A stretch of DNA of 64,000 nt from Ignavibacteriota bacterium (GTDB lineage Bacteria; Bacteroidota; Ignavibacteria; Ignavibacteriales; Melioribacteraceae), in assembly GCA_002698995.1 (NCBI GenBank), contig PAAX01000019.1:248001-312000 (forward strand), read 5' to 3'. The first letter of the stretch is position 1. The number at the start of each line of letters is the position of its first letter. A program made the translations under genes and the position numbers. The notes under the pieces were generated by a model that worked only from the letters and a program-made list of their open reading frames with translations, was not told the DNA's origin and ran no database searches. Positions 1-64,000 of this stretch are shown in pieces.

Positions 1-439
1 TAATTTGTTCAACTGCTTCTTTGTAAGAAATTCCCAGTCTTCCCATTCCGGTTTCAATATTCACATGTACTTTTAATTTTTTGGAAAGTTTCAAGGATGA
101 AAGTTGTTTTATCTGATCAGCATTAGTAATTGTAGGCATTAAATCAAATCTATAATATTCTTTTAACTCATCTGAAGTGAAAGGAGAAAAAGTTAAGATT
201 GGCTGATCAACGATCTTAGATTTTCTTAATTCCTTTCCTTCTTCAAACAAAGCGACAGCATAATAATCCGGTCTATTATTTTTTAATGATTGTAAAGCCT
301 CAACACATTTAATCATTCCATGTCCATAAGCATCAGCTTTTACAACAGCCATCATTTTAGAGTTTTTAACTTTCTTCTTAATTTGTAAATAATTGTATTT
401 TAGATTGGAAAGATTAATTAAAGCGTAAGTCGGTCTCAT
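1..439 (-). CDS. alr: Alanine racemase, N-terminal part (cut by window edge)
   Basis: This gene encodes the PLP-dependent enzyme that converts L-alanine to D-alanine for peptidoglycan. The reading frame starts with ATG at 439 and stays open to base 1, giving 146 codons. The start MRPTYALINLSNL is followed by AVVKADAYGHG at about residues 35-45, the signature that carries the PLP-binding lysine. Further on, VHVNIETGMGRLG matches the conserved barrel segment of the family. The C-terminal half, with the second catalytic tyrosine, lies outside the window. The gene is divergent from the VWA gene at 627. A weak GAAG lies upstream of the ATG. The identification is secure; completeness cannot be judged. 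Confidence 0.93.
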   Translation of the reverse strand, partial: MRPTYALINLSNLKYNYLQIKKKVKNSKMMAVVKADAYGHGMIKCVEALQSLKNNRPDYYAVALFEEGKELRKSKIVDQPILTFSPFTSDELKEYYRFDLMPTITNADQIKQLSSLKLSKKLKVHVNIETGMGRLGISYKEAVEQI

Positions 440-578
440 TAAATATCTTCAATTTTTTGTTTAACAAATTTAATGATTTATTCACATTCAAATCTAATAA
501 TTCGTTTATTTTCTCTCATATTGAATCCATTTACCATATTAATTACTGCTTATGAAAGTATGCAAGGAATAATGTATA

Positions 579-607
579 TTCAAATAAGAACTTTTGTCTG
601 ATATAAT
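579..607 (+). promoter_or_regulatory. Candidate promoter with extended -10 before the VWA/AAA+ genes
   Basis: A perfect TATAAT at 602-607 is preceded by TG one base away, as in an extended -10, and by TTCAAA at 579-584 with 17-base spacing (4 of 6 matches to TTGACA). A transcript starting near 614 would leave a short leader holding the AAAGGG ribosome site before ATG 627. The position fits, but AT-rich DNA makes chance matches common. The rest of 440-578 shows nothing clear. Confidence 0.4.
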
Positions 608-626
608 TGGTTTAGAAAGGGAAAAA

Positions 627-1724
627 ATGATCGGATATAAATTTACTGAATATATTCCGCAAGCCGGAAAAAATAAATTTGAACAGCTTTTAGATGTTTT
701 CCTTCAGCTTCTCAATATCTTTTCAGGTGATGTTTCAGAGGCTTTAACATACCTAAATGAGCTTGATAGAAGATACAACTTAACAGATGATCAATATGGT
801 GTTGGAGATTTCATTCAAGAGCTTAAAGACAGAGGATATATTAAGGATGATGAAAATAATCCTCAGCAGTTTAAAATGACCTCAAAATCCGAACAATCAA
901 TAAGAAAGAAATCTCTGGAAGAAATTTTTAATAAACTGAAAAAAGGTAATACGGGAAACCATAAAACTCCTTACAGCGGACTGGGAGATGAGAATATTTC
1001 TGAAAAAAGAAGTTTCCAATTTGGAGATACTTTAGATCAAATTGATATGACTTCTTCAATTAAAAATTCTCAAATCAATCATGGTCTGGATAATTTTTTC
1101 TTAACTGAAGATGATCTTGAAGTTGATGAAAGAGAATATAAAACTAACACAGCAACCGTATTAATGATTGATATTTCTCATTCAATGATTTTATACGGCG
1201 AAGATAGAATTACACCGGCAAAAAAAGTTGCAATGGCTTTATCTGAATTAATTACAACTCAATATCCAAAAGACACATTGGATATAATTGTATTTGGGAA
1301 TGATGCTTGGCCAATTGAAATCAAAGATCTTCCTTACCTTCAAGTTGGTCCTTATCACACCAATACTTTTGCCGGATTGGAACTTGCAGTTGATATTTTA
1401 AGAAGAAGAAAAACAAACAATAAACAAATCTTTATGATTACTGATGGAAAACCAACTTGCTTAAAAATCGGAATAAAATATTATAAAAACAGTTTTGGTC
1501 TTGATAGAAAGATTATTAATAAAACTTTGGATCAGGCTGCCAGATGCAGAAAACTTGGAATTCCGATAACAACATTTATGTTTGCGAGGGATCCTTATCT
1601 GCAGCAGTTTGTAAGGGATTTTACAAAAATAAATCAAGGACGAGCATACTACAGCAGTCTCAACGGTTTAGGAGAATATCTGTTTGAAGATTTTGTTAGA
1701 AACAGAAGAAAAAATTTAAGGTAA
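627..1724 (+). CDS. VWA-domain protein, partner of an AAA+ ATPase
   Basis: This 365-residue cytoplasmic protein has a C-terminal von Willebrand factor A domain. The metal-ion site is visible as DISHS at about residues 182-186, a threonine in the HTNTF segment near 245, and ITDGKPT near 271-277, so the MIDAS looks complete. The first 160 residues are charged and helical, with no signal peptide or membrane segment. It lies 15 bases before the AAA+ gene. Such pairs (MoxR/ChlI-like ATPase plus VWA protein) act as metal-dependent chaperone-like machines, but their substrates are mostly unknown. I chose ATG 627 because it has AAAGGG at a good distance; an in-frame TTG at 594 would overlap the likely promoter and lacks a ribosome site. 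Confidence 0.82.
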   Translation: MIGYKFTEYIPQAGKNKFEQLLDVFLQLLNIFSGDVSEALTYLNELDRRYNLTDDQYGVGDFIQELKDRGYIKDDENNPQQFKMTSKSEQSIRKKSLEEIFNKLKKGNTGNHKTPYSGLGDENISEKRSFQFGDTLDQIDMTSSIKNSQINHGLDNFFLTEDDLEVDEREYKTNTATVLMIDISHSMILYGEDRITPAKKVAMALSELITTQYPKDTLDIIVFGNDAWPIEIKDLPYLQVGPYHTNTFAGLELAVDILRRRKTNNKQIFMITDGKPTCLKIGIKYYKNSFGLDRKIINKTLDQAARCRKLGIPITTFMFARDPYLQQFVRDFTKINQGRAYYSSLNGLGEYLFEDFVRNRRKNLR

Positions 1725-1739
1725 AGGAGCATAAATTAA

Positions 1740-3260
1740 ATGATAAAGAATTTTGAAAAAATAAAAACTCTTAGCGATCTTAAAAAATCCGGTTATGTAT
1801 CAAGATCAATTAAGGAAGAAATGAGAGAAAATCTAATTGCTTCTTTAAGAGGAAACAAAAATCCATTCAGCGGAATAATTGGATATGATGAAACGGTAAT
1901 TCCGGATATTCAATCATCAATATTATCAAGACATAATTTAATTCTGCTTGGTTTGCGTGGACAAGCAAAAACAAAAATAGCGAGATTGATGGTAAATCTT
2001 CTTGATGAGTATATGCCGATAATTGAAGGCTCAGAGTTAAATGACGATCCGTTAAATCCTATTTCTCGTTATGGAAAAGATAAACTTGCTGAGTTTGGCG
2101 ATAATACTCCGATTGAGTGGATTAGCAGAGATGAAAGATATACAGAAAAACTTGCAACTCCCGATGTAACAATAGCAGATTTGATTGGTGATGTTGATCC
2201 TATAAAAGCCGCATCACTAAAACTTCCCTATTCAGATGAAAGAGTGATCCATTTTGGATTAATTCCAAGATCTCACAGAGGTATATTTGTAATAAATGAA
2301 CTCCCCGATCTGCAGGCTAGAATTCAAGTTGCACTATTTAATATTCTTCAGGAAAAAGATGTGCAGATTAGAGGATTTAAAGTAAGACTTCATCTTGATG
2401 TACAATTTATCTTTACGGCAAATCCAGAGGATTATACAAACCGAGGATCAATTGTAACTCCTCTTAAAGATAGAATTGATTCTCAAATTCTAACTCACTA
2501 TCCAAAATCATTAAAGATTTCAAAACAGATAACACAGACCGAAGCCAAATTAACTGAAGATCAAAATAAATCTGTTATTCCTAATGAACTGGTCAAAGAT
2601 TTAGTAGAACAGATTTCATTTGAAGCTAGAGAGAGTGAATATGTAGATTCAAAAAGTGGTGTATCTGCACGATTAACAATTTCAGCCTATGAAAATTTGA
2701 TTTCAACTGCAGAAAGAAGAATGCTGATTAATAATGAAAAGAAAACAACTCCCCGTATTTCTGATTTTATTGGTGTAATTCCATCAATTACAGGCAAAGT
2801 TGAATTAGTTTATGAAGGAGAACAGGAAGGACCATTTAAAGTTGCAAATATTCTAATCAGCAAAGCGATTCGTACTCAATTTGAACATTACTTTCCATCT
2901 CCAGATTTAATCAAAAAGAAGAAATTAGAAAATCCTTATCAAGAAATTATAACTTGGTTTAATAAAGGAAATTCAGTCGACCTCTTAACTACAATTTCAG
3001 ATAATGATTACAAATCGATTTTAGATTTAGTACCGGGACTTCAAAAAGTAGTTGATAAATATGTCCCCGATTTGGATACTCATGAACTTTATTTGTTTAT
3101 GGAATTTCTGCTTCATGGATTAGCAGAATATAGTTTATTAAGCAAGCATCATATTGAATTTGGCACAAAGTTTAAAGATATGCTCAGCAGTATGTTTTCA
3201 AACCAAGTAGAAGATGAAAATGATCAAGATTATTTTAATGATGATGATTACAAATACTAG
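1740..3260 (+). CDS. MoxR/ChlI-like AAA+ ATPase
   Basis: This 506-residue protein is an AAA+ ATPase of the magnesium-chelatase subunit I/MoxR type. The P-loop region is GLRGQAKT at residues 71-78. The Walker B region reads IFVINELPDL at about 182-191, with Asn where most AAA+ proteins have Asp. Sensor 1 is TANPEDYTNRG at 226-236, followed by TPLKDRID with the arginine of this branch. From memory, the NELPDL form recurs in this subfamily, so it need not mean an inactive enzyme. It sits directly after the VWA gene, and the two proteins very likely work as a complex. There are no bacteriochlorophyll or methanol dehydrogenase genes nearby, so pigment metal insertion is not implied. The substrate is unknown. 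Confidence 0.85.
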   Translation: MIKNFEKIKTLSDLKKSGYVSRSIKEEMRENLIASLRGNKNPFSGIIGYDETVIPDIQSSILSRHNLILLGLRGQAKTKIARLMVNLLDEYMPIIEGSELNDDPLNPISRYGKDKLAEFGDNTPIEWISRDERYTEKLATPDVTIADLIGDVDPIKAASLKLPYSDERVIHFGLIPRSHRGIFVINELPDLQARIQVALFNILQEKDVQIRGFKVRLHLDVQFIFTANPEDYTNRGSIVTPLKDRIDSQILTHYPKSLKISKQITQTEAKLTEDQNKSVIPNELVKDLVEQISFEARESEYVDSKSGVSARLTISAYENLISTAERRMLINNEKKTTPRISDFIGVIPSITGKVELVYEGEQEGPFKVANILISKAIRTQFEHYFPSPDLIKKKKLENPYQEIITWFNKGNSVDLLTTISDNDYKSILDLVPGLQKVVDKYVPDLDTHELYLFMEFLLHGLAEYSLLSKHHIEFGTKFKDMLSSMFSNQVEDENDQDYFNDDDYKY

Positions 3261-3347
3261 ATTATTATTTCAATTTATTTTTAAGATGAATAGAAGTCAA
3301 AATTTCATTATTCTTTAGCTTCTTATATTATTCATTTTGGAGGATTA

Positions 3348-3671
3348 ATGTTAGTTACAACTACAAACTCACTTGAGGGAAAAAGAATAGTAAAATATTT
3401 AGGTTTAGTAACCGGTGAAGCTATAATGGGAGCAAATCTATTCAAAGATTTTTTTGCCGGTATTAGAGATATTGTTGGAGGTCGTTCTTCAGCTTATGAA
3501 AAAGAATTAAGACAAGCTAAAGAAATTGCACTTAGAGAAATGCAGGAACAAGCCAGCATTCTAGGTGGAAATGCTGTTATTGCTGTTGATCTTGATTATG
3601 AAACTATTGGTCAAGGTGGAAGTATGTTAATGGTTACAGCAAGCGGAACTGCAGTTGTAATTGAAGATTAA
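3348..3671 (+). CDS. YbjQ/UPF0145 family protein
   Basis: This 107-residue protein matches the YbjQ (UPF0145) family along its full length. It has the start [21 protein letters not shown], the central stretch [21 protein letters not shown], and [18 protein letters not shown] near the end. The family forms small pentameric rings; it has been called heavy-metal-binding, but its role is not established. A strong GGAGG ribosome site precedes the ATG at 3348. It follows the AAA+ gene by 87 bases in the same direction and is followed at once by a strong hairpin, so it is the last gene of its transcript. A functional link to the VWA/AAA+ pair is possible but unsupported. Confidence 0.88.
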
Positions 3672-3677
3672 TAAATA

Positions 3678-3718
3678 GAGACGAGGCAGTTATTTATTTG
3701 CTTAGTTCGCCTCGTCTC
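3678..3718 (+). terminator. Hairpin between convergent genes
   Basis: A perfect 10-bp inverted repeat (GAGACGAGGC at 3678-3687, GCCTCGTCTC at 3709-3718) encloses a 21-base loop. It starts 7 bases after the YbjQ stop and lies 18 bases from the stop of the minus-strand transporter. The plus-strand side has an AT-rich but interrupted T run. It probably ends plus-strand transcription and may serve both strands. Confidence 0.6.
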
Positions 3719-3736
3719 ATTTAATAATTTTATAAA

Positions 3737-5305
3737 TTATTCGTGTTTAGTTTTGAATCCTTTTACCATCCATGTTTTAGCAAATATTAATGCTACCGGT
3801 GAAACGATTGCAATAAAACCATAAATAAGCCACATCATTTCAGTGTTCATTTCTGATGGTGAAACACCTTCTGGACAGTAATTCATCAAGAACCAGCCAG
3901 AATATAATGAAGTAATAACTTTTGTTAAGAACCAAGGGAATTGACCTATTCCCATGTAAATTCCGGTCATATTTTTTGGAGCAATTTCAGCTACCCATTG
4001 TAAAAATCTGGGCTGCCACATTGCTTCACCAATAGTCATTAAAATCAAATATGCCATTAACGTATAAAAATTTGGACCTAATACTAAAATGAAAGTTGGA
4101 GCCGCCATTACAAATGTTCCTATTATCATCATATTGTAAGTATTCTTTTTTGCTGTTAATGCGGTGACCATTGGAGTTAAAATAAAAATCAAAATTGGAT
4201 TTAGATTAACGAAGAATTCAAAATTCTCTGAAACAAATCCGTCAAAAGCACGGCTTGTATATTGCGGCAGTGTAAGCCAATTATGTGCAAACAATGTCTG
4301 TACCGGAATTAAAGCAAAAATAAAGAACAAAAATCTTAAATCTCTTATAGGGAAATTCTTTATATAATATTGGATTCTTTCTTTTGCAGAAAGCTCATCC
4401 ATTTCTGATTTTTCTTCTTTTACATCTGTGTCACCATTTTCTTTTCTGATTTCATCAACTGCTTTTGCCATTGCCTTATTTGTTATAAAGAAGAAAACAA
4501 CCATAATTCCAACAAATGTAAGTGCAACATAAACCCAAAATACGCCGGTTATATCAAATGCCTTTCTGATTGGAGGAGAAATAATTCCAGGTAAAAAACC
4601 GCCAAGATTCATAAGCGCATAAAGCATTGCATAACCCATTGCGGCAGTTTTAGGAGTTGTTAACTGCTTAACTCCTGCATATGCTGCCGGCTGATAAATA
4701 CCGTAGCCAAGAATAATTCCCATAATTCCTAACATCGAAATCCAATGAGACGAATTCCATAATCCGGAAGCTCCCATATCCGGCGATAACGTAAGCATTA
4801 TTCTACCAACCAGCATTAAAGAGAGTGCTATAAGCAAAGATTTTCTTAAACCAATCCAATCAACAGTTGCACCTAGAAAAAGCATTGCAATAGTAATTCC
4901 GGCGGTTAAAAATCCAACCATTCTGCCGGCATCTATATCATCTAAACCAACAAATTGATTAAAGAAAATTGCTAAAAGTCCTACAACACCAAAATATGTC
5001 AATCCTTCTAAAACATATGAAAAATTCAATCCGAATAAGGCTTGTGATGTTTTAGATAAATCTACAAACGGCTGAGTTAAATCCATTACTATATTTGTAA
5101 AAAATGAATCTTTAGATTTTCCATTAACTTTTTTATCCTTCATAAAAAGTATAACAAAGAAAGCTACCATTGGAAATAACAAAGCAAATGGAAGCCAACT
5201 TAAACCGTTGTAGCCTTTTGTTATTGCAAGTCTTAATGTACCCAATGAAAAAAAGATATAGGCAATAACTGCTAATCCAATAAATACAACTAATAAATCA
5301 CTCAT
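3737..5305 (-). CDS. MFS transporter, POT/peptide-transporter-like
   Basis: This inner-membrane transporter of 522 residues has about 14 hydrophobic segments. After two N-terminal helices and a charged loop (KDKKVNGKSKDS), the core starts at about residue 90 with YVLEGLTYFGVVGLL and then ATVDWIGLRKSLLIALS. This layout (an aromatic-rich first core helix followed by the D-W-I-G-x-R-K loop) resembles proton-coupled oligopeptide or nucleoside transporters of the major facilitator superfamily. A C-terminal segment, IAPKNMTGIYMGIGQFPW, is shared in style with the second transporter in this window at 54480 (IAPPDKVALYMGYFYW), so the two are probably distant paralogues. It lies 16 bases after murB and may be co-transcribed with it. 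The substrate cannot be assigned. Confidence 0.75.
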   Translation of the reverse strand: MSDLLVVFIGLAVIAYIFFSLGTLRLAITKGYNGLSWLPFALLFPMVAFFVILFMKDKKVNGKSKDSFFTNIVMDLTQPFVDLSKTSQALFGLNFSYVLEGLTYFGVVGLLAIFFNQFVGLDDIDAGRMVGFLTAGITIAMLFLGATVDWIGLRKSLLIALSLMLVGRIMLTLSPDMGASGLWNSSHWISMLGIMGIILGYGIYQPAAYAGVKQLTTPKTAAMGYAMLYALMNLGGFLPGIISPPIRKAFDITGVFWVYVALTFVGIMVVFFFITNKAMAKAVDEIRKENGDTDVKEEKSEMDELSAKERIQYYIKNFPIRDLRFLFFIFALIPVQTLFAHNWLTLPQYTSRAFDGFVSENFEFFVNLNPILIFILTPMVTALTAKKNTYNMMIIGTFVMAAPTFILVLGPNFYTLMAYLILMTIGEAMWQPRFLQWVAEIAPKNMTGIYMGIGQFPWFLTKVITSLYSGWFLMNYCPEGVSPSEMNTEMMWLIYGFIAIVSPVALIFAKTWMVKGFKTKHE

Positions 5306-5321
5306 AGATTAACCTTTTTTA

Positions 5322-6338
5322 TTATATGATATTTACTTCCGGTATTAATTCTATTCCGAAATTTTTCTTTACTTCGTTCTGTATATATAGTGCTAAATCT
5401 AAAATTTCTTTACCTGATGCATTTCCATTATTAATTAAAACTAAAGCTTGATTTTTATAAGTACCTGCATTCCCCATTTGAATTCCCTTTAAACCCGATT
5501 TTTCAATCAGCCATCCAGCCGGAATTTTAAATTCATTTTCATTAATTATATAATTGGGAATCTGTTCATATCCCTTTTGAAGAAATAATAATTTGCTTTT
5601 ATCTATAGTCGGATTCTTAAAGAAACTTCCGGCATTACCAATCTTTAATGGATCAGGAAGCTTTGATTCTCTTACTCTTTTTACTGCTTCGGAAACAACT
5701 TTAATTGTCAATTCAGAAGGATTTATAATTTCGATTTCTTTCTTTAATGAATCATACTCAATATTGATTTTCGGATTTTTACTCAATTTAAATTTAACAT
5801 CGGTAATAATAAATTGATCTTTGTATTCATCCTTAAATATGCTGTATCTGTAATTAAATCTGCATTCTTGGTTTTTAAATCTAACTTCTTCCAAAGTATG
5901 AATATTAATAGCTGTTAATTCAAGAAAAGTATCTTTTAGTTCAACTCCATAAGCACCGATATTCTGAATAGGAGAAGCTCCAACTTTACCCGGAATTAAT
6001 TTTAAATTTTCAATCCCGCCATAATTATTATTAACTGCAAAATCTACTAAATCATCCCACACTTCCCCGCCGGAAGCAGAAATAATCACTTCATTCTCAT
6101 TTACATCTTCAACGGTAATGCCTTTTATATTATTTGCAATTATTAATCCGTTATAATTTTTAGTAAATAAAATATTGCTGCCGCCGCCAAGAATTAATTT
6201 TTGTTCGCTTTTGTATTTCTCTTCACTTAATAATTGTAATAAATCATTTACTGAGGATATTTCAGCAAAGTATTTTGAAGATACATCAATTCCGAATGTA
6301 TTTAAATTTTTCAGTGATTCATTTTCTTCAATAATCAT
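5322..6338 (-). CDS. murB: UDP-N-acetylenolpyruvoylglucosamine reductase
   Basis: MurB is the FAD enzyme that uses NADPH to reduce UDP-GlcNAc-enolpyruvate to UDP-MurNAc in cytoplasmic peptidoglycan synthesis. The 338-residue protein begins with the family's NTFGI segment and has the FAD-binding loop LGGGSNILF at about residues 49-57. IPGKVGASPIQNIGAYGVE follows in the middle. The tyrosine-bearing YRYSIF loop and GNAGSFFKNP, with the catalytic serine, come later. Length and the Y-loop fit the E. coli (type I) form. It is 11 bases downstream of comEC and 16 upstream of the transporter. The rest of the mur cluster is not here, so this is a stand-alone murB. Confidence 0.95.
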   Translation of the reverse strand: MIIEENESLKNLNTFGIDVSSKYFAEISSVNDLLQLLSEEKYKSEQKLILGGGSNILFTKNYNGLIIANNIKGITVEDVNENEVIISASGGEVWDDLVDFAVNNNYGGIENLKLIPGKVGASPIQNIGAYGVELKDTFLELTAINIHTLEEVRFKNQECRFNYRYSIFKDEYKDQFIITDVKFKLSKNPKINIEYDSLKKEIEIINPSELTIKVVSEAVKRVRESKLPDPLKIGNAGSFFKNPTIDKSKLLFLQKGYEQIPNYIINENEFKIPAGWLIEKSGLKGIQMGNAGTYKNQALVLINNGNASGKEILDLALYIQNEVKKNFGIELIPEVNII

Positions 6339-6349
6339 AGATATTTATC

Positions 6350-8749
6350 TTAATTAGAAAGTGTAAATGTATCAAAATTTCGCCAATCTATGAATTTATA
6401 ATTTTCACCATCCGATTGAATTATAATTGCGCCACTTTTATCTGTTCGTTTATAATTTATATCCATTTGTTCTAGTCTTTGCAGAATAATATCTGAAGGA
6501 TGATTAAAACGATTTTCTATTCCGGCACTAATAATTCCAACTTCCGGTGCAACAAAATCCAAGAATCTTTCAGAACTGCTGGTTTTACTTCCATGATGAC
6601 CCAGTTTAAGAACATCGCTGTCCAAAAACTTTCCAAACTTATTTACTAGATATCTTTCGGAAGGAATCTCAGCATCTCCGGTAAACAAGAATGAATTATC
6701 ACCATGAATCAGTTTTATTACACCACTTTTGTTATTCGAATCAAATCTTTTAGATACAAAATCTGTAGTATCACTTAGAAAATAAAGTGATGTGTTTCCG
6801 ATACTTAAAATATTTTGATGATAATATCTATATACAGTTCTTTGTTCAGTGAGAAAATTCAAAAATTCTTTTTCTTTACGAACACTTAAATCTGTCACTG
6901 GTTTATAAACAGTATCTATAATTCCATTCTCAATCAAATAATGAATACCCAAATAATGATCAGCATCTAAATGTGAAATGAAGGCATAATCAATCTTATC
7001 AATTTTCAATTGTTTTAGTAATGGATGAATTATATGCTTGCCAGTATCAAAATACTTTGTTGCATTTCCGGCATCAATTAATGCGGTTTTACCATTTGGG
7101 AAATTAATTAAAAATGCATCTCCTTGATCAACATCAATATAAATCAAAGTTAGAAGGTTTTCTTTGATTATAGATTTATCATCAAATTTAGAGTAAAGGA
7201 AATAATTGATTATAAGTAACAGAATCACAATAAATTTTATTGATAGTCTAAATCCATAAAAGGTTTTGGAAAGAATGAATCCAATAACAATGTAAAATAA
7301 AATCCCGTCATAGATCGAAAAATTAATTACATCTAAAAATGCTAAAGGAATATTTGAAAATAATCCGACAAAATTAAATAACAGAGTTACTAACATGTTA
7401 TTTGCAGCACCATAAATAAATCCAAACCAAGGAGTAAAAGAACCCAGTATTAGACTAACAATTCCAAGAGGAAGAATTAATCCTACTAATGGAATTACGA
7501 TAATGTTGGCAAAGATTGCAATTACAGAAAGCTTTCCAAAATAAAATAAAGTAAAAGGAAGTGTTCCTATTTGTGCTGCAATTGAAACTGAGGCAAATAA
7601 CAAAATTTGTTTATAAAACTTTTTGAGTTTCAGTTTTTCTATTCTTTTAGAAAATCTTGGCATTAAAATTAAAATTGCTGCAACAGCTGAAAACGAGAGT
7701 TGGAATCCGGGTGTAAATAAATCATTAGGATTAATAAGAAGAATGATAAAAGCCGCAATTGATAATGCATTAATCCCGTTGTATTCACGATTTAATAAAA
7801 ATACTGATAGTCCGGTAATTGACATTACACTTGCTCTAAAAACAGAAGCAGGACTATTTGTAAGTAAAAGAAAGAAAAGCAGTCCAATTATAGTAAGAGA
7901 AATTCTCAAAATTATATTGGTTCTATTAAAGAGTATCAAAAATATTAACATGATGTACCCGACATGAAGACCGGATACAGCAAGTGCATGTACAACACCG
8001 CTGTTTATAAATTCTTCTCTCGTTTCATAATCGATTAATTTTCTATCAGCTAAAAGAAGTCCACGCAATAATCCATAAGTTTCTTTATTATGAAAACGAC
8101 TTAATTTCTCATCAATTCCTTTTCTTAATTCAAAAATAAATTGAGGAAAAAAATTTGATTGATCATCAACAATCTTTAAATCTGATTTTCTATAAATATT
8201 GAATAAACCATTGATACCTTCCGATTCGAGATATTTCTGATAATTAAACTCTCCCGGATTTCTAGTTTCTCTTCCTTTCTGCAATGTTCCTTTAAGAATT
8301 ACTTTTGTGCCAATTTTCAACTTCTCAAAAGTTCTTGATAAATTTTTATCAAAAACTCTTGTTAGTAATATCAATTCCGAACTGTAATATTCCTTGTTAG
8401 CAAATAAAGAATCCGTTCTTACTTTAAAACTAATTCTATCATTCTGAATTAAATCTATATCAGTTATCTCACCAAATAAAAGAGCATTATTGATTTTAGG
8501 ATCTTCAAAAGGATATGAAACCGATCTAAGATTTCTAACTTCGGAGTATGTCAATCCCGCGACAAAAATTATAAAATAAACTAGAATTACAGATAGATTA
8601 AATTTCTTTAACCAAGCAAGTAAAATAGAAAGCGAAATTGTAACTGCAGATGAAATAAATAAGACTGGTATTGAAGAATTAAAATATTTAGAGAAGATAA
8701 TTCCAATAATAAAAAATAAGGCAAATTTTATTAATGGATATCTGTTCAC
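6350..8749 (-). CDS. comEC: ComEC/Rec2-family DNA uptake channel
   Basis: This 799-residue inner-membrane protein is the predicted channel that brings single-stranded DNA into the cytoplasm during natural transformation. It has N-terminal membrane helices, a DUF4131-like soluble region (about 60-200), and the competence domain with HALAVSGLHVG at 254-264 followed by many helices to about 510. A C-terminal metallo-beta-lactamase domain carries SHLDADHYLG near 590 and GHHGS later. All three parts of full-length ComEC are present. The start is a GTG that overlaps the stop of the upstream gene as GTGA, which suggests translational coupling. No other competence genes are in the window. Confidence 0.92.
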   Translation of the reverse strand: MNRYPLIKFALFFIIGIIFSKYFNSSIPVLFISSAVTISLSILLAWLKKFNLSVILVYFIIFVAGLTYSEVRNLRSVSYPFEDPKINNALLFGEITDIDLIQNDRISFKVRTDSLFANKEYYSSELILLTRVFDKNLSRTFEKLKIGTKVILKGTLQKGRETRNPGEFNYQKYLESEGINGLFNIYRKSDLKIVDDQSNFFPQFIFELRKGIDEKLSRFHNKETYGLLRGLLLADRKLIDYETREEFINSGVVHALAVSGLHVGYIMLIFLILFNRTNIILRISLTIIGLLFFLLLTNSPASVFRASVMSITGLSVFLLNREYNGINALSIAAFIILLINPNDLFTPGFQLSFSAVAAILILMPRFSKRIEKLKLKKFYKQILLFASVSIAAQIGTLPFTLFYFGKLSVIAIFANIIVIPLVGLILPLGIVSLILGSFTPWFGFIYGAANNMLVTLLFNFVGLFSNIPLAFLDVINFSIYDGILFYIVIGFILSKTFYGFRLSIKFIVILLLIINYFLYSKFDDKSIIKENLLTLIYIDVDQGDAFLINFPNGKTALIDAGNATKYFDTGKHIIHPLLKQLKIDKIDYAFISHLDADHYLGIHYLIENGIIDTVYKPVTDLSVRKEKEFLNFLTEQRTVYRYYHQNILSIGNTSLYFLSDTTDFVSKRFDSNNKSGVIKLIHGDNSFLFTGDAEIPSERYLVNKFGKFLDSDVLKLGHHGSKTSSSERFLDFVAPEVGIISAGIENRFNHPSDIILQRLEQMDINYKRTDKSGAIIIQSDGENYKFIDWRNFDTFTLSN

Positions 8750-9657
8750 ATCAAAAGCTCCATAATTGCCGGTTTTATGTGAGTCAAATCCTTAATAGAT
8801 TCTTTAAGAAACTTGGCTCCTTTTCCAACTGATATTGACAAAGAAGGATTTCTTGTATGTGATTTAACTGAAAGATCTTCAATATTTCCATGATCGGAAC
8901 AAAAATATAAAGTCGTATTTTGAGGTATGTTATTCAACATAATATTCATAAAGGAATCGAATACTTTTAGAGTATGTTCTTTAATTTCGGGATATCTTCC
9001 ATGTCCAAAATGATCTGTATAAAAATATTCAAATAATGTAAAATCATTTTCTTGTGATAGCCTAAGTAATCTTTTAGCAGCAGTTAAAGGTTTTATAACA
9101 GGCAGATTATAATTCAATTTTTCAACCCATCTAAAATTATCAATCTCTGCACTTAATGCCTTACCTCTTCTTAAATCTGTGGCATTTTTTAATTTAACAT
9201 CAGAATAAATACAGCTTTTTGAAGTAACAGAAAGTCTTTTTTTACCCGAATTTATATAATCAAAAAAAATTTTTGGATAAGCATTTGCAAAAGCTACTTT
9301 CTTCTTTTTCTTAATCAATGATTTGAAAATATTTTTCTCTTCGATTTCCGGAAGTAAAGTTGAATATGGATAAGGACCAAAATGTTTACCGATAAATTTA
9401 GGAGCATTAATTCCGGTAAATATTGATGTCTGTCCGGTTCCGCTTTGGGGAAGTCCTTCAACACCAAGACAAGCATCAACAGGAAATATATATTTGCTTT
9501 TACCTGCAACAAATTGATTACTTAAATGCGGTATAGATTCGAAATTACCTTTTAAAAAAGTTAGGTTATTCTGAAAAAAAATATTTTTCGAAGAATCGTT
9601 TTCGCCAATTCCCACACCATCAACAAAAAGCATTATTATTTTATTCTTTGTGCGCAT
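8746..9657 (-). CDS. Phosphoglycerate-mutase-like metalloenzyme
   Basis: This 303-residue cytoplasmic protein belongs to the alkaline phosphatase/cofactor-independent phosphoglycerate mutase superfamily. It has the N-terminal metal site LFVDGVGIGE, then GLPQSGTGQTSIFTG with the likely nucleophile region near residue 70. The C-terminal SDHGNIED followed by SHTRNP supplies the other metal ligands. At 303 residues it lacks the large inserted domain of true iPGM, so glycolytic mutase activity is unlikely. It is better described as a metalloenzyme-domain phosphatase or mutase of unknown substrate. It directly abuts dtd (no gap) and overlaps comEC by four bases, so it belongs to one operon with both. 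Confidence 0.8.
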   Translation of the reverse strand: MRTKNKIIMLFVDGVGIGENDSSKNIFFQNNLTFLKGNFESIPHLSNQFVAGKSKYIFPVDACLGVEGLPQSGTGQTSIFTGINAPKFIGKHFGPYPYSTLLPEIEEKNIFKSLIKKKKKVAFANAYPKIFFDYINSGKKRLSVTSKSCIYSDVKLKNATDLRRGKALSAEIDNFRWVEKLNYNLPVIKPLTAAKRLLRLSQENDFTLFEYFYTDHFGHGRYPEIKEHTLKVFDSFMNIMLNNIPQNTTLYFCSDHGNIEDLSVKSHTRNPSLSISVGKGAKFLKESIKDLTHIKPAIMELLM

Positions 9658-10107
9658 TTATTTTGATTCGACTAAAATAGTTACCGGACCATCATTAATT
9701 ATTTCTACTTCCATCATTCCACCAAAAATACCTTTCTTTACCTTTTCTGCACCTAAATTTTGCTCTACTCTACTTATGAAGTACTCATATAATTCTTCAG
9801 CTTTATCAGGTTTTGCAGCATTTGTAAAGTTAGGCCTGTTCCCTTTTTTAGCATCACCATATAAAGTGAATTGAGAAATGATTAACATTTCTCCATTTAC
9901 ATCTTTTACAGAAAGATTCATCTTATCTTCTTCATCAGAAAATATCCTAAGATTACAACATTTATCCGCTACAAAATCAGCTTCTTTTATTGTGTCATCA
10001 TTTGTAACACCCAGTAATACAACCAATCCCTTTTCAATTCTTTCATTATAATTATGCGATTCAACTTTAACGCCTCCTTTAGAGACTCTTTGCACTAATG
10101 CTCTCAT
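9658..10107 (-). CDS. dtd: D-aminoacyl-tRNA deacylase
   Basis: Dtd hydrolyses D-amino acids (and glycine) from mischarged tRNA, an editing step in the cytoplasm. The 149-residue length is that of bacterial Dtd. It has MRALVQRVSKGGVKV at the start, SQFTLYGD at about residues 77-84, and the C-terminal cross-subunit segment NDGPVTILVES that carries the glycine-cis-proline motif. Nothing is missing. It lies 3 bases downstream of prmC, and its stop touches the start of the next gene, as expected for an operon. Confidence 0.95.
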   Translation of the reverse strand: MRALVQRVSKGGVKVESHNYNERIEKGLVVLLGVTNDDTIKEADFVADKCCNLRIFSDEEDKMNLSVKDVNGEMLIISQFTLYGDAKKGNRPNFTNAAKPDKAEELYEYFISRVEQNLGAEKVKKGIFGGMMEVEIINDGPVTILVESK

Positions 10108-10110
10108 AAC

Positions 10111-10977
10111 CTAACTTTTCTCCGCAATTAAAATTCTATCAATATTTTGATAATCTTTAACAAATTCAATATTTATATAGTTACTTTCCTTAAAAATTTT
10201 TAATAGTTCTTCAGATTGATCTTTAGCAATTTCACAAAATATTTTACCATTTTCCTTTAGAAGCTCTTTACCACACTGGGCTATTCTTTTATAAAACTTA
10301 AATCCATCTGAATTATCAGTTACAGCAATTTTCGGTTCAAATTCCAAAATTTCTTTCTGAACAATTTTGTAATCACCAATACTTACATAAGGAGGATTAC
10401 TAACAATCACATCGAATTTCTGCTGTAATAAATATATTTCATTACTCAAAACATCAATTCTATTGAAATTAATACTACCGTTTAGATTAAACAACTGAGA
10501 ATTTGTAACTGCGGTTTTAAGTGCTTCCTCTGAAATATCTATTGATGTAATTTTTGAATTTTCTATTTCTAAAGCTAAGGTTATAGGAATATTTCCGGAA
10601 CCTGTTCCAATATCTAAAATCTCTAAATTTGTTTTTTCTTTTGAATAATTGATCACTTCTTCAACTAATAATTCTGTTTCGGGTCTTGGAATTAAAACAG
10701 ATTTATTAACATTGAATATCCTACCATAAAACTCAGATTTGCCAATTATGTATTGGTAAGGTTCAAAATTCCCTCTTCTGCTTAAATAGTTTCTATACTT
10801 TGATAGTTCTTCCTCGTTTAGAGGTTGATCAAATTTCAAATATAAATCCAATCTTTTACAGTTAAGAATATCGCCCAGAAGCAGTTCCGCATTAACTCTG
10901 GGGGATTCAATTCCTTTCTTCTGCAAATAGTCAGTAGATAGTTCTAATATTTCAAGTACAGTATAAATTTTTGTCAT
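10111..10977 (-). CDS. prmC: Release factor glutamine N5-methyltransferase
   Basis: PrmC methylates the glutamine of the GGQ motif in release factors RF1 and RF2 with S-adenosylmethionine, which makes termination efficient. The 288-residue protein has an N-terminal helical domain. SVLIPRPETELLVE comes next, then the SAM loop ILDIGTGSGNIPITLA near residue 120, and the catalytic NPPYV at about 194-198. prfA, a frequent neighbour in other genomes, is not here. It is the first gene of a six-gene minus-strand run. The terminator of the respiratory cluster lies only 16-46 bases upstream, so its promoter must overlap that hairpin or depend on read-through. Confidence 0.95.
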   Translation of the reverse strand: MTKIYTVLEILELSTDYLQKKGIESPRVNAELLLGDILNCKRLDLYLKFDQPLNEEELSKYRNYLSRRGNFEPYQYIIGKSEFYGRIFNVNKSVLIPRPETELLVEEVINYSKEKTNLEILDIGTGSGNIPITLALEIENSKITSIDISEEALKTAVTNSQLFNLNGSINFNRIDVLSNEIYLLQQKFDVIVSNPPYVSIGDYKIVQKEILEFEPKIAVTDNSDGFKFYKRIAQCGKELLKENGKIFCEIAKDQSEELLKIFKESNYINIEFVKDYQNIDRILIAEKS

Positions 10978-10992
10978 AGTTCTTTAAAATAA

Positions 10993-11023
10993 AAAAGGGA
11001 TGAATTTTTTGTTCATCCCTTTT
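10993..11023 (-). terminator. Intrinsic terminator of the act-cox cluster
   Basis: A perfect 12-bp stem (AAAAGGGATGAA at 10993-11004, TTCATCCCTTTT at 11012-11023) has a 7-base loop. Read on the minus strand it lies 17 bases after the last cytochrome gene and is followed by a T-rich stretch, the classic form of a factor-independent terminator. It separates the respiratory cluster from prmC. Confidence 0.85.
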
Positions 11024-11039
11024 AAGAAAAAATAAATAT

Positions 11040-12374
11040 TTATTGTTGATATTTTTGAATGATATAATCAGCAACGGCTTCAGCTTCTTGAGGTTTTAAT
11101 CCTTGATTAGGCATTGCAGGAAACTTATCCGCATTAACTCTAACCGGATTCAAAATAAATTTAACCAAGTCTTCTTTTTTACCTTCATATTTTGGAAGAA
11201 CATCTTTATAAGCCGGACCAACTAACACTCTATCAAACTGATGACATGCAATACATTTTCCGTTGTAAATATCTTCTCCGCTAATAACTACATTTGACAA
11301 ACCAAATTCTTCTTTCAATTTAGCTTCATACTTATTGAAATTATCTGCTAAAATTATTGATTGTTTAGCAGAAGCAGTGCTGAAAGCTAGGTTTTCTTTT
11401 ACAACATAAAATCCAAACAAAACAACAAATAAATAAATAAGGGAAGAAGAAAATTTTGTATTTGATTCTTTTAACATAATGTAGAAAAGATTACTGATAA
11501 CCAGCAAAGTAAAAATCACTAAAATTGAAACTCCAAAAACACCGGCAGAAAGAGCAAGTTTCGGCTTTGTAAGCATATTTAAGGCATAAAATACAGGCTG
11601 AATTATGGTGAATATTAATCCTGTTGTTAAAGCAAATTTCTTAGTATAGTTTTTCTGATCTTCATTTAATATTACTTCTGAAGAGGGGCGGAAATAGTAA
11701 TAAAGAATTCCAGCAGAAGAAACTGCTAATGAAGCAGAAAGAAAATGAAGAAAATAAGTAATCGAATCTAAAGTAAATAAAACTAACCAGCCGGAGGTTA
11801 TAGATTCCCATCTTTCCGGATCAAGTGCTAATTGACTTCCGGCAATAAAAAAGTATACAGATGCTGATAAGAAAACTAATCCCCAGTTACCTGTTCTACT
11901 GAATAATGAAACAGCTTTTGATTTATAAGTTTGTACATCATCTTTAATTTTTTCATCATCAGATTGAACAGCAGAAAATAAATCCTTTAAGTGCAGTGTA
12001 TGTTTGTAGGTATAAATAAAGATAATGCTTATTAAAAAAGAGATTAATGAAAGCACCATAAAAGTTGGAACAATTGCATTTGTCATATGCAATAACTGAG
12101 TGTAAGCAAAAATAGCACTTAACATCGGGACAACACCAAGAGCAAAAGTAACGCTTTTATTAAAAGTAATAACATCAATAATATCTTTTGCTAATTGCGA
12201 ATATTTATGATCCCCCTTTCTCGCCTTAAATCTGAAATATATTGAATAGATTAAAGTTCCATATAATGCCGCCAAATAAGGGGCAAGCAAAAGTAATGTT
12301 AAACCAAGCAAATACTTAAGCAAAGTTATATGGTGCGATGATTGCGGAAGTACAATATTGTCTAAAAATTCCAT
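11040..12374 (-). CDS. Multi-helix membrane protein with C-terminal cytochrome c domain
   Basis: This 444-residue protein has about eight membrane helices (from residues 19 to 325) followed by an exported class I cytochrome c domain. The heme site is CIACH at 374-378, and the likely axial methionine is M421 in FPAMPNQG. The helical part has histidines in a YFLHFLSASLAV segment that faintly recalls cytochrome bd subunit I or related quinol-binding proteins, but I cannot place it in a named family. As the last gene of the act-cox cluster, 24 bases after ctaB and just before the terminator, it probably carries electrons to or from the oxidase. The fusion of a polytopic membrane part to a single heme domain is unusual. 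Confidence 0.75.
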   Translation of the reverse strand: MEFLDNIVLPQSSHHITLLKYLLGLTLLLLAPYLAALYGTLIYSIYFRFKARKGDHKYSQLAKDIIDVITFNKSVTFALGVVPMLSAIFAYTQLLHMTNAIVPTFMVLSLISFLISIIFIYTYKHTLHLKDLFSAVQSDDEKIKDDVQTYKSKAVSLFSRTGNWGLVFLSASVYFFIAGSQLALDPERWESITSGWLVLFTLDSITYFLHFLSASLAVSSAGILYYYFRPSSEVILNEDQKNYTKKFALTTGLIFTIIQPVFYALNMLTKPKLALSAGVFGVSILVIFTLLVISNLFYIMLKESNTKFSSSLIYLFVVLFGFYVVKENLAFSTASAKQSIILADNFNKYEAKLKEEFGLSNVVISGEDIYNGKCIACHQFDRVLVGPAYKDVLPKYEGKKEDLVKFILNPVRVNADKFPAMPNQGLKPQEAEAVADYIIQKYQQ

Positions 12375-12398
12375 TTCTATCTTGATCCTCTAATATTC

Positions 12399-13274
12399 TT
12401 ACAGAAATAATCTGTCAATTGAGAGAAAAACCACTACTATTAAAACATAAAAGTTAACATTTATAAAAGCTTTTCTGTACTGAATCTTATTTATATATTC
12501 ATTCAAAATATTTTTTGAATTAAGAGTAAGCCAAAGTCCTAAACTAATTAGAACAAAAACCGTTATTAAACTTGAAGAAATACTGAATAACGGAATTAAT
12601 AAAACACTTGTCGCCAAAGCAATTATCCATATAAAAGTAATTCTACTTAATTGATTATCTGAGAAAATTCTCGTTAAAGTTGGATAACCGGCTCTTTCGT
12701 AATCATTACCGTAAATCATAAGGAGTAACCAGAAATGAGGTATCTGCCAAATGAAAAAGAACAATGCTAAAGCCAAAGCTTGTGAATCAAATAAATTCCC
12801 TCCGGCTGCAACCCATCCAATTACCGGTGGAATTGCGCCAATTACCGAACCTGGAACAACTGCCATTACATATTTTCTTTTTAACGGAGTATAGAATAAG
12901 TTGTACCAAATCAAAGCAATAATTCCCAATACCAAAGCGGCTGCATTTATCAGAAAACCTAAAATTGAAATTCCAATAAGTGATAAAGTAACAGCATACA
13001 CCAAAGCAACTTTTGGAGATATTATGCCAGCAGGAATTGGTCTTGATTTAGTTCTTTCCATTAAAGCATCATAATTTCTTTCTTGGTAATGATTAATAGC
13101 AGATGAACCTGATGCTAAAAGTAAAACACCAATTGCAGCAACAACCATTTTAAGGCTTACACTTCCCGAATATAAAATATACCCGATTGAAGTCGACACA
13201 GAAACAAAGAACGTAATTCTAATTTTTGCTAAATCTAAAAAAGCATTTAAATATTTATTTATATTTTTCTTCAC
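12399..13274 (-). CDS. ctaB: Protoheme IX farnesyltransferase (heme O synthase)
   Basis: This inner-membrane prenyltransferase attaches farnesyl to heme b to make heme O, the precursor of heme A for the neighbouring oxidase. The 291-residue protein has about eight to nine helices and the family's metal-diphosphate motif N-x-x-x-D in NHYQERNYDALMERTKSRP at about residues 62-80. A second polar loop, YTPLKRK, comes later. The start is GTG with a weak ribosome site, 58 bases after coxB. No heme A synthase (ctaA) is seen in the window. It would have to be elsewhere, or the oxidase uses heme O. Confidence 0.94.
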   Translation of the reverse strand: MKKNINKYLNAFLDLAKIRITFFVSVSTSIGYILYSGSVSLKMVVAAIGVLLLASGSSAINHYQERNYDALMERTKSRPIPAGIISPKVALVYAVTLSLIGISILGFLINAAALVLGIIALIWYNLFYTPLKRKYVMAVVPGSVIGAIPPVIGWVAAGGNLFDSQALALALFFFIWQIPHFWLLLMIYGNDYERAGYPTLTRIFSDNQLSRITFIWIIALATSVLLIPLFSISSSLITVFVLISLGLWLTLNSKNILNEYINKIQYRKAFINVNFYVLIVVVFLSIDRLFL

Positions 13275-13332
13275 TAATAGATCTTATCTTCTTACTAAAT
13301 AAACATCGTTTCAAAAAACAATAAGTTCAATT

Positions 13333-13983
13333 TTATTCTACTTTTGTTGAATCAGTAGTTACAGCTGTATTTGTATCTTTAGGAGCAGCGTTCAACCAAG
13401 TATCAAATTCATCTTGAGACAAAGCAACAACTGCAGTATACATCATAGAATGTTTTAATCCGCAAAATTCTGCACAAGCAATGTCGTAAATCCCGGCTTC
13501 TTCAGCTTTGAAACCAAGATAATTTACTTTACCGGCAATAACATCCTCTTTAATTCTGAAAGCAGGAATATAAAGTGAATGATTAACATCGGCCGATTCC
13601 ATTTCCAGTTTTATATGCTTATTAACTGGAACAAAAAGCGTGTCGCTCTGCTTACCGTTTGCGTAATCAAACTGCCAAGCCCACATTCTTGCAGTAGTTT
13701 TAACAACTAATGCATCATCAGGTATATTTCTTATTTCTGCAAATCCCATATAACCAAAATAAAACATAGTTAATACCAAAAATGTAGGAATTGCAATCCA
13801 AATAATTTCTAATAAAACATTTCCATGTATATCAACCGGTTTGTGCCCTTTATTTCTGTGATATTTAAAAACAAAATATATCATCGTAGCAGTAATGCCT
13901 AAAAGAAGGATTACGGAAATCCCAACGATATAGAGCATTACCATATCGACCGTTTGAGTATGACTTGATGGTCCAGAAAACAT
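13333..13983 (-). CDS. coxB: Cytochrome c oxidase subunit II
   Basis: Subunit II holds the CuA centre that accepts electrons from cytochrome c. The 216-residue protein has two N-terminal membrane helices and a periplasmic cupredoxin domain. The aromatic patch MWAWQFDY is at about residues 100-107. The CuA ligands are H135, then C170, E172, C174, H178 and M181 in CAEFCGLKHSMM, so the centre is complete. There is no C-terminal heme c domain, so this is an aa3-like and not a caa3-like subunit. The start is ATG 13983, with GAGG 6 bases upstream; an in-frame TTG at 13989 is less likely. Its place after coxD instead of before coxA is uncommon. Confidence 0.95.
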   Translation of the reverse strand: MFSGPSSHTQTVDMVMLYIVGISVILLLGITATMIYFVFKYHRNKGHKPVDIHGNVLLEIIWIAIPTFLVLTMFYFGYMGFAEIRNIPDDALVVKTTARMWAWQFDYANGKQSDTLFVPVNKHIKLEMESADVNHSLYIPAFRIKEDVIAGKVNYLGFKAEEAGIYDIACAEFCGLKHSMMYTAVVALSQDEFDTWLNAAPKDTNTAVTTDSTKVE

Positions 13984-13992
13984 TATCAACCT

Positions 13993-14289
13993 CTAACGAT
14001 AAGTAAAATCAAAAAATGTTAAAACAAAAATGACAATTAATGTAAAACCGCTGACCAACAGAAAAACTTTAAAGATTGGCTGGTCGAATTTTATATGCAT
14101 AAAAATATTTATTACAAGAGCAGATTTTATTGCTGCAATAGTCATTGCAACAGCTAAAGCTACCATTCCAAAATCAATACCGGCAACAGTAACAGTTATA
14201 GAAGTTAAAGCTATTAATCCAAGCCAAACTAAAATATAAACTCCATAACCGGTAACATGATGATGTTCTGAATGTTTATTCTGATCCAT
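13993..14289 (-). CDS. coxD: Cytochrome c oxidase subunit IV-like protein
   Basis: This 98-residue protein has three membrane helices (about 13-33, 37-60 and 70-93) and matches the small prokaryotic subunit IV of heme-copper oxidases. It has the typical KSALVINIFMHIKFD segment before the last helix, as in the subunit IV (COX4-pro) family. This subunit is thought to help assembly or stability of the oxidase. It lies 9 bases after coxC and 9 bases before coxB, inside the oxidase operon. The family is identified by size, topology and context more than by strict motifs. Confidence 0.85.
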   Translation of the reverse strand: MDQNKHSEHHHVTGYGVYILVWLGLIALTSITVTVAGIDFGMVALAVAMTIAAIKSALVINIFMHIKFDQPIFKVFLLVSGFTLIVIFVLTFFDFTYR

Positions 14290-14298
14290 CTAAATTCC

Positions 14299-14937
14299 TC
14301 AATGTATTAAATAGAATAATGGGAAAAGGAAAATCCAAATTAAGTCCACTAAGTGCCAATATAAACCTCCGTTTTCCAGCTTTACATAATTATCGGAAGT
14401 AATTTTATCCTTAATAACAAGTACAAGCATAATTGCCAGAATAATAACTCCAATTATCACATGAAGTCCGTGCAATCCGGTCATAATGTAATATAAACCA
14501 TAAAACATTATTTGCCCGTTTGGTAAACTTAACATTTCATCTGAACCGGGATATAATCCATGTTCAAATTTTGCGCTCCATTCATAATATTTATTAACCA
14601 TAAACATTAATGCAAAAATGATGGTGATGTTAAGATTCAACACTGCTAAAAACTTATTCCCTTTTTGAATAGCAGTAATTGCTAATGCAACCGTTAAACT
14701 ACTTGTTAATAGAATGATTGTGTTAAGTGTTCCCATACTTACACTTAACTCCATAGCAGCAATTTTAAAATCCATTTGGTATTGAAACCGGTAAACGGCA
14801 TACATTAAAAACATACCGCCAAATAACAATAATTCGGTAAACAGGAATAACCACATTCCCATTTTTGCACCAATATCATCTCTATGAACATGAGCGTGTG
14901 AATGTTCAGAACTTACTGTATGCTCATTTTGAGTCAT
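14299..14937 (-). CDS. coxC: Cytochrome c oxidase subunit III
   Basis: Subunit III is a membrane subunit that stabilises the oxidase and its proton uptake path. The 212-residue protein has a histidine-rich N-terminus and about five helices, which fits the short five-helix form. Typical stretches are KMGMWLFLFTELLLFGGMF near residue 30 and MTGLHGLHVIIGVI near 160, with the conserved H-G-x-H. I chose ATG 14937 because AAGGAG lies 7 bases upstream; an in-frame TTG at 14943 would sit only 2 bases from that site. It overlaps the end of coxA by 14 bases, which suggests coupled translation. Confidence 0.94.
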   Translation of the reverse strand: MTQNEHTVSSEHSHAHVHRDDIGAKMGMWLFLFTELLLFGGMFLMYAVYRFQYQMDFKIAAMELSVSMGTLNTIILLTSSLTVALAITAIQKGNKFLAVLNLNITIIFALMFMVNKYYEWSAKFEHGLYPGSDEMLSLPNGQIMFYGLYYIMTGLHGLHVIIGVIILAIMLVLVIKDKITSDNYVKLENGGLYWHLVDLIWIFLFPLFYLIH

Positions 14938-16567
14938 ATTCAAGCTCCTTAAGTTGACTAAAATCGTAAGGTTCGTGATTAACTTCTACATGTCTGTTAA
15001 AATTATGCAAAGGAGGCGGTGAAGTTGTCTGCCATTCTAATGTTACTCCTCCCCAAGGATTTGCAGAAGCTTTTTTACCTTTTAATCCGGCATGAATTAA
15101 ATTAGTTACTATAATGATGATTGTTATTGCCATCAGCCAAGAACCAACAGTAGAAATTTCTTGAAGAGTTGTAAACTCAGGAAGATAATCAAAATATCTT
15201 CTTGGCATTCCCATATAACCTAAAATAAATTTTGGGAAATAAAGCATATTGAAAGCAATAAAATATAATGCAGCAGCAATATTAGCCCATTTAATATTAT
15301 ACATTCTTCCAAACATTTTAGGGAACCAATAATATAATCCGGCAATAAATATTGTACCTGTTCCGCCAAACATTACATAGTGAAAATGTGCTACAACAAA
15401 ATATGTATCATGTAAGTGGATATCAGTCGCTAATGAACCAACAACTAATCCGGTTAAACCGCCGATTGAAAAAAGGAATATAAAAGATAAAACCCATAAC
15501 AATGGAGGTTTTGGATCAATTGAACCTTTATATAAAGTTGCTACCCAGTTAAATACTTTTACACCGGAAGGTAAAGCTACAATAAAAGTTAATAATGAAA
15601 ATATCCATCTGGCAGTATCACTAATTCCGCTTGTAAACATATGATGTGCCCAAACTAAATATCCAACAAAAGCAATTGCCAGACTTGAATATGCAATAGC
15701 TTTATAACCAAAAATTGTTCTTCTGGCAAATGTTGGTAAAATTTCGGATACAACTCCCATTGCAGGAAGAATCATAATATATACAGCTGGATGAGAATAA
15801 ATCCAGAACATATGTTGATATAAAATCGGATCACCACCAAGAGCAGGATCAAAAATTCCAACACCAAATGTTCTTTCTAATATTACTAAAAGAATTGTGA
15901 TACCAATTACCGGAGTTGCAATTACTTGAATCCATGCAGTAGCATATAAGCTCCAAATAAATAAAGGCATTCTAAAGAATCCCATTCCAGGTGCACGCAT
16001 TCTGTGTACAGTAGTAATAAAATTTAACCCGGTTAATATTGATGAAAATCCCAAAACAAATGCAGCAAAAATTGCCAAAGAAACATTTGTAGAAGTTCTA
16101 ACTGAGTAAGGGATGTAGAATGTCCAACCGGTATCAATTGGTCCGCCCGGCAACACAAGTGAAATTAGTACTAAAACCGCACCAATAATATATACATACC
16201 ACGAAAGCAAATTCAATCTAGGAAAAGCAACATCATTTGTACCTAATTGAATTGGAAGGAAAAAGTTTCCGAAAATAGCCGGGAGTCCAGGAACAATAAA
16301 CAAGAAAATCATTATCACACCATGAAGTGTAAATAAGGAATTATAAGTCTGGGCATCGACTATCGTTTCACCCGGGGCTATTAATTCCAATCTCATTAAT
16401 AGACCAAGAACAACACCAACTAGAAAAAATCCGCCAATTGTATATAAATAAAGTAATCCAATCCTTTTATGATCAGTAGTTAAAAGCCAAGATAGAATAC
16501 CGGAATATTTATTTGTACTCTCTTCATAAAATGTCTTTTCAGAAACAGCGACTGTGCCGTTAGCCAT
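14924..16567 (-). CDS. coxA: Cytochrome c oxidase subunit I, A2 type
   Basis: This is the catalytic subunit with low-spin heme and the heme-CuB centre. It is 547 residues with about 12 helices. Heme and copper ligands are visible: H82 in LHGVIM, H259, H308 and H309, H394 and H396. Y263 is in place for the His-Tyr cross-link. The helix VI motif is YSHPAVY (257-263) and not GHPEVY, so the D-channel glutamate is absent and the Tyr-Ser pair of A2-type oxidases is present, as in Rhodothermus marinus. The K-channel lysine (K337 in LPSGVKVFNW) and the entry aspartate D112 are kept. The ATG has AAGGAG upstream. It follows the SCO gene directly. Confidence 0.97.
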   Translation of the reverse strand: MANGTVAVSEKTFYEESTNKYSGILSWLLTTDHKRIGLLYLYTIGGFFLVGVVLGLLMRLELIAPGETIVDAQTYNSLFTLHGVIMIFLFIVPGLPAIFGNFFLPIQLGTNDVAFPRLNLLSWYVYIIGAVLVLISLVLPGGPIDTGWTFYIPYSVRTSTNVSLAIFAAFVLGFSSILTGLNFITTVHRMRAPGMGFFRMPLFIWSLYATAWIQVIATPVIGITILLVILERTFGVGIFDPALGGDPILYQHMFWIYSHPAVYIMILPAMGVVSEILPTFARRTIFGYKAIAYSSLAIAFVGYLVWAHHMFTSGISDTARWIFSLLTFIVALPSGVKVFNWVATLYKGSIDPKPPLLWVLSFIFLFSIGGLTGLVVGSLATDIHLHDTYFVVAHFHYVMFGGTGTIFIAGLYYWFPKMFGRMYNIKWANIAAALYFIAFNMLYFPKFILGYMGMPRRYFDYLPEFTTLQEISTVGSWLMAITIIIIVTNLIHAGLKGKKASANPWGGVTLEWQTTSPPPLHNFNRHVEVNHEPYDFSQLKELEYDSK

Positions 16568-17341
16568 CTAAATTAGCTCCTTGTTCTTATTCATTCTTTT
16601 CTTTTTAAATGTTAAAACACCAACAAGCGTAAATACGCCAATAAGCATTAAAGTGCCGATTATTCTTGTAATATTTAATGTATATCTTCTTCCTTCAGGA
16701 TCATAACTGAAACAGAACTGGAGAACCTTTGCAACAGTTGGAGAAGTCTTTCCGCTTTCAGCATCAATTAAAGCCATCTTAACATCGAATTGATTGTAAT
16801 CTTGTCCGTATATATATCTTGATATTTTTCCTTGAGGAGAAATAGTAATTAATGCAAAAGAATGCGTAAAATCTTTTCCTTCAGGAATATAATAAAACCC
16901 AACTGCATCAGTTAATTTTTTGATTGAGGCAGAATCTCCGGTTAAAAACGTCCAAGCGTCTTCGGGAAAATATCTCTTGATAGAACTCAAATAATTCTTT
17001 TTCCATCTTGCTGCAATCTCAGGTGTTTCATTCGGATCAAAACTTAAAGATACAACTTGAAAATCTTCTTTCGGTTTAAGATCAACTCTATCAACAACCC
17101 ATGATACTTCTGTAAGCATCGGGCTGCAGATACCAGGACATTCATAATAAACCAAAGTAAATAACGTAGGCTTTGTAATTACATCTTTTAATTGAACAGT
17201 ATCCCCTTTTGAATTTACAAATTGCAAATCCATTGGGATATTATTCCCTAATTTTTCATCAATTCCTACTTCAATCTGTTGACTTCCGAACAACTGACTG
17301 AAAGCAAAAATGATAAATAGTATGTAAAAATAATTTTTCAT
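16568..17341 (-). CDS. SCO1/SenC-family copper chaperone
   Basis: SCO proteins deliver copper to, or act as thiol reductants for, the CuA site of oxidase subunit II. This one is 257 residues with an N-terminal signal peptide, a thioredoxin-like fold with CPGIC at about residues 68-72, and the conserved histidine in FTHSFALI near 160. It ends with an extra C-terminal membrane helix (RIIGTLMLIGVFTLVGVLTF) and a basic tail. That makes it anchored at the C-terminus, whereas classical SCO is anchored at the N-terminus. I chose ATG 17341 over an upstream in-frame GTG at 17344. It sits between a cytochrome c gene and coxA, which supports a role in oxidase assembly. Confidence 0.92.
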   Translation of the reverse strand: MKNYFYILFIIFAFSQLFGSQQIEVGIDEKLGNNIPMDLQFVNSKGDTVQLKDVITKPTLFTLVYYECPGICSPMLTEVSWVVDRVDLKPKEDFQVVSLSFDPNETPEIAARWKKNYLSSIKRYFPEDAWTFLTGDSASIKKLTDAVGFYYIPEGKDFTHSFALITISPQGKISRYIYGQDYNQFDVKMALIDAESGKTSPTVAKVLQFCFSYDPEGRRYTLNITRIIGTLMLIGVFTLVGVLTFKKKRMNKNKELI

Positions 17342-17349
17342 CACTTCAA

Positions 17350-18261
17350 TTAGCTTGTTATTTTATATATAAAATCAAATAATTCTTTCATCTGTCCATT
17401 GTTTAAAGTAAGTACTTCTGCTTTAAATCCAAGAGTTACAGGATCACTTTGTAATATTTTCACAAAATTATCAAAGCTGTTTACTTCATCAAACTTAAAA
17501 GCATTTGCAATTTTAATTTTATCAACTGCATATTCTCTAAATAACTTGTAGCCACTTTCATCAATATAGTTAATAACATTAAGATCATTAATAATTTGCT
17601 GATTTGTTTCACTTGAAATTAATGAAATCGCTTTCATAACGGGAATTTGATTTGGAGTTTCAGTACCTTCACTTAATTTATATTCAGCATCTAATTGAGC
17701 TATTTCTTCCTCTGTAACAGCAGGATAATCAGCAAAAGTTCTAACGTACTGAATTATTGCTACTCTATTTTGAGGAGCAATATATTCGTAAGCCGCCATT
17801 CCGTTCTGAATAATTCCCACTTGAAGAGTTTTATATAAATCTGTAAAAGTTCTTCCGTTTGTCCAACCTTCAGTTTCATGAAAATTTCTTGGTTTAGGAT
17901 TTAATGCAACACCGGCGGCTCCATCCCCTTTACCATCGGCTCCATGGCATGATTGGCAATTCGCATCATACAATTCTTTGCCGGCAGCAATCAAATCTTG
18001 AGACGGATTTGATAAAGTTGTTAAATCAACTGCGGGCAAAATTCCCCCTTTTTTCTCTTCAATATCCTGCCAAACTCTAATTGAATCTTGCAATAAAACA
18101 GGCTGTTGATTGTATGAAATCTGTCTCAAATTTTTAACATACATTACACCCAGTACAATAAGCAGAAGAAAAAACAATGGGTAAATCCAACCAAACAATC
18201 TTAGTGGATTTTTTATTAAATCTTTAAAGTTAATTTCGTCTTCTAATTTTCTTTTGATCAT
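17350..18261 (-). CDS. Membrane-anchored monoheme cytochrome c
   Basis: This 303-residue protein has one membrane helix at about 25-44 and an exported class I cytochrome c domain. The heme site is CQSCH at 102-106, followed by GADGKGDG and a probable axial methionine in NGMAAYEY. After the heme domain (ending near residue 175) come about 125 residues with no motif I recognise. It lies between actF and the SCO gene, so it may pass electrons from Alternative Complex III to the oxidase CuA site. It is separate from the ActE heme domain, which here is part of the fused ActD-ActE. The role is inferred from position. Confidence 0.85.
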   Translation of the reverse strand: MIKRKLEDEINFKDLIKNPLRLFGWIYPLFFLLLIVLGVMYVKNLRQISYNQQPVLLQDSIRVWQDIEEKKGGILPAVDLTTLSNPSQDLIAAGKELYDANCQSCHGADGKGDGAAGVALNPKPRNFHETEGWTNGRTFTDLYKTLQVGIIQNGMAAYEYIAPQNRVAIIQYVRTFADYPAVTEEEIAQLDAEYKLSEGTETPNQIPVMKAISLISSETNQQIINDLNVINYIDESGYKLFREYAVDKIKIANAFKFDEVNSFDNFVKILQSDPVTLGFKAEVLTLNNGQMKELFDFIYKITS

Positions 18262-18276
18262 AGATAGAACTCAGAA

Positions 18277-19467
18277 TTATAATCTAAAATTTATTCCTCT
18301 TATTAATTTAGGATCACCGACCGGAATTAAGTTTTGTTTGTTTGCTTTCAATCCAAACATTAGTGCAACAATTCCAACAGCTAACAATGGAAATCCTAAT
18401 TCCATCCAGCCGAAAACAATTCCTTCTTTATTGTATGTCGGCATAATTAACCAATACAAATCATAAAAATGGGCAAATAAAATCCAAAGGGACATAAACT
18501 TTAACCTCTTCGGATTCATTTTGGACGGCTGTGATAGTAATCCAAAATACGGTACTACAAAATGAACAATTATTAATCCTATTGAAAATACAATCCAGCT
18601 TCCTTCCCATCTTGCTAAATACCAAAATGTTTCTTCCGGCATATTAGCATAATAAATCAATAAAAACTGACTAAAAGCTATATAAGCCCAGAAGTTTGTA
18701 AATGCAAATAATAATGCTCCAAAACTGTAATAATGATCCTGATTCAAACCTTTAAACAATAATTTTCTCTCATTAAGATAAATCAATAAATAAGTAGTAG
18801 CAGCCAATGCAGCAAGCATAGTTCCGGAGAAATAATAAACACCATAAATTGTTGAAAACCAATGAGGTTCCAGACTCATCATCCAATCAATTGCAGAAAA
18901 AGTAATTGTTAATGCAAAGAAAGGCATAAAAATAGCGGAGATTTTAATATTTTTTTTAGTCAATCCTTGATCTTTGCTGGTATCCTGCTTTTTAGAATTT
19001 TTAGTTAACAAGAAATAGAAAGCAAGCCAAATTAAGAGAAATACAACTATTCTAATTGTAAAAAACTCCAGATTCAAGTATGGTTCTTTTCCTTTTAATA
19101 ACTTATCAGCTTGCACTGCTTCATTGTGAGTCCAATGATATAAATCATGCATATGCATATAAACAGGAATTGCAATAATTGGTATAACAATTAAAACAGA
19201 TGCCAAGAATTCGGTAATTCTTCTAAAAGGAGTACTCCAAACGGCACCGCCCAAATACTCAATTCCAACTAAAAATAACGAACCGAGTCCGATACTTACC
19301 AAAAACATCAAGAGAATTAAATTATTAAATGCTGCCCTTGTTGGATCAATAAAATATCCAATAATAACAATAATTAAACCTATTGCTAAGAGCGCTGTAC
19401 CAATTTTAGTAAAACTACTTGGTAACGGTTTATGTTGATAATCTACATTTGATTGAGATGAACTCAT
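18277..19467 (-). CDS. actF: Alternative Complex III subunit ActF
   Basis: ActF is a polytopic membrane subunit of the quinol:cytochrome c oxidoreductase called Alternative Complex III. The 396-residue protein has about ten helices. Family-like stretches are SVGLGSLFLVGIEYLGGAVWSTP written here as SIGLGSLFLVGIEYLGG near residue 62, TFSAIDWMMSLEPHWFSTIYG near 190, and the WLIMPTYN segment near 345. Such sequences are shared with ActC-like NrfD proteins of the complex. Its start overlaps the end of the fused actD-actE gene by four bases. In the complex ActF lies beside the quinol-oxidising core and is thought to contribute a proton path; that is knowledge from studied complexes, not from this sequence. 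Confidence 0.9.
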   Translation of the reverse strand: MSSSQSNVDYQHKPLPSSFTKIGTALLAIGLIIVIIGYFIDPTRAAFNNLILLMFLVSIGLGSLFLVGIEYLGGAVWSTPFRRITEFLASVLIVIPIIAIPVYMHMHDLYHWTHNEAVQADKLLKGKEPYLNLEFFTIRIVVFLLIWLAFYFLLTKNSKKQDTSKDQGLTKKNIKISAIFMPFFALTITFSAIDWMMSLEPHWFSTIYGVYYFSGTMLAALAATTYLLIYLNERKLLFKGLNQDHYYSFGALLFAFTNFWAYIAFSQFLLIYYANMPEETFWYLARWEGSWIVFSIGLIIVHFVVPYFGLLSQPSKMNPKRLKFMSLWILFAHFYDLYWLIMPTYNKEGIVFGWMELGFPLLAVGIVALMFGLKANKQNLIPVGDPKLIRGINFRL

Positions 19468-20603
19468 TTTAAATCAGACTCCTTAGCGTTTTTAGATCTT
19501 TCTAAAGCCCTTACATAAAGTACTGTTGCCCATTTTTCTTCCCTTGTAAGCTGAGAAGAATACGAAGGCATAATATTTTGTCCCATTGTAATAACATGAA
19601 AAATTCTTCCATCAGACCAATTTCTTACTTTTTCACTGTGGAGACTAGGAGGATTTGGAAACTGTCCTCTAAGTCTGCTGTCACCGTCACCAAAATCACC
19701 ATGACAAGGTGAACAATAAGTATCATATTTTTTCTTACCTAAAGCAAGATTTTTTTCAGTTGGAACGAGCGGATTTAATAAAACTTCACCGGCTAATTCC
19801 GGTTCATTTGGAAATTCATAAGGCATAAATCCTCTTGCTACCGTTCCGGCAACAGGTGCTCTTACACCAAATTCATCCGGAAAAACTGAAGATTTTTCTT
19901 GGACTGTCAATTTATCCTGGTACATCATCCAATTAAAAGGAACCATAAACATCAATTTGTTTAGTGTGAAGTATGTTATACCGGACACTAAAATAAAGGT
20001 TAAAGCTAATCCACCAATGAATTTTTTATCATAAATTTTTGGTGAAGCATTTATATCTTCCATATCATAATAAACCGGTTCAACATCCTTTGCATGCAAT
20101 GATGCAAAAAATACTTTAACTTCATCTTCATTAAATTTAGGATCATCTGCCTGAATAATAAGTCCATATTTATCCGAAGATACTTTTTTCATGTAACTAG
20201 TATCATGCAGCGGATGAGCATTGTTCGGAAATTTAAAGAAGAAAAAGAGCATTGTTGAAACTGTACCAATTGCGGCAGCCAAAACAGTAACTTCAAACAT
20301 TATAGGGATATATTTAGGAAAAGCAAAAAACGGCTTACCTCCAACCGTAATCGGGTAATCAATTGCCGCCATCCAATACATTACAAACAAAGCAGTTAAA
20401 GTTCCGGAAAGACCGAATACCAATGCTGCATAGCCCAATTTAGATGGTTCTAAATTCATTGCTTTGGGCATACCATGAATTGGATAAGGTGTATTTACAT
20501 CAAATTTAGTATATCCGGCTTCAACAGTTTTTTCTGCTGCATGAATAATTTCATCCGGTGTATCAAAAATGCCTGAATATGAATGTAAAATCTTTTCACT
20601 CAT
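19464..20603 (-). CDS. actDE: Fused ActD-ActE: DUF3341 subunit plus cytochrome c
   Basis: This 379-residue protein joins two Alternative Complex III subunits that are usually separate. Residues 1 to about 180 match ActD (DUF3341), with the aromatic pair of helices near 57-80 and 100-124, and the HPLHDTSYMKKVSSDKYGL segment. A linker leads to a third helix at about 196-215, and then ActE, a cytochrome c domain with CSPCH at 297-301 and a likely axial methionine in NIMPSYSSQ near 340. The frame is continuous and the length equals the sum of both subunits, so this is a true fusion and not a sequencing error. The gene overlaps actF by four bases and follows actC by two. Confidence 0.92.
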   Translation of the reverse strand: MSEKILHSYSGIFDTPDEIIHAAEKTVEAGYTKFDVNTPYPIHGMPKAMNLEPSKLGYAALVFGLSGTLTALFVMYWMAAIDYPITVGGKPFFAFPKYIPIMFEVTVLAAAIGTVSTMLFFFFKFPNNAHPLHDTSYMKKVSSDKYGLIIQADDPKFNEDEVKVFFASLHAKDVEPVYYDMEDINASPKIYDKKFIGGLALTFILVSGITYFTLNKLMFMVPFNWMMYQDKLTVQEKSSVFPDEFGVRAPVAGTVARGFMPYEFPNEPELAGEVLLNPLVPTEKNLALGKKKYDTYCSPCHGDFGDGDSRLRGQFPNPPSLHSEKVRNWSDGRIFHVITMGQNIMPSYSSQLTREEKWATVLYVRALERSKNAKESDLK

Positions 20604-20605
20604 GA

Positions 20606-21976
20606 TTAATGATCCTTGTGACTAGGCTGTGCACCATCAACAACAGCTTTTACTTCTGCTATTGATACCACAGGTAAAGTCTTTGTAAATAATAACAATA
20701 ATGTAAAGAATAAACCAAAACTACCAATCAAAATTGCAAAGTCGGTTAATGTTGGAGTATAATAAGCCCAGCTTGAAGGTAAAAAATCTCTTGATAAAGA
20801 AGTAACTGTAATAACAAATCTTTCAAACCACATACCCACATTAACAAAAACTGCAACTACAAACATAACAGGAATTGATCTTCTAATTTTTTTGAACCAG
20901 AATAATTGAGGTGAAATTACATTACACGAAACCATTATCCAGTATGCCCAAGCATAAGGTCCAAATGCTCTGTTTACAAACGCAAATTGTTCAGGTTGAA
21001 CTCCACTGTACCAAGCAATGAAAAATTCCATTCCGTATGCATAACCAACAAGCATTCCGGTCAGCAGAATAATTTTGTTCATCTTTTCTAAAGTATCAAG
21101 AGTAATAATATGCTCATAATTGAAAATTTTTCTAATAAATATCAATACATTTTGAACCATCGCAAAACCGGAGAATACTGCACCGGCAACAAAGTAAGGT
21201 GGGAAAATTGTAGTATGCCAGCCAGGGATAATTGATACTGCAAAGTCAAAACTAACAATAGTATGAACTGAAAGAACAAGCGGAGTAGCAAATCCAGCAA
21301 GAATTAAATAGACCATTTCATAATGCTGCCAATGACGGTTAGAATGTCTCCATCCTAAACTGAATACAGAATAGATAATCTTTTTAATTTTATTTGAAGT
21401 TCTATCTCGTAAAGTTGCAAAATCGGGAATCAATCCAACATACCAGAAAATTAATGAAACTGTAAAATATGTTGAAACCGCAAAAACGTCCCATAACAAG
21501 GGAGAAGTAAAGTTAACCCATAAAGAATGCTGATTAGGATAAGGCATTAAATAGCCTGCTAACCAAGGACGACCAACGTGAATTGCAGGAAAAATCATTG
21601 CTGTCATAACAGCAAATATTGTCATACCTTCTGCAAATCTTGCAATACCGGTTCTCCATTTTTGTCTAAATAAGAATAAAATAGCAGAAATTAAGGTTCC
21701 GGCATGACCAATACCCACCCAAAAAACAAAGTTAACAATAGGAAATCCCCATCCAACTGGATTATTATTTCCCCACAAACCGGTTCCGTAATAGAATGAT
21801 AAGGCTAATCCAATTACACCAATGCCCAGCATTGAAATTGTAACTGCCAGTGCCATATAATATTTTTTATCAGGTTTGCTGTCTAATGGTTTAATTATGG
21901 CATCGTCAATAGATCTTAACGGCGGTTTTCCTTCAACAACCGATAATTCTTGTGAATAATCGATAGTGCTTGACAC
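20606..21976 (-). CDS. actC: Alternative Complex III subunit ActC (NrfD/PsrC-like)
   Basis: ActC is the quinol-binding membrane subunit of Alternative Complex III. The 456-residue protein has about ten helices, with the family pattern [22 protein letters not shown] near residue 85 (reading [14 protein letters not shown] here), [17 protein letters not shown] near 135, and a conserved [19 protein letters not shown] near 245. The histidines and aspartate in these segments are typical quinone-site residues of NrfD-like proteins. The GTG start overlaps the actB stop by one base (TAGTG) and has GAGGA upstream. It is the partner of the Fe-S domain of ActB. Confidence 0.94.
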
Positions 21977-24900
21977 TAAACTTCCTCCGAATGTGTATTT
22001 CTAAGTTTTGCTAAATAAGTTACATTTGGTCTAACATTTAGAACTTCTAAAACATGATAACCTAATTCGTGATTTCTATATTTGTAGAGTTTAGAATTTT
22101 TATCATTTGAATCGCCAAAAACAATTGCATCTGTTGGACAAGCTTGCTGACAAGCTGTCGTAACCATATCACCAGTAAGTGGTTTATTCTCTCTTATAGC
22201 ATCTTCTCTTGCTTCCATAATTCTTTGCACACAGAATGTACATTTTTCCATTACTCCTCTAGAACGAACCGTTACTTCAGGATTATGTGCTAAAGCGGAA
22301 ACATCGTTTTGATAATATGCATTTGCAAAATGATCACGGAAATTATAGAAGTTAAATCTTCTCACTTTATAAGGACAGTTATTTGCGCAGTATCTTGTTC
22401 CAACACATCTATTGTAAGCCATTTGGTTTAAACCATCTGTACTATGGTTGGTAGCATTTACCGGACAAACATTCTCGCATGGTGCATTATCGCAGTGCTG
22501 ACATAACATCGGTTGATTGCTTACAATCGGCTCTTCAGGAGTACCGCTGTAATATCGATCTAATCTAATCCACTGCATTTCTCTTCCGGTAAGAACTTGA
22601 TCCTTACCGACTACAGGAACGTTATTTTCAACATTACAAGCTGTAACACAAGTACCACAGCTTAAACATTTATTTAGATCAATAGCCATTCCCCATTTAA
22701 GTCCAGTATATTCCGGCCCTTTGGTAATATCAAAGTTTTCGTATTTATACTTATCTAAAAATCTATTGTCTTTTTGATATTCTTTTACTGTTCCTTCTTG
22801 TATGATTTTTCTTTTTCTATGAAAATCTTTTACAAAAGTATCATCTAATGAATGATGTTCTTGTGTTGATGCTAATTTGTAAGTTCCATCTGCTTTTGAA
22901 ACATTTACGTCAAAGAAATATCCTTTTCCATTTAACAGAATATTTGCATTTGTACCCGTATTTTTTCCGGAATCACTTATTACTTCTCTACCGTAGCCAA
23001 GTTCAACTGCAATTAAATTATCTGCCATTCCAGGCTGAACAATAACAGGAAGTTTTACATTTTTACCATCAGTAGTAACTTCTACTAAATCATTCATTTC
23101 TACATCTAATGATTTTGCAGTAAGAGGTGAAACTGCCGCAAAATTATCCCATGCTACTTTAGTAACCGGATGAGGCATTTCCTGAAGCCAGCCATTACCG
23201 GCAAATTTACCATCACCAATGTAATAGCTCTTCTGAAGGTGAACTAAATATTCAGAATTATTTTTATTTTCAACTTTTATGTCTGATACTGCAGAATAGT
23301 TAAACTGATTTGCTGAGGTTTCATTGTTTAATTGAACTGCTCCATCATGAAGTGATGCAAACCAAAATCTATCGAATGCAGCAGGAGTATTTAACCTTGA
23401 ATAAACATTTTCCTTAAAACTATTTTTTAGATATTGATGATAAGCATCATCAGAATACGCTTCTGAATGACCATTTACCCAAGTAAGAATAATATTTTCT
23501 TTTTGTCTTGTATCAAAAATCGGATTAATAACCGGCTGCTGCAATGAGATCAAATTACTTCTGCTATTGTAATCTCCCCAGCTTTCAAGTGCATGATTTA
23601 TTGGAAGTACATAATTAGAAACTGATGATGTTTCATTTTCCGAATCAACTAAAGAAATTTTTGTTTCTACTTCATTTATAAATGAAGCCGATAAATCAAA
23701 AACCGGATTGGCTTCAGCATTAATTACAACAGAAACAGTTTTGTTTTTAATTTTAGATTCTAACTCTTTCCAATCAGCTTTTGAGGAATTTTTTATTAGT
23801 TCATTATTAATCGAATTGTTATCATAAAGTGCTGAATTTTCTAAAACATCATTCAAGTAATTCACAAGAATATGAGTTTCTTCAGATAATGAATTACCGG
23901 CTAAAACAATTGATTTACCTTGGTTATTTAATAAATCTTGAACTAATGTAGAATATTTTTCTTGATCAAATCCATATTTTGTACAGAAATCTTTACCTGA
24001 GTATGATTTAGAATATAAAGATTTTCCATTCTTATTTGTGATTTCTGTAATTAAAGAAAGTACAAAATCTTTTTGATAATCAGGACGAAGTCTGAACCTA
24101 TAATCAGCATTCATTCCGGTTAAACTCATCATTCCTTCAACAACATAAAGTCTGTTAAACTCTATTGATTGCATTACATCTCTTTTTCCAGCATACTTTC
24201 TGGCTGCTTCAATATAATTTCCTTCTTTACCTAAGAAATCAGATTCTAAAGATAGAATAATATTTGCTTCATCCAACTTTAGAGACGGATAATTTCTTGA
24301 TCCGTATGATTTTTCCCAAGCATTTCTCTTATTCAAATCATCAAACATTTCGTAAGAGTAAATCTTCAATGTCTTATACTTTGTTTTAAGTTCAGTTAAA
24401 AGATTTTTATAAGTCGGTGAAGTAACCGTTTTCGTAATCAGAGCAATTTCTTTTCCATCTGAAACCGCTTTATTCAAAATATCTATAATTTCAGAATCGA
24501 TTGATTTCCAATCAACTTTTCTTCTGTTTTTGTGAGCTCCGGAAAGTCTATCAGGATCATAAAGATTTAGAATGCTTGCCTCACCGGTTGCACAAATTTT
24601 ACCTTTGTTAATTGGATTGTCAGGATTACCATCTAATTTGATCGGTCTTCCTTCACGTGTTTTAACTAAAACACCGCAATTGTTTGAACACCCTGTACAA
24701 GTTGATGCATAAAAATTTGGTTTACCAGGTATAATTCCTTCAGGTCTCTTATTGTAGGCAATAATTTCCCCTTTATCCTGGTAATCTGAACATGCTGTTG
24801 CAGTAAATGCAGCGGAAGCGGTTAATAGAGCTAAGAAATTTCTTCTTGAAATCGGAGATAATTCAGAAGGATTAAAATCTTCGGTTACACCATCAGCAAA

Positions 24901-24990
24901 TTCATTTGACTTTGACTTTAAAACATCGGGATCGTTATAATATTCCTTTAAGCTCTTCCAGAAATTTTTATCATTTTTTGTCTTAGACAT
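21976..24990 (-). CDS. actB: Alternative Complex III subunit ActB, Tat-exported
   Basis: ActB (1004 residues) has an N-terminal MoCo-extended Tat region with [15 protein letters not shown] at 48-62, a molybdopterin-oxidoreductase-like domain (about 95-740) and a ferredoxin-like four-cluster domain (about 760-960). The latter has [35 protein letters not shown] and CTFCVQRI with ACQQAC, enough cysteines for all four clusters. The first domain also keeps C98, C101, C105 and C133 in the order C-x2-C-x3-C-x27-C, the Fe-S pattern of true molybdo-enzymes. From memory, most ActB proteins have lost these. In studied complexes the domain binds no molybdenum; whether it does here cannot be told. The N-terminus directs periplasmic placement, and tatC lies nearby at 27374. 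Confidence 0.95.
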
Positions 24991-24996
24991 ATTTAC

Positions 24997-25173
24997 CTAT
25001 CTACTTCTTTTAACAGCTTGGTTATGAATTTTTACTTTACTTACTGAATTAACATTACCTTTTCTATTACCGGCAATCAGCTTTACTGGAAAAGAATTTA
25101 AAACTGAAATACCAATAGCACCTAATGTTATATTCTTAAAAAATCTTCTTCTATTTTGAATTTTCATTTTCAT
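24997..25173 (-). CDS. Small protein with a twin-arginine signal
   Basis: This 58-residue ORF lies between actA and actB with gaps of 8 and 6 bases, on the same strand. It begins MKMKIQNRRRFFKN, a good match to the Tat consensus (R-R-x-F-x-K), followed by a hydrophobic stretch LGAIGISVLNSF and a basic, mostly polar tail. ATG 25173 has AAAAGGGAT just upstream; a longer in-frame start at 25194 would lie inside actA and lacks such a site. There are no cysteines, so it binds no heme or cluster by itself. It resembles in build the tiny Tat-signal proteins found near formate dehydrogenase genes. It may be an assembly or structural factor of the complex, but the function is not known. Confidence 0.65.
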   Translation of the reverse strand: MKMKIQNRRRFFKNITLGAIGISVLNSFPVKLIAGNRKGNVNSVSKVKIHNQAVKRSR

Positions 25174-25181
25174 TATCCCTT

Positions 25182-25751
25182 TTAACGATGACAAGCAGCG
25201 CAGTTATCAGGACCTTTTTTAACATTTTCTAAATAAGGAAGTTGTTCTTCCGGATTTCTATGGCAATCCAAGCATGCAGTCATTGTAAACGGTTTTACCT
25301 GCTCAATAACATCCATTTCTTGAACATTACCATGACAACTTTCACATGTTATTCCCGCATTAACATGAACCGAATGGTTAAAGTAAGCATAATCCGGTAC
25401 CTTGTGAACTCGTTTCCAAGGTAAAGGTTTACCTTCTTCATAATACTGAGTTAGTTTAATAATTTCAGGTTTGTTTTTTCTAGCAACTGCATGACAATTC
25501 ATACAAGTATTTACAGAAGGCACAATTGCATGTCTTCCTTTTTCAACACCAACATGGCAATATTGACAATCAATAGCCATTTGTCCGGCATGAAGTTTAT
25601 GAGAGAATTTAATTGGCTGCTCGGGTGCATAACCAACTCCATCTCTCTCTGCCCGCGAAACATAAAATGTTATAACAAATGATGCAGCTATTACAAAGAG
25701 CATTAGTGGAAGACGTATTTTAAGCGTGTAATCTAGTAGAGACTTTTTCAT
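25182..25751 (-). CDS. actA: Alternative Complex III pentaheme cytochrome ActA
   Basis: ActA is the multiheme cytochrome c of Alternative Complex III, anchored by one N-terminal helix (about 13-31) with the hemes in the periplasm. Five CxxCH sites are visible in 189 residues: CQYCH (62-66), CMNCH (83-87), CESCH (136-140), CLDCH (160-164) and CAACH (184-188, two residues from the end). Distal histidine ligands are plentiful, for example in KFSHKLHAG and FNHSVHVNAG. It is the first gene of the cluster, with AAAGGG before its ATG and a 219-base AT-rich upstream region (25752-25970) that must hold the main promoter. Confidence 0.95.
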   Translation of the reverse strand: MKKSLLDYTLKIRLPLMLFVIAASFVITFYVSRAERDGVGYAPEQPIKFSHKLHAGQMAIDCQYCHVGVEKGRHAIVPSVNTCMNCHAVARKNKPEIIKLTQYYEEGKPLPWKRVHKVPDYAYFNHSVHVNAGITCESCHGNVQEMDVIEQVKPFTMTACLDCHRNPEEQLPYLENVKKGPDNCAACHR

Positions 25752-25829
25752 TTTTCCCTTTAAAGAAAATACATCAACTTGATTTTTTATTGGTAAGTGA
25801 TATTTTAATTTTTTTGAAAAGCTTCAATG

Positions 25830-25894
25830 TTAGCAATACCTAATTTTATTAGCAAAAAAAATAATTTAGATAAAAGGTATAAATAAATTGCTAA
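25830..25894. promoter_or_regulatory. Three copies of TTAGCAA upstream of actA
   Basis: In the 219-base gap before actA the heptamer TTAGCAA occurs at 25830-25836 and 25849-25855, and its reverse complement TTGCTAA at 25888-25894. The centres are 19 and 39 bases apart. Three copies in 65 bases could be a regulator binding array for the respiratory cluster, but the motif is AT-rich and no matching regulator is known to me. No convincing -35/-10 pair stands out in this gap. Confidence 0.25.
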
Positions 25895-25970
25895 ACCCAA
25901 AAACGAAAAATAAGAATTAAGAAGAAAAATCCAAACTAATAAAATACTTTTTGTAGTTTTTTTTCAATAT

Positions 25971-26378
25971 TTAATATTGAGTTTCGGTTGTTACAGAGCC
26001 GTCTAAATTAAAAACTCTTTTAAATAACAGTATACCTTTTTTATAATATTCCTCACAGCTTACCGCGCCATTGTCATGATATCGTTTTGATAAACCTTCC
26101 AATGCACCTTCTCTATAGAACTCTTTCGCTTTTATTTTTCCATTTTGAAAATAATAATTAGATATTCCGTCAAGCTTGTAGTTTTTATAATTACATTCAG
26201 CTTTTATTTTTCCGTTTTCGTAATAGTAAACTACTTTTCCCTCTTTAATTTTTTTGGGAGATTCACCAATATTTACCCTATAAACTACGGAAGGCTGCTC
26301 ATTTAAATTCGGAGTTGAATTTAAAATCTTAACTTTCAGAAAATTCTTAATTCTTTTGCTGATTGAATATATTATCAT
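25971..26378 (-). CDS. MORN-repeat (YwqK-like) protein
   Basis: This 135-residue protein has about four repeats of the MORN_2 kind, with cores such as VVYYYENGKIKAECNY, SNYYFQNGKIKAKEFY and SKRYHDNGAVSCEEYY, each about 22 residues long, from residue 45 on. Proteins with these repeats are often labelled YwqK-family antitoxins, but that label rarely reflects a tested role, and there is no toxin gene next to it. The first 25 residues (MIIYSISKRIKNFLKVKIL) are basic and amphipathic, without a clear signal peptide. It is the last gene of the glgA-to-MORN run, 18 bases after the prenyl synthase. Function unknown. Confidence 0.75.
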   Translation of the reverse strand: MIIYSISKRIKNFLKVKILNSTPNLNEQPSVVYRVNIGESPKKIKEGKVVYYYENGKIKAECNYKNYKLDGISNYYFQNGKIKAKEFYREGALEGLSKRYHDNGAVSCEEYYKKGILLFKRVFNLDGSVTTETQY

Positions 26379-26396
26379 TTACTTGCCGGGCAAGAT

Positions 26397-27377
26397 TTAG
26401 TTTTTTCTTTTGATTACAAAATCTATTAATGCTTCTAAAGCTATTTTGCTTTGTGAATCATCGAAAATTTCCAGTGTCTTTTTAGCCTTTTGAGAAAATT
26501 GTGAAGCAACTTCCAGAGAATATTCAATTCCTCCTTTTTGCTTAACAAAATCAATTACTTCCTTAATTTCCCCTTTTTTATCAGCATTTTTAAGAAGTTT
26601 TTTAATTTTTGCAGTTTCTTCTTTCGAAGAAAGATTCAAAGAATAAAGTAGTGGAAGTGTAATTTTTCGTTCTTTTATATCACCGCCGAGAGGTTTACCA
26701 ATTAAAGATGTTGATCCAACATAATCCAATACATCATCAATAATTTGAAATGCCATTCCAAGATTTTCGCCGAATAATTTCATAGCATCTGATTTTTCCT
26801 TTGAAACTCCGGCACTTAAAGCTCCAATTTCACAGCATGTTGAAAGCAACGAAGCGGTTTTATCTGAAATTATTTTGAAATATGTTTCCTCATCTATATC
26901 AAGTTTTCTTGTTTTACTTGTTTGAAGTAACTCCCCTTCCGACATTCTTTTAACAGTATTTGTAATAACTTTCAGAAAATCATAATCATCATTGTTAACG
27001 GAAATCATTAAACCTCTTGCAAGTAGATAATCCCCCATTAAAACAGCAACTTTATTTTTCCAAATAGCATTAATTGAAGGAAAACCTCTTCTCTTCTCCG
27101 CATTATCAACTACATCATCATGAACCAGAGTTGCAGAATGAAGAAGTTCAACAAGAATTGCACCTCTGTAGCTTCTATCATTTACATTTCCGGCTACTTT
27201 TGCGGAAAGTAAAACAAGCAAAGGACGAATCTTCTTCCCCTTTTGCTTTAAAATATATTTTGTAACTAAATCAACTAATGCAACTTTTGATTTTAATGAT
27301 TCTTTATAAAGTTGATTGAAACGATCTAATTCGTCTTTTATTGGTCTGCTTATTTCAGAAAGTGATGTTTTGCTCAA
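26397..27377 (-). CDS. Long-chain polyprenyl diphosphate synthase
   Basis: This 326-residue trans-prenyltransferase makes long isoprenoid diphosphates for quinone side chains. The first aspartate-rich motif is DDVVD at 87-91, followed by NAEKRRGFPS, and the second is DDVLD at 214-218. GKKIRPLLVLLSA near residue 47 binds isopentenyl diphosphate. The small residues before the first motif (HSATLVH) fit a long-chain product such as hepta- or octaprenyl diphosphate, but the exact length cannot be read off. The start is TTG, overlapping the tatC stop as TTGA. The link to quinone supply fits the nearby respiratory cluster. Confidence 0.9.
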   Translation of the reverse strand: MSKTSLSEISRPIKDELDRFNQLYKESLKSKVALVDLVTKYILKQKGKKIRPLLVLLSAKVAGNVNDRSYRGAILVELLHSATLVHDDVVDNAEKRRGFPSINAIWKNKVAVLMGDYLLARGLMISVNNDDYDFLKVITNTVKRMSEGELLQTSKTRKLDIDEETYFKIISDKTASLLSTCCEIGALSAGVSKEKSDAMKLFGENLGMAFQIIDDVLDYVGSTSLIGKPLGGDIKERKITLPLLYSLNLSSKEETAKIKKLLKNADKKGEIKEVIDFVKQKGGIEYSLEVASQFSQKAKKTLEIFDDSQSKIALEALIDFVIKRKN

Positions 27378-28129
27378 GATTTTTTTCGTGCGATTTTTGA
27401 GACTAATATACTTATTTCATATAATATTACCAAAGGGATTGCCAAAAGCATTTGTGCAACCGGATCGGTACCGGGTGTTAATAATGCTGATAAAATCATA
27501 ATAATAACAATTGCATGTCTTTGGTATTTTCTCATAAATTTTGGTGATAATATTCCTATTTTCGATAAGAAAAATGATAACACCGGTAATTCAAAAACTA
27601 CTCCCGCTGCAAGCATAACACTTATAATTATTGAAAAGTATTCATCAATTGCAAAATTATTTTCTATCTGCTCGGTTCCAAATTGACCGGCAAATTCCAA
27701 TGTAAGTGGAAGCATAATTTTATATGCAAACATTACTCCAACTAAAAAACAGAATGAACTAATAAAAACAATCCAAACAATATATTTTTTTTCATTCTCT
27801 TTTAAAGCAGGAGAAATAAATCGCCATAAATGATAAAAGAAATTTGGGATGCTTATTATAAAACCAATTATTAATGCAACTTGCACATAAAGAAATAATT
27901 GTCCGAATGGTTTTAAGTTTTGAAGTGTAATTTTAGCTACAGAAGCTGGGGCGAGTAAAAGATCTTCAACAATAAAATCTTTAAAAATCCACGCAATTAT
28001 AGCACCGACAAATATTCCACCAAAAATATATACGAGCCTCCATCTCAATTCCTCTAAATGTTCGAGGAATGACATTTCGGCTCCTAATTCTTCTTCCTCT
28101 TCTTCAAAAGCTTGATCTCTTGTACTCAC
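27374..28129 (-). CDS. tatC: Sec-independent protein translocase TatC
   Basis: TatC is the receptor of the twin-arginine pathway, which exports folded proteins such as ActB. The 251-residue protein has six helices. After an acidic N-terminal tail it reads EMSFLEHLEELRWRLVYIF, the conserved first cytoplasmic segment with the E-L-R-x-R core. FRYQRHAIV-like text appears as MRKYQRHAIVIIMILSALLTPG near residue 200, with the T-P-D/G loop typical of TatC. tatA and tatB are not in the window. The GTG start lies 6 bases after glyA. Confidence 0.95.
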   Translation of the reverse strand: MSTRDQAFEEEEEELGAEMSFLEHLEELRWRLVYIFGGIFVGAIIAWIFKDFIVEDLLLAPASVAKITLQNLKPFGQLFLYVQVALIIGFIISIPNFFYHLWRFISPALKENEKKYIVWIVFISSFCFLVGVMFAYKIMLPLTLEFAGQFGTEQIENNFAIDEYFSIIISVMLAAGVVFELPVLSFFLSKIGILSPKFMRKYQRHAIVIIMILSALLTPGTDPVAQMLLAIPLVILYEISILVSKIARKKS

Positions 28130-28135
28130 AACTTC

Positions 28136-29434
28136 TTACTTTGAAAGTTCGGGATACAAAGGAAATGCAAAACAAAATTCTTTAATTTCATTTTTTATAG
28201 TAATTAATTCAGATTCGTTTTCTGAATTCTCAATTGCTCTATTAATAAATACAGCAATTTTTTTCATTTCTTCTTCTTTCATTCCTCTTGTAGTAACAGC
28301 CGGAGTACCAATTCTTATTCCGCTTGTAACAAAAGGACTTTTAGTATCGAATGGAATCATATTTTTATTAACTGTCATTCCGGATTCTTCTAAAACTCTT
28401 TCAGCTTTCTTACCACTTACATTTTTATTTGTCAAATCGACAAGCATCAAGTGATTATCAGTTCCACCGGAAATAATATCGAATCCGTAAGAAACCAATT
28501 CTTCAGCTAAAGTTTTAGAATTCTTAATAACCTGCTCTGCATATGTTTTGAATGAATCTTGTAAAGCTTCACCAAATGCAACAGCTTTTGCCATAATAAC
28601 GTGCATTAAAGGACCGCCTTGAATTCCGGGCATTACCATACTATCTAAAACTTCAGACATTAATTTAAGTCTATCCCCTTTAACGGTTTTAATTCCCATC
28701 GGATTTTCTCTATCTTTTCCAACTAGGATTACACCACCTCTAGGACCTCTTAATGTTTTATGAGTAGTTGAAGTTACAATATCGCAATAAGGAACAGGAT
28801 TATTTAACAATCCTTTTGCAATTAAGCCTGAAGGATGAGACATATCACATAATAATAGAGCACCAACTTTATCAGCAATTTCTCTGAACTTTGCATAATC
28901 CCAATCTCTTGAATATGCACTGGCACCGGTTATAATTAATTTTGGTTTTTCTTTGACTGCTAAATCTTCTACAAGATTATAATCAATTAAACCTGTTTCT
29001 TTATCTAAAGTATAACCGACTGATTTATAAAGCTGCCCGGAAAAATTAACTGGTGAACCATGTGTCAAATGTCCGCCATGATCTAAACTTAATCCTAAAA
29101 TAGTATCACCAGGATTAAGAACAGACATATAAACAGCCATATTTGCTTGTGAACCGCTATGCGGCTGAACGTTTACATATTCGGCACCATATAACTGTTT
29201 TAATCTTTCTCTTGCTATATTTTCAGCTTCATCAACAAACTCACAGCCGCCGTAATATCTTTTACCCGGATAACCTTCGGCATATTTATTAGTTAATACT
29301 GATCCGGCAGCCTGCATAACTGCAAGACTAACAAAGTTTTCGGAAGCAATTAATTCTAAATTATATTCTTCTCTGCCAATTTCTTTTTTGACCACATCAT
29401 ATATTTCTTGATCGTTTTTAAGATAATTAATCAT
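28136..29434 (-). CDS. glyA: Serine hydroxymethyltransferase
   Basis: GlyA is the PLP enzyme that interconverts serine plus tetrahydrofolate with glycine plus methylene-tetrahydrofolate. The 432-residue protein has IASENFVS near residue 30, [15 protein letters not shown] near 55, and the PLP lysine in [14 protein letters not shown] near residue 225. All regions of the bacterial enzyme are present. I chose ATG 29434, with GAGAG about 7 bases upstream; a TTG at 29446 is in frame but has no ribosome site. It lies between a TPR protein and tatC in one run. Confidence 0.95.
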
Positions 29435-29451
29435 CTCATCTCTCAAATATT

Positions 29452-30699
29452 TTATAGTTGAACAGTAATTGATTTACCAATCCAGTCGTAGCATTTTCCT
29501 TGAATTTTAATTTCATCACCGTTAGAAAGCTGCTGGAAGAAATAATCTTCTTTACTTGGGATTGAATTAGAAAGTTGAGAGATTCTTGAACCTGCTCTAT
29601 CTGCAAATAATCCCCCTTTAGCTCTTGCTTTTGCATAAGTATCAACAGCTAATTTATAAACACATTTGTCTATAAATTCAAATTGACCTCTGATGCAGTT
29701 TCTTGCAGATTGTTCATATAATTGAGCTTCAATATAAATCGGATAATCCCAAGAAGGATCTACATTTTGAGCTTTCACTAAATAAGATCTTGCAACAGAA
29801 AGTTGATCTAATTTTTGATAGATAATCGCAATGTTAACATAATTATCTCTATTATCAGGCTGTAGTTCAATCAATTTTTTATACGAATCAATTGCTTTAT
29901 CCAATTGTTCTGTTTTATCATATGCTTTAGCTAATTCTCTGTGATAATTAATTACACTAGGATTTTTCTCAATCAAGAATAATAAAGGAACATCAACTAA
30001 ATCATATCTATCGGCGCGCATTGCAGTTTGAGCATATTTCCAAGCTTTTTCAGGATTCTGCGGATCTAAATCCCAAGCCTTTTTAGTAATATCAACCAAT
30101 TCATCCATATCTTCTGCAAGAGCTTCAATTCTGGCAATCCATGTAGCATTATCCGGTTCTTGTTCAGAAAGTTTAGAATATAATTCTAATGCTTTTAGTT
30201 TGTAATCATTTCCATCACTTGCATTTTGAGAATATAAAATTCCAAGTCTATCTTTATAGAAAGAAATAATATCAGGATCGGAAGCAAATGCTTCTTCATA
30301 AACTGAAATTACCTCATCGGCAGGAGCTCCCTTCCACATTTCCAAAACAAAAGCTTTTCTAACAAGGTAATAACCTTTTTTATCAGCTTCAAATTCAATT
30401 GCTTTATCATATAAGTAAAGAGTTGTATCAGTAATTGCTAGTTTTTCATCGTCAGAAGTAGCAACTGAATCATGCATATACCAAAGTATTTCTTCCATTT
30501 TTCTAAATACTTTGAATCTAATAAAATCAGTCGGATTATTATTAACTACAGTCCAACCGTAAGGAAGAGCACTTTTATAATCTTTATTTTTATGATATTC
30601 ATAAAAAAGACTAAACTGCTCGGTTAGATTTACTTCTTGTGCTTTTACATAAAACGAAAAAGCAAAAACAAATAGAAAAACTACTTTTAGCGATTTCAA
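29452..30699 (-). CDS. Exported TPR-repeat protein
   Basis: This 415-residue protein has a signal peptide ([21 protein letters not shown], cut near residue 21). A body of tetratricopeptide repeats runs from about residue 150 to 340, for example [20 protein letters not shown] and [23 protein letters not shown] arrays mediate protein-protein contacts. It is probably periplasmic or attached to the outer membrane, as the upstream genes encode a lipoprotein and a beta-barrel. The TTG start is well supported by AAGGAG about 8 bases upstream. The C-terminal 50 residues hold [18 protein letters not shown] and are not part of the repeats. The specific role is unknown. Confidence 0.8.
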
Positions 30700-30724
30700 G
30701 GTATAAACTCCTTAATTTTATTTT

Positions 30725-31981
30725 TTATCTTTCTTCACGAATAAACCAGAGATCCCCAAAACTGAAAGAAACCGACATTCTATAGATATTTTCTTTCATC
30801 AAACCATTGGCGTTTGTGCCTCTGATGCCATACATAAAACCAAAATCGAGTGTATTTGCAATTGAAAGTGGTAAAGAAAATCCACCATGAACAGAAAACT
30901 GATTTATACTTTCCCCATAAATTTTGTATTGTGTCTGTTCATAACTTAAACCTGCTCTTAATATTATCTGTTCCCAGAACGACGAGAACTGAGAAGCCAG
31001 ATTATTAAACTCATAACCTAAACTTATTTTATACAAATCATTTAGCAATGGAGATTTTTTGCCATTGAATTTGTAATTGCTCCAAGGCTGTAATAAATAA
31101 TCCAATGATAGATTATGTTTTTTATTTATTGTAAAAGCTAAACCAACTCCAATTTTAATAGGAAGATTTGTTTTAACATTTCCAAAGCTGAGTGTATCGG
31201 TACCTACAGTGGTTTGAGCAAAAATTGTGGTATCTGTTTGAAGTTCGGGAGAATAACTGAATAATGCCCCAACTCTCAAATTAGAGATTTGTGATTCTCC
31301 TAAAATGTTAGAGAAATCATCGGAAATTAAACCTATTGTAGTACCTAAACCTTTATAAGAATATCTTTTTTGATAAAAGGAATCCCCCAGATTAGAATTA
31401 GTAGGAAAATCTAAGTTGGAGTTAAATTCTGATTTACCGGTAAAATATTCAAATGATGCACCAAGAGTAAAATAAAACGGAGTTGAATAAGTAGTTCCGA
31501 TAACATACTTATAAAGTCCGCCGTTACCTTGAAATTTTGATGTATAAGTTCCTAAGCCTGGATTAGTTTCTTCTGCAGTTACAGAATATTTTGTATGAGA
31601 ATATGGCATTAAACCAAGTGTTAAAGTAACACCATAAGCTTTAGAAATCGGGAAACCGACTAAAAATCCGCTGAATTGAGCGTCTGAATAGAATGCTGAA
31701 TTTGAATTATCTTTAATATCTAAACCCTTAAAATTAACTCCGGCTTCAAATCTTGTTAAAGTTAATCCAGCCCAAGAAGCGGGATTATAATAACTCAAAT
31801 AATTCCTATCAAAATAAGCAGCTCCTAATTCTCCAAGAGATAATCTTCTGGCAGAAAAAGAATATTGTAAATCACCTGTTCCGTATCTAGTATAAAGCGA
31901 ACCACCATTAGAAGCCGATAATTCTAAAACGAATAAAAATGTCAAAAATATATAGAGGAATTTTCTCATTAAAAGTCTCAT
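30725..31981 (-). CDS. Outer-membrane beta-barrel protein
   Basis: This 418-residue protein has a signal peptide (MRKFLYIFLTFLFVLELSAS). It then has alternating strands rich in glycine and aromatic residues, ending FSFGDLWFIREER. Early text GSLYTRYGTGDLQYSFSARRLSLGELGAAY and LSYYNPASWAGL resemble the FadL/PorV-like group, which has a conserved N-P-A-S-W near the N-terminus. It may be a transporter or a structural outer-membrane protein. It overlaps the DUF4270-like lipoprotein gene by four bases (ATGA). A second ATG at 31969 is also possible; no ribosome site decides. Its product probably works with the lipoprotein next to it. Confidence 0.75.
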   Translation of the reverse strand: MRLLMRKFLYIFLTFLFVLELSASNGGSLYTRYGTGDLQYSFSARRLSLGELGAAYFDRNYLSYYNPASWAGLTLTRFEAGVNFKGLDIKDNSNSAFYSDAQFSGFLVGFPISKAYGVTLTLGLMPYSHTKYSVTAEETNPGLGTYTSKFQGNGGLYKYVIGTTYSTPFYFTLGASFEYFTGKSEFNSNLDFPTNSNLGDSFYQKRYSYKGLGTTIGLISDDFSNILGESQISNLRVGALFSYSPELQTDTTIFAQTTVGTDTLSFGNVKTNLPIKIGVGLAFTINKKHNLSLDYLLQPWSNYKFNGKKSPLLNDLYKISLGYEFNNLASQFSSFWEQIILRAGLSYEQTQYKIYGESINQFSVHGGFSLPLSIANTLDFGFMYGIRGTNANGLMKENIYRMSVSFSFGDLWFIREER

Positions 31982-33162
31982 CTGTTTGAATAATAAATTG
32001 TAATCTTAGGTCTATTTGCCTCAATAGGAGTATTGCTTCCTTTAATTACAAATCGTGTTAAAGTTCTATCTTCATCAAAAAGATTTAATCTAAATCCTTG
32101 ATAAGCGTAACCATCATTAATTCTTTGAGCAAGTTGTCTAATTTCACCTTTGAATTTATTTCCTTCTCTTCCCAAAATTGTTTGAAGAGTGCTGTCGGAT
32201 AATGTTTTTGCGGTGGAATCGGCAACTAATCTTACAAGTAGTGAATCTGAAACCAGATTTCCAAAAAGTGAGTTTGTAGAATCGACTGTAAGTTCTAATT
32301 CAACACTGTTAATTATAGAGTTTACAGGTATTTTTGAAAAATCGAACCAGGTAATTGCTCTTGTTGCAATACCAGCTTGAAGTACTAAATCATCATTTCC
32401 AAAAAGATTAGGCAATTGCCCGTCAACAACATGAACATCAGTAAAGTCAGAGAAAAATAAAGTATCAACAAATTCATTTGGTTTCTCAACAACTACTCTA
32501 ATTTTAGGAAGTTCATCTTCATTTACAAAATTTGTGAATGCTAAAAGTCCTACAACTCTTTGAGAAGCCAAAGTTGGTTTTAAGTAAATTCCGTTATTTG
32601 TCGGCTCATTATCATTTGCTCTTTTCGCAATCCATTCTAAAACAATTGATTGATCTAGATTAAAAGATAATGTAGAATCATCGATCTGAATATTTGAACC
32701 GAGATTTTGATTAGAGTAATCTAAAAAGGAAAGGCTGTCTTTATTAAATCCGGTTGGACCCCAAGTGCTGTTAATTTTATGTACAGTAAAATCTAAAGGA
32801 AGATTTTTATCACCTAAGTAATAAGTAGGAGTTAACAAAACAGTAGATTCTTTAATTATCAGGCTGTCATTCTGAAAAGCTGAAATAACGCTGTCCGGCA
32901 AATTTACTAAAAAGCTCATCAATACAGAGGCTTCCATATTTTCATATCTGCCAAGCAGAGTTCTAATAGACGCACCGTAAGAAACCGATCTATCATAATA
33001 ATAAAAAGAACTTTGTGCTAAAGAATCATCTAAACTATTAATTTCCGTAACTTGAATTTTATCTTCATCCGGTATTAAATTTTTTCCGACCGAAGTTGGA
33101 TCCTCTTGACAAGCGGAAATAAAAACTAAAGTGAATAATGCTATTAAAGAAATATATTTCAA
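31978..33162 (-). CDS. DUF4270-like lipoprotein
   Basis: This 394-residue protein starts with a lipoprotein signal ending LVFISAC, so it is probably lipidated at C18. It is followed by QEDPTSVGKNLIPDEDKIQV. The S-V-G-x-N-L-I-P text just after the lipid cysteine and the later VLLTPTYYLGD and VELELTVDSTNSLFG segments resemble DUF4270 proteins of Bacteroidetes. From memory these also lie beside glycogen synthase, as here. The start is TTG, with GGAGG 7 bases upstream, overlapping the HAD gene stop as TTGA. It has no enzyme motif. It is likely an outer-membrane surface or periplasmic protein. Confidence 0.65.
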   Translation of the reverse strand: MKYISLIALFTLVFISACQEDPTSVGKNLIPDEDKIQVTEINSLDDSLAQSSFYYYDRSVSYGASIRTLLGRYENMEASVLMSFLVNLPDSVISAFQNDSLIIKESTVLLTPTYYLGDKNLPLDFTVHKINSTWGPTGFNKDSLSFLDYSNQNLGSNIQIDDSTLSFNLDQSIVLEWIAKRANDNEPTNNGIYLKPTLASQRVVGLLAFTNFVNEDELPKIRVVVEKPNEFVDTLFFSDFTDVHVVDGQLPNLFGNDDLVLQAGIATRAITWFDFSKIPVNSIINSVELELTVDSTNSLFGNLVSDSLLVRLVADSTAKTLSDSTLQTILGREGNKFKGEIRQLAQRINDGYAYQGFRLNLFDEDRTLTRFVIKGSNTPIEANRPKITIYYSNR

Positions 33163-33740
33163 GAATTTTCCTCCGTAAAATCAGCAGCAATAAATTTGCA
33201 TGCTTCTAAAAAATTACCAGCAACAAAATTGAGGCTTTTTACTTCTTTTTTCAAGTTATTTATTTCCTCATCTGATAATGTTATTTTGACTAATACACTT
33301 TTAATACCGGCATTGTTTCCACATTTTATATCCGAAAAAGAATCTCCGATTATATAAGAATTTCTAAGATCGATAGAATGCTTTTCGGCAGCTTCAAATA
33401 TCATTTTAGGAGAAGGTTTTCTGCATTCAACTTCCGAAGCCGAACTGAATTCGGGATGATGCGGACAATACATGATATCTGTTAAGCTAATATTTTCCTT
33501 TTTCAACAGACTTAATAATTTATTATTAACTGCAATTACTTGCTCGTGAGTTAATATCCCTCTGGCAATACCAGATTGATTAGATATAATTATTAATTTG
33601 AATTGATGATTAAGAAGTAATTTCAATCCTTCAACAACTCCAGGCAAAAGCTGAACCTTATCAGGATCAGCTAAGTAACCGGGAGGGGGATCAAAAATTA
33701 AAGTATTATCTCTATCAAGAAAAACAGCAAAGGAAGGCAT
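33159..33740 (-). CDS. HAD-family phosphatase, GmhB-like
   Basis: This 193-residue protein is a HAD phosphatase of the histidinol phosphatase/heptose bisphosphatase (GmhB) group. The nucleophile motif is LDRDNTLI near residue 9, motif II is ISNQSG near 53, and RKPSPKM and GDSFSDIKCG supply motifs III and IV. The zinc-loop ligands C92 and H94 are present in YCPHHPEF, and C106 in ECRKP, but the usual first cysteine of the C-x-C pair is a valine (V104). The zinc site may thus be weakened or absent. The best guess is heptose bisphosphate phosphatase for lipopolysaccharide. I chose ATG 33740; a TTG at 33743 abuts the glgA stop. Confidence 0.82.
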   Translation of the reverse strand: MPSFAVFLDRDNTLIFDPPPGYLADPDKVQLLPGVVEGLKLLLNHQFKLIIISNQSGIARGILTHEQVIAVNNKLLSLLKKENISLTDIMYCPHHPEFSSASEVECRKPSPKMIFEAAEKHSIDLRNSYIIGDSFSDIKCGNNAGIKSVLVKITLSDEEINNLKKEVKSLNFVAGNFLEACKFIAADFTEENS

Positions 33741-33743
33741 CAA

Positions 33744-35237
33744 TTAATTTGCCAATTTTTTATATAGTTCCACATAATTTTTTGATGAATTAAGCCAAGA
33801 GAAATTACATCTCATACCGGCTTTCTGAATTTTATTCCAGGTTTTTTGATCATTGTTATAAATTGAAATTGCAGCTTTTATTGTTTTCATCATTTCATCA
33901 GCATCATATTTTTCAAAAACAAAACCGTTTCCGGTTTCGTCTTTAGGATTAAAATTCTCAACAGTATCAGCAAGTCCGCCGGTTAATCTTACAATAGGAA
34001 CAGTTCCATAAACTAGACTATACATTTGATTTAAACCGCATGGTTCAAATTTTGAAGGCATAAGCAGCATATCTGCACCGGCTTCAATTAAGTGAGCAAG
34101 TTCATCATCAAAACCGAGCAAGTGCGAATATTTATCTTGATGTTTCATTAAAACACCTTCAAAAAACTTGTGATACTTTTTATCGCCTGTACCTAAAAGT
34201 ACAATCTGGACATCCATCTTCATTAATTCTTTAAAAGATTTTTGAATAAGATCCATTCCTTTCGTATCATATAATCTTGAAATTATACCGATAACAGGAA
34301 CGCCTTCTTTATAATCCAATCCAAATTTATCCAGCAATTCCTTTTTATTTTCTTCTTTGTCTTCAAGTTTTTTAATTGAATATTTTTTTGCAATAAGTTT
34401 ATCCTTCTCAGGATTCCAAATTGAAACATCAATTCCATTAACAATGCCGTATAAATCTTCCTGTCTTTTGCTCAGCACTTTATTTAAGCCGAAACTCACT
34501 TCGGGAATTTTGCAAATCTCTTTTGCGTATGTTTCGCTAACAGTATTAATCATATCGGAAAATAATAAAGCACTTTTCATGTAATTTACTTTTCCTTCAT
34601 GAAGAATTCCCTTTTCTTTATTGAATTCTTTCGGAAGTCCGGTTTTATCGAAAGTCTGTTTACCAAATACACCCTGAAAAGATAAATTATGAATAGTAAA
34701 TAAAGTTTTGATGTCAGCAAATTGAGGATCATCATTAAACATAGTTTTTAAGTATGCTGGAACTAATCCGGTCTGCCAATCATTACAGTGTATAATATCC
34801 GGCACCCAACCCAATTTCTGAATTAATTCGAAAACTGATTTTGCCAATAGAATAAATCTTTCATCATTATCTGGATAATCTTTACCAGATAAAGGATCTT
34901 CGTAAAGACTAGGTCTGGTTCCAAAATATTCTTCATTATCTAAGAAATAAATTTGGACTCTTACTTTAGAACCTACTAAAAAACTTGAGCGGAGAGAAAA
35001 AGTAACCTCTTTATTCCCAATTTTTGTAGTTAAATCTTTTAATCTAACTACCTCATGAATTTTATATTTCCTTTCATCTATGGCACCATACTTTGGCACA
35101 ACAATTCTAACTTGATGACCTAACTCTTGCAATTTTTGAGGAAGCGCAGAAGATACATCTGCTAATCCACCAGTTTTTACAAAAGGAACAACTTCTGACG
35201 TAACAAATAAAATTTTGAGTTTTTTGGTAGGCGGCAT
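33744..35237 (-). CDS. glgA: Glycogen synthase (ADP- or UDP-glucose)
   Basis: GlgA extends alpha-1,4-glucan chains from nucleotide-glucose. The 497-residue protein has the GT5 start VVPFVKTGGLADVSSALP at about 16-33, with the K-x-G-G-L nucleotide-binding loop. The GIISRLYDTKGMDL segment near 315 and SKFEPCGLNQMYSLVYGTVP near 390 hold the E-x-x-x-x-x-x-E region. AAAGGAT precedes the ATG. No glgB, glgC or glgP is in the window. The gene opens the nine-gene run that ends at the MORN gene and is divergent from hutI. Confidence 0.94.
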   Translation of the reverse strand: MPPTKKLKILFVTSEVVPFVKTGGLADVSSALPQKLQELGHQVRIVVPKYGAIDERKYKIHEVVRLKDLTTKIGNKEVTFSLRSSFLVGSKVRVQIYFLDNEEYFGTRPSLYEDPLSGKDYPDNDERFILLAKSVFELIQKLGWVPDIIHCNDWQTGLVPAYLKTMFNDDPQFADIKTLFTIHNLSFQGVFGKQTFDKTGLPKEFNKEKGILHEGKVNYMKSALLFSDMINTVSETYAKEICKIPEVSFGLNKVLSKRQEDLYGIVNGIDVSIWNPEKDKLIAKKYSIKKLEDKEENKKELLDKFGLDYKEGVPVIGIISRLYDTKGMDLIQKSFKELMKMDVQIVLLGTGDKKYHKFFEGVLMKHQDKYSHLLGFDDELAHLIEAGADMLLMPSKFEPCGLNQMYSLVYGTVPIVRLTGGLADTVENFNPKDETGNGFVFEKYDADEMMKTIKAAISIYNNDQKTWNKIQKAGMRCNFSWLNSSKNYVELYKKLAN

Positions 35238-35262
35238 AGTTAAAATCCTTTTTTTTAGCTAA

Positions 35263-35292
35263 CAAAAATACAAAAATATTGACATATTGACA
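35263..35292. promoter_or_regulatory. Two tandem 8-base duplications between glgA and hutI
   Basis: The 107-base divergent gap holds CAAAAATA twice (35263-35278) and then TATTGACA twice (35277-35292). On the minus strand the first pair reads TATTTTTG, which fits the TAnnTTTG -7 element known from Bacteroidetes, in the right place for glgA. On the plus strand each TATTGACA contains a perfect TTGACA, but no good -10 follows at 17 bases for hutI. It is a plausible promoter region, though AT-rich sequence makes chance matches likely. Confidence 0.35.
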
Positions 35293-35344
35293 AAAATTTA
35301 TGATTATTGAATTTTTGGTCTTTCTACATTCATAAAAGCTGCTA

Positions 35345-36595
35345 ATGAAAACACTCATTTATAATCCGACTCAAATATTAACTGTTAACTCAGAAGGCAA
35401 AAATTTTAAACGCGGTAAAGAACTTTCCGATATTGGACTTTTGACTGATCATTCAATAGTTCTTGAAAATGATTTAATAAAAGATATCATTCCTACTTCC
35501 AAAATTGATAAACGAAAATTCGGCAATATTATTGATGCGTCTAACAAAACTGTGTTACCTGGATTGGTTGAATGTCATACGCACACTGTTTTTGCCGGTT
35601 CAAGAGCAAATGAATTTAGACAGAAAATTGCCGGTGTTTCATATGAAGAAATTGCAAAACAAGGGGGCGGAATTAATTCTACCGTTCAAGCTGTTAGAAA
35701 TTCTACTTTTGATGAGTTAGTAAATATTGTAAAACCGAGAATACAAAACTTCATAAAACAAGGAGTGACAACTTTAGAAATTAAAAGCGGTTACGGACTA
35801 AGTTTTTATGATGAAATAAAAATTCTGCAAGTAATTAAGCATTTAAATTCCATTTATGAAATTGATATAATTCCTACTTTTCTCGGAGCTCATACATTTC
35901 CTCCCGAATATAAAAATGATAATGAACAGTATATTAAAATTATTTGTAAAGAACTTCTCCCCTATATTGCGAAAAATAAATTAGCAAAATTCTGTGATGG
36001 ATTTTGTGAATCAACCGCTTTTTCTGCAGATCAAATTAAGACTATCTTTTCAAAAGCAACTGAACTTGGTTTACAATTGAAATTACATACCGAGCAGTTT
36101 AATAATATAGGCGGATTAAAAACAGCAATAGAAATGAATGCAGTAAGCGTTGATCATCTTGAAGTAATTTCTGATAATGATATTAATCTTGCTGCCGAAA
36201 GCGAAACTGTTTTGGTACTGTTACCGGGAGTTTCATATTTCCTAAATTATGATTTTGCACCTGCTAGAAAGTTGATTGATGCCGAAGGAATTGTAGCTTT
36301 GGCAACAGATTACAATCCCGGATCATCTCATATTTCAAATATCAGTTTAATTATGAATCTTGCAGCAATTAAAATGAAGATGTCAATCGAAGAGATAATT
36401 TCCGCTTATACAATAAATTCTGCAAAAGCTCTAAATGTCAGCACAAATGTTGGGAGTATTGAAATAAATAAAAAAGCAGACTTATCAATTTTTGATACTC
36501 AAGAATATTCAGATATTGTTTATAATGTTGGTAATAATCTAAATACAATAACAGTTAAAAATGGTAAAGTTATCTACAACAGTGAGATGAATTAA
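35345..36595 (+). CDS. hutI: Imidazolonepropionase
   Basis: HutI hydrolyses imidazolonepropionate to N-formimino-glutamate, the third step of histidine breakdown. The 416-residue protein is an amidohydrolase with the metal site ECHTHTVFAGSRANEFR near residues 77-92. Further on, GGGINSTV and TTLEIKSGYGL follow, and LHTEQFN and LATDYNPGSSH supply the remaining metal ligands. It is full length. The ATG at 35345 has no strong ribosome site. No hutH, hutU or hutG is in the window, so either the other genes lie elsewhere or the enzyme works in a split pathway. Confidence 0.94.
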   Translation: MKTLIYNPTQILTVNSEGKNFKRGKELSDIGLLTDHSIVLENDLIKDIIPTSKIDKRKFGNIIDASNKTVLPGLVECHTHTVFAGSRANEFRQKIAGVSYEEIAKQGGGINSTVQAVRNSTFDELVNIVKPRIQNFIKQGVTTLEIKSGYGLSFYDEIKILQVIKHLNSIYEIDIIPTFLGAHTFPPEYKNDNEQYIKIICKELLPYIAKNKLAKFCDGFCESTAFSADQIKTIFSKATELGLQLKLHTEQFNNIGGLKTAIEMNAVSVDHLEVISDNDINLAAESETVLVLLPGVSYFLNYDFAPARKLIDAEGIVALATDYNPGSSHISNISLIMNLAAIKMKMSIEEIISAYTINSAKALNVSTNVGSIEINKKADLSIFDTQEYSDIVYNVGNNLNTITVKNGKVIYNSEMN

Positions 36596-36631
36596 AATTT
36601 TTAGAATACTTAAATAATTCTAAAAGGAAAA

Positions 36632-37780
36632 TTAACATCCAATATATCTTGAAATTACTAATCGTTGAATTTCCGAAGTTCCTTCACCAATTTGTAGTAA
36701 CCTTTGGTCTCTGTAAAATCTTTCAATTTCATATTCTTTCATCAGACCGTAACCGCCGTGAATTTGAACTGCTTCATCTGCAACTTCCTTAGCAATTTCA
36801 CTGCAGTACAGTTTTGCCATAGCTGCATGCATAGCAAAAGGTTTTCCGTTATCTTTTTCCCAGCAGGCTTTATAAAGTAAGTTTCTTGCTAACTCAATTT
36901 TAGTAGCCATATCAGCTAACTTAAAGCTTACAGCTTGAAATTTAGATATTGGTCTGCCGAACTGCTTTCTTTCTTTAGAATAATTCAAAGCAAGTTCATA
37001 AGCACCTTGAGCACAACCCAATCCCATTGCCGCAATTGAAAGTCTTCCATTATCTAAAGTGCTCAGCATAATTTTAGAACCTTGTCCCCTTTCACCAAGT
37101 ATGTTAGTTTCAGGAACAATACAATTATCAAAATATACCTCTGAAGTATTGGATGCCCGCCACATCATTTTTCCATGCATCGGTTTGGCAGTAAATCCTT
37201 CTGTTCCGTTCTCAACAATAATAGTAGAGTATTCTTTTGATCCATCACTATTTTCATCTGTAATAGCTTGAACGGTAGAACCAATAGAAATTTGTGTAGA
37301 ACCATTAGTAATAAATATTTTTGATCCGTTTATAATCCATTTACCATGCTCTAATTTAGCTTTAGTTTTTGTTCCTCTTGAATCAGAACCGGCATCCGGT
37401 TCCGTTAAACCGAAAGACCACAAAGCTTTTCCGGTGCACAGTTTCGGTAAAAATTTTTCTTTCTGCTCTTCATTGCCGTAATAATAAATCGGTCCAATTC
37501 CTAAAGAATTATGTGCTGCAAGAGTAGCAGCATGTGATCCGTCAATTCTTGCAATTTCTTCAACAGCAATTATATATGATAAAGTATCAAGGTTTTGACC
37601 ACCGAACTTTTCCGGCAGAGTCATTCCAAATAACCCTAATTCACCCATTCTTTCTGTAAGATTATAAGAAAAACTTTCATTCTCGTCTAAGTCTTTTGCA
37701 ATTGGTCTAATTTCATTTTCTGCAAATTCTCTTACTGTTTGTCTGATTAAATTATGTTCTTCAGAAAAATTAAAATCCAT
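36632..37780 (-). CDS. Acyl-CoA dehydrogenase
   Basis: This 382-residue flavoprotein oxidises an acyl-CoA thioester at the alpha-beta bond and passes electrons to electron-transfer flavoprotein. The family signature GLTEPDAGSD is near residue 130 and LSIAAMGLGCAQGAYELAL near 245, and the C-terminal QIHGGYGLMKEYEIERFYRD and QIGEGTSEIQRLVI carry the catalytic glutamate region (YE or GE near 365). Short- or branched-chain acyl-CoA is the usual substrate of this type. AGGGGG precedes the ATG. It is a single gene, divergent from the exported protein at 37850; no other beta-oxidation gene is close. Confidence 0.92.
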   Translation of the reverse strand: MDFNFSEEHNLIRQTVREFAENEIRPIAKDLDENESFSYNLTERMGELGLFGMTLPEKFGGQNLDTLSYIIAVEEIARIDGSHAATLAAHNSLGIGPIYYYGNEEQKEKFLPKLCTGKALWSFGLTEPDAGSDSRGTKTKAKLEHGKWIINGSKIFITNGSTQISIGSTVQAITDENSDGSKEYSTIIVENGTEGFTAKPMHGKMMWRASNTSEVYFDNCIVPETNILGERGQGSKIMLSTLDNGRLSIAAMGLGCAQGAYELALNYSKERKQFGRPISKFQAVSFKLADMATKIELARNLLYKACWEKDNGKPFAMHAAMAKLYCSEIAKEVADEAVQIHGGYGLMKEYEIERFYRDQRLLQIGEGTSEIQRLVISRYIGC

Positions 37781-37849
37781 TTATGCCCCCTTTAATGAAA
37801 AGGTAATAATGATTTGCTATATACTTTATAAAAATTAGTATTTTTAATT

Positions 37850-38500
37850 ATGCAAAACAAACATTATAAACTCATTTTTATATTTTTCATTTTTTTCTGT
37901 GGTAATTCATTTGCTCAAGTGGATAATGATAAACTAGCAAATGGATTTACAGATATCTCACTTTTTATAATTAAGAATGATTTTGTAGAGATGAATGATC
38001 TAATAGTTATTGATACAATTTATAGTTTTGCACTATCTTATTTTAATAATGATCACTCGGAAGCACTTCTGGCTTTAACATTTGCTTGTCTCCCTTTCAG
38101 TAAAATGCCATTGAGATTTCCGATATTTAATATTCCAATTGATTTGCAGCTGCCGACTATTCAACCTGATTTATTTCAAAAAAAAGTTGATAAGCTTCCA
38201 TCACATTTTTTAATTGATTCTCCGAAAAGTAAATTTGGTGACAAAGATAAAATCTCTCACTTTTTTGGTAATGCATTTATCAAATACAATTTTGCTTTTT
38301 TTAACTTTGCTTCTTTTATGGGAGCGTTTGTTGAAATTTTTGAAGGAGCATTTAAAATTGACGGAGCAGTAGATCATAGAGATCTTTATATCAATAAATT
38401 TGGGGAATTATTTGGAATAGCATTAAAGGAAAATCCGAAAATTTTACCATCAAGAATATTATCTTTAAGTGCACTAAATTACATTATTATTTCAAGGTAA
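37850..38500 (+). CDS. Exported protein of unknown function
   Basis: This 216-residue protein has a clear signal peptide (HYKLIFIFFIFFCGNSFAQ, cut near residue 22). The C-terminal half contains DKDKISHFFGNAF near 130, then FVEIFEGAFKID and DHRDLYINKFGELFG. The order DK-x-x-HF, E-x-x-E, D-x-x-x-N-x-x-G is also seen in YfiM/VanZ-like proteins, where it marks a small helical domain. I take this as a weak resemblance only. The stop at 38498-38500 lies 2 bases before the NtrC-type regulator, so the two are co-transcribed and may be linked in function. Confidence 0.7.
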   Translation: MQNKHYKLIFIFFIFFCGNSFAQVDNDKLANGFTDISLFIIKNDFVEMNDLIVIDTIYSFALSYFNNDHSEALLALTFACLPFSKMPLRFPIFNIPIDLQLPTIQPDLFQKKVDKLPSHFLIDSPKSKFGDKDKISHFFGNAFIKYNFAFFNFASFMGAFVEIFEGAFKIDGAVDHRDLYINKFGELFGIALKENPKILPSRILSLSALNYIIISR

Positions 38501-38502
38501 AT

Positions 38503-39855
38503 ATGAAATCCATTCTAATTATTGACGATGAGATTGAAATTTGTGAAAGTATCAAAATGATTCTTGAATATGAAGATTATCATGTTGAGTTTGCAACAAA
38601 TCCTAGTGAAGGACTTGATAAAATTCGTTCTTCAAAATATGAAGTAATTCTATTAGATATTAATATGCCGGAGTTAAACGGATTTGAAGTTCTTCAAAAA
38701 GTAACAAATGATGACATTGATATTAATGTTATTATGATTAGCGCTCATAGTTCCGTGGAAAACGCAGTAAAGGCAACTAAGCTGGGGGCTTTTGATTTCA
38801 TTGAAAAACCAATTGACAGAGATAAATTATTAATTACAGTCAGAAATGCTGTAAATCAAAATGAGTTGAAAAAAGAGAACAAAGAATTAAAAAATTCTAT
38901 AGAAGATGAAAATATAATTATCGGCGAAAGTGAATCCTTAAAAAGAGTTTTAGAAACTGCCAAAAGAGTTGCTGTAACAGAATCAAGAATTTTAATAACC
39001 GGTGAAAACGGAACCGGCAAAGAATTGATTGCAAAAGAAATTCATAAATTCAGCAAAAGAAAAGATAAACCTTTTATAGAAGTAAACTGTGCCGCAATTC
39101 CAAATGAATTAATTGAATCGGAGCTTTTTGGACATGAAAAAGGAGCTTTTACCGGCGCAGCAAATAAGAGGATTGGAAAATTTGAATTAGCTCACGGTGG
39201 AACATTATTTTTAGATGAAATTGGTGATATGAGCCTAAATGCTCAGGCGAAAGTTCTAAAAGCAATTGAAGAAGGAAAAATTGAACGAGTTGGCGGTACA
39301 GAAACAATTGATGTTGATGTAAGGTTAATCTCTGCTACAAATAAAGATTTGCAAAAAGAAATTTTGGAAGGAAATTTTAGAGAAGATTTATTTCACAGAT
39401 TAAATGTTATTCCGTTAAATATTCCCCCTCTTAGAGAAAGAAAGAATGATATTGAATTACTCATTAATCATTTCAATAAAAGAATCAGCAGAAAATATAA
39501 TTTTACAGAAAAGAAATTTTCTAAAGAAGCAGTTGAATTGTTGAAGGATCAAAAATGGTCAGGTAATGTACGCGAATTAAAAAATATAATCGAACGAATT
39601 TTAATTATGCTTCCCGATGAACAGATTGATAAATCTGGTATTGTAAAACTAATTCCAACTTCAAACGGAAGCGATTCTGAAATTTTTGATATCTCAAATT
39701 CATTTCAAGAGTTTAAGGAAAAAGCTGAAAAAATGTTTATTCAAAAACAACTTGAACTTAATGAATGGAATATCAGCAAAACTGCAGAAGTATTGGGAAT
39801 TCAGAGAAGTCATTTATATGGAAAAATGAAAAAATACAATATTGAAAAAGGATAA
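38503..39855 (+). CDS. Sigma-54-dependent response regulator, NtrC type
   Basis: This 450-residue protein has all three NtrC domains. The receiver domain (1-120) has phospho-acceptor D52 in LLDINMPELNG and the switch lysine in EKPID. The AAA+ domain (about 140-365) has Walker A GENGTGKE at 167-174 and GAFTGA at 214-219, which contacts sigma-54. Walker B is LFLDEIGD. The C-terminal helix-turn-helix of the Fis type reads NISKTAEVLGIQRSHLYGKM. It should activate genes with sigma-54 promoters. No histidine kinase is adjacent, so it is an orphan. It follows the exported protein at 37850 by 2 bases. Confidence 0.95.
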   Translation: MKSILIIDDEIEICESIKMILEYEDYHVEFATNPSEGLDKIRSSKYEVILLDINMPELNGFEVLQKVTNDDIDINVIMISAHSSVENAVKATKLGAFDFIEKPIDRDKLLITVRNAVNQNELKKENKELKNSIEDENIIIGESESLKRVLETAKRVAVTESRILITGENGTGKELIAKEIHKFSKRKDKPFIEVNCAAIPNELIESELFGHEKGAFTGAANKRIGKFELAHGGTLFLDEIGDMSLNAQAKVLKAIEEGKIERVGGTETIDVDVRLISATNKDLQKEILEGNFREDLFHRLNVIPLNIPPLRERKNDIELLINHFNKRISRKYNFTEKKFSKEAVELLKDQKWSGNVRELKNIIERILIMLPDEQIDKSGIVKLIPTSNGSDSEIFDISNSFQEFKEKAEKMFIQKQLELNEWNISKTAEVLGIQRSHLYGKMKKYNIEKG

Positions 39856-39867
39856 ATTGGAGGTAAA

Positions 39868-40212
39868 ATGCCCACCATTTTCACTAAAATAATTAATAAA
39901 GAAATTCCGGCTGATATAGTTTATGAAACCGAAGATGTTTTGGCTTTTAGAGATATTAATCCTCAAGCTCCGGTTCATATTCTAATAATTCCCAAAATCG
40001 AAATTCCAAAAGTAACTGATCTAAAAGGATCGGAACATTCAGAACTTCTTGGTAAAATGTTTGATGCAGCCAATGTAATTGCCGAAGCTGAAGGAATTGC
40101 AGAAACCGGATTTAGGACTGTATTTAATTGCGGAAATAATGCTGGTCAAGAAGTTTATCATCTTCATTTACATTTATTAGGCGGAAGAAAAATGAACTGG
40201 CCTCCGGGCTGA
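39868..40212 (+). CDS. HIT-family nucleotide hydrolase (HinT-like)
   Basis: This 114-residue protein matches HinT-type purine nucleoside phosphoramidases. It starts TIFTKIINKEIPADIVYETEDVLAFRDINPQAP, and ends with the active-site histidine triad HLHLHLLGGRKMNWPPG near residue 97. HinT hydrolyses AMP-lysine and similar phosphoramidates; its cellular role is not settled. GGAGG lies 5 bases before the ATG, and the gene follows the NtrC-type regulator by 12 bases. A hairpin follows its stop. Confidence 0.94.
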   Translation: MPTIFTKIINKEIPADIVYETEDVLAFRDINPQAPVHILIIPKIEIPKVTDLKGSEHSELLGKMFDAANVIAEAEGIAETGFRTVFNCGNNAGQEVYHLHLHLLGGRKMNWPPG

Positions 40213-40219
40213 TAAAAAC

Positions 40220-40241
40220 GGGGGACACCTTCGTGCCCCCC
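40220..40241 (+). terminator. Hairpin between convergent HIT and M16 genes
   Basis: GGGGG (40220-40224), a bulged A, CAC (40226-40228), a CTTC loop, GTG (40233-40235) and CCCCC (40236-40240) form a GC-rich 8-bp stem, in a region that is otherwise AT-rich. A short broken T run follows on the plus strand. It starts 8 bases after the HIT stop and 12 bases from the M16 stop, so it can serve both convergent genes. Confidence 0.65.
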
Positions 40242-40251
40242 TTTCTATTGA

Positions 40252-43026
40252 TTAATTTCCAATTTCTTCTTTAGTAGGAGTTTTAATTTCCTTATCTATA
40301 ATTTTTCCGTCAACATTAATCTCTTTAATTTCATAACCAAATTCTTTAAGCTTTTCTTCATACTGAGCTTTATCACCTACTACTAACCAAATTAATTTTT
40401 CCGAAGAAAGTGTTTGTTTTGCAGCTTCTTGAACTTGTTCTAAGCTTAGATTCTTCAATCTGCTGCTGTAAGTATCAAAATAATCATCCGGCAAGTTATA
40501 TCTTACCATTTCTGCCATTGAAGCTGCTACGGCATTATTAGTTTCCCAGCTTCCCGGTAAAGCTAAAGTATTATTCAATTTGATTTTGTTAAGTTCATCA
40601 GCAGTCGCGGGATTTGTAGAAATATATTGATCAATTTCTTTTAACACTTCTCCTAATGCTTCTTTAGTTTTATCTGATTGAACCAAAGCAAAAACAACGA
40701 ATGGTCTTTGTCCCCTTGCACCAATAACAACACTTTGCGAACCATATGACCAATGTTTATCTTCTCTTAGATTCATATTAATTCTTGATGTAAAAGTGCC
40801 ACCAAGAATATCATTCATGGTTTCAATTTCTAAGTTATTCTCAACATTTCTTCCCGGGAATAATTTTGCTGAAAAAATAACTGACTGCTGCGCACCAGGT
40901 TTATCCATCAAATAAATAACCGGTTTTTCCGTATTCTTAACTTCACTTATATTTTTAGCAGGAACTTCACCCTCTTTCCAATCACCAAAAATTTCTTCTA
41001 ATTTAGGAAGGAGTTCATCCATTGTAATATCGCCGGTTACAACTAAAGTTGCATTATTTGGTTTGAACCATGTTTCATGAAACTTCACAAGATCATCTCT
41101 TGTAATTTTTAGGATTGTATTCTCAAATCCGCTTCCGGAAAAAGGCAATCCATATGCATGATCTTTTCCGTAAATTAATGCCGGAAATGTTCTTAATCCC
41201 ATTTGAATTGGACTAGATTTTTCCTGCTGAATTTGAGCAGTTCTCTCTTTTTTAAGTCTTTCTATTTCACCTTCAGGAAATGAAGGATTTAGTATAACAT
41301 CAGAATATAATTTTAAGGATTCATCAAGTCTATCTTTTAATGCAGACATAACAACGGTTGACATATCCAAATTAGAACCACTGCCAAGTGTAGCTCCCAA
41401 ATTATCTAACTTTTCACTTATTTCAAGAGACTGCATTGTTTTTGTTCCTTCATCAAGCATTGCCATTGCTAAACCTGCAGTTCCAGGCAAACTAAACTGA
41501 TCTGATGCAAAACCTGCGTTTACTTGTAAGTTAAAATTAACAACAGGAACAGATTTTCTTTCAGCCAAAAGAATTTTCATTCCATTTGATAAAGCTGCTT
41601 TTTCTACTTTAGGAAATGCAACATCCGGTGCGGTTTCTGTTTCAGGTAATTTAGATCTATCGGCTCCAACCAAAGCTTCTTTATAATTTGGATAGGGATG
41701 AACTTCTAGAATGTAAACGCCATCACTTAACCATTTTTGGGATGCTTTCTTTATATCCTCAATAGTAGATAAACCGATGTAATTCAAATATTTTTTATAA
41801 TGTTCTGGATTTCCACCAAAAACTTGTGATTGTGCTAAAATATCTGATTTTCCTCCAAAACCACCAATTCTTTCTATTCCTCTTACAAAATTTGCAACAT
41901 GCTTAGTCTTTACTCTTTCAAGTTCTTCTTTAGTTGGACCTTCAGCTAAAAATTGAGCTAATACTTCATCAATTGCTTTTTCAACCTCGGCAAGATTTCC
42001 TCCTGGTTTAGCAGTTGCTTGAATATTAAACTGGCTTCCAATTTCTCCCGGTGAATAATAAGCAGAAACATCAGTTGCAATTTGATCTTCATAAACTAAT
42101 CTTTTGTATAATCTTGATGATTTACCGGAAGCTAATACATCACTTGCTAAATCTAAATATGCTAATTCTTTATTTCCCCATTCAGGAACATTCCAAACTT
42201 TATAAATTCTTGCTTGAGGTACACGATCTTGTGCAATTTGTCTTTTTGAACCTTCCATTTTAGCTATCCAAGTATCAAATTTTGCGATTGGAGGACCTGC
42301 AGGAATATCACCAAAATACTTTTCAACTTTTTCTTTCGCAATCTCCGGAGTAATATCACCAGCAACTACTAAAACAGCATTTGCAGCACCATAATAAGTT
42401 TTAAACCATTCATGAACATCTTCCAAACTTGCAGCATCCAAATCTTCCATTGAACCAATTACAGTCCAAGAATAAGGATGTCCTACTGGATAAGTTCCTT
42501 TTGTAATTAATTCGTAAGCAACAGCATAAGGTTCATTTTCACCTTGTCTTTTTTCATTTTGAACAACACCGCGTTGTTCGTCTAATTTAGCTTGAGTAAC
42601 AGCTCCCAAAAGATGTCCCATTCTATCGGATTCCATCCACAAAGCTAAATCTACTGCAGAAATGGGTACATTTTGGAAATAGTTCGTTCTGTCATTACTT
42701 GTAGTCCCGTTTAGATCGGTTGCACCAACTCTTTCCAAAGCTTGAAAATAATCATCATCAAAATTTTCGCTGCCGTTGAACATTAAGTGTTCAAATAGAT
42801 GAGCAAAACCTGTCTTTCCAATTTTTTCATTTTTTGAACCTACATGATACCAAACGTTTACAGCAACAATCGGTGCTTTATGATCTTCATGAACAATAAG
42901 TGTTAAACCATTATCCAGAGTAAATTTTGTGTAAGGAATGTCAATTTCACTTACATTTTGTGCTCTTGTAACGCTAAAAACAAGCGCAAAAAGTAAGAAA
43001 TATGAAATCATTGATTTTTTTTTCAT
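40252..43026 (-). CDS. Exported M16 metallopeptidase with two M16 units
   Basis: This 924-residue zinc peptidase has a signal peptide (ISYFLLFALVFSVTRAQ, cut near residue 22) and two pitrilysin-like halves. The N-terminal unit has the inverted zinc motif HLFEH at 76-80 and the downstream glutamate in a GVVQNEKRQGENEP segment near 150. The second unit (from about 470) lacks an HxxEH and is the non-catalytic partner, as in fused M16 enzymes. It probably degrades peptides in the periplasm or outside the cell. AAGGAG precedes the ATG. The 150-base gap upstream (43027-43176) shows no clear motif. Confidence 0.93.
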   Translation of the reverse strand: MKKKSMISYFLLFALVFSVTRAQNVSEIDIPYTKFTLDNGLTLIVHEDHKAPIVAVNVWYHVGSKNEKIGKTGFAHLFEHLMFNGSENFDDDYFQALERVGATDLNGTTSNDRTNYFQNVPISAVDLALWMESDRMGHLLGAVTQAKLDEQRGVVQNEKRQGENEPYAVAYELITKGTYPVGHPYSWTVIGSMEDLDAASLEDVHEWFKTYYGAANAVLVVAGDITPEIAKEKVEKYFGDIPAGPPIAKFDTWIAKMEGSKRQIAQDRVPQARIYKVWNVPEWGNKELAYLDLASDVLASGKSSRLYKRLVYEDQIATDVSAYYSPGEIGSQFNIQATAKPGGNLAEVEKAIDEVLAQFLAEGPTKEELERVKTKHVANFVRGIERIGGFGGKSDILAQSQVFGGNPEHYKKYLNYIGLSTIEDIKKASQKWLSDGVYILEVHPYPNYKEALVGADRSKLPETETAPDVAFPKVEKAALSNGMKILLAERKSVPVVNFNLQVNAGFASDQFSLPGTAGLAMAMLDEGTKTMQSLEISEKLDNLGATLGSGSNLDMSTVVMSALKDRLDESLKLYSDVILNPSFPEGEIERLKKERTAQIQQEKSSPIQMGLRTFPALIYGKDHAYGLPFSGSGFENTILKITRDDLVKFHETWFKPNNATLVVTGDITMDELLPKLEEIFGDWKEGEVPAKNISEVKNTEKPVIYLMDKPGAQQSVIFSAKLFPGRNVENNLEIETMNDILGGTFTSRINMNLREDKHWSYGSQSVVIGARGQRPFVVFALVQSDKTKEALGEVLKEIDQYISTNPATADELNKIKLNNTLALPGSWETNNAVAASMAEMVRYNLPDDYFDTYSSRLKNLSLEQVQEAAKQTLSSEKLIWLVVGDKAQYEEKLKEFGYEIKEINVDGKIIDKEIKTPTKEEIGN

Positions 43027-43176
43027 GTCGCTCCTTTTTATTAAATATTATTATAGTGTACATCATTATTTTGACGCACCAAAAGTAAAAAAGATAGGTA
43101 GAATAAATTATTGAGAGAATAAAATCAGATAGAATTAATAAGTATTAATTTTGTAGAATTACATTAAAAGAAAAAA

Positions 43177-44454
43177 CTATTTTATTCCCTTATCTGCAAT
43201 ATCTTTACGAAAAGTTATACCATTAAATTTAATTTTAGAAAGTGCTTTATAAGCCTCTTTTTTTGCAAGCTTTAAATTATCCGAATTTATTACCGAAGTT
43301 ATTCCTAGAACTCTTCCACCGTTAGTAACTATTTTATCATTTTCTTCTTTTGTGCTGGCATGATAAACAATGATATTCTTGGAATCACTAAATCTATTAA
43401 TTCCTTTTATTTCAAAACCTTTTTTGTAATTATCCGGATAACCTTCACTTACCGCAACAACGCAAACTGATGTACCGCCGTTATACTTTACTGAATTGAT
43501 ATCCAATTTTTCAGATGCAGCAGAATAAAACAACTTTAAAATATCTCCATCAATTAATGGGAGCACAACTTGTGTTTCAGGATCACCAAATCTGCAATTA
43601 AATTCTATTACCTTAGGTCCATTTTTTGTTAAAATTATTCCGGCATACAAACAACCAATATATTTTCTATTCTCTTCACTAAGAGCTCTTAAAGTAGGTT
43701 TTATGATTTTAGTTTTAATTTCCTCAAGTAATTTAGAATCTATAATATTAGCCGGAGCATATGCCCCCATGCCACCTGTATTTTTTCCTTTATCACCATC
43801 AAGAGCTCTTTTATGATCTTGTGATGCTGGTAAAATTATAAATCTCTCTCCGTCGGTTATTGCAAAGATTGAGGCTTCTTCTCCTTCAAGAAATTCTTCA
43901 ATGACAACAGTTTTTCCAGAATCACCAAATATTTCATCTTCAAAATATTCTTTTAATGTTTTTTCTGCTGATTTGTAATCATTACAAATTACAACACCTT
44001 TTCCTGCTGCTAAACCAGATGCTTTAATTACTGTTGGATAACTTATTGATTTCAAATAATTTAGTGCTATTTGATGAGACCTTTTTGTGAATACTTGAAA
44101 TTGAGCAGTTGGAATGCTGTAATTTCTCATTAATTTTTTTGCAAAAGCTTTGTTGCCTTCTATTTCAGCTGCATTTTGATTTGGTCCAAATACTTTAATT
44201 CCATTTGCTTTTAATCTATCTGAAATACCATCAACTAAAGGCTGCTCCGGTCCAATAATTACAAGTGAAATATCATTAATTCTACAAAAATCAATCAAAT
44301 CATTAGAATAAATATTTAATTGGATGTTTTCTGCTAAATTTTTAGTTCCGGTATTTCCGGGAGCACAAAATAATTTATTTAATGTTTTACTTTTACTCAA
44401 TGCTAATGCCAGAGCATGTTCTCTTCCGCCGGAGCCGATTAATAAAACATTCAT
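43177..44454 (-). CDS. purD: Phosphoribosylamine-glycine ligase
   Basis: PurD joins phosphoribosylamine and glycine with ATP, the second step of purine synthesis. The 425-residue protein starts MNVLLIGSGGREHALALALS, the usual N-terminus. It continues with IIGPEQPLVDGI, the ATP-grasp segments KASGLAAGKGVVI near 147 and VIEEFLEGEEASIFAI near 187, and IEFNCRFGDPETQVVLP near 288. I chose ATG 44454, which shares one base with the TGA of the glycosyltransferase gene; a TTG three bases upstream is less likely. Its operon partner guaB is also a purine gene. Confidence 0.95.
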   Translation of the reverse strand: MNVLLIGSGGREHALALALSKSKTLNKLFCAPGNTGTKNLAENIQLNIYSNDLIDFCRINDISLVIIGPEQPLVDGISDRLKANGIKVFGPNQNAAEIEGNKAFAKKLMRNYSIPTAQFQVFTKRSHQIALNYLKSISYPTVIKASGLAAGKGVVICNDYKSAEKTLKEYFEDEIFGDSGKTVVIEEFLEGEEASIFAITDGERFIILPASQDHKRALDGDKGKNTGGMGAYAPANIIDSKLLEEIKTKIIKPTLRALSEENRKYIGCLYAGIILTKNGPKVIEFNCRFGDPETQVVLPLIDGDILKLFYSAASEKLDINSVKYNGGTSVCVVAVSEGYPDNYKKGFEIKGINRFSDSKNIIVYHASTKEENDKIVTNGGRVLGITSVINSDNLKLAKKEAYKALSKIKFNGITFRKDIADKGIK

Positions 44455-45737
44455 CAATCCGTCCTCAAATAAAATTGTAAAATCTTGGTTACTTGTTCGG
44501 TTAAATATTTCCTATCATGTTGAATAACAAAATCCTCCTCGGGAATTGGGAGCATGTTTTTTCTGAAATCGGTATGAATTTTTATCAATTCATTTTTTAT
44601 CTGATCAATATTTTCAGGTTCTGTAATATATGAAGCTTTGTATTCTTCTAAAGCTAATTTTGCTGCTCCTTCAGGAACACATCCTAAAATTGGTTTTCGT
44701 GCTCCCACATATTCAAATAATTTTCCGGGGAGAATTGCATCAATATTTCTTTTTCTTCCAACTTGAAGCCATAAAACATCACTTGATTTAATTTTCTTAA
44801 TTGTTTCATTATGATCGATATATCCGTGGAGTTTTACAAATGGCTCCAATTTAAGTCTTTTTATAAGTTTTTCGTTATGTCTTCCAATAATTCCCACAAA
44901 ATGAAGCTCAAAATTTGCTGCAATATCAGGACGCTCAATTGTTAATTTTTTGAATGCTTCCAAGAAAAATTTCGGAGTGGAATATTCAATAAAATTTCCT
45001 GAATGGGTAATTACCAGCTTTTCTTTCTTTTCTTTTGGTGTGGCAATATTTCTGTCAAAATCTTCTTGATCGAATCCATGACGCATTATAACTACATCAT
45101 CAAAAGATAAAAAGGGATAATTCTGCAGAAGTTTTTCTTTAATCTTTCTATTAGTAACTAAAATTTTATCGGCAGCCTTCAAAGAAAAATATTCAAGATT
45201 CTTGTGTTTATATTTATGATAAGGAGTAGGATACACAGAGAAATAACTACCATACCAAAGATCTCTATAGTCAAAAATTATCGGTATATCGTATTTCTTT
45301 TTGATTTTAGTTATTTCACTAAATGCAGAAAATGGAGGTGCTGTGATAAAAATAGCATCATATTTTCTAGTCGAAACTAATTCTTCAACTTTAATTAAAG
45401 CTTTTTTTGCCCAAGAAATTTTATTATCCGGTATGAAGAATGTCTGCGATAATCTGTTAAAAAGTTTTCTTACCGATTCTCTAGGATATTTGATTGTTCC
45501 AAATTTTTTTAATAAAGAATTCGGATCGAAACCTTCCGTTCTAACAATTTCAATTTCTTTCCCTTCAAGCTCTATTAGAAGAGTATTATCGTGTGCAAAA
45601 TACCCGGTTTTTCCTGTAGTGACTACAGTTGGTCTCCAATTATAATCGGGCATATACTTTACAAATTTCAAAGTACGCTGCACACCGCTTAATCCCATCG
45701 GCGGGAAATAATAACTAACAACAATAACGTTAAACAT
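44454..45737 (-). CDS. Glycosyltransferase, GT-B fold
   Basis: This 427-residue protein looks like a GT4-type (GT-B fold) glycosyltransferase. It starts VVSYYFPPMGLSGVQRTLKFVKYMPDYNWRP with the glycine-rich first loop. The C-terminal half has KLVITHSGNF near 230, HFVGIIGRHNEKLIKRL near 280, and LPGKLFEYVGARKPILGCVPEG near 345, with the E-x-x-x-G-x-x-x-P donor-site pattern. It lacks a signal peptide or membrane segment. The sugar and acceptor are unknown; surface polysaccharide work is likely. It lies between guaB and purD, both purine genes, with gaps of 18 and minus 1 bases, so it is transcribed with them. Confidence 0.85.
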   Translation of the reverse strand: MFNVIVVSYYFPPMGLSGVQRTLKFVKYMPDYNWRPTVVTTGKTGYFAHDNTLLIELEGKEIEIVRTEGFDPNSLLKKFGTIKYPRESVRKLFNRLSQTFFIPDNKISWAKKALIKVEELVSTRKYDAIFITAPPFSAFSEITKIKKKYDIPIIFDYRDLWYGSYFSVYPTPYHKYKHKNLEYFSLKAADKILVTNRKIKEKLLQNYPFLSFDDVVIMRHGFDQEDFDRNIATPKEKKEKLVITHSGNFIEYSTPKFFLEAFKKLTIERPDIAANFELHFVGIIGRHNEKLIKRLKLEPFVKLHGYIDHNETIKKIKSSDVLWLQVGRKRNIDAILPGKLFEYVGARKPILGCVPEGAAKLALEEYKASYITEPENIDQIKNELIKIHTDFRKNMLPIPEEDFVIQHDRKYLTEQVTKILQFYLRTD

Positions 45738-45755
45738 AATTTATCCGAAAAAGAA

Positions 45756-47237
45756 TTATTTACTATACTTTGAATGATAATTAGGTGATTCTTCAGTAAT
45801 TAAAACATCATGCGGATGACTTTCTCTTAAACCAGCACCCGTTATTTTTACAAATCTAGTTTTAGTCTTAAGTTCTTCAATTGTTTTAACACCGCAATAA
45901 CCCATTGCTGCCCTTAATCCACCAATAAACTGATAAACCGTATCAGATAAAGGTCCTTTATAAGGAACTCTTCCTTCAACACCTTCTGGAACTAACTTTT
46001 TAATATCATCTTCAGCATCTTGAAAATATCTATCTTTACTACCTTTTTTCATAGCACCCAAAGAACCCATTCCTCTGTATACTTTAAAGCTTCTTCCTTC
46101 ATAAAGAACTTTTTCACCTGGAGTTTCATCAACACCGGCAAACATACCGCCAATCATAACAGTATCAGCTCCAGCAGCTAATGCTTTAGGAACATCACCG
46201 GTCTGTTTTATTCCACCATCAGCAATAATCGGAATTCCTTTAGCTTTAAGAGCTTTATAAACTTCAATAACAGCACTAACTTGCGGAACTCCAACTCCGG
46301 CTACGACTCTAGTTGTACAAATAGAACCGGCGCCAATACCAACTTTTACAGCATCAACTCCGCATTTTACCAAATCTAATGCTGCCTCTTTAGTTACAAT
46401 ATTTCCGGCAATCAGTTGTATATCTTTATATTTCTTTCGAATCGCTTTTATAGTTTTTAGAACTCCTTCTGAATGACCGTGTGCAGTATCAACAATAATA
46501 ACATCCGCATTCGATTTTACCAAAGCTTCAACTCTATCAAAAGTATCGGAAGAAACTCCAACTGCAGCCCCTACTCTCAATCTTCCTAAATTATCTTTGC
46601 AAGCATTCGGAAATTTTTTCTTTTTCGAAATATCTTTGAATGTTATTAATCCTTGTAAAACACCATTCTTATCTACAACAGGAAGTTTTTCTATTCTGTA
46701 TTTTTGCAATAATATTTCTGCCTTTTCCAATGTAGTACCAACTGGAGCAGTTCTTAAATTTTCTTTTGTCATTAAATCTTTAACAGGTTGATTAAGATTA
46801 TACTCAAATCTAAGATCACGATTTGTTAATATTCCAATCAGCTTATTATTATTATCAACTATAGGAATACCGCTTATTCTATACTTTCCCATTAATTGTT
46901 CTGCTTCTGAAATTGTAGCTTCCGGACCTAATGTTATTGGATTGTGAATCATTCCGCTTTCAGATCTCTTTACTTTATCAACTTCTTCTGCTTGTTGTTC
47001 AACAGTAAGGTTCTTGTGAATGATGCCAATTCCTCCTTGCGCAGCCATAGCAATAGCCATAGCGGATTCTGTAACAGTATCCATTGCTGCAGAAAGGAAA
47101 GGAATATTAAGCATAATTTCATTTGTTAATCTTGCACTTATATCTGTTTCTCTTGGTAAAACAGATGATTGTGCCGGAAGTAAAAGAACATCATCAAAAG
47201 TAATTCCTTCGTATAAAATCTTTTCATCAATTTTCAT
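45756..47237 (-). CDS. guaB: Inosine-5'-monophosphate dehydrogenase
   Basis: GuaB oxidises IMP to XMP with NAD, the committed step to GMP. The 493-residue protein has the start [19 protein letters not shown], two CBS domains at about 95-205 (with [11 protein letters not shown] and [10 protein letters not shown]), and the catalytic cysteine in [18 protein letters not shown] near 305. The C-terminal flap ([28 protein letters not shown]) is complete. AGAGG precedes the ATG. It is 18 bases ahead of the glycosyltransferase gene, and a terminator separates it from gcdH upstream. Confidence 0.96.
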
Positions 47238-47259
47238 TAAGAACCTCTTAAAATTAAAA

Positions 47260-47277
47260 AGACCACAAAAGTGGTCT
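47260..47277 (-). terminator. Intrinsic terminator after gcdH
   Basis: A 7-bp stem (AGACCAC at 47260-47266, GTGGTCT at 47271-47277) with an AAAA loop on the plus strand is followed, on the minus strand, by TTTTT and more T-rich sequence. It starts 9 bases after the gcdH stop and separates it from guaB. Confidence 0.8.
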
Positions 47278-47285
47278 CAATTTAT

Positions 47286-48455
47286 TTATTCAAAAGCCGG
47301 AATTCCGGTAATATCCTCACCTATAATTAAAGTATGCATTTCGTGCGTACCTTCATAAGTCTTAACCGATTCAAGATTAGCAGCATGACGCATAATAGGA
47401 TATTCTGCTAAAATTCCATTTGCTCCATGTATTTCTCTAGACATTCTTGCAATATCCAAAGATACTTCGCAGTTATTTCTTTTTGCCATAGAAATTTGCG
47501 TATGTTTTACTTTTCCTTGGTCTTTTAAAATTGCAAGTCTGTGATTCATCAACTGAGCTTTAGTAATTTCGTTTGCCATTTGAACTAATTTTTGCTGAGT
47601 TAATTGATACCCTGCAATTGGTCTGCTGAATTGTACTCTAGATTTTGCATAATTAAGTGCAGAATCATAACAAGCCATTGCAGCACCAATTACACCCCAA
47701 GCAATTCCATATCTAGCTTGATTTAAACACATCAGTGGTGATTTCAATCCATCACTTCCAGGTAATAAATTTGATTCGGGAACAAATACATCTTGAAAAA
47801 TAAGCTCAGATGTTACAGATGCTCTTAGTGAATGTTTTCCTTTCATTTCGGGAGCAGAAAAACCTTGCATTCCCTTTTCAACTAAAAATCCTTTAACTTT
47901 GCCTTCAAGTTTTGCCCATACAACAGCAACATCGGCTAAAGTACCGTTTGTAATCCACATTTTGGCACCATTAATTACATAACCGCCGTCAACCTTTTTA
48001 GCAGTTGTAATCATTCCGCCCGGATTTGAGCCAAAGTCTGGTTCAGTCAATCCAAAGCAGCCTATTTTTTCGCCTAAAGCCAGTTTAGGAAGCCAATTTT
48101 GTTTTTGTTCTTCACTACCAAAAGCAAAAATAGGATACATTACTAATCCGGATTGAACAGAAGCAAAACTTCTAACACCGCTGTCTCCGCGTTCCAGTTC
48201 CTGCATAACTAGTCCATATGCAACATTGTTTAAACCTGCACATCCATATTCCTGAGGTAAAGTTAAACCAAAAACTCCTAGTTCACCCAACTGTGGAATT
48301 AAATCCATTGGAAATGTGCCATCTAAATAATGCTGTTCTATTACCGGCAGGACTTTCTCGTCAACAAATTCTCTTACTGAATCTCGAACCATTTTTTCTT
48401 CTTCAGTTAAGAGTGATTCTATATCAAAATAATCTATTCCTTTGAAACTACTCAT
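47286..48455 (-). CDS. gcdH: Acyl-CoA dehydrogenase, glutaryl-CoA dehydrogenase type
   Basis: This 389-residue flavoprotein matches glutaryl-CoA dehydrogenase. It reads GLTEPDFGSNPGGM near 135 (with the S-N-P of this branch in place of the more common D-A-G-S-D), SLRASVTSELIFQDVFVPE near 215, and RYGIAWGVIGAAMACYDSAL near 245. The C-terminus YEGTHEMHTLIIGEDITG carries the catalytic glutamate (E of YEGTHE). The enzyme converts glutaryl-CoA to crotonyl-CoA in lysine and tryptophan breakdown. GAAGGG precedes the ATG. It has its own terminator, so it is a single-gene unit. The exact substrate is inferred from motif style. Confidence 0.85.
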   Translation of the reverse strand: MSSFKGIDYFDIESLLTEEEKMVRDSVREFVDEKVLPVIEQHYLDGTFPMDLIPQLGELGVFGLTLPQEYGCAGLNNVAYGLVMQELERGDSGVRSFASVQSGLVMYPIFAFGSEEQKQNWLPKLALGEKIGCFGLTEPDFGSNPGGMITTAKKVDGGYVINGAKMWITNGTLADVAVVWAKLEGKVKGFLVEKGMQGFSAPEMKGKHSLRASVTSELIFQDVFVPESNLLPGSDGLKSPLMCLNQARYGIAWGVIGAAMACYDSALNYAKSRVQFSRPIAGYQLTQQKLVQMANEITKAQLMNHRLAILKDQGKVKHTQISMAKRNNCEVSLDIARMSREIHGANGILAEYPIMRHAANLESVKTYEGTHEMHTLIIGEDITGIPAFE

Positions 48456-48592
48456 CTAAAAATCCCTTCAATTTTTAGCTAATAAAATTACTGATTTTCT
48501 TTTATTAATACTACTTAGAAGTGAGATTTAACTACAAATTTGATTTAATAACCAATAACAATAAAACTTAGTTTCCAGAATCTTTTTGAATA

Positions 48593-49222
48593 CTATAATT
48601 TATCCTGATATTCTTTTGTGATTCTATCTATTACATTTTTTGAGTCTTCAAAATCAAATCCTTTTCTTACAAGAAAACCGAACAACTTTTGTTTTACTTT
48701 GTAGATGTCATCTTCTTTTTTAATAATAGAGTTTAGTTTTTTTGAAGTGATTTCAATAAGATAATCTTCTTCAGTTTTAATATTTATTGCGAATTCTATT
48801 TTGGGGAGTATTTCTTTTGATATTCCTTTTCTGAACAACTCATTTTTTATTCGATTCCAGCCATATTTTTTTAATCTCATTTCGGAATATCTGACGGCAA
48901 AATCGAAATCGTTTATATACCCTTTATTTCTTAATTCAGAAACAACTCTATTTATAGCTGGTAATGAATACTCTTTTCTTTTCAGTTTTTTAACCAACTC
49001 AGCTTCAGAATTTGCCCTTCGTGTAAGGATTCTGAAAGCTGAGTTTTTTATTCTTAAATATTCATCTTCTTTTTTAATCTTTTCAAGTTCTACAGAATCA
49101 ATCGGTTTATCTACAAATAAATTTAGGTTAATAATTACATCTTTATGAATATTGATAAATTCATTATTATCAAAATAAATATCACAGTAGATTTTTTTAA
49201 CTCTTATAGAACTTATCTTCAT
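48593..49222 (-). CDS. recX: RecA regulator RecX
   Basis: RecX binds RecA filaments and limits their growth. This 209-residue protein is longer than the E. coli form but has the three-helix repeats typical of the family: NSAFRILTRRANSEAELVKKLK near 60, INDFDFAVRYSEMRLKKYGWNRIKNEL near 100, and VKQKLFGFLVRKGFDFEDSK near 175. The first 55 residues (IRVKKIYCDIYFDNNEFIN) form a beta-rich extension. It lies 4 bases after recA, the usual arrangement, which supports the call. The gap from 48456 to 48592 upstream of gcdH is AT-rich and shows nothing clear. Confidence 0.9.
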   Translation of the reverse strand: MKISSIRVKKIYCDIYFDNNEFINIHKDVIINLNLFVDKPIDSVELEKIKKEDEYLRIKNSAFRILTRRANSEAELVKKLKRKEYSLPAINRVVSELRNKGYINDFDFAVRYSEMRLKKYGWNRIKNELFRKGISKEILPKIEFAINIKTEEDYLIEITSKKLNSIIKKEDDIYKVKQKLFGFLVRKGFDFEDSKNVIDRITKEYQDKL

Positions 49223-49226
49223 TCAT

Positions 49227-50288
49227 TTATTTCTTTTTAGATTTTATTTCAGTTTCCACTGCTGGAACTTCTTCAGTTTTAGCAGCTTCTTCCTCAATCA
49301 TACCAAGAGCCTTTTTAACCTGAATTTCTAGATCTTTCAACATTTCAGGATTTTCACTTAAACTATTTCTGAATTGTTCTCTGCCTTGGAATCTATCTTC
49401 ACCAAAAGTAAACCAAGCTCCACCTTTTTTGATGATATTCTTATCAACACCAAGATCGATTAAATCACCAATTTTGCTGATACCTTCATTGTACATAATA
49501 TCAAATTCAACCTGCTTAAACGGCGGGGCAACTTTGTTTTTAACTACCTTAACTTTTGTTCTGGCACCAAGAACGTCTTCGCCAACTTTTATTGCAGAGA
49601 CTCTTCTAATGTCTAAACGAACTGATGAATAAAACTTAAGAGCATTACCTCCGGTTGTGGTTTCCGGATTTCCAAACATAACACCAATTTTGCTTCTCAA
49701 CTGGTTGGTAAAAATAACACAAGTTTTTGATCTGCTTACAGCGCCGGTAATTTTTCTTAATGCTTGTGACATTAATCTTGCCTGAACACCCATTTGCGGA
49801 TCACCCATATCCCCTTCAATTTCAGAACGAGGAACTAAAGCTGCAACTGAGTCAATTACAATAACATCTAATGCGTTACTTCTTACTAATGTATCAACAA
49901 TTTCCAAAGCCTGCTCGCCATAATCAGGTTGAGACAAAAGAAGATTCTGCACATCAACACCAAGTCTTTTTGCGTACTGAGTATCGAGTGCATGTTCCGC
50001 ATCAATAAAGGCTACAATTCCACCGGCTTTTTGTGCTTCAGCTAAAATGTGAAGACAAACTGTAGTTTTACCACTTGATTCAGGACCGAAGATTTCAATT
50101 ATTCTTCCTCTCGGTACACCACCGATGCCAATTGCATAATCCAAAGAAACACTTCCGGTTGAAATTGCATCTACTTTAGCAATTACCCCATCTCCTAATT
50201 TCATAATGGAGCCTTTACCATAGGATTTTTCAATGTTGTGAATTGTATCTTCTAAAATTTTAAGGCGTTGTTCTTTATCAGCAGCCAT
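49227..50288 (-). CDS. recA: Recombinase RecA
   Basis: RecA forms ATP-dependent filaments on single-stranded DNA for homologous recombination and repair signalling. The 353-residue protein has the family start, Walker A GPESSGKT at 68-75, [19 protein letters not shown] near 143, and the DNA-binding loop [14 protein letters not shown] near 170. It ends with an acidic tail rich in Glu followed by KSKKK. It is complete. A GGAGG-type site (AAAGGAGGAAAG) precedes the ATG. It is transcribed with thpR, cinA and others upstream and recX downstream. No SOS-type operator is seen directly upstream, because the gene is internal to the run. Confidence 0.97.
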
Positions 50289-50299
50289 CTTTCCTCCTT

Positions 50300-50848
50300 T
50301 TATATATTAAAACTTTTTAATTCGGCATAAACCGAACCACTTTTTTTCAAAAAACTTTCGTACAATTTAATTTGAAATGGAATAAAAACAAGCTCATTTA
50401 AATCTCCTTTTTTGAATTGATCAATTAATTCTTGAGGAAAATTGTTCTTTATTCTCAATAAAGTTAAATGAGGGTTAAATTTTCTCTTCTCTTTTTCAAA
50501 ACCAATTTTATTTAATTTATCTTCTAAGATACTAACAAAACTGCTTAATGAATTATTCTCCTTAATTCCAATCCAAAGGATTGCAGGTAAGTTATTTCTG
50601 AAGAAGAAACCGAATTTTGTAAGTTCAATTTTAGAAAGCTTATTGTCTTTTATTACCTGTTCAATTACAGATTCTATTTCATTTATTTTATCAGATTCAA
50701 CATCTCCTAAAAACTTTAATGTTAGATGAAGCTTTTCCTTTGGTTCCCATCTGTAAATATTTGTATTTACAATTCTATTTCTTTTCTCAATAATTGCATC
50801 TAAAATTTCAGAAGGAAATTCTAATGCAATAAAGAGTCTTTTAGTCAT
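50300..50848 (-). CDS. thpR: RNA 2',3'-cyclic phosphodiesterase
   Basis: ThpR is a 2H phosphoesterase that opens 2',3'-cyclic ends of RNA. The 182-residue protein has two H-x-T motifs, [10 protein letters not shown] near residue 40 and HLTLLRI near 125, plus [12 protein letters not shown] at the start, all typical. I chose ATG 50848, where GGA lies about 8 bases upstream; the upstream in-frame start at 50860 lies deeper within cinA. The coding region overlaps cinA by 8 bases. The cinA-thpR-recA order is common in bacteria. Confidence 0.92.
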
Positions 50849-52094
50849 TTGGTATTCCAAGTAAAAATCTTCTTAACATTTCAAGTGCTGCTTGTGAAGT
50901 TCTATCTTTGTTTAGTAATCTATTATCACCAAATTTAAATTCTTTTGCTGTTACAACAGAATTATCACAAACTCCAATATAAACCAAACCGATTGGTTTA
51001 TCTGCAGAACCTCCGCCCGGACCCATAATTCCGGTTACAGCAAGACCTAAATCCGTTCCGCTTACAGCCCTTATTCCTTCTGCCATTTGTTGTGCAACTT
51101 GCAGACTAACAGCACCAAATTCAGCAATAGCATCTTCACTTACATTTAAGTGTTCTACTTTTGCACCGTTGCTGTATGTAATTAAACCTCTTTCAAAAAA
51201 TGCCGAACTGCCGGGAATATTAGTTAATCTATTTGAAATTAATCCCCCTGTACATGATTCAGCTACAGAAAGCTTCAATCCTCTATCAACAAGTAATTTT
51301 GCAATTACTTCTTCAAGTGAATCGTTATTTTTTCCGTACACATATCTGCCGACTAAACTTCTAATTTTCTGCTCAATTTCTAAAAGTTTATTTGAAGCTT
51401 CCTCTTCAGTTTTTCCTTTTGAAGTTATTCTCATTTTAACTCCAAACTGGTTTGGCAGAAATGCAAGTCTAGAGCCGTTAAGTAATTCGTCTATATCACC
51501 AAGTCTTTGATATAAAAAAGATTCCGGAATTCCGGTTGTGAGAAGATTTAATGTTTTGGAGGTCTCAACTTTTACAGAATTCAATTCACTTAAAGCAGGT
51601 ATTACATTTTCCTCAAGCATATAGTGCATTTCAAAAGGAACTCCCGGCATTGCTACAAAAACTTTTCCTTCTTTTTCAATATAAATTCCGGGTGCGGTAC
51701 CATTTGGATTTCTAATAGCTTTTGCAATTTTAGGAATGAGTGCCTGCTCTTCATTTATTTTTGTGATTTCTCTTCCTCGTTTAATGAATAATTCTTTTAC
51801 ATCGCTTAGAATCGATTCATTCATCACAAGTTCGGAATTGAAAAATTCAGAGATACATTTTTTGGTTACATCATCGTGTGTTGGACCTAATCCGCCTGTA
51901 ACAATAATTACATCAGCTTTGCTGAAAGCTTCCTTGAATTCATCAATAATTATATTATGATCATCAGCTATAACCGTCGACTTGATAACTTGAACATCAA
52001 TTTCAGTAAGTTTTTCACCTATAAAAGAGACATTAGTATTAACTGTTTGTCCAATTAATATCTCATCTCCTATTGTAATTAAATATGCTTTCAT
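50841..52094 (-). CDS. cinA: CinA: competence/damage-inducible, nicotinamide-nucleotide amidase
   Basis: CinA is a two-domain enzyme. The N-terminal MoCo-binding-like domain (1 to about 170) starts MKAYLITIGDEILIGQTVNTN and includes TGGLGPTHDDVT; it has ADP-ribose pyrophosphatase activity in some homologues. The C-terminal domain (about 255-417) has AESCTGGLISNRLTNIPGSS and GIMGPGGGSADKPIGLVY, which is the nicotinamide mononucleotide deamidase of NAD salvage. I chose ATG 52094, with AAGGA about 5 bases upstream; a longer start at 52112 is not supported. It lies between pgpA and thpR. Confidence 0.94.
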   Translation of the reverse strand: MKAYLITIGDEILIGQTVNTNVSFIGEKLTEIDVQVIKSTVIADDHNIIIDEFKEAFSKADVIIVTGGLGPTHDDVTKKCISEFFNSELVMNESILSDVKELFIKRGREITKINEEQALIPKIAKAIRNPNGTAPGIYIEKEGKVFVAMPGVPFEMHYMLEENVIPALSELNSVKVETSKTLNLLTTGIPESFLYQRLGDIDELLNGSRLAFLPNQFGVKMRITSKGKTEEEASNKLLEIEQKIRSLVGRYVYGKNNDSLEEVIAKLLVDRGLKLSVAESCTGGLISNRLTNIPGSSAFFERGLITYSNGAKVEHLNVSEDAIAEFGAVSLQVAQQMAEGIRAVSGTDLGLAVTGIMGPGGGSADKPIGLVYIGVCDNSVVTAKEFKFGDNRLLNKDRTSQAALEMLRRFLLGIPND

Positions 52095-52108
52095 ACATCC
52101 TTCATGTA

Positions 52109-52561
52109 TCAATTAATAATATTGATTATTGCAGTCATTATTATGAGAGTATAAATTCCCGAAATAATATCATCTAACATAATTCCCCATCCCCCTTCTA
52201 TTTTTTCAACTAAATTAGCCGGATAAGGTTTGAGAATATCAAGAATTCTCCAAATTATAAATGCAATCAGTACAAAATAAATTGTTTTTTTTATAAATAG
52301 TAATGAAATCCAAGTTCCTACAACTTCATCTAATGTAAATATTGAAGGATCTTTGCCATGTACTTTTTCGAATTTGCTTCCTAGTAAAACTCCTACTGCA
52401 ATAAATAACGAAATTAAAATCATTAAAAGAAAAGGATTTTCAAATCCCGGAATCATAAATAACAGCATTGCGAGAAAACTTGTATATGTACCGGGCATTT
52501 TCGGTAAATATCCGGTATAGAAAAATGTACCTAATATTTTGTCAAATAAATTAAGCTTCAC
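52109..52561 (-). CDS. pgpA: Phosphatidylglycerophosphatase A
   Basis: PgpA removes phosphate from phosphatidylglycerophosphate to give phosphatidylglycerol at the inner membrane. The 150-residue protein has about four helices and the family's text GTFFYTGYLPKMPGTYTSF at 12-30 and LDEVVGTWISLLF near 77-89. DDIISGIYTLIIM at the end also fits. The GTG start lies inside the end of pgsA with an 11-base overlap. pgsA makes the substrate of PgpA, so the pair forms the complete path to phosphatidylglycerol. Confidence 0.92.
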   Translation of the reverse strand: MKLNLFDKILGTFFYTGYLPKMPGTYTSFLAMLLFMIPGFENPFLLMILISLFIAVGVLLGSKFEKVHGKDPSIFTLDEVVGTWISLLFIKKTIYFVLIAFIIWRILDILKPYPANLVEKIEGGWGIMLDDIISGIYTLIIMTAIINIIN

Positions 52562-53147
52562 CTAAGAATAATTTCCTTATCATTTTTCTATTTTTAACTA
52601 AATATTGAATTCCAGTGTAAAGAGTAAAAATTGTTATCACCAGCATAATATAATAGATGATTTCTTGATTAAACAATAAATCAAATAACCAAGGATTCCA
52701 ATTATAGACCGATTCAATCGTTCTTAAAGTATAAATGATCAACAAGTAATAAAGAAAAAACATTTGAATGAAAGTTTTCCATTGTGCTGATCGGCTAGTG
52801 GCAAAAGATTTCTTTTTTATTTCAGCATATATTCTTAATAAGGTAATTCCCATATCTCTAATAATTATAATAATCACCATCCAAAAAGGAATAACATCAA
52901 TAACTACGAAACCATAGAAAGCAGTAAGAGTAAGAATTTTATCTGCTAGAGGATCAAGAAATTTTCCCCAATCGGTTATATAATTAAATTTGCGGGCAAG
53001 CCATCCGTCATACCAATCAGTAATTGCAGCAATAACAAAAATTACACTAGATATTTGGATCATAACCGGATCGTCTGATAGGAAAAAATATAAAAATATT
53101 GGAGTTAATATTATTCTTAATACAGTAAGTTGATTGGGAAGTACCAT
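52551..53147 (-). CDS. pgsA: Phosphatidylglycerophosphate synthase
   Basis: PgsA transfers the phosphatidyl group from CDP-diacylglycerol to glycerol-3-phosphate. The 198-residue membrane protein has about five to six helices and the CDP-alcohol phosphotransferase signature: D-W-Y-D-G-W-L-A-R at about 42-50, then D-W-G-K-F-L-D-P-L-A-D-K near 59-70, matching DG-x2-AR-x8-G-x3-D-x3-D. Start MVLPNQLTVLRIILTPIFLY is also typical. ATG 53147 is the only good start. It touches the DUF971 gene without a gap and overlaps pgpA by 11 bases. Confidence 0.95.
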   Translation of the reverse strand: MVLPNQLTVLRIILTPIFLYFFLSDDPVMIQISSVIFVIAAITDWYDGWLARKFNYITDWGKFLDPLADKILTLTAFYGFVVIDVIPFWMVIIIIIRDMGITLLRIYAEIKKKSFATSRSAQWKTFIQMFFLYYLLIIYTLRTIESVYNWNPWLFDLLFNQEIIYYIMLVITIFTLYTGIQYLVKNRKMIRKLFLGEA

Positions 53148-53450
53148 TTATTTAACTAACTCTTCAGATAGATTTCTTAATTGTTTGAATTCATAAATGC
53201 CCGTATTATGACCGTCTTTCCATGCTACTGCTAAGGCATAATGTCCGACAATATTCATACTTGTAACCGTTAATTGATCCAATGTAAAAATGGGAATGTA
53301 AGTAGAACTTTGTTCATCTTTTTCAGCTTGGCAAACGGCACAAGGACAATTTCTCCGCAATTTCATTAACTGGATTGTTCCTTCAAAATCATCATCCCAT
53401 TTAATGTATAATTTTTCTTTATCATTAATTTTGATTTTAACAGGACTCAT
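53148..53450 (-). CDS. DUF971 (GBBH-like N-terminal) protein
   Basis: This 100-residue protein matches DUF971, a domain also found at the N-terminus of gamma-butyrobetaine hydroxylase. It has KLYIKWDDDF near residue 13, LRRNCPCAVCQAE at about 32-44 with two cysteines, and VGHYALAVAWKDGHNTGIYEFKQLR in the second half. The stand-alone form has been connected with Fe-S or metal handling, but that is not certain. It abuts both purC (0 bases) and pgsA (0 bases) and is co-transcribed with them. The role is unknown. Confidence 0.85.
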   Translation of the reverse strand: MSPVKIKINDKEKLYIKWDDDFEGTIQLMKLRRNCPCAVCQAEKDEQSSTYIPIFTLDQLTVTSMNIVGHYALAVAWKDGHNTGIYEFKQLRNLSEELVK

Positions 53451-54341
53451 CTAAATCTCAATTCCGGTTAATTGTTTTAAAGCATCTTTGTATTTACTGC
53501 TGGTGTTTGCAATAACATCTTCAGGCAGATCTGGAGCCGGAGGCTGTTTATTAAAATTGATTGACAATAAATAATCTCTTACATACTGTTTATCGTAACT
53601 GTCCTGCGCTCTTCCCTTTTGGTAATTTTCCTTCGGCCAGAATCTGGAAGAATCCGGCGTTAATAATTCATCAATAAGAATTACTTTATTACCCAAAATA
53701 CCAAATTCCATTTTGGTATCTGCAATTATAATTCCTTTTTCTATCGCATAATTATAAGCTTTATTATAAATAGCTAATGCAGTTTCTTCAAGAATATTAT
53801 AGATTTTACTTCCAACCAAATCTTTGGCTTTATCTATTGTAATATTTAAATCATGTTCACCAATTTCAGCCTTTGTAGAAGGAGTAAAAATAGGTTCCGG
53901 AAGTCTTTCAGATTCAACCAATCCTGAAGGAAATTTTATCCCGCAAATTGATTGATATTTTTGATAATCATTCCAGCCGGTACCACTTAAGTAACCTCTT
54001 ACAATACATTCAACAGGAATAAGTTCAGCTTTTTTAACCAGCATCGATCTGTTTTTGAGAATATCCATATAAGGATTGCATTCTTCAGGATATTCATCAA
54101 CATTCATTGTAATAACATGATTATCAATTATGTCTGTAGTAAAATCAAACCAGAATTTAGAGATTTGAGTTAAGATTTCTCCTTTATGGGGAATACCTTG
54201 ATTCATAATTACATCAAATGCAGAAAGTCTGTCTGAGGAAATCATTAAATAGTATTCACCTAAATCGTAAATATCCCTAACTTTGCCGCGCTTGAATAAC
54301 TTTAATCCCTCAAAATTAGTTTGAAGAACTACGTTTTCCAT
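53451..54341 (-). CDS. purC: SAICAR synthetase
   Basis: PurC joins aspartate to CAIR with ATP in purine synthesis. The 296-residue protein has KLFKRGKVRDIYDLG near the start, IECIVRGYLSGTG-like text (VECIVRGYLSGTGW) near 110, and the DTKMEFGI segment near 205. LIDELLTPDSSRFWPK near 223 follows. The roughly 60-residue extra length over the E. coli enzyme fits the long type found in yeast and many bacteria. AAAGGG precedes the ATG. It opens the eight-gene run to recX and is divergent from the transporter at 54480. Confidence 0.95.
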   Translation of the reverse strand: MENVVLQTNFEGLKLFKRGKVRDIYDLGEYYLMISSDRLSAFDVIMNQGIPHKGEILTQISKFWFDFTTDIIDNHVITMNVDEYPEECNPYMDILKNRSMLVKKAELIPVECIVRGYLSGTGWNDYQKYQSICGIKFPSGLVESERLPEPIFTPSTKAEIGEHDLNITIDKAKDLVGSKIYNILEETALAIYNKAYNYAIEKGIIIADTKMEFGILGNKVILIDELLTPDSSRFWPKENYQKGRAQDSYDKQYVRDYLLSINFNKQPPAPDLPEDVIANTSSKYKDALKQLTGIEI

Positions 54342-54479
54342 TTTTATTCCCTTTTAAATTTGATACAGCAATATACTTTAGTGTTACTCATTATTCAACT
54401 TATGATTCGATCTTGCTTGATAAAAGAATAGCCTAAGTTTATATTTAACCTTCTTTTGAACTATAATTAATGAGGATTT

Positions 54480-56018
54480 ATGTCAGATTCGAAAATACGA
54501 CTTAAAGAATTCCCCCTTACCTTTTGGATTGCAAACACAATGGAAATTTTTGAAAGAATGGCATGGTATGGATTCTTTGCTGTTTCTTCTCTTTATATTA
54601 CCGGAGCTGTAGAAGATGGCGGATTAGGATTTAGTGATGAAGACAGAGGTGTGCTTCAAGGTGTTGTAACTTTTTTCCTTTATTTATTTCCCGTTGTAAC
54701 CGGTGCTCTTGCTGATAGGTACGGTTTTAAGAAAATGCTTTTCTCTGCTTTTGTTGTTTTAGTTCCCGCTTATTATTTAATGGGGCAATTAAAAACATTC
54801 CCAACTTTCTTTTTTGCTTTTATGCTTGTAGCACTTGGAGCAGCAATGTTCAAACCGGTAATTATCGGTACTATTGCAAAAGTAACTAATGATAAAACTT
54901 CTTCACTCGGATTTGGAATTTTTTATATGATGGTTAATATCGGCGGATTTATTGGTCCGGTAATAGCAGGTATTGTTCGCGCAATTTCTTGGGAATATGT
55001 TTTTATTGCTTCAGCCGGTTGGATTGCAGTTAACTTTATTTTTGTAACTATATTTTATAAAGAACCTACTTCGGAAAGTAAATCTGCTAATCCCCGTTCT
55101 CTTAAAAAAGTAATGAATGACATGGTTGAAGTTTTAGGAAACGGCAGATTTTTCCTTTTCATCTTCGGTCTGTTATTTGTATTAGTTATGGGATCGAAAT
55201 TCACTTCTGATGGGACATTAACCTGGAATGATATTATTATTTTTACTGCTATTTGGTCTTTTGTAAATGTTGGTTATGATTTCTTAATTAAAAAATCTGC
55301 TGATAAAAATTCACCGTGGTACTTACAGCCGATGAAAATTGGTGACTGGAGATTTGGTTTATTCCTACTTCTAATGAGTGGTTTCTGGACTTCATTCAAT
55401 CAAATATTTTATACACTTCCTCTTCATATTAGAGATTTCACTGATACTTCAGACATAATGAATTTATTCACATCAATTTTAAATGGTGTAGGCCTTACCA
55501 CTTGGGCTAATTCATTAAGTGACGGAATGGTTAATGCCGGGCAAGTTAATCCAGAATATCTTATTAATATTAATGCCGGCGGTATTATTTTCTTTCAAGT
55601 ATTAGTTTCTTATTTAGTTACAAGATTAAAACCATTTACAACAATTTTTTACGGAGTTTTAATTACTGTAGTCAGCTTTTCAATCTTGGTTTTTGGCGAT
55701 ACAGGATATATTGTTGTAGCGGGAATTTTGGTTTTCTCATTCGGTGAAATGATGGCAAGTCCAAAATCCAAAGAATATACCGGTAAAATTGCACCTCCGG
55801 ATAAAGTTGCTTTATATATGGGATACTTCTACTGGTGTGTTGCTCTTGGCAACTTATTCGGTGGAATTTTGTCCGGACAGCTTTACGGATTGTTTGCAAG
55901 AGATATGCAGCGTCCCGATTTAATGTGGATGATTTTTGCTCTAATCGGTTTAGGAACTGCCGTATTAGTCTATTTTTACGATAAATTTGTGATTAAGAAA
56001 ACTGCAAAAGCAAACTGA
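54480..56018 (+). CDS. POT-family proton-dependent transporter
   Basis: This 512-residue inner-membrane protein of about 12-14 helices belongs to the proton-coupled oligopeptide transporter branch of MFS. It has the branch text FWIANTMEIFERMAWYGFF at 16-34 (E-x-x-E-R-x-x-Y-G form), GALADRYGFKKMLF near 78 (the loop 2-3 motif), and GNLFGGILSGQLYG near 460. The ExxER-like motif is typical of peptide transporters (E-x-x-E-R-F-x-Y/W-G). It is similar in design to the transporter at 3737. The ATG has GAGG 5 bases upstream. The 138-base gap to purC holds a TATAAT at 54462 that lies too near the ATG to be a likely promoter. Confidence 0.88.
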   Translation: MSDSKIRLKEFPLTFWIANTMEIFERMAWYGFFAVSSLYITGAVEDGGLGFSDEDRGVLQGVVTFFLYLFPVVTGALADRYGFKKMLFSAFVVLVPAYYLMGQLKTFPTFFFAFMLVALGAAMFKPVIIGTIAKVTNDKTSSLGFGIFYMMVNIGGFIGPVIAGIVRAISWEYVFIASAGWIAVNFIFVTIFYKEPTSESKSANPRSLKKVMNDMVEVLGNGRFFLFIFGLLFVLVMGSKFTSDGTLTWNDIIIFTAIWSFVNVGYDFLIKKSADKNSPWYLQPMKIGDWRFGLFLLLMSGFWTSFNQIFYTLPLHIRDFTDTSDIMNLFTSILNGVGLTTWANSLSDGMVNAGQVNPEYLININAGGIIFFQVLVSYLVTRLKPFTTIFYGVLITVVSFSILVFGDTGYIVVAGILVFSFGEMMASPKSKEYTGKIAPPDKVALYMGYFYWCVALGNLFGGILSGQLYGLFARDMQRPDLMWMIFALIGLGTAVLVYFYDKFVIKKTAKAN

Positions 56019-56047
56019 GTTTTCTATATAAATGAGCTAAATAAAAA

Positions 56048-56455
56048 ATGAAAAAAAATATTGTTTTTACAGCTGTTGTAGTATTATTTGCCTCAGCATT
56101 TGTTCCTCTTGCTAAGCTGGGTGATTCAGTAATTACAATATTCCCGGTTTATGATAATTTTACAATTTGGAATGGACTCTGGGAATGGCGTGATATTTCA
56201 GCGTTTGCTGTTACTTATCCGGTTATGCTTATTTTGATATTAGTTTTTGCAGTAAAGGAAAAATCTAATGTTATAAAGCCATTAACCGGAATTTTATTTG
56301 TATTGGTTTTCTTTATTCTCGTTTCCGTTTTAATGACCAGTACAAAAGTTGATGGATTTGAAGATTTAACTTTTTCATTCGGTTATGGATGGATTGTAAT
56401 ATTTTTGGGTTTTGGATTACTTTTATTAGGTTTATTTAAAAAGAGTGAAATTTGA
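56048..56455 (+). CDS. Small membrane protein, unknown
   Basis: This 135-residue protein has four hydrophobic segments, at about 5-24, 52-70, 78-97 and 107-128, and very few charged residues apart from the ends. I do not recognise a family. It follows the transporter by 29 bases with no strong ribosome site. It is probably co-transcribed with it, but need not be linked in function. Confidence 0.6.
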   Translation: MKKNIVFTAVVVLFASAFVPLAKLGDSVITIFPVYDNFTIWNGLWEWRDISAFAVTYPVMLILILVFAVKEKSNVIKPLTGILFVLVFFILVSVLMTSTKVDGFEDLTFSFGYGWIVIFLGFGLLLLGLFKKSEI

Positions 56456-56463
56456 TTGTCATA

Positions 56464-56496
56464 ATTCATCCGATGACTTTAAGTCATCGGATGAAT
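56464..56496. repeat. Perfect inverted repeat with 16-bp arms (REP-like)
   Basis: Left arm ATTCATCCGATGACTT (56464-56479), one central T, and right arm AAGTCATCGGATGAAT (56481-56496) are perfect complements. There is no T run after it, so it is not a classical terminator, although the hairpin would be strong. It starts 8 bases after the stop of the small membrane protein. It looks like a REP-type palindrome and differs in sequence from those at 61958 and 62564. Confidence 0.7.
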
Positions 56497-56537
56497 GAAT
56501 CAGAAAGTTAAAAAGAGATAATTAATTTGGAAGTTTT

Positions 56538-56567
56538 TTATTAAGTACGTATTTTGGTACTTAATAA
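56538..56567. promoter_or_regulatory. Likely operator of the toxin-antitoxin pair
   Basis: A perfect 11-bp inverted repeat (TTATTAAGTAC at 56538-56548, GTACTTAATAA at 56557-56567) with an 8-base spacer ends two bases before GGAGG, the ribosome site of the antitoxin. YefM-type antitoxins repress their own operon by binding GTAC-centred palindromes; the two GTAC cores here are inverted and 12 bases apart centre to centre. The position between promoter and ribosome site fits. Confidence 0.65.
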
Positions 56568-56577
56568 TGGAGGTGTT

Positions 56578-56832
56578 ATGATTGCAGCAAACTATACAGA
56601 ATTCAGGAATGGATTAAAAAAGTTCTTAAATGAAGTTGAATTGAATAACGAAACATTACTTATTAAAAGAAATTCCGGCGGAGGTGCCGTGATGATTTCC
56701 TTAAAAGAATATAATTCAATGATGGAAACTATGCATTTGCTAAGTACTAAAGCTAATGCAGATAAATTATATAATTCTATACGTGAAATGGAAAATGGGA
56801 ATTCTTCTGAACAAGAATTAATTGAGAAATGA
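56578..56832 (+). CDS. yefM: YefM-like antitoxin
   Basis: This 84-residue protein is the antitoxin partner of YoeB. It reads MIAANYTEFRNGLKKFLNEVE at the start and VMISLKEYNSMMETMHLLS near residue 42, both typical of the Phd/YefM fold. The start ATG 56578 has GGAGG 4 bases upstream; an in-frame upstream start at 56554 lies inside the operator. The antitoxin neutralises YoeB and represses the operon by its N-terminal domain. The stop overlaps the toxin start (ATGA). Confidence 0.92.
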   Translation: MIAANYTEFRNGLKKFLNEVELNNETLLIKRNSGGGAVMISLKEYNSMMETMHLLSTKANADKLYNSIREMENGNSSEQELIEK

Positions 56833-57089
56833 GAATTATTTTTTCAAACACTTCTTGGGAAGATTATCTTTATTGGCAGAAACAGGATAAAAATATTTTA
56901 AGAAAAATAAATTCTTTGATAAAAGAAATCCAAAGAACACCATTTGACGGAAGCGGTAAGCCTGAAGCGCTAAAATTTGATTTAAAAGGTCTATGGTCTC
57001 GTAGAATTGATAGAGAACATAGATTAGTTTATTCAATTAGAGAAAATGATTTATTAATATATGGTTGTAGGTTTCATTATGATAGATAA
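56829..57089 (+). CDS. yoeB: YoeB-like mRNA interferase toxin
   Basis: YoeB cleaves mRNA at the ribosomal A site. At 86 residues it is about as long as E. coli YoeB, and the catalytic residues fall at the same positions: E46 in KPEALKF, R65 in DREHRLVYS, H83 and Y84 in CRFHYDR. The text FDGSGKPEALK and WSRRIDREHRL is characteristic. The ATG overlaps the antitoxin stop by four bases, so the two are co-translated. It appears intact and active. Confidence 0.96.
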   Translation: MRIIFSNTSWEDYLYWQKQDKNILRKINSLIKEIQRTPFDGSGKPEALKFDLKGLWSRRIDREHRLVYSIRENDLLIYGCRFHYDR

Positions 57090-57098
57090 ATGAATTCA

Positions 57099-58784
57099 TT
57101 AATCATTCAAATCTAAAACCATATCTCCAACGGGCCAGCGTGGTCTTAGGTTTAATGTATCGGGATAATAAATAAAACGTTCAGCAAACTTAAAAGGCTC
57201 TGCATTTCCAAAACTGTAAACTGAATTACTATCCGAATCTTCAAACGCCCAAGCCAAGTATTTACCGGGAATCACTCTCTCAATATTAAAACTTCCCTCT
57301 TCTGCTTTTTGCTGATAAACATTTTTTACAGCTTTCTTTTCTGCAGTAATAAGAACTACATAAGTATTATGTTCACCTGAATAATTTACTTTACCTGATA
57401 CACCGGAGAAATCAAGATCATTTATTGTTTTCACTTTGTAAGTAAAAACAGAATCTAATTTATTTCCAGCAATATCAATAAGGTAGTTTGAGTTTACTTC
57501 TAGAGAATATTCTTTTTTGGGTTCCAGTTTACTTTTTATATCAATATTAAATTCCGCATCGTTAATCTTTGAGACAATTACTTCCAGCTTATTTTTTCTT
57601 GAATCATAAAAAGAAACACTTCTTTTAATATTTTCTAAACTTACTCCGTCATCCAATAACAGTGTCAATCTTGGATTTACGAAATCAATTTGATCATCTT
57701 TGAATTGCTTTTTTACATCTAGAATTTTTACAAAGTTGGTATCCTTCAATTCATTATAAACAAAGGAAGTTATTTCTTCAGCAGATTCATTCTCAGCATA
57801 ATCAATAAGGTTTGAAGAATGAAGAAAATAATTTCCATCCTCATTTAATGTATCTAAAAATGCAATTAATAATTGTCCGGTTTTACTTTTTCCTTTATAA
57901 ATAAAATTTGGTGTTTGAGAGATTCCAGTTGATGAATCAACAATAGTAAAATTCTCAATAAATAATTTAGAAGTATCAACCGGTTCACTTAATTCTAAAA
58001 AGAGATGATGCTGATCCGTCATCGTTATATTTTGTACTGAAGGTTTTGTGGTATCTTCAATTGTCAATTTGAATTTTAGATTTGCAAAAACCGAATCAGT
58101 TTCAGTTATCTCAATATCTTTAGTTGTTGTGCCGAAGTAATCATCTTCTCTATTATAAAGCCGGTCTTTGAAGTTATCTTTAATAGCTAAGAGTCTGTAC
58201 TTAGCATTCACCAAACCAAGCAACTGGAAAGTACCATCTTTACTAACTTGAGAAATATAATCCGGTTTTGTCTTTAATGGATTGAACTCAATTGAATCGA
58301 TAAGTTTATAAGCATATATTGAAGTCCCTAATAAATCATCTGCAAAAACTTTTCCTGTAATCAATCCATTATCAATTTTGCTTCCGGTTGAAAAAGCAAT
58401 TGTTATTGTGTTTTCTAGATTATTACCGTTGTTTAAATCTTTAACATCGGTTCCAACAGTTACAATATAAGTTGTGTTAGGTTTTAGAGAATCCTTTTCA
58501 AAATAAATTGTAAGATCAGTTCCGCTCCAGTCGTAATCAAGCTCTCCTTCAATTGTGGGAGAAATAAATATTGCTTCCTTTACACTTCTTTTATCAACAT
58601 ACTCTGAAAAACTGATTTGTATATAATCTTCATTGAAATTTGTCTGACCATTTAAAGGGGAAGTTTCAAATACTTCGGGAGGAATTCTATCAACATCGCC
58701 TCCGGTAGGCGGCTGTTGATTGGCACATTTATAAACCAAAAATAAAACTACAACTACTAAAATAAACTTTGTGAATTTTTTCAT
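57099..58784 (-). CDS. Exported Ig-like (Big_5/SbsA-type) domain protein
   Basis: This 561-residue protein has a signal segment FILVVVVLFLVYKC; the cysteine at 20 could be lipidated, but the preceding K makes the lipobox poor. It continues ANQQPPTGGDVDRIPP, a start seen in many Bacteroidetes envelope proteins. Residues 33-135 form an Ig-like domain (PPEVFETSPLNGQTNF, ISFSEYVDKRSVKEAIFISP, TTYIVTVG). At least one further domain follows (KPSVQNITMTDQHHLFLEL), then a C-terminal EDSDSNSVYSFG part near 520. It is probably an envelope scaffold. It overlaps mltG by four bases. Confidence 0.75.
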   Translation of the reverse strand: MKKFTKFILVVVVLFLVYKCANQQPPTGGDVDRIPPEVFETSPLNGQTNFNEDYIQISFSEYVDKRSVKEAIFISPTIEGELDYDWSGTDLTIYFEKDSLKPNTTYIVTVGTDVKDLNNGNNLENTITIAFSTGSKIDNGLITGKVFADDLLGTSIYAYKLIDSIEFNPLKTKPDYISQVSKDGTFQLLGLVNAKYRLLAIKDNFKDRLYNREDDYFGTTTKDIEITETDSVFANLKFKLTIEDTTKPSVQNITMTDQHHLFLELSEPVDTSKLFIENFTIVDSSTGISQTPNFIYKGKSKTGQLLIAFLDTLNEDGNYFLHSSNLIDYAENESAEEITSFVYNELKDTNFVKILDVKKQFKDDQIDFVNPRLTLLLDDGVSLENIKRSVSFYDSRKNKLEVIVSKINDAEFNIDIKSKLEPKKEYSLEVNSNYLIDIAGNKLDSVFTYKVKTINDLDFSGVSGKVNYSGEHNTYVVLITAEKKAVKNVYQQKAEEGSFNIERVIPGKYLAWAFEDSDSNSVYSFGNAEPFKFAERFIYYPDTLNLRPRWPVGDMVLDLND

Positions 58785-59815
58785 CTGTTTGATGACCGCC
58801 AGTTTCTATAATCATTTACATTTTGAAGATGACCTGAGTATGAATTTGAGAACTTATGTCCCCCAGTTCCATCTGCAACAAAATAAAAATAGTTATGATT
58901 TTCAGGATATAATGCCGCAAGAACTGCATCTTTACCGGGATTATTAATCGGAGACGGCGGTAAGCCTTTATTTTTATAAGTATTATAAGGGGATTGAATT
59001 TCCAAATCCTTAAATAAAATTCTGTTATATTTTTTTCTGTTTCTTATTAAATACTGCACAGTAGGATCGGCTTGAAGCATCCATCCTTTATTTAATCTAT
59101 TATGATATACACCGGAAATTGTTCTAAATTCACTTACGATATTTGCTTCACCGTCAATAATTGAGGCTAAAGTAAGCACTTCCTTTTTATTCATTCCCAA
59201 CTGATTCATTCTTTCTTTTACTTCATCTGTAAAAACTTTATTCATCTCTCTAACTAATTTTGAAATAATTTCTTCTTCAGAAGAATTTGTATAGAAATAA
59301 TATGTTTCCGGAAGTAAATAACCTTCAGCAGTAAAATTATCAATATCAAGTTTCTTTAAGAAATTTTTGTCGTAACTCAATTCCATAAATCTTGTTGAAT
59401 CAATTCCGAGTTCTCTTTTTAACAGACCGGCTAGTTTATGCTGCCAAATACCTTCGGGAATAGTTATTAATTTCTGCTTTCCGGGACTTCCTTCAATCAA
59501 CAGTTCTAGAAGATCTAAATAAGTCAATCCGTTATCAATTTTGTATCTGCCCGCTTTAATTTTTTTATCTGCTCCATAAATAAATGCGGCAATTTTAAGA
59601 TTGGCTTTTGAATTGATAATTCCTTTTGAATAAAGAGAATCAACAACAATACTAAATGTATCCCCATCTTTAACTTCAAAATTGATTGGAGTACTATTTT
59701 TATAATAATTTGGTGTGTAAAAAGTAAAGAGCATAATACCAAGCACAAAACCGAAAAATGTGCTTATGATATAAATTTCCCTTGTTGTTAAAATCTTCTT
59801 TATTTCGCCGATCAT
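58781..59815 (-). CDS. mltG: Endolytic transglycosylase MltG
   Basis: MltG cuts nascent glycan strands in the periplasm and so sets their length. The 344-residue protein has one N-terminal helix (about 14-34), a LysM-like region (about 45-130), and the YceG catalytic part with ITIPEGIWQHKLAGLL near 117. EGYLLPETYYF is at 164-174 and LQADPTVQYLI near 247. The catalytic segment reads SIIDGEAN at 218-225, where E. coli has SIVEKET; the first acidic residue is Asp and E223 is kept. Which of these matters is not certain to me. It is 64 bases after tsaD and overlaps the Ig-like gene. Confidence 0.9.
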   Translation of the reverse strand: MIGEIKKILTTREIYIISTFFGFVLGIMLFTFYTPNYYKNSTPINFEVKDGDTFSIVVDSLYSKGIINSKANLKIAAFIYGADKKIKAGRYKIDNGLTYLDLLELLIEGSPGKQKLITIPEGIWQHKLAGLLKRELGIDSTRFMELSYDKNFLKKLDIDNFTAEGYLLPETYYFYTNSSEEEIISKLVREMNKVFTDEVKERMNQLGMNKKEVLTLASIIDGEANIVSEFRTISGVYHNRLNKGWMLQADPTVQYLIRNRKKYNRILFKDLEIQSPYNTYKNKGLPPSPINNPGKDAVLAALYPENHNYFYFVADGTGGHKFSNSYSGHLQNVNDYRNWRSSNR

Positions 59816-59879
59816 ATATAAATTTTGTTTTTGATAAGTGACAAATATAAGGATTAATTACTTTTTTGATTGTTCATTT

Positions 59880-60899
59880 TTATTGGTATGATTCAAATAA
59901 ATCTTCAGGTAATGCTGGAAATGCATTTTCACTAAATGAAAATCTTTTACCCGAATTGTAAACTTGAAGTCCGCGCAAAGCTATCATTGCAGCATTATCC
60001 CCGCAATATTCTAAATCCGGAATTACTAATTTTTTCTTGTACTTGTTTGAGATTTCAACAAAAGAATTTCTTATAGCTCTATTTGCAGCAACTCCGCCAA
60101 CCAAAGAAAGGGATTTAATATCAAAAGTTTTTATTGCTTTAACTACTTTTTGAGATAATGCTTTCACCACAGCATTCTGAAATGAAGCTGCTAAATTTGG
60201 TAAATCATGTTCAGGAATTTGGAAATCATCGTAATTGCTTTCTAAATGTCTTAACACCGCTGTCTTTAATCCACTGAATGAAAAATCAAACTTTCCTTTT
60301 AACTGAGCAATAGGAAATTCAATTGAATTTGGATCACCCGATTCTGCAAATTTTTGTATCATAGGACCACCGGGATAACCTAAACCAATCATTTTTGATA
60401 CTTTATCAAATGCTTCCCCGGCTGCATCATCAACAGTTGAACCGAGTTTAACTATTTGAGTGTAGCTTTTAACCAGTAACAATAGTGTATGTCCCCCGGA
60501 AACAACAAGACATAACATTGGAAACTCAGGTTTTTCATCCATCAAGAAAGGAGAAAAAATATGTCCTTCAATGTGATTAACCGGAACAAATTCTTTTTTA
60601 AGTGAATAAGCTAATCCTTTTGCGTAAGTAAGTCCAACAAGTAAAGCTCCAATTAAACCTGGACCGGCAGTAGCCGCAATTAAATCTACATCATTAATAG
60701 AAATTTTTGATTCTTCCAAAGCTTGTTTTACAAGAGGCTGAACCATTTGGAGATGAGCTCTGCTGGAGAGTTCGGGAACAACACCGCCGTACTTTTTATG
60801 AAAATCTTGAGAAGCTATTAAATTACTTAACAGCTTCTCATTTTTAATTACTGCAACCGAAGTTTCATCGCAAGAGCTTTCAATTCCTAAAACAATCAT
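59880..60899 (-). CDS. tsaD: tRNA threonylcarbamoyladenosine transferase TsaD
   Basis: TsaD transfers the threonylcarbamoyl group to A37 of tRNAs that read ANN codons. The 339-residue protein has LGIESSCDETSVAVIKNE at the start, the metal motif HIEGH near 111-115, VVSGGHTLL near 134 and GEAFDKVSKMIGLGYPGG near 165. GGVAANRAIR near 268 and the final GDNAAMIAL are also present. It is the complete Kae1/TsaD family enzyme. The other t6A genes tsaB, tsaC and tsaE are not in the window. It overlaps the proline dehydrogenase stop by four bases (ATGA). Confidence 0.96.
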   Translation of the reverse strand: MIVLGIESSCDETSVAVIKNEKLLSNLIASQDFHKKYGGVVPELSSRAHLQMVQPLVKQALEESKISINDVDLIAATAGPGLIGALLVGLTYAKGLAYSLKKEFVPVNHIEGHIFSPFLMDEKPEFPMLCLVVSGGHTLLLLVKSYTQIVKLGSTVDDAAGEAFDKVSKMIGLGYPGGPMIQKFAESGDPNSIEFPIAQLKGKFDFSFSGLKTAVLRHLESNYDDFQIPEHDLPNLAASFQNAVVKALSQKVVKAIKTFDIKSLSLVGGVAANRAIRNSFVEISNKYKKKLVIPDLEYCGDNAAMIALRGLQVYNSGKRFSFSENAFPALPEDLFESYQ

Positions 60900-61795
60900 T
60901 TTAATGAAAAGATACTTTTTGTAATATACCAGGCAACCTGAGGATTTTCCTGCAGTCTTCTAATTGAATATGCATACCAATGTTCTCCCCAAGGAACGTA
61001 AATTCTAATTCTATGTCCATCTGCATTAATCTTATCTCTTAAATGTTCGGTAACGCCATAAAGCATTTGGAATTCATATTTATCCTTAGGAAGTTTTTTC
61101 TCTTCAATTAATCTGTAGGATTCTTTAATAAGATAATCGTCATGAGTAGCAATGCCGACATAATTACCGTCACTAAGCATTTGATCTAAAATTTTAACAA
61201 AATTTTCTCTTACTTCCTGTCTTCCTTTATAAGCCAAATGTTCTGGCTCAACATAAATACCTTTACACAATCTGTAATTAACACCTTCTTTATTCAATTT
61301 CACAATATCATCATAAGTTCTTCTTAAATATGCCTGAACAACGACACCAACATTATCATACTTTTCTCTAATTCTTTTTAGAATATTAAAAGTGCTGTCG
61401 GTATAAGGAGTATCTTCCATATCAATACGAATAAAGTTGTTATATTCCTTTGCTTTTTTAACAATCTCTTCAATTTGATTATAGCAGAATTCCTTATCAA
61501 GGTTTAATCCCAATGAAGTTGGTTTGATAGAAACATTAGCATCAAGATTATACTTTTTGATAACATCAAGCATATCAAAGCAGTGTTTTTTAGTCTCTTC
61601 AGCTTCCGATTTTTTAGTAATAGATTCCCCTAAAACATCCATAGTTGCCATAATGCCTTTTGAATTCAACTCTTGAACAACTCTTATCGCATCTTCTAAT
61701 TTTGGACCGGCTACATATTTTTTAGCAAAAATATAAACTACTTGCTGCGGAAGGATTTTTACGAATTGCACAATAAATTTGTTAATAGGATTCAA
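60896..61795 (-). CDS. Proline dehydrogenase (monofunctional)
   Basis: This 299-residue FAD enzyme oxidises proline to pyrroline-5-carboxylate and feeds electrons to quinone. It has the barrel text ANVSIKPTSLGLNLD near 82, RIDMEDTPYTDSTFNIL near 118, VVVQAYLRRT near 145 and YRLCKGIYVEP near 167. FQMLYGV near 232 and the C-terminal RIYVPWGEHWYAYSIRRLQENP, with the R-R-x-x-E-N substrate-binding motif, complete it. The length fits the short form without the P5C dehydrogenase half of PutA. The TTG start has GAGG about 7 bases upstream. It is followed by tsaD with a four-base overlap, an odd pairing. Confidence 0.93.
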   Translation of the reverse strand: MNPINKFIVQFVKILPQQVVYIFAKKYVAGPKLEDAIRVVQELNSKGIMATMDVLGESITKKSEAEETKKHCFDMLDVIKKYNLDANVSIKPTSLGLNLDKEFCYNQIEEIVKKAKEYNNFIRIDMEDTPYTDSTFNILKRIREKYDNVGVVVQAYLRRTYDDIVKLNKEGVNYRLCKGIYVEPEHLAYKGRQEVRENFVKILDQMLSDGNYVGIATHDDYLIKESYRLIEEKKLPKDKYEFQMLYGVTEHLRDKINADGHRIRIYVPWGEHWYAYSIRRLQENPQVAWYITKSIFSLK

Positions 61796-61957
61796 ATATC
61801 ACCTCAAGAAAAATTTCAATCTCAAACTTACATAATTTTATGATAACTCAACAAAAAATAGAGAAGTTTTTGTAGCAGCTATTATCTTAAACGAAATGTT
61901 TAGGGAAAACCTTGATAATGTGCGAACGTGACAAACCTGAAATATTACTGTTATTAT

Positions 61958-61987
61958 TGTAGGGACAACTCATGAGTTGTCCCTACA
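61958..61987. repeat. Perfect 30-base palindrome (REP-like)
   Basis: The half-site TGTAGGGACAACTCA (61958-61972) and its reverse complement TGAGTTGTCCCTACA (61973-61987) abut with no spacer. It is built like the element at 62564-62585 (GTAG-A/G-GAC at the outer end, a six-base A/T-C-A-containing centre), so both seem to belong to one REP family. It is far from any stop codon, so termination is not its obvious role. Confidence 0.8.
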
Positions 61988-62070
61988 TTGGAATTGATAG
62001 TTATTAAACATTTTCATTTGCAGGGGACGATCCATCGCGGCGGATTTTATCTCCTACATTGCATCAATGC

Positions 62071-62124
62071 AAACCTCCGAGGTTTTCCCCGAAGCGAGTC
62101 CTTTGGACGAAATCTTGGAGGTTT
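62071..62124. repeat. Stem-loop repeat with AAACCTCC ends
   Basis: AAACCTCC (62071-62078) and GGAGGTTT (62117-62124) are perfect 8-bp arms. The next segments, GAGGTTTTC and GAAATCTTG, pair in part with G-U pairs, and inside lies a small hairpin GTCC-TTT-GGAC (62098-62108). The whole forms a long imperfect hairpin of 54 bases and looks like a REP-type unit. Confidence 0.6.
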
Positions 62125-62158
62125 TAAAGTGAAGTTCAGTGATATTCTATCTTTTAAT

Positions 62159-62208
62159 ATTCCGGCCTGCCTTATCGGCAAGACAGGTAGACCTGCAAGA
62201 ACCGGAAT
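62159..62208. repeat. Imperfect inverted repeat with ATTCCGG/CCGGAAT ends
   Basis: ATTCCGG (62159-62165) and CCGGAAT (62202-62208) bound a 50-base unit with further short hairpins inside (CCTG...CAGG, GCC-TTATC-GGC, AGGT-AG-ACCT). In one plus-strand frame it spells IPACLIGKTGRPARTGMT, similar to the IPA-x-AGMT text made when such REP repeats are read as protein in other genomes. I take it as a mobile or REP repeat, not a gene. Confidence 0.6.
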
Positions 62209-62369
62209 GACGTGGGAAAATTTGCTTGTGTCATACTGGTTTCAGTTTTGCTGAATTCCGGTATATTATTATTTTTTTTCTCATTAAGAATTATGATTTT
62301 GAAATAATTAACACATTCATACGGGTTTTTTATTGTAAAGCTTATGTCTTGAGTCTAGCAGTCTTAAGT

Positions 62370-64000
62370 CTACTTAATTAATAACAATTTCTTTGTTGAT
62401 ACAAACCCGGTTGATGTTTGAAGTCTATAGAAATAGACGCCACTTGCTAAATTAATTGCATTAAATTCAACTTCATATCTTCCAGCAGTTTTCTGTTCAT
62501 TAACCAATGTTGCCACTTCTCTTCCGAGAACATCGTAAACTTGTAATGTTACATTCTGCATTTGAGACGTTGCATGCAACGTCTCTACTTTAGGTATAGT
62601 GTATTCTATTGTGGTTGTGGGATTAAACGGGTTTGGGTAATTCTGAGACAAATTAAACTGTAATGGTAAATTATCTTCATCCCTTTTAACACTTACAGGA
62701 ATATCAGCAAAGTTTTTGTTGTAGCTCGATATTATTTCATTAACATATTCTTTGCCAATAGTTACTGAATTATTTGATGTTGTTCCTCTGGCTAAAACCA
62801 TTGCTCCTAAAACTATTTTTGGTTTTCCTACCTCTAAATCAAATTTACCTGTTGTTACCATCATTCGTTGGTCGAATCCAACAGTATTTATCCAGCCGGT
62901 TTGGCTTTCAGGATCACCCCAATACATATATTTAAATGGGAATAAATTTGAATCAGCCCCTAACTCTGAACCATTACCAAATCCCCAAGATGAAATATGA
63001 AGAGAATCCCCCTTATGACTTTTTCCTCCAAATTGATAATACCTTAATTCAGTAGGATCATCTGGATCACCTATGCTAGGTGTTGATTTCATATATTGCA
63101 TAATAGAATTAGTAATTAAATTCAATGCTCCCGGATAAAAATCTTCTCCTAATAATTCTCCATGTTTTACATAAGCAGTATCTAACGGTAAATCTATTCC
63201 TTCATCATAATTACCATTTCCGTTAATATCATTGTAGCTATTTCCTTTCCAGTATATCGGTGGTCCTTCAAGTATTGTTACAAATGATTCAGGTGCATCT
63301 GCTCCATATTCGTCATCTTCCTCTTTATTGTATATAAATCCGCTTCTACCCTTTATGAATGACCCAACTAAATCATCATTATAATTTCCTAAATCTGTAT
63401 CCTGAGTAAATGAAAAATAGACATCCTCCAATTTATCATCTATAAGTCCTGTGTTTTCTATTTCATATCTAATAAAAATCGTATTGTTAAAAGCATCACT
63501 TGATCCGTTGCTTGATGTAAAACAAGTTACTCTTATTTCTATTCCTTGTGGGTCAACTTTAAATCTTCTCTCTTCTTTTGGAACTCCGTCATTAATTACA
63601 AACCAGAAGGTTTCATTCCCTATTAAATCGGGCTTATCTTCATCAATATCCCACTTACCATTGTTATTTTTATCAACAGGATTATAAACTCCGTCATTAT
63701 CACCATCATAAAATTTTGCACCGAGTTCAACTGCTGTTTTCCACTCTATCCAGCTTTCTCCAAAATCTTTATCGCTTTTCTTCAGTTTATAAATCTTGAG
63801 CTTTGCATCTGCAGGGTCTTCTCCAACTTTACCAGGTAGATAATCGAATATTCGTGAAGCAGTTAGGAAACCATTTGCCCAAAGAGTATCATTTGAATAA
63901 CCGCTTAAATAACTACCTCCGGCAAATAGAAAAGTAATATCATCATAGTAACCATATGCATACTCATCTGCATTCGGAAGTTTTACATCACCAATAGAAC
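62370..64000 (-). CDS. T9SS-secreted protein with C-terminal sorting domain, 5' end outside window
   Basis: The frame is open from the TAG at 62370-62372 to the right edge with no stop, so the start lies beyond base 64000 and about 542 residues are visible. A TTG at 63431 is inside the frame and is not the real start. The C-terminus is a type IX secretion sorting domain: FNLSQNYPNPFNPTTTIEYTIP, then VYDVLGREVATLVNEQKTAGRYEVEFNA and GVYFYRLQT, ending KLLLIK. Upstream parts hold Asp/Asn/Gly-rich calcium-type loops (YDGDNDGVYNPVDKNNNGKWDIDED; DINGNGNYDEGIDLP). The protein is probably exported and bound to the surface. The body has no enzyme motif I recognise. A palindrome is embedded at 62564-62585. 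Confidence 0.9.
   Translation of the reverse strand, partial: SIGDVKLPNADEYAYGYYDDITFLFAGGSYLSGYSNDTLWANGFLTASRIFDYLPGKVGEDPADAKLKIYKLKKSDKDFGESWIEWKTAVELGAKFYDGDNDGVYNPVDKNNNGKWDIDEDKPDLIGNETFWFVINDGVPKEERRFKVDPQGIEIRVTCFTSSNGSSDAFNNTIFIRYEIENTGLIDDKLEDVYFSFTQDTDLGNYNDDLVGSFIKGRSGFIYNKEEDDEYGADAPESFVTILEGPPIYWKGNSYNDINGNGNYDEGIDLPLDTAYVKHGELLGEDFYPGALNLITNSIMQYMKSTPSIGDPDDPTELRYYQFGGKSHKGDSLHISSWGFGNGSELGADSNLFPFKYMYWGDPESQTGWINTVGFDQRMMVTTGKFDLEVGKPKIVLGAMVLARGTTSNNSVTIGKEYVNEIISSYNKNFADIPVSVKRDEDNLPLQFNLSQNYPNPFNPTTTIEYTIPKVETLHATSQMQNVTLQVYDVLGREVATLVNEQKTAGRYEVEFNAINLASGVYFYRLQTSTGFVSTKKLLLIK
62564..62585. repeat. Perfect 22-base palindrome inside the T9SS protein gene
   Basis: GAGACGTTGCA (62564-62574) and TGCAACGTCTC (62575-62585) form a perfect palindrome, and on the gene's strand the sequence reads GTAGAGACG... 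so the outer GTAG of the family is kept on one side only. It codes for V-E-T-L-H-A-T-S between the TIEYTIPK and NVTLQVYDV parts of the sorting domain, a place where related proteins have a short linker. It looks like a REP element now translated in frame. Confidence 0.75.

Follow-up and report, generated by a model that had tools for sequence, protein, structure and literature searches.

A palindrome read within a sorting domain

How does a sequence with the look of a mobile DNA repeat come to be read as part of a protein-secretion signal? The question is raised by a perfect 22-base palindrome, GAGACGTTGCATGCAACGTCTC, at positions 62564-62585 of the window, the whole 64-kb stretch of DNA analysed here. 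The original prediction held that this palindrome shares the build of another at 61958, keeps an outer GTAG on one flank while the other is worn, and is translated in frame as V-E-T-L-H-A-T-S inside a T9SS sorting domain, and on all of these points it was borne out. The window scan recovered the palindrome in fourth place, tied with one other and with 61958-61987 among those ahead; by our own arithmetic, ~0.015 perfect 22-mer palindromes are expected in 64 kb. No second match to GAGACGTTGCATGCAACGTCTC was found within the window at up to three mismatches, and none of 100 shuffles gave a match. Together with its kept outer GTAG (62564-62588, minus strand), whose GTA is a valine codon, the palindrome reads GTAGAGACGTTGCATGCAACGTCTC on the minus strand, and its other flank is AAATGCAGAAT, where intact copies have CTAC. 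The shared build, GTAGRGACN{4,34}GTCYC, has three matches in the window against a shuffle mean of 0.02. The palindrome at 61959-61986, GTAGGGACAACTCATGAGTTGTCCCTAC, lies outside any long frame; identical or nearly so, it is translated at other places of the genome, namely in the sorting domain at C34:33897 (two changes at one end), in loops of secreted domains and in a RAYT-like gene. Two further repeat-like pieces lie beside the host gene at 62020-62210; one, CCTCCGAGGTTTT..GGAGGTTTT, has a relative near C28:195100, and the other is TTCCGGCC..CCGGAA.

The host gene encodes a secreted protein on the minus strand (62370-63998) and runs off the window, its frame being open for 542 amino acids up to the window edge and 608 in the genome. 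At its C-terminus, matches to Pfam PF18962 (5e-11, 43.2 bits; cut-off 27) and NCBIfam TIGR04183 (2.4e-10, 40.2 bits; cut-off 23) identify a 99-residue T9SS type A sorting domain (Por_Secre_tail; 62373-62669, minus strand). The frame reads ..IEYTIP-KVETLHATSQMQN-VTLQVYD.., where KVETLHATSQMQN is a 13-residue linker (62553-62591, minus strand) between the second and third strands. The host domain keeps the conserved motifs of its family but differs from a typical Por_Secre_tail in nine extra residues in the strand 2-3 loop, which come from the DNA repeat. A structure model predicts a seven-stranded beta-sandwich (pLDDT 86.2, 43 rows) with the insert at residues 27-39, between strands 18-25 and 38-46 (block 31-40, pLDDT 68), and by counting strands in this model the insert loop is L-beta2-beta3. 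Foldseek matches were weak, with one at E ≤ 0.001, a macroglobulin domain, and the mirolase sorting domain 8qb1_A also listed (E 0.0069, TM 0.52); a PDB profile search gave a weak match to 8glj_D (E 0.0024). In the available part of PMC11285876, L-beta3-beta4 and the C-terminus are essential, the other loops vary among solved sorting domains, and L-beta2-beta3 of mirolase is much longer and takes another path. The available part of PMC10994853 describes the conserved type A motifs as specifying the fold rather than translocon contacts, a lysine near the C-terminus being a possible exception.

Related palindromes in the genome and in relatives

Genome-wide, the GTAG-R-GAC..GTC-Y-C build has 82 matches counted on both strands, corresponding to 45 places, compared with 4 for the reversed control, and forms a palindromic repeat of 20-40 bp that this one genome carries in many copies. 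In intact copies GTAG pairs with CTAC, and it is left unpaired only where a copy is worn, as in the window; because the defining end of GTAG REPs is an unpaired GTAG, we use the term REP-like and do not assign these repeats to that group. The window palindrome is not confined to this locus, as the original prediction required of a mobile repeat: with the central RY left free it occurs exactly at five genome places, four in sorting domains, and with one mismatch at two more, both in sorting domains. The only exact occurrence of the window's palindrome, with its GTTGC arms, outside sorting domains (C28:195204) stands just before a decayed sorting domain, so a pool of this type outside genes is hardly there. 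Two arm types occur both in sorting domains and outside long frames. Four other genes (L178:1550-1577, L179:2064-2091, L185:109-136 and L189:568-595, on C21, C24, C36 and C1) also carry GTAG palindromes in frame, with arms of two types, in a second kind of loop, that of a repeated secreted domain (..NNYGFEIQRTS-VGTTHELSLQ-WEKIGFVEG..) that may be Fn3-like and for which a Pfam search gave no name. Copies or likely worn copies, VESLRATNLPTEF, VEMLRATSLPTEF and ETLRATSLPTEF, lie in the link just before the sorting domain in L179, L189 and at C28:195204.

Sorting domains of the window's genome were surveyed using 131 of 141 matches (of the ten left out, four were the second piece of a split domain and six were weak or lay at an edge). 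The linker between ..IEYSIP and VSLKVYD.. has four residues in 101 of the 131, is longer in 17 and was unparsed in 13. GTAG-type palindromes occupy this loop in ten of the 131, one of them decayed. VETL[HR]A[TK]SQMQN is found in six sorting domains, and the other inserts are VGTTHELS at C34:33897 (the palindrome at 61959, with two changes at one end), its decayed form at C14:40707 (p 0.33 in the shuffle test alone, counted for its likeness to C34:33897), VEKGHAPS at C24:208104 and VGDANFAS at C17:67213. Longer repeats starting with GTCATT or a worn form of it are present in the same loop at C15:102175 (shuffle test, p 0.003) and, judged by eye, at C17:16254, C24:60981, C31:221083 and C28:194811; six other long linkers gave no significant palindrome by the shuffle test. 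Longer, partly worn palindromic repeats of the GTCATTGCGAG.. and GTCATTTCGAC.. types are translated in this loop, also in L228 and L432. The two domains at C31:221083 and C28:194811 (L130 and L124) carry, besides their linker repeat, an insert NPYGEAIPSGNP (HFSEAIPNGNL) that breaks the otherwise conserved NPFNP motif.

The same pattern is found in a complete relative, G043 (3.74 Mb), from which all 125 listed sorting-domain matches were extracted (9 unparsed). Its loop holds a GTAG-type palindrome in 22 of the 125 domains, in five arm types (VGDEYIRP, 9; VGTTHELS, 6; VGTSRDLS, 5; VETPNRES, 1; VVDAKFAS, 1). Two patterns locate 35 palindrome places in this genome, 19 of them in sorting-domain matches against 0.3 expected, with a further place next to a decayed domain; as the copies are not independent, the binomial value for 19 of 35 serves as a guide only. 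Of the 12 places of the VGDEYIRP type, 9 are in sorting domains and another adjoins a decayed one, so for this type the data do not establish that it arose outside genes. Tandem-like repeats (VKRETSN from TGAAACG-like units; HLVTLSP units) occupy G043 linkers such as those at 3681991, 3377107 and 3570533, and also the loop in L447; the loop thus holds more than palindromes. Across the 240 parsed domains of the two genomes, 29 strong palindromes fall in 3,972 linker bases versus 5 in 58,632 other bases (1 in 15,972 before the linker and 4 in 42,660 after it), and a total of 7 arose when all 256 domains were shuffled by mononucleotide; the excess therefore sits in the loop.

Wider searches returned further examples. 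Among the best 30 loci of a family search (57 genomes, 35 genera), 29 were parsed and 15 have a linker palindrome at p ≤ 0.01, a count that includes the window's genome and was obtained with an insert-carrying query, and so is not a frequency. Arms differ among these relatives (VETGYIPS, VMTGNALS, VGTAHELS, VETRHALS, VGDAKFAS and others). A class search (197 genomes) added 23 loci, five with such a palindrome, of which one is the window's own and three are from other families of the order or class. The best 80 named loci of those listed yielded 71 parsed linkers and 7 palindromes, in sequences named Ignavibacteriae, Ignavibacteriales, Ignavibacteriaceae, Ignavibacterium, Chlorobiota, one Bacteroidetes MAG and Stygiobacter, the last at the limit and in one of two parses. 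These neighbours suggest that the window's genome is itself Ignavibacteria-like. Relatives of the passenger protein in other genomes give a thin comparison, since at 22 of 30 loci no sorting domain could be parsed from the sequence taken. Among the rest, the linker of G002 has 9 residues and no palindrome that stands out, and G036 and G025 have, by eye, a GTCATC-type palindrome and a GTA-type palindrome around GGGGCATGCCCC.

Age, route and candidate mover of the inserts

Inserts are far more alike in codons than the domains around them. The same codon is used for the same residue in 93% of cases in VETL inserts of the window's genome, 92% in VGDEYIRP, 88% in VGTTHELS and 100% in VGTSRDLS, versus 46-55% in 5' flanks and 49-67% in 3' flanks, so the inserts are younger than, or homogenised apart from, the surrounding domains. 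The codon pattern points to a DNA unit that spread or was homogenised recently. That the peptide might be an old conserved part of the domain, which the original prediction had named as a refuting outcome, was rejected on this codon test and on the four-residue linkers of 101 of the 131 domains, and relatives carry other palindromes instead. Reading frame is uniform: in the parsed domains of both surveyed genomes, the first GTN of every GTAG-type insert is a codon, GTA, or GTT or GTG in worn copies. For 27 listed inserts, the frame xxG-TAG was always stopped and the third frame was open in 20; this list was partly gathered by first-frame queries, a bias of which the two genome surveys are free.

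The window's own copy belongs to a 36-nt block (62553-62588, minus strand), the palindrome plus the tail AAATGCAGAAT, that is common to six sorting domains. The block is 86-97% identical among these six VETL domains, their flanks are 53-88% identical, and all six have in common a tail that is not palindromic and an end worn in the same way. Homology extends along the passenger in three of the six genes, at 63-64% identity to the window's gene. On a tree built without the linkers, the closest domain is C14:3867, which carries no insert; the window domain forms a mosaic with it, the two being 88% identical in the domain's final part. The shared block and the mosaic domain suggest that the window copy probably spread with or between sorting domains, arriving with the block by duplication or conversion rather than by a jump of its own. 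The original prediction called the palindrome direct evidence that a mobile repeat had been accepted as coding sequence; that reading is supported, but 'direct' is too strong for the window copy, because six sorting domains share the block with its non-palindromic tail and worn end.

On the linker-free tree of 233 domains, a weak tree of short domains from which 23 of 256 were dropped (parse failure or short), 18 changes suffice for 32 GTAG-insert tips (shuffled mean 30.4, minimum 24), so inserts cluster partly, yet are not one clade. For VETL, 3 changes suffice for 6 tips. One ancient insert whose arms changed by compensatory mutation is not favoured, though it may apply to some types, given uncompensated mismatches in C3:1765 and C31:27220 and two arm types outside long frames.

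Candidate movers are encoded in the window's genome and in its relatives: RAYT (REP-associated tyrosine transposase) family matches are present in 45 of 54 family genomes, 17 with a match over cut-off, and the window's genome has eight, none over cut-off. One RAYT-like ORF at C31:261222 (L145) scores 64.4 bits with NF047646 (below the cut-off of 80) and 23.8 bits with Y1_Tnp (cut-off 23). It stands between two copies of GTAGGGACAACTCATGAGTTGTCCCTAC (GTAGGGACAACTC palindromes), and a third copy lies in frame inside it. From this arrangement and from published work (available parts of PMC2817692 and PMC3733652), we infer that RAYTs may move GTAG-type palindromes; that the repeats are probably mobile is read from their sequence. 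No RAYT was linked to the GTTGC arms; among four Y1_Tnp loci inspected, L145 alone has GTAG palindromes, and these are of another arm type. We note that the RAYT-like genes L145 (1642-1669), L210 (1501-1528), L218 (1501-1524) and L450 have, in the loop that follows an H-x-H-G-I motif, an in-frame palindrome or what is left of one, and the palindrome there in L145 is the one that also flanks the gene; a motif scan of 33 RAYT loci gave five ORFs, four with a palindrome or trace in this loop, which is not to be read as a frequency. At C28:101041-104760, three GTAG palindromes with two types of arm are found no more than ~4 kb from a RAYT-family match.

Competing explanations and meaning

The explanation we favour, with a probability of roughly 0.8, is that a REP-like GTAG palindrome, spread by RAYTs, was translated in the strand 2-3 loop of a sorting domain and then copied between domains. 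It is consistent with same-build palindromes of varied arms both outside long frames and in the loop, in this genome and in relatives. RAYTs would spread the repeats, most insertions into genes would be lost, and those in frame in the permissive strand 2-3 loop would survive, since this loop lacks the fold-defining motifs and the conserved lysine. From its first sorting domain, the unit would then be carried into others as genes were duplicated or short tracts converted, and the window's own copy is likely to have come this way. A tolerant loop would be the plainest reason for the insert pattern, and the peptide itself most likely has no function. For the window copy, a narrower account with somewhat less than an even chance is that the palindrome entered one sorting domain once and thereafter travelled only within sorting domains, by duplication and conversion, as what is now a domain polymorphism. 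This account overlaps with the route just given, and it draws on the tail and worn end shared by six domains, the three genes homologous along the passenger, the mosaic with C14:3867 and the few tree changes needed for VETL. However, it leaves unexplained the different arms at the same loop, within the genome and between genera, as well as the recurrence of these palindromes in other genes and beyond long frames, and the conserved tract stops at the repeat and its tail with both flanks diverged.

Other accounts assign the pattern to the site, the peptide or chance. It is unlikely that the loop is a DNA-level target of the transposase, beyond mere tolerance: one codon phase and a narrow range of positions are seen across unrelated repeat types, and AAC or AAT precedes GTAG in 18 of 25 listed sorting-domain copies, but flanks are diverse for copies outside genes in the same list, and tolerance fits better given that the pattern extends to loops of other secreted domains, to RAYT-like genes and to tandem-like repeats. 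Still less credit is due to a functional peptide, for instance in translocon or sortase contact or in spacing, kept by protein-level selection. The single frame of the GTAG inserts in both surveyed genomes, with a second frame open in 20 of the 27 listed, would suit such a role, as would three G043 domains in which the repeat end supplies the strand residues LSLRVYD. However, the arms and hence the peptides differ (VETLHATS, VGTSRDLS, VGDEYIRP, VGDANFAS), most domains of both genomes have no insert, and codon identity of the inserts far exceeds that of their flanks. A chance palindrome in a linker of variable length has a negligible probability and was rejected on the shuffles (0 of 100), the 82 matches against 4 in the control, recurrence in the genome and relatives, and the contrast in density between linker and non-linker bases.

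As described in the available part of Di Nocera 2013 (PMC3733652), GTAG-tagged REPs are short palindromes with many copies and a GTAG end that is described as unpaired, and RAYT genes are flanked by copies; some copies are inside reading frames of varied unrelated proteins, with one shared intragenic site named, in recB of two Xanthomonas, and otherwise different sites. The present repeats resemble them in the GTAG end, the many copies and the in-frame copies, and may do so in their link to RAYT genes, given the one RAYT-like gene, below cut-off, between two copies; they differ in pairing GTAG with CTAC in intact copies and in filling one homologous loop many times with different palindromes rather than lying in scattered proteins. 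Rickettsia palindromic elements, as that source portrays them, are likewise in frame within genes and translated, but have other sequences and hosts and are spread over many unrelated proteins. Intragenic REPs are known from Rickettsia and Opitutus, and a Caldithrix paper, in the part available, concerns a different REP; judged by titles and abstract openings, the papers listed in a literature search treat intragenic REPs but none describes REPs in sorting domains. What is new is that several repeat families have used a single loop of a secretion signal over and over. A broader and doubtful extension is that, in Ignavibacteria-like bacteria, the strand 2-3 loop is a standing harbour in which several unrelated families of mobile palindromes persist as translated sequence and pass from domain to domain with arms swapped, the shared palindromes seeding short-tract conversion that would reshuffle sorting domains across the secretome.

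Numbering about 125-130 homologues per surveyed genome, some with an insert and some without, and showing a like pattern in relatives, these sorting domains form a natural, replicated record of likely mobile DNA taken up as protein. This record makes it possible to test how repeats select coding sites or persist in them, how much insertion a secretion signal can bear and whether repeats drive conversion between paralogous domains, and it would account for the odd linker peptides (VETLHATSLQ, VGTTHELSLQ and similar) in T9SS sorting-domain proteins.
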